A stretch of DNA of 37,146 bases, taken from the NCBI RefSeq assembly GCF_900141795.1, contig NZ_FSRE01000005.1, positions 1-37,146 of the forward strand, in the 5' to 3' direction. The translations under genes were made by a program, and so were the position numbers. Of the stretch, positions 1-37,146 are shown one piece after another (the first letter of the stretch is position 1; every line of letters starts with the position of its first letter). The notes beneath the pieces are model-generated. The model was not told where the DNA came from and did no database searches. It was given only the letters and a program-made list of their open reading frames with translations. This DNA is from Sulfurivirga caldicuralii (GTDB lineage Bacteria > Pseudomonadota > Gammaproteobacteria > Thiomicrospirales > Thiomicrospiraceae).

Positions 1-1297
1 CGTTACACTTGATGCATCAGACAATGCAGCAGAGCTGACTGTTGATCAAGCTAACAGCGTGCGCACGAATGGGACTACGTTCGCTGCCGACGATGCGCTG
101 ACTGTGACTGGTGATGGTGATGATCTGGCTGCTCTGAACCATCGCGACTATTCTACGGTTGCACTGGGAGGCGCTAGCGTTACACTTGATGCATCAGACG
201 ATGCAGCAACGCTGACTGTTGATCAAGCTGACAGCGTGCGCACGAATGCGACCAAGTTCGCTGCCGACGATGCTCTGACTGTGACTGGTGATGGTGATGA
301 TCTGGCTGCTCTGGACCATAGCGACTATTCTACGGTTGCACTGGGAGGCGCTAGCGTTACACTTGATGCATCAGACAATGCAGCAGAGCTGACTGTTGAT
401 CAAGCTGACAGCGTGCGCACGAATGGGACCAAGTTCGCTGCCGACGATGATCTGACTGTGACTGGTGATGGTGATGATCTGGCTGCTCTGGACCATAGCC
501 TCTATGCTACGGTTGCACTGGGAGGCGCTAGCGTTACACTTGATGCATCAGACAATGCAGCAGAGCTGACTGTTGATCAAGCTAACAGCGTGCGCACGAA
601 TGGGACTACGTTCGCTGCCGACGATGATCTGACTGTGACTGGTGCAGGTAATGATCTGGCTGCTCTGGACCATAGCCTCTATGCTACTGATGAACTGGGA
701 GGCGATAGCGTTACACTTGATGCATCAGACAATAAAGCAACGCTGACTGTTGATCAAGCTGACAGCGTGCGCACGAATGGGACTACGTTCGCTGCCGACG
801 ATGATCTGACTGTGACTGGTGCAGGTAATGATCTGGCTGCTCTGAACCATAGCCTCTATGCTACCGATGAACTGGGAGGCGATAGCGTTACACTTGATGC
901 ATCAGACAATAAAGCAACGCTGACTGTTGATCAAGCTAACAGCGTGCGCACGAATGAGACCACGTTCGCTGCCGACGATGCGCTGACCTTGGATGGAGAA
1001 GGTGATGATCTGGCTGCTCTGAACCATAGCCTCTATGCTACGGATGAACTGGGAGGCGCTAGCGTTACACTTGATGCATCAGACAATAAAGCAACGCTGA
1101 GTGTTACGCAAGCTAACAGCGTGCGCACGAATGAGACCACGTTCGCTGCCGACGATGCGCTGACTGTGACTGGTCAAGGTTCTGCGCTGGCTGCTCTGGA
1201 GCATAGCGACTATTCTACGGTTGCACTGGGAGGCGCTAGCGTTACACTTGATGCATCAGACAATAAAGCAACGCTGACTATTACGCAAGCTGACAGC
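1..1297 (+). repeat. 177-bp in-frame tandem repeat array
   Basis: Units begin at 59, 236, 413, 590, 767, 944 and 1121, each exactly 177 bp, preceded by a partial unit (1-58) and followed by a diverged unit starting at 1298. Long stretches are identical at DNA level between units, including silent positions, while a few blocks alternate (NAAEL versus NKATL; DYSTVALGG versus LYATDELGG). This pattern suggests recent expansion or gene conversion. The array continues beyond the left edge. Confidence 0.95.
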
Positions 1298-1819
1298 TTG
1301 CGCACGAACGCGATCAAGTTCGATAGCAGCGACACGCTGACTCTCGATAGTGCCGGCAACTATGGTGACATCTCAGCAATTGGCGGCAATACGATCCTGA
1401 ACCTGGGTTCTACCGACTCAAACAATGCAGTACAGGTGATACTGGGTACCTCTGGTGTGACGACTGTCAACCTGAACGGCACTGGCAACCATGATGTGAC
1501 TGCCAATGCTGCTACAGCTGAAACTTTTGTGGTCGATGGAACTCAGGATGGCGGCTTGTTCCTGCGTGGTTTGACTACAGGTGACAAGCTAAACCTGGAT
1601 GCTCAGATAACTGCAAATTCATCAGATGATGTTCTGAATGGAGTCGCTGTAGAGTCAGCTGCCTATGTAGATGCTGCTGGTGAATGGCATTTTGCCAATG
1701 GCATTCTGACGTACGCTGCAGACAACGAACAAGATGGCCAGTACGTTGCTTACACGATTGCTTTGGCTGGTGTTACATCGATCATTGCAGACGGTGCAAA
1801 CGGCTTTACAGTTGTCTGA
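1..1819 (+). CDS. C-terminal part of a large tandem-repeat secreted/surface protein (5' truncated by window)
   Basis: The reading frame is already open at base 2, so the true start lies outside the window; the first start-like codon (GTG at 59) is inside a repeat. About 606 residues are visible: seven full 59-residue units plus a partial leading unit, then a unique C-terminal part of roughly 170 residues rich in G, N, T, D and hydrophobic beta-strand patterns. The visible part has no cysteine and is acidic. Each unit carries a motif such as GDGDD or GAGND that resembles a single RTX-type calcium loop. The protein ends in GFTVV, a short hydrophobic tail of the kind seen at the C-terminus of type I secreted proteins. 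A complete type I secretion system lies about 5 kb away on the other strand. Inference: an S-layer-like or adhesin-like exported protein. The family could not be named. Confidence 0.75.
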   Translation, partial: VTLDASDNAAELTVDQANSVRTNGTTFAADDALTVTGDGDDLAALNHRDYSTVALGGASVTLDASDDAATLTVDQADSVRTNATKFAADDALTVTGDGDDLAALDHSDYSTVALGGASVTLDASDNAAELTVDQADSVRTNGTKFAADDDLTVTGDGDDLAALDHSLYATVALGGASVTLDASDNAAELTVDQANSVRTNGTTFAADDDLTVTGAGNDLAALDHSLYATDELGGDSVTLDASDNKATLTVDQADSVRTNGTTFAADDDLTVTGAGNDLAALNHSLYATDELGGDSVTLDASDNKATLTVDQANSVRTNETTFAADDALTLDGEGDDLAALNHSLYATDELGGASVTLDASDNKATLSVTQANSVRTNETTFAADDALTVTGQGSALAALEHSDYSTVALGGASVTLDASDNKATLTITQADSLRTNAIKFDSSDTLTLDSAGNYGDISAIGGNTILNLGSTDSNNAVQVILGTSGVTTVNLNGTGNHDVTANAATAETFVVDGTQDGGLFLRGLTTGDKLNLDAQITANSSDDVLNGVAVESAAYVDAAGEWHFANGILTYAADNEQDGQYVAYTIALAGVTSIIADGANGFTVV

Positions 1820-1897
1820 CCAACCAAAGCCAAGGCTGAAAATCCGTTCCGGAGAATAAAGCCCTAAGCCCCCAGAACACCGGGGGCAAACCCTTCC

Positions 1898-1934
1898 AAC
1901 CCCATTCCGTAACAAACGGGATGGGGTTTTTTTT
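1898..1934 (+). terminator. Rho-independent terminator of the repeat-protein gene
   Basis: A 13-bp stem (AACCCCATTCCGT paired with ACGGGATGGGGTT, one G-T pair) with a 5-base loop is followed by a run of T (1927-1934). A second small GC hairpin (GCCCCC/GGGGGC, 1868-1887) precedes it. It lies about 80 bp after the stop codon. Confidence 0.85.
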
Positions 1935-2106
1935 ACTAGCGCACTGGCCAATTTCGTGTCCCGACTTGCAATCTGTATGCGCGTTAATCGCCGAAGATAA
2001 ATTGCTGGAGCCCGCCTATGTCGCACCCGCAGGGCCGATTGCGCCGCTGGACATTCTCAATGGGTATCGCCCCGCCATGTCAAAAGGCAATCTGTTCAGA
2101 ATAATA

Positions 2107-2159
2107 GGGGACAGACCACGTTTATTAAGCGGTTTCTGCAAATAAAAGGGGACAGACCA
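2107..2159 (+). repeat. Pair of GGGGACAGACCA boxes upstream of the transposase remnant
   Basis: The 12-mer GGGGACAGACCA occurs at 2107-2118 and 2148-2159, each preceded by an A/T-rich stretch. RAYT transposases are known to be flanked by REP-like elements carrying a conserved GGAC or GTAG tetranucleotide, so these boxes are probably the left-end sequences of the RAYT fragment at 2205. The rest of 1935-2204 holds nothing else I can identify. Confidence 0.55.
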
Positions 2160-2204
2160 TGGTTTCCAGTTAGAATACGCATCCCCCTTGCCGTTGGAGG
2201 CCAT

Positions 2205-2450
2205 ATGCCGCGCCGCCGACGTGTCGTGTTGCCCAACACGCCATTACACCTGATCCAGCGTGGCAACAACCGCCAGGTTTGCTTTGTGGCGGAAGAGGAT
2301 TACCGCTTCTATCTCGATTGGCTGAAGGTTTCTGCCGGCCAGGCGGGCTGCCAGGTTTACGCCTACGTATTGAGGACCAACCACGTGCATCTCTGGTGAG
2401 CGGCGATCATGCTGAATCGCCAGGAAAGATGATGAAGGCGCTGGGGCAGC
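2205..2450 (+). pseudogene. RAYT (REP-associated tyrosine transposase, Y1/IS200-like), N-terminal fragment with frameshift
   Basis: ATG at 2205 opens a protein starting MPRRRRVVLPNTPLHLIQRG, typical of the TnpA_REP group of Y1 transposases, and reaches the metal-binding HUH-type motif in NHVHL. The frame stops at 2397-2399 straight after this motif. The following codons in another frame (SGDHAESPGKMMKALGQR) are the normal continuation, so one base has been lost near 2392. The fragment ends at about 2450, where IS256-type sequence begins; the catalytic tyrosine region is missing. No functional transposase can be made. Confidence 0.8.
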
Positions 2451-2800
2451 GCAATGTGCTCACCCATACTCCAGCTCAACACAAAACGGCCATGACAGAA
2501 GGGCTCAAGCGCATCTTCAGAGCGGAGACGGCACAGGAAGCACGACAAAAGGCCTATGCCCTGATAGAGGAGATGGAAAATGCAGCCCCCAAGGCAGTGG
2601 CCTGTCTGGAAGAAGGGTTGGAAGACGCCCTGGCGGTGATGGCCTTGCCGAAGAAATACCGCCGACGGCTCAAATTAACGAATGGTGGGAAGCGCAACAG
2701 GCTTCCGAGCGAAAGACGGATAAGGTGGTCGGTATTGATCACTGAGACCGGAGCAATGTCAAACCTGCTGAAGGGAATTTACAGCAGATTTGGGGCTTGA
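2448..2800 (+). pseudogene. IS256-family (mutator-type) transposase, internal fragment
   Basis: The frame runs in from the RAYT fragment and reads RNVLTHTP, then LKRIFRAETAQEA, then PKAVACLEEGLEDALAVM, then KKYRRRLKLTN. This matches the order of the C-terminal half of IS256-family transposases (helical region before the conserved TTN...ER segment). After the TN residues (about 2680) similarity fades, and the last 40 or so codons are degenerate. No start codon, N-terminal DDE domain or terminal inverted repeats are visible, so this is a dead remnant. Confidence 0.7.
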
Positions 2801-2942
2801 CCGTTCGTTGGAAAATAACTATAAAGAAATTGTGAAAAGAGCAAGGGCTTGAGCTGGCAGTGCGCTGCATTAAGTCGAGCCGCTCAGCGCCATTCATATG
2901 GCGATGGTTTTCCAATCCGCAATTGCCATACAGGAGGGAGTT

Positions 2943-3626
2943 ATGATTGATGTTGAAGGCGTACTTGCGAGGTTGCAGGCGCAGGGATTTGATGAAACTA
3001 TAGTTCAGACCTATATTCTGGAAAATCAGAATAATCCTACAGTGCTGATGCAGGGGGCCGCTCAGGCGGGATTGAGTAAGGATGAAATCATGACACTGGC
3101 GGCGCACTATGGGGTGACAATGAATGTTACGCCGAGTGATTTGCTGGCCTATCTGTCCGTTTTTAACATTTCGCAAAATGATGTGAAGACATTTCTGATG
3201 GATCATATCTCATCGCCGCAGGTGGCCTATTCGCTTGCCGCGCAATTCGGCTTTAGTGCAGCGGATGTCGGGGCACTGGCAAGTTACATGGGTCTGGATT
3301 ATTCAAATACCGATGCCCAAACGGTATTGGCGAACCTGGAGCAGATAGGGATACCGGAAAGCGAGGTGTACAATTACCTGCAGGCCTATTCTTCTACGCC
3401 GGATGTGATCTATCTGCAGGCCGCGTCTCTGGGACTGACCCAGGTGCAGGTTAACAACTTAGCGGAAGCGCTGGGGGTAAACCTTGAGGCGGGAACAACG
3501 GTGCAGCTTGCAGGCGTGCCCAGCGGCGACAGCGGCGAACACCTTGAGGCGGAAACAACAACAACGGTGCAGCTTGCAGGCGTGGCCTCCTCCGACAGCG
3601 GCGACAGTGGCGATATGATGATGTAA
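2943..3626 (+). CDS. Hypothetical protein with three 53-residue helical repeats and an acidic duplicated tail
   Basis: The start at 2943 is chosen because a strong ribosome site (GGAGGGAG) sits just upstream; an earlier in-frame ATG at 2898 lacks one. The 227-residue product has three aligned repeats of 53 residues (about 7-59, 67-119 and 128-180), each following the pattern L..L...G......V..Y.......P.V....A...G.......LA...G. They look like alpha-helical hairpins. The tail holds a tandem duplication of a segment with TTVQLAGV and SGDSG, then ends in MMM. There is no signal peptide and no membrane segment. It lies between the repeat protein and the T1SS run, converging on the protease gene. 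A role as a secreted partner or substrate is possible from position only. I do not recognise a named family. Confidence 0.7.
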   Translation: MIDVEGVLARLQAQGFDETIVQTYILENQNNPTVLMQGAAQAGLSKDEIMTLAAHYGVTMNVTPSDLLAYLSVFNISQNDVKTFLMDHISSPQVAYSLAAQFGFSAADVGALASYMGLDYSNTDAQTVLANLEQIGIPESEVYNYLQAYSSTPDVIYLQAASLGLTQVQVNNLAEALGVNLEAGTTVQLAGVPSGDSGEHLEAETTTTVQLAGVASSDSGDSGDMMM

Positions 3627-3634
3627 GCAGGCGG

Positions 3635-3702
3635 TTACCAACTTCACGCGGCGCTTTCAAAGTGCCGCTTACCAACTCCTCGCGGCGCTTTCAAAGTGCC
3701 GC
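3635..3702. terminator. Two tandem 34-bp palindromic copies between convergent genes (probable bidirectional terminator)
   Basis: The segments 3635-3668 and 3669-3702 are direct repeats differing at a couple of bases. Each holds a near-perfect hairpin, GCGGCGCTTT-C-AAAGTGCCGC. The second copy contains the last codons and the stop of the minus-strand protease gene. Neither has a long T-run, so termination strength is uncertain. Confidence 0.5.
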
Positions 3703-4896
3703 ATCGTTGTCTTGGATGGTGCGCATGCCGATCAATTCTGTAGCACCGTCGGGAAAGGTGCCACCGACAGGGTCGTAGATTTTCAGATAGAAGGTCTCGT
3801 TGCTTTCGGGGATGTCGTCGCCGATGATCTCCACCGGGATGGGCACGGCCTGCTCACCGGGATAGAACACCAGGGTTCCTTGGGTGGCGATGTAGTCCTG
3901 CCCCGCTGTGGCGGTGCCGTCGAGGGTGGTGTATTTCACTTCAACCGGCTGATCGGCGGTGACGGTGCCGCTGTAGTTCACCAGAAACCATGCGGTGGTG
4001 ATCTGGCCGGCATTGCCTTCGGTGATGACTGTTTTCACCTGAGCGGGCGCATGGGGGGCATCCGTCCAGCTCTGGCGCAGCGCCTGATCGATAAACTGCT
4101 GTTCGTTACTTACACGGGTCCATGCAGCAATTTCACCAAAGGATGCATCGGTACGATAGGGGGTGACATCGGGAGTGATGCCCGCTTTGGCCAGTGAGGT
4201 GACGTAGCTGGCCACGCCCGCAATCTGACCGTTGATAAAGGCAGGCCCGCCGCTGTCGCCGGGGGCGATGAGCCCTTCCGCCGCGCCGAGGCCGGTGTTG
4301 TACAGGCCCATCAGGCGGCCCAGGGCGTCGTGGGCAACGCTGCCGTCGTCGAAGTCGGCCACCAGCGTCATGTCCCCGTGGGGCGTCCATGCCATGGCGC
4401 TCTCAAGCGCATTTTTGAGTTGGGTGGCGGTGGTGTCGAAGGTGTTTTGCGCGTCGTGACGGTAGGGGGTAGACTGGGACATCGCGCCGGTGGTGCCGGT
4501 GCCGATATCGCCATAGCCCACCATGGTGAAGGTCTTGCCCAGTTCGTCGTTACTGCGGTAGAGGTGGTAGCGGTCGGCCGCCGCCGGTGCGGGTTGATCG
4601 AGAATGATCAGCGCCGCATCGTGCAGAGAATTGGTGGCATCGTAGCTGGGGTCGATGATGACCTGTGTGGCCTTGCGCCATACGACGCCGGCGGCTGTTT
4701 CGAAGCGCACTTCGATGTCGCCGCTGGGGGCGTGGCGCACCACATGAGCGGCGGTGAGGATGGCACGGCCGTCGAACAGCAGCGCACCGCTGCCGGCGAT
4801 GTACTCCTGTCGGTTGGACACATACACCACGCCGTCATAGCGGCTGTCGGTATCGGCATGCAGCTGCAGTTCGCTCCAGCTGGTGCTCATGACCAT
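3691..4896 (-). CDS. Trypsin-like serine protease (S1) with C-terminal Calx-beta domain
   Basis: A 401-residue protein. The catalytic triad is readable: His51 in LTAAHVV, Asp93 in LHDAALIILD and Ser215 in APGDSGGPAF. Residues about 286-398 form a Calx-beta-type calcium-binding domain (GTATAGQDY, then LVFYPGEQ, then DDIPESNETFYL). The ATG at 4896 is preferred because GGGAGGA lies 7 bases upstream; an ATG two codons later is poorly placed. There is no Sec signal peptide, yet such domains act outside the cell, which fits export by the T1SS encoded upstream on the same strand. It is the last gene of the run, 36 bp after the DUF6447-like gene. It could process the repeat protein or other surface proteins (inference). 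Confidence 0.85.
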   Translation of the reverse strand: MVMSTSWSELQLHADTDSRYDGVVYVSNRQEYIAGSGALLFDGRAILTAAHVVRHAPSGDIEVRFETAAGVVWRKATQVIIDPSYDATNSLHDAALIILDQPAPAAADRYHLYRSNDELGKTFTMVGYGDIGTGTTGAMSQSTPYRHDAQNTFDTTATQLKNALESAMAWTPHGDMTLVADFDDGSVAHDALGRLMGLYNTGLGAAEGLIAPGDSGGPAFINGQIAGVASYVTSLAKAGITPDVTPYRTDASFGEIAAWTRVSNEQQFIDQALRQSWTDAPHAPAQVKTVITEGNAGQITTAWFLVNYSGTVTADQPVEVKYTTLDGTATAGQDYIATQGTLVFYPGEQAVPIPVEIIGDDIPESNETFYLKIYDPVGGTFPDGATELIGMRTIQDNDAAL

Positions 4897-4932
4897 GCGT
4901 CTGTCCTCCCAGCGGCGGAATGTCCGGACTGA

Positions 4933-5178
4933 TTAGAACTGAATGGTGCCGCTGTCTTCCATGGCTGCGGCGGTCTGGGTGTCCGTGGCGTCGGTCTTTT
5001 CTAGCTCTGCTTTCAGCGCTTGTGCGTAGGCGTTGCGGGCGGTCAGCACAATGGCAGTTTTCTGCTGCAGCTGGCGCAGTTCGTTCTCGGCCGCCTGCAG
5101 CATGCTCAGCTGGGATTTGGCGTTTTCCGGCAGGCTGTCCAGGTCGTATTTCTTGCCGTCGATGTTGATGGTTGCCAT
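4933..5178 (-). CDS. Small DUF6447-like protein
   Basis: An 81-residue protein beginning MATINIDGKKYDLDSLPE, followed by a helical segment (about residues 19-60) with LQAAENELRQLQQK and TARNAYAQALKAELE. This resembles, from memory, the DUF6447 group of short bacterial proteins. A ribosome site is present (GGAGTAA, reading the minus strand). It starts 14 bp after glf ends and is followed by the protease gene, so it is very likely cotranscribed with the secretion system. The function is unknown; it is small, soluble and partly coiled-coil. Confidence 0.7.
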   Translation of the reverse strand: MATINIDGKKYDLDSLPENAKSQLSMLQAAENELRQLQQKTAIVLTARNAYAQALKAELEKTDATDTQTAAAMEDSGTIQF

Positions 5179-5192
5179 GATTGCTTACTCCT

Positions 5193-7647
<2,455 letters not shown>

Positions 7648-7649
7648 GC

Positions 7650-9152
7650 TTACTCCTCCGTCAGCGCCATGTGAATGCGGCGCAGCAGCGGGTGGACGAT
7701 GTATTCCAGCAGGGTGCGTTCGCCGGTCTTGATCACCACTGAGGCGGGCATGCCTGGCATCAGCGGCTTGTCTGCGCCCAGTTCATTGCGACCTTTTTCA
7801 GTTAGGACCACATAGGCGATGTAGTAGGGTGGCGTGTTGGTATCCTTGGTTTTGATCAGGTCGGCTGATACGGAGACCACCTCGCCTTCAATGGCAACCG
7901 GGGCATCAATGGCATAGTTCTGCAGCTGCACATCCGCTTTCTGACCCGGTTTGACCCGGTCGATCATGTTGGAGGGCACATGCACTTCAATTACTAGCGG
8001 CGCACCTCCGGGGATAATCTCCATCAGCGGCTCGCCGGGGCGTATGGCGCTGCCGATGGTATGCACATTCAGCGCATTGATGCGGCCACTGACCGGTGCA
8101 CGAATGACCATGGCGTCCAGTTTGTCTTTTGCGGCCAGCAGTTTTTCCCGCAGCACGGCTAATTTCTGGCTGGTTTCTGCCAGTTGGGTGGCCACTTCCT
8201 TGCGCGCCTGCTCGATTTCGTTTTGCGCGTTCAGGTGGGCATTTCGCGCCTGATCCTCGGCGCGGGCAATGGCATTACGCAGTTCCAGTGCGCGGCGCTG
8301 CAGCTCCAGATACTTGTCCCTGGCCACATAGCCTTCATCCGCCAGAGACTTCATGCCCTTGAGCTGCTCCTCCACCAGCTTGAGCTGTTCCCGCTTGCTC
8401 TCTGCATCAGCCTTGGCGCTGTACTCGGTCTGGCGATATACGTTCAGCTTGGCCTGCATGGCCGCGCGGCGGCTGGCGAACAGGGCCTGCTGATGGGCCA
8501 TCTGCAGGTCGGCCTCCCCTTGTGCGCCGTATTGCTTGAGCTCCTCCGGAAAGTCGATATGGTCCAGACCTTTTTGCTCTGCTTCCAGCCGGGACTTTTC
8601 CGCCAGTGCGGCCACATACTGCTTGAGCAGGCTGTCGTAGTCGGCGCGGGCCTGGGTGTCGTCCAGCTCGATGAGCACCTCGCCCTGCTTGACCGGCTGC
8701 AGGTCCTGCACATGGATGGCCTTGACGGTACCGCCATAAAGGTGGGAAATCACCTTGGGCTTGCCCTTGACGATGACGGTGCCCGGCGCCGGCACGCCGG
8801 CGTCCAGCGGCATGGTGGCGGCCCAGAAAGCAAAGCCGCCGAAGAGGATGAGCAGCATCAGCAGGCCGATGCGCATGAAGCGGTGCGCTTCCCTGGGCAG
8901 GTGGTGTTCGGCCTGGGTCACATGCTCAGGCTCATCCTCCACCTTGCGGGCCTTGGGAAGCTTGTCCTGGGTGTCCGGCAGAGGGGGGGACGCCTGATTT
9001 TTTTCCGCGCCGGTTTTCGTTTCCACTTCCGCCTCGTGGGGGGCGTTTTCCGCCCCTGGCGCGGCGCCTTGCGTCTCGGCTGCGGTGTTTTCTGCCTGCT
9101 TTGCGGGGGTGTCTGGCTGTGTTGTGGGGTTGAGCGCGCTGTTTTTCTGCAT
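7650..9152 (-). CDS. HlyD-family periplasmic adaptor (membrane fusion protein) of the type I secretion system
   Basis: A 500-residue protein. Residues 1-90 are an unusually long hydrophilic cytoplasmic region rich in A, E, P and Q; a single membrane helix follows at about 94-112 (MRIGLLMLLILFGGFAFWA). Next come a lipoyl-type half motif (VIVKGKPKVISHLYGGTVKAIHV), a long coiled-coil hairpin (about 170-345) and the second half (VIRAPVSGRINALNVHTIGSAIRPGEPLMEI is split around the barrel domain). The C-terminus has the PGMPASVVIKTGERTLLEYI pattern typical of HlyD/PrtE proteins. The extended cytoplasmic tail may take part in substrate recognition (inference). Confidence 0.93.
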   Translation of the reverse strand: MQKNSALNPTTQPDTPAKQAENTAAETQGAAPGAENAPHEAEVETKTGAEKNQASPPLPDTQDKLPKARKVEDEPEHVTQAEHHLPREAHRFMRIGLLMLLILFGGFAFWAATMPLDAGVPAPGTVIVKGKPKVISHLYGGTVKAIHVQDLQPVKQGEVLIELDDTQARADYDSLLKQYVAALAEKSRLEAEQKGLDHIDFPEELKQYGAQGEADLQMAHQQALFASRRAAMQAKLNVYRQTEYSAKADAESKREQLKLVEEQLKGMKSLADEGYVARDKYLELQRRALELRNAIARAEDQARNAHLNAQNEIEQARKEVATQLAETSQKLAVLREKLLAAKDKLDAMVIRAPVSGRINALNVHTIGSAIRPGEPLMEIIPGGAPLVIEVHVPSNMIDRVKPGQKADVQLQNYAIDAPVAIEGEVVSVSADLIKTKDTNTPPYYIAYVVLTEKGRNELGADKPLMPGMPASVVIKTGERTLLEYIVHPLLRRIHMALTEE

Positions 9153-9163
9153 GGTTCTGATCC

Positions 9164-10888
9164 TTATGCGCTTTTTTGAGAGGTCTGTTGCTGCTGTTGC
9201 TGCAGGGCCTGCAGCACCTGTTCGCGCGGACCGAAGGCCTGGCTGACGCCGTCGCGGATCACCAGAATGTTGTCCACCACCTTGAGGATGTTGGTGCGGT
9301 GGGTGATGACCACCACGGTGCGGTTCTGTTCTTTCAGGTGCTGCAGGGCGGTCAATAGGGCGCGTTCGCCGGCATCGTCCAGGTTGGAGTTGGGCTCATC
9401 CAGCACGATGATGCGGGCATCGCCGTAGATGGCGCGGGCAAGCGCGATGCGCTGGCGCTGACCGCCGGAGAGGGCGGCGCCGCCGGGGCCGATGGGGGTG
9501 TCGTAGCCCTTGGGGAAGTGCAGGATCATCTCGTGCACGCCCGCAAGCTGGGCTGCCTCCACGACCTTGCCCGGGTCGATCTCGCCAAAGCGGGCGATGT
9601 TTTCAGCGATGGTGCCGTCGAAAAGTTCGATATCCTGCGGCAGGTAGCCGAGGTAGGGACCGAGTTCTGACTTGTCCCATTGCGCTACATCGGCGCCGTC
9701 GATGCGCACCTTGCCGCCGTGGGAGGGCCATACGCCCACCAGCAGGCGCGCCAGGGTGGATTTGCCTGAGCCGGAGGGGCCGATAATGGCGGTAATGGTG
9801 CCGGGCGCGAAGCCGCAGTTGACGCCGCGCAGAATGGGGACCTGTCCACCGGGGGGCACCGCCACCACATTTTCCACCTTGACCAGTCCTTTTGGTGCGG
9901 GCAAGGGCATCTGCTCGGGCTTTTTCGGGAACTGAGCCAGCAGCTTTTTCAGGCGGTGGTAGGCCAGGCGCGCCTGGGTGAAGCCTTTCCAGTTGGCGAT
10001 CAGCTGATCCAGTGGCGCCAGTGCGCGGCCCATCAGGATGGAGCCGACGATCATTTCGCCGGGAGTGATCTGATTGCGGATGGCTAGATAGGCGCCCAGG
10101 CCGAGAATCAGGGACTGGGAGGTGAGGCGGACGAATTTGGTGAGACTGGTAATGAAGCCGGCCTTGTCGCTGGCACGCGCCTGTTCCACCAAATGTTTGG
10201 CATGCAGATGCTTCCAGCGGGCGCGCAGGGCATCCAGCATGCCCATGGCCTCAATCACCTCGGCATTGCTCAGGTTGTTGTGGGCGAAGTTGGTGGCCTG
10301 ATTGGCCAGTCTGTTCGCCTCGGCAAGGGGCTTTTTAGTGCTCACTTCGTTCCAGATGGTCAGCGCCACCAGAATGAGTGCGGCTGCGATGGAGAACCAG
10401 CCCAGCCACGGATGCAGCACGAAGATAACGGCGATGTAGATGGGGAACCAGGGGGCATCGAAAAAGGCGAATGGCCCGTTGCCGGTCATGAACTGGCGCA
10501 GTTGGGTCAGGTCGCTCAGCGCCTGGCGGGCATTGGCACCGCCGCGGCGCAGGGTGGCCTCGAAGGCGGCATCGAACACGCGGCTGTTGAGTTTGGCCTC
10601 GATGGCGGCACCCACCCGCACCAGCACCCGCGAGCGCACAAATTCCAGCAGCGCCATCAGTAAAAACAGCCCCACCACCAGAATGGTCAGGGCGATGAGC
10701 GTCATGTCGTTGCGGCTGGCCAGCACGCGGTCGTACACCTGCAGCATGTACAGGGGGCCGGTGAGCATCAGCAGGTTGATGAAGAAGGAGAAAATGCCCA
10801 CCCCCCAGAAGTAGCGTTTCATGGAGAGCAGGATTTCGGCCAGCTCGGAGCGGGCGTCGTTTGGATTGGCAGGATTGGGTTGTGTCAT
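9164..10888 (-). CDS. Type I secretion ABC transporter, permease/ATPase (PrtD type)
   Basis: A 574-residue half-transporter: a membrane domain (about 20-310) followed by an ATPase domain with Walker A GPSGSGKST, signature LSGGQRQR, Walker B IIVLDEPNS and the H-loop in VVITHRTN. It has no N-terminal C39 peptidase or peptidase-like domain, as in PrtD/AprD rather than HlyB/LapB. The C-terminus ends in a glutamine run (LQQQQQQ). It begins 15 bp after the TnpB-like gene and 11 bp before the adaptor gene, within one transcriptional run. Confidence 0.94.
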   Translation of the reverse strand: MTQPNPANPNDARSELAEILLSMKRYFWGVGIFSFFINLLMLTGPLYMLQVYDRVLASRNDMTLIALTILVVGLFLLMALLEFVRSRVLVRVGAAIEAKLNSRVFDAAFEATLRRGGANARQALSDLTQLRQFMTGNGPFAFFDAPWFPIYIAVIFVLHPWLGWFSIAAALILVALTIWNEVSTKKPLAEANRLANQATNFAHNNLSNAEVIEAMGMLDALRARWKHLHAKHLVEQARASDKAGFITSLTKFVRLTSQSLILGLGAYLAIRNQITPGEMIVGSILMGRALAPLDQLIANWKGFTQARLAYHRLKKLLAQFPKKPEQMPLPAPKGLVKVENVVAVPPGGQVPILRGVNCGFAPGTITAIIGPSGSGKSTLARLLVGVWPSHGGKVRIDGADVAQWDKSELGPYLGYLPQDIELFDGTIAENIARFGEIDPGKVVEAAQLAGVHEMILHFPKGYDTPIGPGGAALSGGQRQRIALARAIYGDARIIVLDEPNSNLDDAGERALLTALQHLKEQNRTVVVITHRTNILKVVDNILVIRDGVSQAFGPREQVLQALQQQQQQTSQKSA

Positions 10889-10903
10889 GGTAAGTCCTTC
10901 ACC

Positions 10904-11503
10904 TTATACCGCTTGAATACGGGGTTGTGAGTCGACATTGAGATAGAGGGTGTGGTCGTGCACTTCCGGCAGAAGATGCCCTGGCATGCTGCGGTCCTTG
11001 GCTTCCAGATAGAACGACAGCTGATAGCGTGAACCGTCGCCGTGGAGGATGGCTTCCTTCACTTGACCTGCGCGCAGGGTGTCGATCACATCCTCAGAGA
11101 CATCCAGCTGAAACTGCAGCCGCCCTTCAAGAGTATAGAGCGAGAGGGCGTTTGGTTTGAGTGTCAGGGTGTGGCGATCGAAGAATACCGGTGCGGTTGG
11201 GGAGAAGCGCAGAATGGGCTGCGTGTCATCCGGGAGCCGCAGCGCCACCTTGACCTTTTGTGCCTGCTTGTAGCCCCGCGCCACCGCGTAGATGGCGTTG
11301 CAGGCCAGCTGCGCGCCCAGATCGGGAAACTGGCTGCGTATTGTTTCATAGGCGAGATGGTGCAGCGCGACCCGTGCTGTGACCTGGTGCCGATGGGCGA
11401 TGTCCGCCACCGCATTGCACGCTTGTGCAAAGCGCTGCTGCAGCTGCTGCAGAAAGTGTGCCTGTGCGGGCGTCAGGTTGAGCGGGCAGTGAATAATTTT
11501 CAT
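10904..11503 (-). CDS. TnpB/IS605 OrfB-like N-terminal domain protein lacking the nuclease domain
   Basis: A 199-residue protein. The opening (MKIIHCPLNLTPAQAHFLQQL, then F.QACNAVADIAHRHQV, ALHHLAYETIRSQFPDLGAQLACNAIYAVARGYK) and the later FFDRHTLTLK, LSLYTLEGRLQF and HGDGSRYQLSFYLEA follow, in order, the N-terminal region of TnpB proteins that precedes RuvC and binds guide RNA. The last residues, LYLNVDSQPRIQAV, resemble the first RuvC strand with its aspartate; then the protein stops. The rest of RuvC and the zinc ribbon are absent, so cleavage is not expected. It is the first gene of the secretion run, 15 bp before the ABC gene, and shows no frame damage. Possibly an exapted nucleic-acid-binding regulator; alternatively a recent truncation. 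Confidence 0.75.
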   Translation of the reverse strand: MKIIHCPLNLTPAQAHFLQQLQQRFAQACNAVADIAHRHQVTARVALHHLAYETIRSQFPDLGAQLACNAIYAVARGYKQAQKVKVALRLPDDTQPILRFSPTAPVFFDRHTLTLKPNALSLYTLEGRLQFQLDVSEDVIDTLRAGQVKEAILHGDGSRYQLSFYLEAKDRSMPGHLLPEVHDHTLYLNVDSQPRIQAV

Positions 11504-11521
11504 ATATGAAGTTTTTCATAT
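11504..11521 (-). promoter_or_regulatory. Hairpin between the ribosome site and the start codon of the secretion operon
   Basis: On the minus strand ATATGAA-AAAC-TTCATAT forms a perfect 7-bp stem directly before the ATG at 11503. The only purine-rich ribosome site (AAAGGA, about 11523-11528) lies on the far side, about 20 bases from the start. Folding would bring the site close to the ATG, or hide it when another partner binds. An out-of-frame ATG sits inside the stem at 11517-11519. Confidence 0.5.
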
Positions 11522-11533
11522 GTCCTTTGTCGA

Positions 11534-11583
11534 GGCGCGTATTATGCGGGCAGATGTTCGTTTGCTGTGTGATATATGACACA
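11534..11583 (-). promoter_or_regulatory. Probable promoter with CRP/FNR-like activator site for the secretion operon
   Basis: Reading the minus strand, CATAATACGC (−10 at 11541-11546) is very similar to the stable-RNA promoters at the right end of the window, but there is no good −35 box. The 18-bp palindrome TGTGTGATATATGACACA (11566-11583, two mismatched symmetric positions) is centred about 41 bases before the predicted transcript start. This is the position used by class II CRP/FNR-type activators. Which regulator binds is not known. Confidence 0.5.
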
Positions 11584-11723
11584 TTGCGCTGAAAGTGCGT
11601 TCTTTGCAAGACGGTGTCAGGGGCATGTCTGTGCGCTGGCCGGGGTCGTGAGCAGGTGTCTCACCTTTGCCTTTTATACTACAGGTGCTGTTCGGCTGAT
11701 TGTGTAGCCTATTCAAGGGGAGG

Positions 11724-12941
11724 CTAACGGGCGAGCGCAGAAGGCATTGTCTCTTTTTGCGCTTTCCAAGGAGTGTGCTTAAGGGTTGGCGTGCCGGTCA
11801 GGATCGGCTCGCCTTCCCGCGCCACGTTTTTGAGGGCGTTCATGAGGTGTAGCGAGTAGTCCAGCGGCACGCGGCCGGGTTCAAAGGGCTCGTCCGGCTT
11901 GATGTTGCGGAACCAGTGCAGCTTGATGTGATCCGGCGCCTTGGGTGACGGCGTCAGGCTGGATGGCGGCGGCCAGCTGGCGGTGGCGTGGCAGCTGAGG
12001 CAGGCCGAGCCACGTTTGTCCGTAGGGCCGTTGAGCCGCCCGGCCCAGCCGAGCCGTGCTAAGGCATAGGCGGGTGCATCGTTGAAAATGACGGTTTCAC
12101 GCAGTGTCCTTCCGGCCTGAATGTCGGCAGGGGTGATGCCCGGATCGTTGCCCCACTGTATGCCCACTGGTGTAAAGCGTTGCCATGGATCGGCTGCGTT
12201 TTTGTTGCGGTCGTACACGAATGTCGTCATTACCCATGAGGTGGTGTCGCTGACCTGTTCGTCGCGCACGGCAATGTCGATCTGGATCAGCCGCACCGGG
12301 CGCAGGCACTTTTGCCCATCGCGCCTGATGGTGCAGTTGATATGTGCCTGCCAGGTGGGGGCGCCCTTGAGCATGGGCAGCTGCGTGTCGTCGCCGGTGA
12401 CGAAGATGTATTTGGCCACCAGGGTGCCGGGCGGCATTTCTGCATAGCGCAGGTCTGGCTGCCCGGATTGCCACAGGCGTCCCTGCTGCCAGGCCATGGT
12501 GGCGTTGAAAAAGGTCAGCTCCCACTTCTGCTGAGGCGCTGTCTGGTTCGGGCTCAGGTCGAAGGGTTGAATATCTGCCTGCCGGCTCAGACCATGGGTG
12601 GCTTCCCGCGCACGACGGCCCGTGTGATGCCAGGGCATGTGATACCACCTGTGCACGCGGTTTTGCCCCGGAATGTAATCGGCTTGCTTCATGCCGGCCA
12701 TGAGATAACGCCACAGCGCAGCCACGTATTCCCGTGGCTGCTTGCGTACATCAATGCTTTCCCACGGGGCATCCTTGGGCGGCTGCTTGTTGGGATAGTC
12801 CATGTTGCGCTGGAAAACGGGTCCCGTGTAGGTGGGCGGCAGCGCATCTGCAATGGGCGGGAACTTGTCGGGTGCGCACCAGGCTCCACCAGCAATCAGG
12901 GCCGTGCTCAGCAGAAGGGTTGGTAGAGGCCGGATGCGCAT
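11724..12941 (-). CDS. Periplasmic mono-haem cytochrome c family protein
   Basis: A 405-residue protein with a Sec signal peptide (MRIRPLPTLLLSTALIAGGAWCA) and one haem-binding motif, CLSCH, at about residue 315, in the setting GSACLSCHATASWPPP. The large N-terminal part is rich in W, P and H (WYHMPWHHTGR) and resembles uncharacterised cytochrome c-type proteins rather than a small classical cytochrome. Its redox partner cannot be told. It lies on the same strand as the secretion operon, separated by 220 bp that contain that operon's promoter, so it is probably an independent unit. A short hairpin with TAGCCT/AGGCTA arms (11705-11726) overlaps its stop codon. Confidence 0.75.
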   Translation of the reverse strand: MRIRPLPTLLLSTALIAGGAWCAPDKFPPIADALPPTYTGPVFQRNMDYPNKQPPKDAPWESIDVRKQPREYVAALWRYLMAGMKQADYIPGQNRVHRWYHMPWHHTGRRAREATHGLSRQADIQPFDLSPNQTAPQQKWELTFFNATMAWQQGRLWQSGQPDLRYAEMPPGTLVAKYIFVTGDDTQLPMLKGAPTWQAHINCTIRRDGQKCLRPVRLIQIDIAVRDEQVSDTTSWVMTTFVYDRNKNAADPWQRFTPVGIQWGNDPGITPADIQAGRTLRETVIFNDAPAYALARLGWAGRLNGPTDKRGSACLSCHATASWPPPSSLTPSPKAPDHIKLHWFRNIKPDEPFEPGRVPLDYSLHLMNALKNVAREGEPILTGTPTLKHTPWKAQKETMPSALAR

Positions 12942-13140
12942 GGGTCGTTTGCTGTCTAAAGTGATGAGGGGCTTTGATTCCGCCGTGGGTAAAGCAGCGG
13001 GCAGTCAGGCAGTAGTATGCCCGATACGGGCGGGTAAATCGAGCCGCTGGATGATACTTTCAGATTTCAGACCATGGCCCAGGGGTGAAGGCGGTGCCAG
13101 GCACGGCCCCGCTGAAGCGGAAAGTGATGCGGTGCCAGCG

Positions 13141-13146
13141 TATAAT
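13141..13146 (+). promoter_or_regulatory. Probable −10 box upstream of trmA
   Basis: TATAAT followed by GACGC lies 30 bases before the trmA start. No clear −35 hexamer is visible at the right distance. The remainder of the 234-bp gap between the divergent cytochrome gene and trmA (12942-13175) shows no other feature I can support. Confidence 0.45.
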
Positions 13147-13175
13147 GACGCGTTTATGGGTGAAGAGAGGGTGTC

Positions 13176-14264
13176 ATGCAGCTGTGTCAGGCGAATCCGG
13201 CGCTGTATGAAGCGCAACTGGCAGACAAGCAGGCGCGCCTGAGCGCGCTTTTGGGCGTGGCGCCCACGGACGTGCGCGTTTTTCCTTCGCCGCTCGCGCA
13301 CTTTCGTCAACGCATCGAGTTTCGCGTCTGGCACGAGGGGGATGACAGCTACTATGTGATGTTCCCGCCGGGCGATCCGAAAAACCCGCAGCGCATCGAT
13401 ACCTGCACCATTGCCGCAGAACCCATCGCCGAGCTGATGGAGCCCTTGCGTCAGGTGATTCTCATGGAGCTGCTCCTGCGCCGCAAGCTGTATCAGGTGG
13501 ATTTTCTCTCCACCCTCAGCGGCGAGATGCTGGTGACGCTGATCTACCACAAGCCGCTGGATGAGGAGTGGATCGCCTGCGCCGAAGTGCTGAAGGCGCA
13601 TCTGCCCATCGACAGCATCATTGGCCGCAGCCGCAAGCAGAAGATTCTGCTGGAGCGCGACTATGTGGTGGAGCGGCTGGAGGTGGACGGCCATACTTTC
13701 ACCTACCAGCAGATTGAAAATAGTTTCTCCCAGCCCAACGCGCAGGTGGCGCGGCAGATGCTGGGCTGGGCGCGGCGCTGTGCCGAACAGGTTGAAGCGG
13801 GCGATTTGCTGGAGCTGTATGGCGGCAATGGGCATTTCTCCATCGCGCTGGCAGAATACTTTCCCAGGGTGCTGATGACGGAGATTTCCGGCGCCTCGAT
13901 TCGCTCGGCGCGCTGGAATCTGGCCGCCAACCGGGTAGAAAATATCGCGGTGGTGAAGGCATCTGCCGAGCAGGTGAGCGAGGCTTTGCATCAGAATGCG
14001 GCGACCTTGAAGCAGGTGCCGCTGCGGGATTACCACTTCTCCACCCTGCTGGTGGACCCGCCCCGTGCCGGGCTGGATGAATTGACGCGGGCGCTGGCAG
14101 CACGCTTCGAGCATGTCATCTACATATCCTGCAATCCAGAGACGCTGGCACGGGATCTGGTTACCCTGCGCCAAAGCCACGAAGTGGTGGATGTGGCCCT
14201 GTTCGACCAGTTTCCCTATACGCATCACATTGAATCCGGTGTTTTTCTGAGGAGAAAGGCATGA
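13176..14264 (+). CDS. trmA: tRNA (uracil-54-C5)-methyltransferase
   Basis: A 362-residue SAM-dependent enzyme that makes ribothymidine at position 54 of tRNA. It has no TRAM domain, as expected for TrmA and unlike RlmC/RlmD. The N-terminus (ANPALYEAQLADKQARL, then HFRQRIEFRVWHEGD) is typical. SAM-binding region LLELYGGNGHFSIALAE; VDPPRAGLD at about 293-301; catalytic cysteine Cys319 in YISCNPETL. The start follows a GAGAGGG site. Its end overlaps the next gene by 4 bases. Confidence 0.95.
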   Translation: MQLCQANPALYEAQLADKQARLSALLGVAPTDVRVFPSPLAHFRQRIEFRVWHEGDDSYYVMFPPGDPKNPQRIDTCTIAAEPIAELMEPLRQVILMELLLRRKLYQVDFLSTLSGEMLVTLIYHKPLDEEWIACAEVLKAHLPIDSIIGRSRKQKILLERDYVVERLEVDGHTFTYQQIENSFSQPNAQVARQMLGWARRCAEQVEAGDLLELYGGNGHFSIALAEYFPRVLMTEISGASIRSARWNLAANRVENIAVVKASAEQVSEALHQNAATLKQVPLRDYHFSTLLVDPPRAGLDELTRALAARFEHVIYISCNPETLARDLVTLRQSHEVVDVALFDQFPYTHHIESGVFLRRKA

Positions 14265-15022
14265 GTCTGTTTACCTGGATTGGTGCACTGGCCATTGGCC
14301 TGAGTCTGGGTCTGCTGGGCTCCGGCGGCTCCATTCTGACTGTGCCGGTGCTGGTTTATTTGGTGGGCCAGGATCCCAAGGTGGCCATCGCCGGCTCGCT
14401 GATGATCGTCGGGTTGATTTCCCTCTTTTCCGCGCTGCCCTACTGGCGCAAGAAGCTTATCTCGTGGCGCACGCTGGCGTGGTTCGCACCCCCGGGCATG
14501 GCGGGTGCCGTGGCCGGTGCGTGGGCGGCGCATTTCGTGTCTGCACAGTTGCAGATGCTAATCTTCGCCGCGCTGATGCTGTCGGCGGCCTATCTGATGT
14601 GGAAACCGCTGAAGCTGAACGATGAGGCGCCCCATGAACCGCGGGCGTGGTGGAAGATCATTATCGACGGCTTTGTGGTGGGCGCGGTCACCGGCATGGT
14701 GGGCGTAGGCGGCGGCTTTCTCATTATCCCCGCGCTGGTGCTGTTGGGCGGGCTGCCCATGCGTCTGGCCGTGGGGACCTCGCTGGTGATCATCGCCCTC
14801 AAGTCGTTTGCCGGCTTCTGGGAATACCTGCATGTGCTCGAAAGCCTGCATCTTTCCGTGGACTGGACAGTGATCTGGCTGATTTCAGCCGTGGGCATCG
14901 CCGGCGGCTGGCTGGGGCACCACATCAGCCACAAAATGAATCAGGCCACGCTGCGACGCGTATTTGCCGTGTTCCTGGTGTTCATGGGGGCCTTTATCAT
15001 CTACAAGAACTGGCCTTTTTAG
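14261..15022 (+). CDS. Sulfite exporter TauE/SafE family membrane protein
   Basis: A 253-residue integral membrane protein with about eight hydrophobic segments and the family's two related glycine-rich repeats: [21 protein letters not shown] near the N-terminus is mirrored by [20 protein letters not shown] in the second half, each followed by a TS/GS and basic residues. Members move sulfur-containing or small organic anions across the inner membrane; the substrate here is not known. The start ATG overlaps the trmA stop (ATGA), so the two are translationally coupled. Confidence 0.88.
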
Positions 15023-15025
15023 CCC

Positions 15026-15853
15026 ATGGGCGGCACAATGAAACCCCTCGAAAAAACCGTTTGTGAAAAAGTCGGGGACCCCCCTTTGCACGACGCCGAT
15101 TTCACCCCGCCCAAACCGCCCAAGGCGATTCTCAAGCCGGTGGGGCGGGCCATTGCGCAGTTCGGGATGATCCGCGAGGGCGACCGCATTCTGCTGGGAC
15201 TGTCCGGCGGCAAGGATTCGCTCACACTGCTGGCGGTGCTCAAGCATCTGCAGCGCCACGCGCCGGTGAAGTTTGAGCTGGCGGCCTGCACCGTGGACCC
15301 GGAAATTCCCGGCTTTGACCCTTCGCCCCTCAAGGACTATCTGGCCAAACTGGGCGTGCCCTATTTCTACCACGGCGAGGATTTTATTGCCCAGGCCGAA
15401 CAGCAGATGAAGGGGGATTCCTTCTGCAGCTTCTGTGCACGCAAGAAGCGCGGCATTCTCTACACCGTCTGCCGACGCGAAGGCTACAACGTGCTGGCGC
15501 TGGCGCAGCATCTGGACGATCTGGCAGAAAGCTTTCTCATGAGCGCCTTTCATTCCGGCGACCTGCGCACCATGAAGGCCCACTATCTCAACAACGAGGG
15601 CGATATCCGCATTATTCGCCCGCTGGTGCGCGTGCGCGAGAACCAGTGCCGTGCCTTCGCTGAACAGGCAAACCTGCCCGTCATTCCCGACAACTGCCCT
15701 GCCTGCTACAGCAAGCCCACCGAGCGCGAGCACTTCAAGCAGCTGCTGCATGCCGAAGAGCAGCGCAATCCCCACCTGTTCGCCAACCTGTGGCGTGCCA
15801 TGCAGCCGCTGATTGCGGACGACAATCAGGGAGGCCGACTCCTTGGCGGTTAA
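15026..15853 (+). CDS. ttcA: tRNA 2-thiocytidine biosynthesis protein
   Basis: Makes 2-thiocytidine at position 32 of certain tRNAs, using ATP and a 4Fe-4S cluster. PP-loop motif SGGKDS at about 60-65; cysteine motifs CSFC (in KGDSFCSFCARKK) and CPAC match the cluster ligands. The length, 275 residues, is in the family range. Two starts are possible, 15026 and 15038 (MKPLE); neither has a good ribosome site, and the later one is also plausible. The first 35 or so residues before the conserved LKPVGRAIAQF are partly encoded by a dispersed repeat (15049-15085). The gene is 3 bases after the TauE gene and overlaps the next gene. Confidence 0.93.
   Translation: MGGTMKPLEKTVCEKVGDPPLHDADFTPPKPPKAILKPVGRAIAQFGMIREGDRILLGLSGGKDSLTLLAVLKHLQRHAPVKFELAACTVDPEIPGFDPSPLKDYLAKLGVPYFYHGEDFIAQAEQQMKGDSFCSFCARKKRGILYTVCRREGYNVLALAQHLDDLAESFLMSAFHSGDLRTMKAHYLNNEGDIRIIRPLVRVRENQCRAFAEQANLPVIPDNCPACYSKPTEREHFKQLLHAEEQRNPHLFANLWRAMQPLIADDNQGGRLLGG
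15049..15085 (+). repeat. Dispersed 37-38 bp repeat, copy 1 (inside ttcA)
   Basis: Ends in the exact 20-mer AAAAAGTCGGGGACCCCCCT, preceded by CGAAAAAACCG. The same layout occurs at 24143-24180 and 34102-34138. Here it is read through as protein (K-V-G-D-P-P-L) in the N-terminal extension of TtcA. Confidence 0.85.
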
Positions 15854-16745
15854 AGCGTGGCAGGATCGGCTGGTCAGCGGCCTGTTTCTGCGCACGGCCC
15901 GCTGGCTGGCGCGCAGGGATCTGGCCGCAGTGCATCGCTTCGGCGAACGATTGGGTGCGCTGCTCAATGCCGTGCCCAATGAGGCGCGCGCCATTACCGA
16001 GCGCAATCTGAGCTGGGTCAACCCGCAACTGGAGCAGCCGATCTCCACCCGCGAAGCGCTCATTGAACTGGGCAGGACCGCGGCAGAATTCGGCCCCATG
16101 TGGCAGTGGGAGGCAGCCCGGATGGAGCCTCTCATCGTGGACATTCAGGGGCAGGCGCACATGGATGTCGCATTGGCGGCAGGGAAGGGTGTGCTGCTGC
16201 TGGCGCCGCATCTGGGCAATTGGGAGCTGCTGGGCTGGTATCTGGGCAGACACTATCCCACCACCTCCATGTACGAGCCCCCCTATTTTTCTGGCATCGA
16301 TGGTTTCATGCGCGCCGGGCGCGAGCGCAGCGGTGCCAGGCTGGTGCCGACCGATGTCACCGGCGTGCGCGCGCTGTTGCGGGCATTGAAGCGCAATGAG
16401 ATCGCCGCCATTTTGCCCGATCAGGCACCGGACAGCGGCTATGTGTTTGCCGACTTTTTCGGCCGCCCGGCACGCACCATGACGCTGGCGCACAAGCTGG
16501 TGCAGCGCAGTGGTGCCACCACTATCATGGCCTTCATGGAGCGCCTGCCGGATGCGCAGGGCTATCGGCTGCACTATCTGCCCGGACCGGATCTGACCCA
16601 TGGCAAGCCGCATGTGGCGGCACGGGCATTGAACGAAGCGGTGGAGCGTTGCGTGCGACTTGCGCCGTCGCAGTATCAGTGGAGCTACAAGCGCTGGCGC
16701 AAGCCGCCAGCGGATGTGCCCGATCTGTATGCATCTCGAGCATAA
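15843..16745 (+). CDS. LpxL/HtrB-like lipid A acyltransferase (lysophospholipid acyltransferase family)
   Basis: A 300-residue product. Transfers acyl chains from acyl-ACP to lipid A precursors or a related acceptor at the inner membrane. The HX4E catalytic motif is His123-LGNW-Glu128 in LLLAPHLGNWELLGWYLG; later conserved regions are YEPPYF, RERSGARLVPT and AAILPDQAPDSG. I chose the TTG start at 15843 because AGGGAGG lies 8 bases upstream; the frame is open further up to 15813. It overlaps the end of ttcA by 11 bases. The exact acyl position cannot be told from the sequence. Confidence 0.85.
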   Translation: MAVKAWQDRLVSGLFLRTARWLARRDLAAVHRFGERLGALLNAVPNEARAITERNLSWVNPQLEQPISTREALIELGRTAAEFGPMWQWEAARMEPLIVDIQGQAHMDVALAAGKGVLLLAPHLGNWELLGWYLGRHYPTTSMYEPPYFSGIDGFMRAGRERSGARLVPTDVTGVRALLRALKRNEIAAILPDQAPDSGYVFADFFGRPARTMTLAHKLVQRSGATTIMAFMERLPDAQGYRLHYLPGPDLTHGKPHVAARALNEAVERCVRLAPSQYQWSYKRWRKPPADVPDLYASRA

Positions 16746-16787
16746 TAAGGCGGCAGATATAAACGACTTGGATCAGAGGAGTGGGAC

Positions 16788-18512
16788 ATGAACAGGCAAC
16801 AGGGCAGCGCCCTTAAGATTTTTCTCATCGTGCTGGCCATTGTGGCCGCGGTGGTGGTCATCGGCGTCAAGCTGATCGCACCGCCCATCGTCAAGCAGAA
16901 GATCGAGCAGGAAGGCAGCAGGAACTGGGGCGCGGAGGTGAATGTGGCTGATGTGGACATTCACCTGTTCCCCATCGCAGCCACGGTTTCAGGCATTGAG
17001 CTGACCAACCCGGAAAAGCCACAGGAAAACCTGGCCACCATCGCAAGCGTGTATGGCGATCCCGATATCATCGCCACTCTCCAGCATGACATGAAGCCCA
17101 TTCTGGAACGGGTGGATGTCCATGGCGTGAAGCTCCATCAACCGCGCAAGACCCCCGGCAAGGTCACCCAAAAGCCCGATCAGCTGGTAATCAAGACCAA
17201 GGCATTGGCGGCGCAGGGGTTGCCCGACTTTGACCATCTGAAGGTGCCCGATGCGCAGACCATTCTGAAAAACGAGAAGCTGCAGACGCTGGAGCAGGCG
17301 GAAAAGCTCAAGCAGCAGATTGCGGACCTGCAGAAACAGTGGCAGAGCATTCAGAAAAGCCTGCCGTCCGCCGACGTGATCAAGCAGTATCAGCAGAAGC
17401 TGGGTAGCCTGCAGAAGGGCGGCCTCAATCCGCAGGCGCTGCAGGAGATTCAGGCCATCAAGGCGGACATCGAAAAGCAGAAGCAGAAACTGGAGCAGGC
17501 GAAAAAGCTGCTTGCCCAGGTGAACGACCTGAAACGACAGCTGGCGCAGTTGAAGTCACTGCCGCAGAAGGATCTCCGCCGTCTGCAGCAGAAATACAGC
17601 TTTAATATTACCGGGGCCAGCAATCTGGTGCAGACCCTCATTGGCGGCACGCTGGCGCAATATCTGCAGGTGGGCGCCGGCTGGGCGCAGCGTCTGAAGG
17701 CGAGGACGGCGCACAAGCCCGACCAGGGGCCCAGTCCGGCGCAGGACGTGCTGGTGCGCCTGTTTACACTGGATGGTCAGCTGCCCAGCGGCCAGCTGCA
17801 GGCCCGTGCCGACAATGTCACCCTCAATCAGGCACTCTATGGCGTGACCACCGGTTATGAGGTGGATTTCCGTCACAAAGCAGCCGACAAGCCGGTGGTG
17901 GTCAAGGGTGTGCTTGACCTGCAGAATCCGTCGCTGGCCCAGCTCAAGGCTTTGCTCGAGGGTGTCGACATTCGTTTCAGCGACCTGAAGCTGTTTGAGT
18001 CGCCCACGCTGGCGCTGGCGATGAAGCAGGCGGCGGCCTCCATCAACGGCAAGGTTGATGTAATCTCCTGGGAGAAGATTCAGGGCGAAGTGGGCGCGCA
18101 CTTTGAGCAGGTGTCCATGGATCTGCTCAAGGCGCAGTCGCCCGAAGTGCAGCGCTATCTCAAGCCGGTACTGCAAAGTCTGAAGGCGTTTGATATCAGG
18201 GTGGCGGTGTCCGGCAGTCTGACCGCGCCGAAAATTCAGGTGAAGACGGATCTGGACAAGTATGCCAGCAAGGCATTGCAGGCGGTGCTGCAGAGCGAGT
18301 TCAAGGCGGTGCAGGCCCAGTTGAAGGATGAGCTGATGAAGCGGGCGCTGGGCGAAAATCAGCAGCTGATGCAGCAATTGCAGCCATTGCTAGGCGCGCA
18401 GGGGCAGGTGGCCGATCTGGACAAGCAGCTGGACAGTCTGTTGAAGACCCAGCTCAAGCAGAAACTGCCAGGTGGCGTGAACCTGCCGGGTGGCATCAAG
18501 CTGCCTTTCTGA
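16788..18512 (+). CDS. AsmA-like membrane-anchored coiled-coil protein (TIGR03545-like)
   Basis: A 574-residue protein with one N-terminal membrane helix (IFLIVLAIVAAVVVIGVKLI) and a periplasmic rest. The part after the helix (EVNVADVDIHLFPIAATVSGIELTN) is the opening beta domain shared by AsmA-type proteins. A long coiled coil spans about 160-265. A second beta-rich domain follows (about 315-480), and the C-terminus has glutamine-rich helices with PGGVNLPGGIKLPF. It resembles the TIGR03545 group from memory. AsmA relatives act in the envelope, often in lipid transfer; the role here is unknown. A GAGGAG site precedes the ATG. Confidence 0.7.
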   Translation: MNRQQGSALKIFLIVLAIVAAVVVIGVKLIAPPIVKQKIEQEGSRNWGAEVNVADVDIHLFPIAATVSGIELTNPEKPQENLATIASVYGDPDIIATLQHDMKPILERVDVHGVKLHQPRKTPGKVTQKPDQLVIKTKALAAQGLPDFDHLKVPDAQTILKNEKLQTLEQAEKLKQQIADLQKQWQSIQKSLPSADVIKQYQQKLGSLQKGGLNPQALQEIQAIKADIEKQKQKLEQAKKLLAQVNDLKRQLAQLKSLPQKDLRRLQQKYSFNITGASNLVQTLIGGTLAQYLQVGAGWAQRLKARTAHKPDQGPSPAQDVLVRLFTLDGQLPSGQLQARADNVTLNQALYGVTTGYEVDFRHKAADKPVVVKGVLDLQNPSLAQLKALLEGVDIRFSDLKLFESPTLALAMKQAAASINGKVDVISWEKIQGEVGAHFEQVSMDLLKAQSPEVQRYLKPVLQSLKAFDIRVAVSGSLTAPKIQVKTDLDKYASKALQAVLQSEFKAVQAQLKDELMKRALGENQQLMQQLQPLLGAQGQVADLDKQLDSLLKTQLKQKLPGGVNLPGGIKLPF

Positions 18513-18522
18513 GGGGGTAATC

Positions 18523-20379
18523 ATGTGTGGAATTGTAGGCGGCATCGCCGAGCGCAATGTGGTGCCCATTTTGCTGGAAGGGCTGCGGCGGCTGGAATAC
18601 CGTGGCTATGACTCGGCGGGCTTGGCGGTTATTGATGCTCAGGGTCGGATTGCACGCCGCCGCGCCGTGGGCAAGATTGCCGCGCTGGAAGAGAAGCTCC
18701 AGGCGGAGCCGCTCTCGGGTCAGATTGGCATTGCCCACACCCGCTGGGCGACCCACGGGGTGCCCGCTGAGCAGAATGCCCACCCGCACGTGTGCAACCA
18801 GCGGGTGGCCGTGGTGCACAACGGCATTATCGAAAACTATCAGACCCTGCGCGAACAGCAGCGCGCGGCCGGGTATCGCTTTACCTCCGATACGGACACC
18901 GAAGTCATCGCGCACGCTGTGGATGCGGCGCTGAGCGCGCATGGGGGGGATCTCAAGGCGGCCGTGCAGGCGGTTACGCGTGAACTGGAAGGCGCCTATG
19001 CGCTGGGTGTCATCGCCAACGATGACCCCGAAACGCTGGTGGCGGTGCGGTGCGGCAGTCCACTGGTCATCGGCGTGGGCATCGGCGAATACTTCATTGC
19101 CTCCGATGTCTCTGCGTTGCTGCCGGTGACGCAGGAATTCATATTTCTCGACGATGGAGACCTTGCGGTATTGCGCCGTGATGCACTCGCTATCTACGAT
19201 GCCGCCGGCGCTCAGGTGGAGCGGCCGGTCAAGGCTTCTTCCCTGTCGCTGTGCGCCGTGGAGCTGGATGGGCATCGCCACTTCATGCACAAGGAGATTC
19301 ACGAGCAGCCGCAGGCAGTGAGCGATACGCTGGAGGGACGCATTGCCGGTGATCAGGTGCTGGTGGAAGCGTTTGGCCCCGAGGCGCGCAGCGTGTTTGC
19401 CGAGGTGGAGCGGGTGCAGATCGTAGCCTGCGGTACCAGCTATCATGCCGGCCTCACTGCCCGCTACTGGCTGGAAGATATCCTGCGCTTGCCCTGTGGG
19501 GCCGAAGTGGCCAGCGAATTCCGCTACCGCAACCCGGTGCTGCAGGACAATACCCTGTTTGTGTTTATCAGTCAGTCGGGGGAGACGGCGGACACGCTGG
19601 CGGCTATGGAGCAGGTTCGTGCGGAACGGGACAGCCAGGGACTCAATTTGCCCATGCTGGCCATCTGTAATGTGCCGGAATCCAGTTTGACCCGTGGCGC
19701 GGACCTGACCCTGCTCACTCATGCCGGGCCGGAAATCGGCGTGGCCTCCACCAAGGCGTTTACTACCCAGCTGGTGGCACTGGCCCTATTGCTGGTTTCG
19801 CTGGGCAAAGTGCAGCAGCGGTTGTCACCCGAACGGGAAGCCCGCATCGTAGCCGGACTCAAAAAGCTGCCCCGCCTGATCGAAGGGGCGCTGGTGCATG
19901 AGCCGCAGCTGGAAGCGCTGGCGCGGATATTTGTGGACAAACACAATGCGCTGTTTCTTGGGCGCGGCACCCATTATCCCATCGCCATGGAAGGGGCCCT
20001 GAAGCTCAAGGAGATCAGCTATATTCATGCCGAGGCCTATCCGGCTGGCGAGCTCAAGCACGGCCCGCTGGCACTGGTAGATGAAAATCTGCCCATCGTG
20101 GCGGTTGCGCCGGCCGATGACCTGCTGGAGAAGCTGAAGTCCAACCTGCAGGAGGTGCGCGCCCGCGGCGGGCGCATGATTATCATTGCCGACGAGCGTG
20201 CCGGCATTGCGTCGGAGCCGGGTCTCGAGGTGGTGCCGGCGGCGACCCACGTGGGGCGCATTACCGCCCCCATTACCCTGAACATTCCGCTGCAGCTGCT
20301 GGCCTACCATGTGGCGGTGCTGCGCGGCACCGATGTGGACAGACCGCGCAATCTGGCCAAGTCGGTGACGGTGGAGTAG
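18523..20379 (+). CDS. glmS: Glutamine--fructose-6-phosphate aminotransferase (isomerizing)
   Basis: A 618-residue enzyme that makes glucosamine-6-phosphate for peptidoglycan and lipopolysaccharide. The start at 18523 puts the catalytic Cys2 straight after Met (CGIVGGIAERN) and follows a GAGGGGG site; a longer open frame upstream is not used. An N-terminal glutaminase domain (RRLEYRGYDSAGLAV, HTRWATHG) is followed by two SIS isomerase domains (ACGTSYHAG, SQSGETADT, and the second with RGTHYPIAMEGALKLKEISYIHAEAYPAGELKHGP). The C-terminus PRNLAKSVTVE is canonical. The gene is 10 bp after the AsmA-like gene. No glmS ribozyme-like leader is seen. Confidence 0.97.
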   Translation: MCGIVGGIAERNVVPILLEGLRRLEYRGYDSAGLAVIDAQGRIARRRAVGKIAALEEKLQAEPLSGQIGIAHTRWATHGVPAEQNAHPHVCNQRVAVVHNGIIENYQTLREQQRAAGYRFTSDTDTEVIAHAVDAALSAHGGDLKAAVQAVTRELEGAYALGVIANDDPETLVAVRCGSPLVIGVGIGEYFIASDVSALLPVTQEFIFLDDGDLAVLRRDALAIYDAAGAQVERPVKASSLSLCAVELDGHRHFMHKEIHEQPQAVSDTLEGRIAGDQVLVEAFGPEARSVFAEVERVQIVACGTSYHAGLTARYWLEDILRLPCGAEVASEFRYRNPVLQDNTLFVFISQSGETADTLAAMEQVRAERDSQGLNLPMLAICNVPESSLTRGADLTLLTHAGPEIGVASTKAFTTQLVALALLLVSLGKVQQRLSPEREARIVAGLKKLPRLIEGALVHEPQLEALARIFVDKHNALFLGRGTHYPIAMEGALKLKEISYIHAEAYPAGELKHGPLALVDENLPIVAVAPADDLLEKLKSNLQEVRARGGRMIIIADERAGIASEPGLEVVPAATHVGRITAPITLNIPLQLLAYHVAVLRGTDVDRPRNLAKSVTVE

Positions 20380-20786
20380 TTACAGCGTGTGCTGGCTGCT
20401 TTCCAAGGACTGGCTGATTTATCGCGCCAGATGCTCGCTAAAACTGTCGGCTGACCTGAGTCAGCCGTGGTATGGGGTAGGGCGCTCTATTCCACGTCTT
20501 CCACGCCCTTTTCCTTCTTCACATTGGCACCCTCCTCCTGAATGGCGATGCCGGGCTGATGTGGGCGCGAGTGGGCTGCTGCGGTGCGCTGTCCCGCGCT
20601 GACGGTGCGGCCCCCTTCACGGATCGCGGGGGTGTGCCATGTTGCGAGGATTCCTGCTTGCCGACCAGCTGCTCGGCCAGCTGTTTCAGATCGGCCCCCT
20701 GGGTCGCCGGGGGTGAGAAAAAGGTTCATTCTTTAGCGGTGTCTGAATAGACTTGTTGTAGGCAACAATCCCAAAGGAGCGAAACC
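20380..20786 (+). other. 407-bp intergenic region after glmS without a recognisable gene
   Basis: The region holds a perfect 8-bp stem (CGGCTGAC-CTGA-GTCAGCCG, 20448-20467) without a T-run, possibly a terminator or structural remnant. A minus-strand frame (20487-20729) gives an alanine- and arginine-rich peptide with no family resemblance and is probably chance, or a decayed gene end. An inverted repeat near 20753 belongs to the next gene's control region. Confidence 0.5.
20753..20768 (+). promoter_or_regulatory. Inverted repeat (operator candidate) upstream of the nitroreductase gene
   Basis: TTGTTG-TAGG-CAACAA is a perfect 6-bp inverted repeat ending 18 bases before the ATG, just ahead of the ribosome site AAAGGAG. 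The position suits a repressor operator or a short RNA hairpin. No flanking regulator gene is present to suggest which. Confidence 0.35.
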
Positions 20787-21455
20787 ATGACATTCTGTAC
20801 CGATTCTCAGGCCCTCGATGTAATGCACTTTCGCCACGCCTGCAAGGTGATGGACGAAAACAGAAAGATTCCGGAGGAGACCTTTCAAACCATTCTGGAG
20901 GCAGGACGCCTCAGCCCCAGCTCGTTTGGCTATGAGCCGTGGAAGTTTCTGGTGGTGCAATCGCCCGCGCTGCGCGAGAAGCTGCTGCCGATCACCTGGG
21001 GTGCGCAGAATACCCTGCGCACGGCCAGCCACTTTGTGCTGATTCTGGCGCGCACGGCGAAGAGCATGCGCTATGACAGTGACTACATTCAGCACATGAT
21101 GCGCGACATTCATCATCTTCCGCAAGAACATATTCAGAAGCGTGAACAGTTTTATCGCATCTTTCAGGAAGAGGATTTCCATCTGCTCGAATCGGAGCGC
21201 GCCATGTTTGACTGGGCCAGCAAGCAGACCTATATTGCCCTGGCCAACATGATGACCATCGCCGCCAGCCTGGGCGTGGACAGCTGTCCCGTGGAAGGCT
21301 TCAAGATGGATGCGGTCAATGAACTGCTCGCCAGCGACTTCGGCATCGACACCACAGAGTTCCGTATCAGCGTGATGTGCGCCTTCGGCTACCGCGTCAA
21401 TGAAGCGAAACCCAAGACGCGCCAGCCCCTCGAAGATATTGTGCAATGGCATTAA
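20787..21455 (+). CDS. Nitroreductase-family NAD(P)H-dependent FMN oxidoreductase
   Basis: A 222-residue protein of the size of NfsB-type enzymes. Typical features are the basic N-terminal segment FRHACKVMDENRKIPEE, the FMN-contacting RLSPSSFGYEPWKFLVVQSP, the NTLRTASHFVLIL strand, WASKQTYIALANMMTIAASLGVDSCPVEGF, and a final FGYRVNEAKPKTRQPLEDIV. It reduces nitro compounds, quinones or flavins; the natural substrate is unknown. AAAGGAG precedes the ATG. Confidence 0.92.
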   Translation: MTFCTDSQALDVMHFRHACKVMDENRKIPEETFQTILEAGRLSPSSFGYEPWKFLVVQSPALREKLLPITWGAQNTLRTASHFVLILARTAKSMRYDSDYIQHMMRDIHHLPQEHIQKREQFYRIFQEEDFHLLESERAMFDWASKQTYIALANMMTIAASLGVDSCPVEGFKMDAVNELLASDFGIDTTEFRISVMCAFGYRVNEAKPKTRQPLEDIVQWH

Positions 21456-21489
21456 GATAGCGCCATGCCTTAAAGGGGAGGTGAAAACC

Positions 21490-22047
21490 ATGGGCGCCTT
21501 AAAGCTGTCTGATCTTGGCTATACCTATGCTGATTATGCCGCCTGGCCCGGTGACTGGGAACTGATTGAAGGCGTGCCGGTGCCCATGTCGCCGGCGCCA
21601 ACCTTGAAGCATCAGCATATAGCCGGTGAGATCTTGTTTCAGTTTCGCAATCAACTGGAAAAGTGCCAGCAGTGTCAAGTGCTTCATGAAGTAGATTGGA
21701 AACTCAGTGAAGAGACGGTGCTGCGTCCGGATGTGGTGGTCACCTGCAAGCGTCAGCATGAGCAGTATCTGCTCCATGCACCGGAAATCGTCGTGGAGGT
21801 GGTCTCGCCCTCCACCGTGCGGCGGGACGAAGGGGTGAAGCGTCAGCTGTACGAGCAGGAAAAGGTTCTGTATTACGTGCTGGCCTATCCGGAAGATGGC
21901 CGCGCCAAGATTTTCCAGCTCCGTGACCGCACCTATGACAAGTTGGGCGATTTCATGGAAGAAACCGCCCGGTTTGATCAGCTGCCGTGTCCCTTGGCGC
22001 TGGATTTTGAGCGCGTTTTTTCAAGTCTTCAAGCCCCTCCTGATTAA
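21490..22047 (+). CDS. Uma2 family (DUF820) putative endonuclease-fold protein
   Basis: A 185-residue protein. GDWELIEGVPVPMSPAPTLKHQHIAGEI, then LRPDVVV, then APEIVVEVVSPSTVRRDEGVKRQLYEQEKVLYYVLAYPED give the Uma2 pattern: conserved E, P-D and E-V-S-P residues of a PD-(D/E)XK nuclease-like core. The start at 21490 has a GGGGAGG site; a longer frame overlapping the nitroreductase gene is not needed. The cellular role of this family is unclear. Confidence 0.88.
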   Translation: MGALKLSDLGYTYADYAAWPGDWELIEGVPVPMSPAPTLKHQHIAGEILFQFRNQLEKCQQCQVLHEVDWKLSEETVLRPDVVVTCKRQHEQYLLHAPEIVVEVVSPSTVRRDEGVKRQLYEQEKVLYYVLAYPEDGRAKIFQLRDRTYDKLGDFMEETARFDQLPCPLALDFERVFSSLQAPPD

Positions 22048-22075
22048 AAGCTTGAAAATAACTATGTGCCCAGTA

Positions 22076-22107
22076 GGCGGAAGGGCAGGCTCACGGTTCC
22101 GCCTGCC
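22076..22107. terminator. Possible hairpin between convergent Uma2 and malic enzyme genes
   Basis: GGCGGAA (22076-22082) pairs with TTCCGCC (22097-22103); an alternative pairing is GGCAGG (22084-22089) with CCTGCC (22102-22107). There is no T-run, so intrinsic termination is uncertain. Confidence 0.35.
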
Positions 22108-22112
22108 GCCGG

Positions 22113-23330
22113 TCAGATGCGGGCAACGCCGCTGGCCACGGCGGCATCGTACACCGCTTTGGGCACCACGTCGAGCAGACGCGGATCGGTGGGTTTGGGG
22201 ATGATGTAGTCGGGGCCGAATTCGAGGGATTCCAGCCCATAGGCATCCAGTACTACCTGTGGCACCGGCTGACGCGCCAGTTCGCTCAGGGCCTTGACGG
22301 CGGCGATCTTCATGGTCATGTTGATCTCGCTGGCGCGTGCATCCAGCGCGCCGCGGAAGATGAACGGAAAGCCGAGGACGTTATTGACCTGATTGGGGTA
22401 GTCCGACCGACCCGTGGCCATGATGACGTCGTCCCGTGCGGCTAGCGCCACTTCCGGGCGGATTTCCGGGTCGGGGTTGGCCATGGCAAACACGATGGGT
22501 TTCGGTGCCATGGTCTTGAGCCATTCCGGCTTGAGCAGGTCCTTTTGCGATACGCCGATAAAGACGTCGGCATTCTTCAGCGCATCTTCCAGCGTGCGCA
22601 GCGAGGTATCCAGTGCGAATTCGGCCTTGTAGGGATTCAGGTCGTCACGACCGCTGTGCACCACGCCCTTTGAGTCCACCAGGGCAATATTTTCCTTGCG
22701 CGCACCCAGTGCCAGCAGCAGCTGCAGAATGGCAATACCGGCCGCGCCGGCACCCACGCAGACGATACGGCTCTCCTCCAGCGTCTTGCTCTGAATCTCC
22801 AGCGCGTTGAGCAGGCCCGCCGCGGCGATGATGGCGGTGCCGTGCTGATCGTCGTGAAACACGGGAATGTCCAGCTTTTCCTGCAGCTGGCGCTCCACCT
22901 CAAAGCACTCCGGCGCCTTGATGTCTTCCAGATTGATGCCGCCGAAGGTGGGCGCCATGCGCGCCACGGTCTCTACCATGGCCTCGACCGTGGGGGCGTC
23001 GATCTCGATGTCGAAGGCGTCCACATTGGCGAAGCGCTTGAACAGCATGGCCTTGCCTTCCATCACCGGCTTTGAGGCCAGTGCACCGCGGTTGCCAAGG
23101 CCCAGAATGGCCGAGCCGTTGGAGATGACACCCACCAGATTGCCCTTGTTGGTGTATTCGTAGGCAGCAAGGGGATCCTTTTCGATCTCCAGCACCGGCT
23201 GGGCGACACCGGGCGTATAGGCCAGACTTAGGTCCTCCTGCGTTTCGCAGGGCTTGGTCAGGGCAACTTCAATCTTGCCCGGGCGGGGCAGGCGGTGATA
23301 ATCCAGTGCTTTGCGTTTCAAGTCAGTCAT
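22113..23330 (-). CDS. Malic enzyme (short form, NAD(P)-dependent)
   Basis: A 405-residue protein that oxidatively decarboxylates malate to pyruvate. Conserved parts: [84 protein letters not shown] and Rossmann motif [16 protein letters not shown]. It corresponds to the malic domain of MaeB but lacks the C-terminal phosphotransacetylase-like half, so it is the short bacterial form. The start overlaps the stop of the upstream nucleotidyltransferase gene by 8 bases. Confidence 0.93.
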
Positions 23331-23631
23331 GGGGGTTCCTTTCTGGTGCGGGGATTAAAACTTCATGGTGTTGACAAATATTTTCCTGCATTGTGGGGGG
23401 AAGGGTTGGCCAACTCAGCAAGTCCACACGAAAAGGCAGAGCACTGTTTTCCAGTGCTTCCTGGGCAAGAAAAATCGCCTGCTCATTATCGCTCATGGCA
23501 ACCAGATCCAGATCTGATCCGGGGTGGGCTTTGCCGGTTACGCGGGAACCAAATGCCCAGATCTCCGTATCAGGGAGGTGGCTTTTCAAGAGGCGGATGA
23601 GGGTGTCCCTATCTTGTGGGCGAATAAGCAT
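23323..23631 (-). CDS. Minimal nucleotidyltransferase (MNT) domain protein, HI0073-like; probable antitoxin partner
   Basis: A 102-residue single-domain protein. The active-site signature GSR(28-30)[12 protein letters not shown] is present with Asp40, Asp42 and a third acid, Asp70, in FRVDLL, so the catalytic set appears complete. In related MntA/HepT modules the MNT protein adds AMP to a HEPN partner and neutralises it. Here the HEPN-like partner lies directly upstream and overlaps by 23 bases. The 3' end overlaps the malic enzyme start. Confidence 0.88.
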
Positions 23632-24043
23632 CAGGTGTTGTTCCGGTCAGCACTGAAAACAGTTTCTCAGCATCTGCAATAAAACGCGCCATTGCCTCAA
23701 GGGCCTCTTGCGCCTTCTGTTCGCTGTAGTCATGCGCCGTTTGCACCCGTAGGCGGGCGTAATACAACCATTCATCAATGGAGGAAGGCAGCAGCTGGTT
23801 TTCATTGGCCAGGCGCAGGATGGGATTAGGGCCATTGGGGACTTCGGCCAGCCCCACTTCATCCTGCAAGTAGCGTTTGAGCCCTTTCCAGAGGGCATCC
23901 CACGCTGTTTCAAAGCGGTGGATGACTGACTCCTGCACTGCCTCGCGGATAAGCGCAGGCGTTGATTCAGGCAGGGTACGCCAGTTGTCATATTGTGCCC
24001 GCAGATGAATCAATGCCCGGGCCAGTTTGCTGTAATCCGTCAT
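23609..24043 (-). CDS. HI0074-family nucleotidyltransferase substrate-binding protein (HEPN-like); probable toxin partner
   Basis: A 144-residue helical protein. Opens with SKLARALIHL, then IREAVQESVIHRFETAWDALWKGLKRYL, typical of HI0074 proteins. R99-VQTA-H104-D-Y106 fits the RX4HXY signature that HEPN ribonuclease toxins share, with the tyrosine available for modification. It overlaps the MNT gene by 23 bases, implying tight coupling. A two-gene toxin-antitoxin role is inferred from the family; activity is not shown by sequence. Confidence 0.85.
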   Translation of the reverse strand: MTDYSKLARALIHLRAQYDNWRTLPESTPALIREAVQESVIHRFETAWDALWKGLKRYLQDEVGLAEVPNGPNPILRLANENQLLPSSIDEWLYYARLRVQTAHDYSEQKAQEALEAMARFIADAEKLFSVLTGTTPDAYSPTR

Positions 24044-24088
24044 GGCATGGCGCCTGTGTTAATGGAGGAGTGGGTTCAAATAGAATGA

Positions 24089-24110
24089 AAAACGCCCCAA
24101 AGGGCGTTTT
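24089..24110 (-). terminator. Rho-independent terminator downstream of gltD
   Basis: AAAACGCCC pairs with GGGCGTTTT around a 4-base loop; on the minus strand it continues as TTTTTC. It separates the gltBD unit from the HEPN/MNT-malic enzyme unit. A second perfect stem, GGGCCGA/TCGGCCC (24139-24157), lies closer to gltD and overlaps the dispersed repeat. Confidence 0.75.
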
Positions 24111-24142
24111 GCATGGCCAGTGTGGCCGGTTTAGTGGGGGGC

Positions 24143-24180
24143 CGAAAAAATCGGCCCTGTAAAAAGTCGGGGACCCCCCT
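24143..24180 (+). repeat. Dispersed 37-38 bp repeat, copy 2 (after gltD)
   Basis: CGAAAAAATCGG followed, after a short spacer, by the exact 20-mer AAAAAGTCGGGGACCCCCCT. It ends 6 bases from the gltD stop codon. On the minus strand it reads GGGGGGTCCCCGACTTTTT, which resembles a small terminator. Confidence 0.85.
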
Positions 24181-24186
24181 CCCTGG

Positions 24187-30087
<5,901 letters not shown>

Positions 30088-30154
30088 AGGGCACTGTTTC
30101 CTGTTTAGATCAATGACGCGACCGCCTGTCGGCGGCCGGACACAAGGGCGCAGC

Positions 30155-30183
30155 ATTATACAGCTGCGCGCCACCCTTTTCAA
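30155..30183 (-). promoter_or_regulatory. Sigma-70 promoter of gltBD
   Basis: On the minus strand TTGAAA (30178-30183) and TATAAT (30155-30160) are separated by 17 bases, close to the ideal promoter. The −10 box sits inside an inverted repeat, GCGCAGC (30148-30154) with GCTGCGC (30163-30169), which could be an operator. Confidence 0.8.
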
Positions 30184-30192
30184 ATCAAACGC

Positions 30193-31770
30193 TTAGTCGC
30201 GTTCGGCGTGCATGCACAGGCTTTCGCCGGTCATTTCTTCCGGCTTGGGCAGCTCCATCACATCCAGCAGCGTCGGCATCACGTCGGGCAGGCCGCCGCC
30301 TTCGCGCAGGGAGCACTTCTTGTGGCCCACATAGATGAATGGCACCGGGTTGGTGGTGTGCGAGGTCAGCGCCTGACCGGTGAGCGGGTCGCGCAACTGC
30401 TCGATATTGCCGTGGTCGGCGGTGATGATGACTTCGCCATCGGCTTCACGCAGGCACTCCATGATCTGTCCCAGCGCCTTGTCCACGGCCTCGACCGCCT
30501 TGATGCAGGCGTCGATATTGCCGGAATGGCCGACCATGTCGGGGTTGGCGATGTTGCATACGAAGGTGTCGTATTTGCCGGAACGGATCGCTTCGCACAG
30601 TTTCTCTGCCAGTTCAAACACACTCATTTCCGGCTTGAGGTCGTAGGTGGCCACCTTCGGGGACGGGATCAGAATGCGGTCTTCGCCTTCGAAGGGGGCT
30701 TCGCGACCGCCGTTGAGGAAGAAGGTGACGTGGGCGTATTTTTCCGTCTCGGCGATGCGCAGCTGGCGCAGGCCCAGCTTGCTGATCCACTCGCCGAAGG
30801 TGTTTTTCAGTTTCTGCGGCGGGAAGGCGACCTTGACGTTGAAGTTCTTGTTGTATTCCGTCATGGTGACGAAATCGGCCAGTTGCGGTGCCACACAGCG
30901 GTGGAATTCCGCGAAGTCCTTTTCGATGAACGGGCGTGTCAGCTGACGGGCGCGGTCGGCGCGGAAGTTGGTGAAGATGACGGTGTCGCCGTCCTTGACC
31001 TTGGTCACCTTGCCCTTCTTGTTGCGGATGGCGGTGGCGTGAATGAATTCGTCCGTTTCGCCGCGGGCGTAGGCCGTTTCCACCGCTTCGCGGGCGGAAT
31101 CCGCCTTGTATTCCGCTTCGCCACAGGCAATCACGTCGTAGGCTTCCTTGATGCGCTCCCAGCGATTGTCACGGTCCATGGCGTAGTAGCGCCCGACAAT
31201 GGAGCTGATGCGCACGCCTTTGAGCGGCTTGATGAATTCCTCCATCTCCTCGATGTAATTGAGCGCCGACCTGGGGGCCACGTCGCGGCCATCGGTAAAC
31301 GCGTGGATGCGCACTTTGGCGCCCCGGTCGACAGCCATTTTGACGGTGGCCTTCATGTGGTCGATATGGCTGTGTACGCCGCCGTCGGAAAGCAGCCCAA
31401 GCACGTGCACGGTGCGGCCGGCTTCTGCCGCCTTGTCGATGGCTTCGGCGAGCACGGGGTTGTAGAAGAAGGAGCCGTCCTTGATGGCCAGGCCGATGCG
31501 GGTCAGTTCCTGATAGACCACGCGGCCCGCACCCAGGTTGAGGTGCCCCACTTCGGAGTTGCCCATCTGCCCGTCGGGCAGACCCACGACACCGCCGCTG
31601 GTGTTGATCAGCGTGTGCGGGTGGTTGTTCCACAGTTCGTCAAAAACGGGGGTGTTGGCCAGCGAGATGGCATTGTCGTCCGCCGGTTCGCGATAGCCCC
31701 AGCCATCCAGAATGATCAGGCCGGTGGGGCGATGCTTGACGGTGTACTTCTTCTTTTTGCTCTTGGACAT
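30193..31770 (-). CDS. gpmI: 2,3-bisphosphoglycerate-independent phosphoglycerate mutase
   Basis: A 525-residue, manganese-dependent glycolytic/gluconeogenic enzyme of the alkaline-phosphatase superfamily. LIILDGWGYRE at the N-terminus; phosphoserine nucleophile Ser72 in QMGNSEVGHLNLGAGR; later HAFTDGRDV, NFRADRARQL, CNIANPDMVGHSGN and ITADHGNIEQL carry metal ligands. The start at 31770 gives a lysine-rich N-terminus (MSKSKKKK) but has only a weak ribosome site. A much longer open frame upstream (to 32466) runs antisense to the rhodanese gene and is rejected. Confidence 0.95.
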   Translation of the reverse strand: MSKSKKKKYTVKHRPTGLIILDGWGYREPADDNAISLANTPVFDELWNNHPHTLINTSGGVVGLPDGQMGNSEVGHLNLGAGRVVYQELTRIGLAIKDGSFFYNPVLAEAIDKAAEAGRTVHVLGLLSDGGVHSHIDHMKATVKMAVDRGAKVRIHAFTDGRDVAPRSALNYIEEMEEFIKPLKGVRISSIVGRYYAMDRDNRWERIKEAYDVIACGEAEYKADSAREAVETAYARGETDEFIHATAIRNKKGKVTKVKDGDTVIFTNFRADRARQLTRPFIEKDFAEFHRCVAPQLADFVTMTEYNKNFNVKVAFPPQKLKNTFGEWISKLGLRQLRIAETEKYAHVTFFLNGGREAPFEGEDRILIPSPKVATYDLKPEMSVFELAEKLCEAIRSGKYDTFVCNIANPDMVGHSGNIDACIKAVEAVDKALGQIMECLREADGEVIITADHGNIEQLRDPLTGQALTSHTTNPVPFIYVGHKKCSLREGGGLPDVMPTLLDVMELPKPEEMTGESLCMHAERD

Positions 31771-31866
31771 GCGTTTGGTCCCGTATTCCTGTTTAATCGC
31801 TTTATTGTATAGGCTGGCACTGCTAAAATCAGCCGCTTGAGTGATTGGGCTGAACAAGGGAGCCAC

Positions 31867-32319
31867 ATGTTTCTGGAATTTGTGCAACAACAGTGGCCGC
31901 TGTTTGCGGCGCTGGTCATTATCGTGCTGTCGCTGGTGTACAGCTATATTGGCGACAGGTTGGCCGGCTATGAAAATGTCGACGCCAACCGCGCCACACG
32001 CCTGATCAACGATGGGGCTGCCGTGCTGGATGTGCGTACCGACAAGGAGTTTCGCGATGCGCGCCTGTTTGATACCGTGAACATTCCTGTCAGCCAGCTG
32101 AAAAGCCAGATTGAAAAGCTGCCGTTTGACAAGGATCAGCCTGTGGTGGTGTATTGTCAGACGGGGTCGCGTTCGGCGCGTGCAGCCGCCCAGCTGGCCA
32201 AGGCTGGCTACCAGCAGGTCTATAACCTGGCCGGTGGCATCATGGCGTGGCAGAGTGCCGGCATGCCGGTGGAGAAGGGTGTACCCAAAAGGGGCAAGCA
32301 CAAGGGAAAAAAGTCGTGA
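31867..32319 (+). CDS. Membrane-anchored rhodanese-like protein (YibN type)
   Basis: A 150-residue protein with one N-terminal membrane helix (about 11-28) and a single rhodanese domain (about 37-138): VLDVRTDKEF and the active-site loop YCQTGSRS with Cys97. The C-terminus is basic (PKRGKHKGKK). The ATG at 31867 has AAGGGAG upstream. As in many gammaproteobacteria it heads a rhodanese-grxC-secB run. The domain carries persulfide sulfur; the cellular partner is unknown. Confidence 0.92.
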   Translation: MFLEFVQQQWPLFAALVIIVLSLVYSYIGDRLAGYENVDANRATRLINDGAAVLDVRTDKEFRDARLFDTVNIPVSQLKSQIEKLPFDKDQPVVVYCQTGSRSARAAAQLAKAGYQQVYNLAGGIMAWQSAGMPVEKGVPKRGKHKGKKS

Positions 32320-32600
32320 GCGATACCAAACCCGGCGTAGTTGTCTATGCCACGCAAACCTGTCCCTACTGCACCATGGCGCGCCGCCTGCTGGATGACA
32401 AGGGTGTGCAGTACACGCTGATCGATGTGGGGCGTGACCGTGCGCTGTGGCAGGAGATGGAAGCATTGAGCGGGCGCAGTACGGTGCCGCAGATTTTCAT
32501 TGGTGAAACGCACGTGGGCGGCTGCGATGATCTGCATGCACTGGAAGCCCGCGGCGAACTGGACAAGTTACTGGAACAGGAAGGCATATCTCATGAGTGA
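32316..32600 (+). CDS. grxC: Glutaredoxin 3
   Basis: A 94-residue dithiol glutaredoxin with active site Cys16-PY-Cys19 (QTCPYCTMARRLL), cis-proline region STVPQIFIG and GGCDDLHALEARGELDKLL. It reduces disulfides using glutathione. I chose the GTG at 32316 because it gives a standard length; it overlaps the rhodanese stop (GTGA), so translation is coupled. The frame is open further upstream inside the rhodanese gene. Confidence 0.93.
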   Translation: MSDTKPGVVVYATQTCPYCTMARRLLDDKGVQYTLIDVGRDRALWQEMEALSGRSTVPQIFIGETHVGGCDDLHALEARGELDKLLEQEGISHE

Positions 32601-33060
32601 AGCAACCACGCAACAGCCCGAGCAGATTTTTACCATTAACAAGATCTATACGCGCAACGTCTCGTTCGAGTCGCCCAATGCGCCCGGCATTTTTACCGTC
32701 GAGTTTCAGCCGCAGCTGGAAGTGGACTTGAATGTTTCCAGCGAAGCGCTGGAGCCGGAAGAGGGCGTATTCAACGTGATCGTGCGCGTAACGGCCACGA
32801 CGCGCATCGATGAGCATGTGGCGTTTCTGGTGGAGGTGGAGCAGGCTGGCATTTTTCAGATCAAGGGCTTTACCGACGCCGACATCAACTATCTGCTCGG
32901 TGTGCACTGCCCCAACATTCTGTTCCCGTATGCCCGCGAAGCCGTCAGTGATCTGGTCATCCGCGGCGGCTTCCCGCCGTTGCTGCTGGAACCGGTCAAT
33001 TTCGAGGCCATGTACGCCGAGCACGTGCAGCAGCAACAGGCCGAGGCAACGCAGCAGTAA
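32593..33060 (+). CDS. secB: Protein-export chaperone SecB
   Basis: A 155-residue protein that keeps precursors unfolded and hands them to SecA. Family features: FTINKIYTRNVSFESPNAP, then FQPQLEVDLN, GVFNVIVRVTAT, FLVEVEQAGIFQIKGF, CPNILFPYAREAVSDLVIRGGFPPLLLEPVNFEAMY. The acidic, glutamine-rich tail is normal. The start overlaps the end of grxC by 8 bases. Confidence 0.97.
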   Translation: MSEATTQQPEQIFTINKIYTRNVSFESPNAPGIFTVEFQPQLEVDLNVSSEALEPEEGVFNVIVRVTATTRIDEHVAFLVEVEQAGIFQIKGFTDADINYLLGVHCPNILFPYAREAVSDLVIRGGFPPLLLEPVNFEAMYAEHVQQQQAEATQQ

Positions 33061-33063
33061 ACG

Positions 33064-34065
33064 ATGACGCGTCGCCTGGCGGTCCTCGGCGCAGGGGCAT
33101 GGGGCACAGCGCTGGCCATTCATCTGGCGCGTGTCGGTCACCGTGTCTGCCTGTGGGCGCATAGCACCAGTCATGCCGAGCAGCTGAAGTTGCAGCGGGA
33201 AAATACGCGCTACCTGCCGGGCGTACCCTTTCCGCCCCCGCTCGATTCCACCGCCGATCTGGAAGAGGCCTTGGCGGAGGCGGACGGCGCGCTGATCGTG
33301 GTACCCAGTACGGCATTTGCCGGGTTGCTCGAGCGCATTCCCGATCAGCTGCTGCCCGCGCATCTGGCGTGGGCCACCAAGGGATTCGACCCGGCCACGC
33401 GGCGCATGCTGCACCAGGTGGTGGAGGCGCGCTGGCCCGCGCACCCCTATGCCGTTGTGTCCGGGCCCACCTTCGCCGAGGAGGTGGCCAAGGGGCTGCC
33501 CACTGCCATGGTGAGCGCTTCCCCGCGGCAGGATGAGGTAGAGTGGTGGGCCAGAGCCTTTCATCACGACCGCTTCCGCGTCTATTTTCAGGATGATGTG
33601 GTGGGGGTTGAAGTGGGCGGCGCCTACAAGAACGTCATGGCCATTGCCACCGGCCTCAGTGATGGGCTGGGCATGGGGGCGAATGCGCGGGCAGCGCTGA
33701 TCGCCCGCGGGCTGGCGGAGATGATTCGATTCGGCACGGTGCTGGGTGCCCGCGCGGAGACCTTCATGGGTTTGGCGGGCGTGGGCGACCTGGTGCTGAC
33801 CTGCACGGACAATCAATCCCGCAACCGTCGCTTTGGCCTGTTGCTGGCGCAGTCATCGGGCGATGTGGTCGAGGTGCAGCGCAAGATCGGGCAGGTGGTC
33901 GAAGGCGTGCGCGCCGCGGACATCATTTTTGCCCTGGCGCAGGAGAAAGGGCTGGAACTGCCGATCCTGGAGCAGGTGGAGCGCGTGGTCAGCGGCAAGA
34001 CGACGCCGCAACAGGCGGCAGAGGCCCTGTTTGAGCGGGATTTGAAGGCGGAACGCATTATTTAG
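33064..34065 (+). CDS. gpsA: Glycerol-3-phosphate dehydrogenase [NAD(P)+]
   Basis: A 333-residue enzyme that makes glycerol-3-phosphate for phospholipids. Rossmann motif LGAGAWGTALAIHLAR at the N-terminus; WATKGFDPATRRMLHQVVE; SGPTFAEEVAKGLPTAMV; VGGAYKNVMAIATGLSDGLGMGANARAALI is the conserved catalytic lysine region; GLAGVGDLVLTCTDNQSRNRRFG. It starts 3 bases after secB and ends the run. Confidence 0.97.
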   Translation: MTRRLAVLGAGAWGTALAIHLARVGHRVCLWAHSTSHAEQLKLQRENTRYLPGVPFPPPLDSTADLEEALAEADGALIVVPSTAFAGLLERIPDQLLPAHLAWATKGFDPATRRMLHQVVEARWPAHPYAVVSGPTFAEEVAKGLPTAMVSASPRQDEVEWWARAFHHDRFRVYFQDDVVGVEVGGAYKNVMAIATGLSDGLGMGANARAALIARGLAEMIRFGTVLGARAETFMGLAGVGDLVLTCTDNQSRNRRFGLLLAQSSGDVVEVQRKIGQVVEGVRAADIIFALAQEKGLELPILEQVERVVSGKTTPQQAAEALFERDLKAERII

Positions 34066-34113
34066 GCCGTTTTGCGCCCTTTTTATGGCATTTTGGCGGC
34101 GTGAAAAAACGGC
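34066..34113 (+). terminator. Possible long hairpin after gpsA
   Basis: GCCGTTTT (34066-34073) pairs with AAAACGGC (34106-34113), with further GCGCC/GGCG pairing inside. It begins straight after the gpsA stop and runs into the dispersed repeat. There is no T-run after it. Confidence 0.4.
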
Positions 34114-34138
34114 GTGTAAAAAAGTCGGGGACCCCCCT
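34102..34138 (+). repeat. Dispersed 37-38 bp repeat, copy 3 (after trmL)
   Basis: TGAAAAAACGG followed by the exact 20-mer AAAAAGTCGGGGACCCCCCT. Its last bases overlap the trmL stop codon. On the minus strand it reads GGGGGGTCCCCGACTTTTTT and would be transcribed straight after trmL. Confidence 0.85.
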
Positions 34139-34598
34139 ATAGGGGCGCAAAATCCAGCTGGCGCCAGGCTTCATAGGCCATGACGCTGACGGCGTTGGCG
34201 AGATTGAGGCTGCGCGCGCCGGGCTTCATGGGCAGGCGCAGGCGGTGCGCGGAGTCGAAGCGTTCCAGCACCTCGTCCGGCAGGCCGCGACTTTCCGGGC
34301 CAAACAGAAAGGCGTCGTCGGGCACAAAGCGGGGCTCGGTGTAAAGGCGTGCCCCTCTGGTGGTCATGGCATAGACCGCGTGCGGTGAGATGGCCTCGAT
34401 GCAGGCCTCCAGGGATGGGTGTACGCTAACGCGTGCCAGCTCGTGATAGTCCAGCCCGGCGCGGCGCACGCGTTTTTCGCTCAGATCGAACCCCAGCGGT
34501 TCGATCAGGTGCAGCCAGGCACCGGTATTGGCGCTGAGACGAATCAGTGCGCCGGTGTTCTGGGGAATTTCAGGTTCATAAAGAATAAGGTGAAGCAT
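34137..34598 (-). CDS. trmL: tRNA (cytidine/uridine-2'-O-)-methyltransferase
   Basis: A 153-residue SPOUT-family enzyme that methylates the ribose at position 34 of tRNA-Leu isoacceptors. [41 protein letters not shown] and LPMKPGARSLNLANAVSVMAYEAWRQ are the trefoil-knot SAM motifs. The start at 34598 gives the canonical N-terminus; the open frame to 34664 lies within pyrD. There is no obvious ribosome site before it, and the start codon overlaps that of pyrD. Confidence 0.95.
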   Translation of the reverse strand: MLHLILYEPEIPQNTGALIRLSANTGAWLHLIEPLGFDLSEKRVRRAGLDYHELARVSVHPSLEACIEAISPHAVYAMTTRGARLYTEPRFVPDDAFLFGPESRGLPDEVLERFDSAHRLRLPMKPGARSLNLANAVSVMAYEAWRQLDFAPL

Positions 34599-35541
34599 GG
34601 CGGATCTGTCGCTGGAGTTGTGCGGCGTCAAGTTTAACACGCCGGTGGCTATGGCCTCGGGCAATGCGGGCTATGGGCTGGCGTATCAGCGCGTCGCCGG
34701 CTTTGACCTGCGCGACGTGGGGGCGGTGTTTCTGAAAGGCACCACGCTCGAGCCCAAAAAGGGGAACAGGCCTGAGCGGGTGTGGGAGACGCCATGCGGC
34801 CTGCTGAACTCGGTGGGGCTGGAGAACCCGGGCGTGGATGTAGTGGTCAATGAACTGCTGCCCCAGCTGGACGTGGATGCGACCCGTTATATCGCCAATG
34901 TCTCCGGTTCGTCGCTGGAAGAGTATGCCGAGGTGACCCGTCGATTCGATGACTCGCCCGTGGCGGCCATCGAAGTGAATATTTCCTGCCCCAATGTGAA
35001 AAAGGGCGGGGCCGCGTTCGGCAATGATCCGGATATGGCGGCGCGGGTGACGGAGGTATGCCGTGCGGTCACCACCAAGCCGCTCATTGTGAAGCTGTCG
35101 CCCAATCAGACCGACATTGCCGAGGGCGCTCGTCGTGTGATCGATGCGGGGGCCGACATGCTCAGCGCCATCAATACGTTGATGGGGATGGCCATTGATA
35201 TCGACACCATGCGCCCCACGCTGGGGAACAATCAGGGCGGCCTGTCCGGCCCGGCCATCAAGCCAGTGGCATTGCTCAAGGTGCATCAGGTCTATCAGGT
35301 GGCCAGGCCCCACGGCGTGCCCATTATCGGGCTTGGTGGCATTGCCACGGCTGAAGATGCCATTGAGTTTTTCCTTGCCGGCGCGAGCATGGTGGCCGTA
35401 GGGACCATGCTTGCCAGCGACCCGCTGCTGCTGAAAAAGCTCAATCGCGGCATTGCGGCCTATCTGGACAAAAAGGGGCTTGCCAGTGTGTCCGAACTGA
35501 CCGGCAGGCTGCAGCTTAATACCGACACCGTATTATGTTGA
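34597..35541 (+). CDS. pyrD: Dihydroorotate dehydrogenase, class 1B catalytic subunit
   Basis: A 314-residue enzyme for the fourth step of pyrimidine synthesis. FMN and substrate motifs: [36 protein letters not shown] with active-site Cys131, [11 protein letters not shown] and [15 protein letters not shown]. The cysteine base and the NTLMGMAID segment mark class 1B, which normally works with the electron-transfer subunit PyrK and NAD. No PyrK gene is in this window. A site AAGGTGAAG precedes the ATG, inside the trmL gene. tyrS follows after 10 bases. Confidence 0.93.
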
Positions 35542-35551
35542 GGGGACGCCC

Positions 35552-36745
35552 ATGAAACCTGTGGAAGAACAACTGCAATTGATCAAGCGCGGCGTCGAGG
35601 AGATCATTCCCGAAGCCGAGCTGGTGGAAAAACTGAAGGAAGGTCGCCCCTTGCGCATCAAGGCCGGCTTTGATCCCACGGCGCCCGATCTGCACCTGGG
35701 GCACACTGTGCTGATCAACAAGCTTAAGCAGTTTCAGGATCTCGGGCACGAAGTGCTGTTTCTGATCGGTGACTTCACCGCCATGATCGGCGACCCTACC
35801 GGCAAGAGCGCCACACGCCCGCCGCTGTCCGAGGAGCAGGTGAAGGAAAATGCCAAAACTTACACCGAGCAGGTGTTCAAGATTCTCGACCCGGAAAAGA
35901 CGCAGGTGGTGTTCAACTCCAGCTGGATGAATGACCTGAGCGCGGTGGATCTGATCCGTCTGGCCGGCACCACCACTGTGGCGCGCATGCTGGAGCGTAA
36001 TGATTTCGAAGAGCGCTACAAGTCCGGCTCGCCCATTGCCATTCACGAGTTTCTCTATCCGCTGCTGCAGGGGTACGACTCGGTTGTGCTCGAAGCAGAC
36101 GTGGAGCTGGGCGGTACCGACCAGAAATTCAATTTGCTCATGGGGCGCCATCTGCAGCAGCACTTCGGCAAAAAACCGCAGGTAACGCTCACCATGCCGA
36201 TCCTGGAAGGGCTGGACGGCAAGCAGAAAATGTCCAAGTCGCTGGGCAACTATATTGGCATTCAGGACGCGCCCAATGAGATGTTCGGCAAGGTGATGTC
36301 CATTTCCGATGAACTGATGTGGCGCTATTTTGAATTGCTCAGCTTCCGCAGTCTGGAAGAGATCGAGCAGTTCAGGCAGGCTGTTGCAGCGGGAGAGAAC
36401 CCGCGCAATATCAAGATCAAGCTGGCCATGGAGCTGGTGGCGCGCTTCCATGACGAAGCAGCTGCGCAGGCAGCCCTCAAGGACTTCGAGACGCGCTTCA
36501 GAAAGAATGCCATTCCCGAGGATATCCCGGAAGTATCCGTGCAGGGCCCGCTGCCATTGGCCAATCTGTTGAAGGAAGCAGGTCTGGTGGCCTCCACCTC
36601 CGAGGGGCACCGCATGGTCAAGCAGGGCGCGGTAAAAAAGAATGGCGAAAAGCTGACCGATAGCCGAGAAGCCGTCGCGCCCGGCACCGAGGGTGTCTAT
36701 CAGGTGGGCAAGCGCAAGTTTGCCCGCGTCAAGGTGACGGCTTGA
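35552..36745 (+). CDS. tyrS: Tyrosyl-tRNA synthetase
   Basis: A 397-residue class I aminoacyl-tRNA synthetase. HLGH at 48-51 ([10 protein letters not shown]) and KMSKS at 226-230 form the ATP-binding signatures; [16 protein letters not shown] binds tyrosine. A C-terminal S4 RNA-binding domain ([33 protein letters not shown]) is present. The sequence style is that of the TyrZ-like type found in Pseudomonas and relatives. A GAGGGGAC site precedes the ATG. Confidence 0.96.
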
Positions 36746-36785
36746 GGGCCCACTTCCGTAATAATTTATATAGAAATGTAGAGGC

Positions 36786-36809
36786 AAGGGCGCACATTGC
36801 GCCCTTTTT
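36786..36809 (+). terminator. Rho-independent terminator of pyrD-tyrS
   Basis: AAGGGCGC-ACATT-GCGCCCTT is a perfect 8-bp stem followed by TTT, 40 bp after the tyrS stop. Confidence 0.88.
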
Positions 36810-36853
36810 GTTGGGCGATCAGCCCCTCTGCAATAAAAAGTTACACATTCTTC

Positions 36854-36881
36854 TTGAACATTGAGCTGCTGTCCCTATAAT
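36854..36881 (+). promoter_or_regulatory. Stable-RNA promoter 1
   Basis: TTGAAC (36854-36859), 16-bp spacer, TATAAT (36876-36881), then ACGCC. First of three promoters with the same layout. Confidence 0.85.
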
Positions 36882-36956
36882 ACGCCTTCCCGACGAGCCG
36901 GGTCTGCACTGCGAAGTACTTGCCCCGGCTTTTCGGAAAAAAGATGCGAAAGGGAC

Positions 36957-36984
36957 TTGAAAGCTTCTGACTGATCCCTATAAT
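36957..36984 (+). promoter_or_regulatory. Stable-RNA promoter 2
   Basis: TTGAAA (36957-36962), 16-bp spacer, TATAAT (36979-36984), then ACGC. An A-rich stretch lies upstream (GGAAAAAAGATGCGAAA), like an UP element. Confidence 0.87.
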
Positions 36985-37071
36985 ACGCATCTCGCTTCAG
37001 GGGGTAGCCTCTGGGGCGAACAAGCAGGATTGAGGCGCACCGGACGGTGCGAAAAAACTTCTCAAAGCCTC

Positions 37072-37099
37072 TTGAAAGTTCTTCTGGAGTCACTATAAT
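37072..37099 (+). promoter_or_regulatory. Stable-RNA promoter 3
   Basis: TTGAAA (37072-37077), 16-bp spacer, TATAAT (37094-37099), then ACGCG. An A-run (GCGAAAAAAC) lies upstream of the −35 box. The transcript would enter the leader at about 37106. Confidence 0.87.
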
Positions 37100-37107
37100 A
37101 CGCGCTC

Positions 37108-37136
37108 CGCCAACGACGACAGAGGTTGAGTTGGCG
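37108..37136 (+). other. Leader stem-loop at the start of the downstream transcript
   Basis: CGCCAAC (37108-37114) pairs with GTTGGCG (37130-37136) at the very start of the predicted promoter-3 transcript. The rRNA or tRNA gene itself would be beyond the right edge; no mature 16S sequence is visible. Confidence 0.45.
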
Positions 37137-37146
37137 AGTGAAAAAA

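What the first reader, a model, noticed from the sequence alone, without database searches (positions are those of the whole stretch)
10904..11503. Nuclease-less TnpB N-terminal domain as first gene of a type I secretion operon
The sequence shows a complete 199-codon frame that matches the pre-RuvC part of IS605-type TnpB and stops just after a RuvC-I-like strand (LYLNVD). There is no frame damage, no neighbouring TnpA, no transposon end, and the gene is packed 15 bp before the secretion ATPase gene. Nuclease-dead TnpB relatives (TldR) are known to have become RNA-guided repressors, including some near transporter genes, but those keep the RuvC fold. A form reduced to the RNA-binding part would be different. 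I infer a possible RNA- or DNA-binding regulator of the secretion operon.
Basis: partly seen in the sequence, partly recalled or inferred. Interest (0 to 1): 0.78.

Follow-up and report, generated by a model that had tools for sequence, protein, structure and literature searches.

The report
Nuclease-free TnpB piece as operon repressor
A transposon's RNA-guided DNA cutter has been cut down, once and long ago, to the half that reads a short DNA signature, and bacteria now keep that half as the first gene of a protein-export operon whose own promoter carries that signature, so it is probably a new type of DNA-binding self-repressor.

Summary
Confirmed and extended. The 199-codon minus-strand gene is a genuine TnpB REC lobe (WED+REC) without RuvC: the AlphaFold2 model (pLDDT 86, pTM 0.86) matches TnpB/Cas12f REC lobes at Z 11-15. 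It is not a recent truncation. I found 42 further loci in other genomes, all RuvC-less. Every informative one lies directly 5' of a PrtD-type secretion ABC gene. They form one clade (100/99) under purifying selection (dN/dS mostly 0.08-0.27) that co-diverged with the ABC gene (Mantel r 0.85).

The new finding is a near-palindromic operator, TTCMTATAKGAA (usually TTCATATAGGA), at the start of the operon in 42 of 42 informative loci. It typically covers the -35/spacer region and the start codon. It is absent from five orthologous secretion operons that lack the gene, and has one exact match in the window's 1.67-Mb genome (11499-11510). Its first five bases, TTCAT, are the inferred TAM of full-length TnpB elements in three related lineages.

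Best reading: the TAM-reading half of TnpB became a sequence-specific DNA-binding autorepressor of its secretion operon, probably without guide RNA. Binding, repression and RNA-independence are inferred. I found no description of this in the libraries searched.

The parts
10904..11503 (-). RuvC-less TnpB REC-lobe protein (199 aa), proposed DNA-binding autorepressor, first gene of the operon
11499..11510 (.). Operator TTCATATATGAA (perfect palindrome of two TTCAT half-sites) overlapping the start codon; the only exact TTCMTATAKGAA in the 1.67-Mb genome
11504..11723 (-). Intergenic region 5' of the operon that should hold the promoter; no consensus sigma-70 promoter found by the simple scan (a CATAAT box lies 37 nt before the ATG)
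9164..10888 (-). PrtD-type T1SS permease/ATPase, 15 bp downstream of the TnpB-derived gene
   Evidence: TIGR01842
7650..9152 (-). HlyD-family T1SS adaptor
   Evidence: TIGR01843
6310..7647 (-). TolC-family outer-membrane channel
   Evidence: TIGR01844

Best explanation
The gene encodes the isolated REC lobe (WED + REC) of an IS605 TnpB, the half that in TnpB grips the double-stranded target-adjacent motif (TAM). It was captured once, lost RuvC, the zinc finger, omegaRNA and transposon ends, and was fixed as first gene of a PrtD-type type I secretion operon. SHOWN: a conserved RuvC-less family with fixed T1SS linkage, purifying selection, one origin and the REC-lobe fold; a conserved near-palindromic operator TTCMTATAKGAA at the operon promoter, found with the gene and absent from matched secretion operons without it. 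STRONGLY INFERRED: TTCAT, the operator half-site, is the TAM of related full-length TnpBs, so the protein reads the ancestral signature. INFERRED: it binds as two protomers on inverted TTC[AC]T half-sites without guide RNA, and blocks RNA polymerase (sites cover -35, spacer and start codon), so the secretion operon is kept low by negative feedback and released by an unknown signal or by a drop in the protein.
For: Family: 14 relatives from genome contigs, all RuvC-less and T1SS-linked; 28 more loci from over 1,000 genomes; full-length TnpBs in the same searches are not beside T1SS. Tree: the RuvC-less group is one clade, 100/99, in 100% of bootstrap trees. dN/dS mostly 0.08-0.27, two more divergent comparisons 0.35 and saturated. 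Mantel r 0.85 with the adjacent ABC, 0 of 2000 permutations as high. Fold. Function of that half in TnpB: the TAM duplex is bound by WED+REC, the omegaRNA scaffold by WED+RuvC (PMC10097598). Operator: 68 sites in 39 loci with TCATATA invariant; in the other three (L012, L017, L081) it lies upstream of the TolC gene that precedes the TnpB-derived gene; so 42/42 informative loci. 73 hits at up to 1 mismatch in 632 kb against 0-1 in Markov shuffles. Exact TTCATATAGGA: 47 of 50 sites in 35 positive genomes lie at the operon; 1 site in 33 negative genomes. Five orthologous T1SS operons without the gene (best ABC 46-73% identical to the window's) have no operator and no remnant of the gene; Fisher p 6.5e-7. 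TTCAT at the left boundary: copies of elements in G751, G874 and G823 diverge immediately left of TTCAT. A full-length TnpB near the family, L108, has exact TCCTATATGAA at its own start codon behind TTGACT-17-TAGTAT. In most loci a TATAAT-like box ends 5-11 nt before the ATG and lies beside or between the sites.
Against: No binding, expression or RNA data. The operator could be read together with a trans-encoded guide RNA: TTCAT + ATAGGA equals a TAM plus a 6-nt seed, and TldR can work with 6-nt guides (PMC13418256). The palindrome is imperfect in most lineages (G instead of T at one position), its chance probability is only about 0.005 per dyad centre (0.02 for five centres), and the A-rich flanks are not symmetric. 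The window's own promoter is not a consensus match. Repression rather than activation rests on site position alone. The boundary between TAM and left end is inferred from IS605 logic, not from empty sites. Related genomes are not independent, so the Fisher value overstates the evidence.
Confidence: 0.62

Rival explanations
1. RNA-guided repressor: the REC lobe still uses a small guide RNA encoded elsewhere; TTCAT is the TAM and ATAGGA a 6-nt seed. It works like a TldR stripped of RuvC.
For: The conserved 11-mer is exactly TAM (5) + 6 nt, and TldR guides of 6 nt suffice. WED in TnpB contacts omegaRNA stem 4 and the pseudoknot. Positions beyond the 11-mer are near random in the logo, as expected for a short seed.
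Against: RuvC, which holds stems 1-3 and half of the pseudoknot, is missing. No conserved sequence upstream beyond about 60 bp of promoter in four close groups, almost no space downstream, no Rfam match. The seed mirrors the TAM (palindrome), and the window's lineage has TTCATATATGAA, a perfect TAM-TAM inverted repeat. The same 'seed' would have to be kept in a trans-encoded RNA across all these species.
Confidence: 0.17
2. Activator or co-regulator: the protein binds the operator but stimulates transcription, or acts as a switch with an unknown partner through its conserved C-terminal [LIF]P[ED]Y[LV] tail.
For: One site often lies at or upstream of -35; a conserved tail motif follows a variable linker, as in docking peptides.
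Against: The second site covers the start codon just downstream of the -10 box, where activators rarely bind.
Confidence: 0.1
3. RNA-level autoregulator: the protein binds its own mRNA at the start codon and blocks translation.
For: The start codon lies inside the motif in about two thirds of loci; WED is an OB-type fold that contacts RNA in TnpB.
Against: Sites also lie upstream of the -10 box, outside the expected transcript, in both orientations (34 of 68 each), and far from the protein's own start codon when TolC leads the operon.
Confidence: 0.05
4. Another transcription factor reads the operator, and the TnpB piece does something else for secretion, for example as a chaperone or adaptor of the transporter.
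For: Strict linkage to the transporter genes.
Against: The operator goes with the gene and not with the transporter; the motif contains the TnpB clade's inferred TAM; it is essentially unique in each genome, so its reader should be encoded in the operon, and ABC, HlyD and TolC are not DNA-binding families.
Confidence: 0.05
5. Decaying transposon fragment with no function.
For: Low similarity to curated TnpB models.
Against: dN/dS far below 1, conserved synteny and operator, one ancient origin.
Confidence: 0.01

Closest known systems
TldR (TnpB-like nuclease-dead repressors; Wiegand et al. 2024, as described in PMC13418256)
   Same: TnpB descendant exapted as a transcriptional regulator, tied to a neighbouring non-transposon gene; sites at promoters with a TAM
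   Different: TldR keeps the RuvC fold (active site mutated) and a guide RNA and represses by RNA-DNA pairing; here the whole nuclease half is gone, no guide RNA is found, the operator is an inverted TAM-like repeat, and the target is its own operon
IS605 TnpB (ISDra2 TnpB, PMC10097598; closest here: Methylomarinovum IS605 TnpB L004, and L108, L110, L113)
   Same: WED+REC fold; 38% identity of the window protein to L004; inferred TAM TTCAT in three relatives
   Different: No RuvC, no zinc ribbon, no omegaRNA, no transposon ends
Cas12f / Cas12k / Cas12m REC lobes
   Same: Fold match up to Z 15; Cas12k and Cas12m are also natural non-cutters (own knowledge for Cas12k; PMC10442227 abstract for Cas12m)
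   Different: All of these are guide-RNA proteins with a RuvC domain
Classical operon self-repressors (for example of toxin-antitoxin operons)
   Same: First gene of an operon, near-palindromic operator over promoter and start codon
   Different: The DNA-binding domain is not HTH, RHH or AbrB but a TnpB/Cas12 REC lobe

Membership tests
TnpB (IS200/IS605 accessory nuclease) | WED+REC lobe | tested here: met
   AF2 model and PDB matches; 38% identity to L004
TnpB (IS200/IS605 accessory nuclease) | RuvC domain with D/E/D and zinc ribbon | tested here: not met
   Protein ends before or at RuvC-I in all 43 members
TnpB (IS200/IS605 accessory nuclease) | omegaRNA over the gene's 3' end and transposon right end | tested here: not met
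   The ABC gene starts within about 90 bp or overlaps; no Rfam match in six sources
TldR | RuvC fold present but active site mutated | tested here: not met
   RuvC absent
TldR | Adjacent guide RNA with guide matching a promoter | tested here: inconclusive
   No conserved upstream RNA in four close groups and no space downstream; a trans-encoded RNA is not excluded
TldR | Stable linkage to a non-transposon gene | tested here: met
   PrtD-type T1SS genes in all informative loci
Operon autorepressor (functional class) | Operator at the own promoter that occurs with the regulator gene | tested here: met
   42/42 with, 0/5 matched T1SS operons without
Operon autorepressor (functional class) | Protein binds the operator and lowers transcription | not testable with these tools
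   Needs EMSA and a reporter
PrtD-type type I secretion system (operon) | ABC + HlyD + TolC genes in order | tested here: met
   TIGR01842, TIGR01843, TIGR01844 above cutoffs

The most novel reading that the evidence does not exclude
A new class of transcription factor whose DNA-binding domain is a TnpB/Cas12 REC lobe: the TAM/PAM reader of RNA-guided nucleases used alone, without RNA, as a dimer on inverted TAMs. Self-repression by TAM binding may already have existed in full-length TnpBs (L108), so the regulator could predate the loss of the nuclease.
Probability: 0.55. Interest if true: 0.92.

Novelty: new variant of a known kind. Interest (0 to 1): 0.87.

Why it matters
It would show that a TnpB can be exapted by keeping only the PAM/TAM-reading half, opposite to TldR, which keeps guide RNA and the nuclease fold. 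It offers a natural RNA-free reader of a TAM-like sequence of about 200 residues, a direct way to study TAM recognition apart from R-loop formation, and a hint that TnpB self-regulation through its own TAM came first. It also gives a regulator and an operator for a widespread, mainly betaproteobacterial secretion system of unknown control.

Tried and rejected
Recent truncation of a full-length TnpB: rejected, one ancient clade. Decaying fragment: rejected by dN/dS. Direct sequence matches of the family to solved structures: none, only fold matches. Mapping of ISDra2 TAM-contact residues (Y52, S56, K76, F77, Q80, T123, N124) by sequence: the printed alignments cover mostly the RuvC part, so not done; by eye the helix GSQxxCN is shared by the family and the TTCAT clade but not by farther TnpBs. 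Regulon beyond the operon: the few other exact sites (G431:C31, G525:C117, G003:C160, G450) look like chance; one is inside a biotin-carboxylase frame, one coincides with a Shine-Dalgarno. Own-genome sites at one mismatch equal the reversed-pattern control. Rfam: nothing relevant. Literature: no paper in the library on TnpB fragments with type I secretion, on TTCAT TAMs with TnpB, or on TnpB autoregulation; the original TldR paper and the 2023 TnpB/Cas12 classification paper are not held.

Full report
1. Observation. The reported frame exists on the minus strand, 11503->10904, 199 codons, intact, 15 bp before the gene of a PrtD-type T1SS ATPase, followed by HlyD and TolC. Pfam and PHROGs are silent and NCBIfam gives only a sub-threshold TIGR01765 hit, yet the link to TnpB is firm: 38% identity to the N-terminal part of a full-length IS605 TnpB from Methylomarinovum that sits beside tnpA.

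2. Fold. AlphaFold2 with 15 sequences gives pLDDT 86 and pTM 0.86. Foldseek and VIA-align return REC lobes of Cas12f, TnpB, Fanzor, Cas12k and other Cas12 proteins, with Z of 11-15 for the best matches (9i8y 15.3, 8exa 12.3, 8h1j 11.6). In ISDra2 TnpB WED is residues 1-12 and 117-176, REC 13-116, RuvC starts at 185; WED and REC bind the TAM duplex, WED and RuvC the omegaRNA (PMC10097598). The gene is therefore the REC lobe, cut at the domain border.

3. A conserved family. A scan of genome contigs gave 14 relatives, all ending at the same place and all next to T1SS ABC genes. Profile searches added 28 loci: the window's own order has only two members (G000 and G003), the family of G431 (Azonexus/Rhodocyclaceae-like) has 28 strong members in 299 genomes, and more lie in the same wider order. 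Of 43 loci including the window, every informative one has the gene directly 5' of one or two PrtD-type ABC genes. Full-length TnpBs found by the same searches are not beside T1SS genes. The RuvC-less proteins form one clade (100/99; one change in all bootstrap trees) next to full-length TnpBs from G779, G674, G823 and Methylomarinovum. dN/dS of close pairs is mostly 0.08-0.27; two more divergent comparisons gave 0.35 and a saturated value. Distances correlate with those of the adjacent ABC (Mantel r 0.85, 0 of 2000 permutations). The window's order is far from most members, so its operon was probably acquired horizontally (inference; ABC 75% identical to Tepidiphilus).

4. The operator. Reading the upstream regions side by side showed a repeated near-palindrome, TTCMTATAKGAA, most often TTCATATAGGA on either strand. 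Within 200 bp of the gene, 68 sites occur in 39 loci with TCATATA invariant, half in each orientation; positions beyond the 12-mer are near random. In three loci without a site there, a TolC gene precedes the TnpB-derived gene and the sites lie upstream of TolC. One locus (L006) has no upstream sequence. So all 42 informative operons carry it. Across 632 kb of loci there are 73 hits at up to one mismatch, against 0-1 in Markov shuffles.

5. Specificity. In the window's genome the only exact site is 11499-11510, over the start codon. In 35 genomes with the gene, 47 of 50 exact TTCATATAGGA sites lie at the operon; in 33 genomes without it one site exists. The best control: five genomes without the gene carry orthologous T1SS operons (one ABC 73% identical to the window's), and none has the operator or a remnant of the gene. 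The operator goes with the TnpB piece, not with the transporter.

6. Link to the TAM. Multi-copy full-length TnpB elements in G751, G874 and G823 diverge in their left flanks immediately before TTCAT; by IS605 logic TTCAT is their target site and TAM. TTCAT is the half-site of the operator, and the window, Tepidiphilus and others have two inverted TTCAT (TTCATATATGAA). One full-length TnpB close to the family, L108, has the exact operator at its own start codon behind a good -35/-10 pair, which suggests that self-regulation through the TAM is older than the loss of RuvC (one case only).

7. Mechanism. A TATAAT-like box ends 5-11 nt before the ATG in most loci and lies beside or between the sites, so the sites cover the -35/spacer and the start codon of near-leaderless transcripts. 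This is the geometry of a repressor. I therefore propose a guide-free, probably dimeric autorepressor. Shown: family, fold, selection, operator, co-occurrence. Inferred: binding, dimerisation, repression, RNA independence, inducing signal. The main rival is an RNA-guided version, because the 11-mer equals a 5-bp TAM plus a 6-nt seed and TldR works with 6-nt guides (PMC13418256). Against it: RuvC is missing, no conserved RNA appears upstream beyond the promoter or downstream, and the seed mirrors the TAM.

8. Comparison. TldR keeps RuvC and a guide RNA; both were looked for here, the first is absent and the second not found, so this is not filed as TldR. The searches in the open library found no paper on such proteins, but the original TldR paper is not held there, so novelty against its supplements is untested. 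The family has no Pfam entry and no NCBIfam match above threshold. I rate it a new variant of a known kind (TnpB exapted as a regulator); if guide-free binding is shown, it would be a new kind of DNA-binding domain for transcription factors.

Noticed in passing
window 3691-4896 (-): A serine-protease-like protein with a Calx-beta-type C-terminal part recurs next to TnpB-piece/T1SS operons in other genomes (L002, L082, L094, L095, L104); it may be a substrate or processing partner.
   Followed up: partly
L108:1885-3078 (-): Full-length TnpB (397 aa) without adjacent T1SS carries exact TCCTATATGAA at its start codon behind TTGACT-17-TAGTAT, so TnpB self-regulation may predate the loss of RuvC.
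   Followed up: partly
C-termini of family members, e.g. L007:231-848: After a variable linker most members end in a conserved [LIF]P[ED]Y[LV] motif, predicted as a short strand with modest confidence; possible docking tail.
   Followed up: partly
about 50 Rhodocyclaceae-like genomes, e.g. L067-L069: Weak profile matches (E 1e-3 to 1e-8) to model positions of roughly 13-81 in frames of varied length; nature unknown.
   Followed up: no
window 11501-11519 (-): An upstream ATG (11519) with a good Shine-Dalgarno (AAAGGA) starts a short out-of-frame ORF that overlaps the TnpB-derived gene; translation of the gene itself in this genome may be unusual.
   Followed up: no
window 59-1819 (+): Repeat-rich protein that looks like a T1SS substrate lies about 4.5 kb beyond the end of the T1SS operon; a candidate cargo.
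   Followed up: no
L005, L006, L104, L188 and window versus L007-L018 and most of L081-L107: The operon exists in a one-ABC form and in a form with two tandem PrtD-type ABC genes, possibly a heterodimeric exporter.
   Followed up: no
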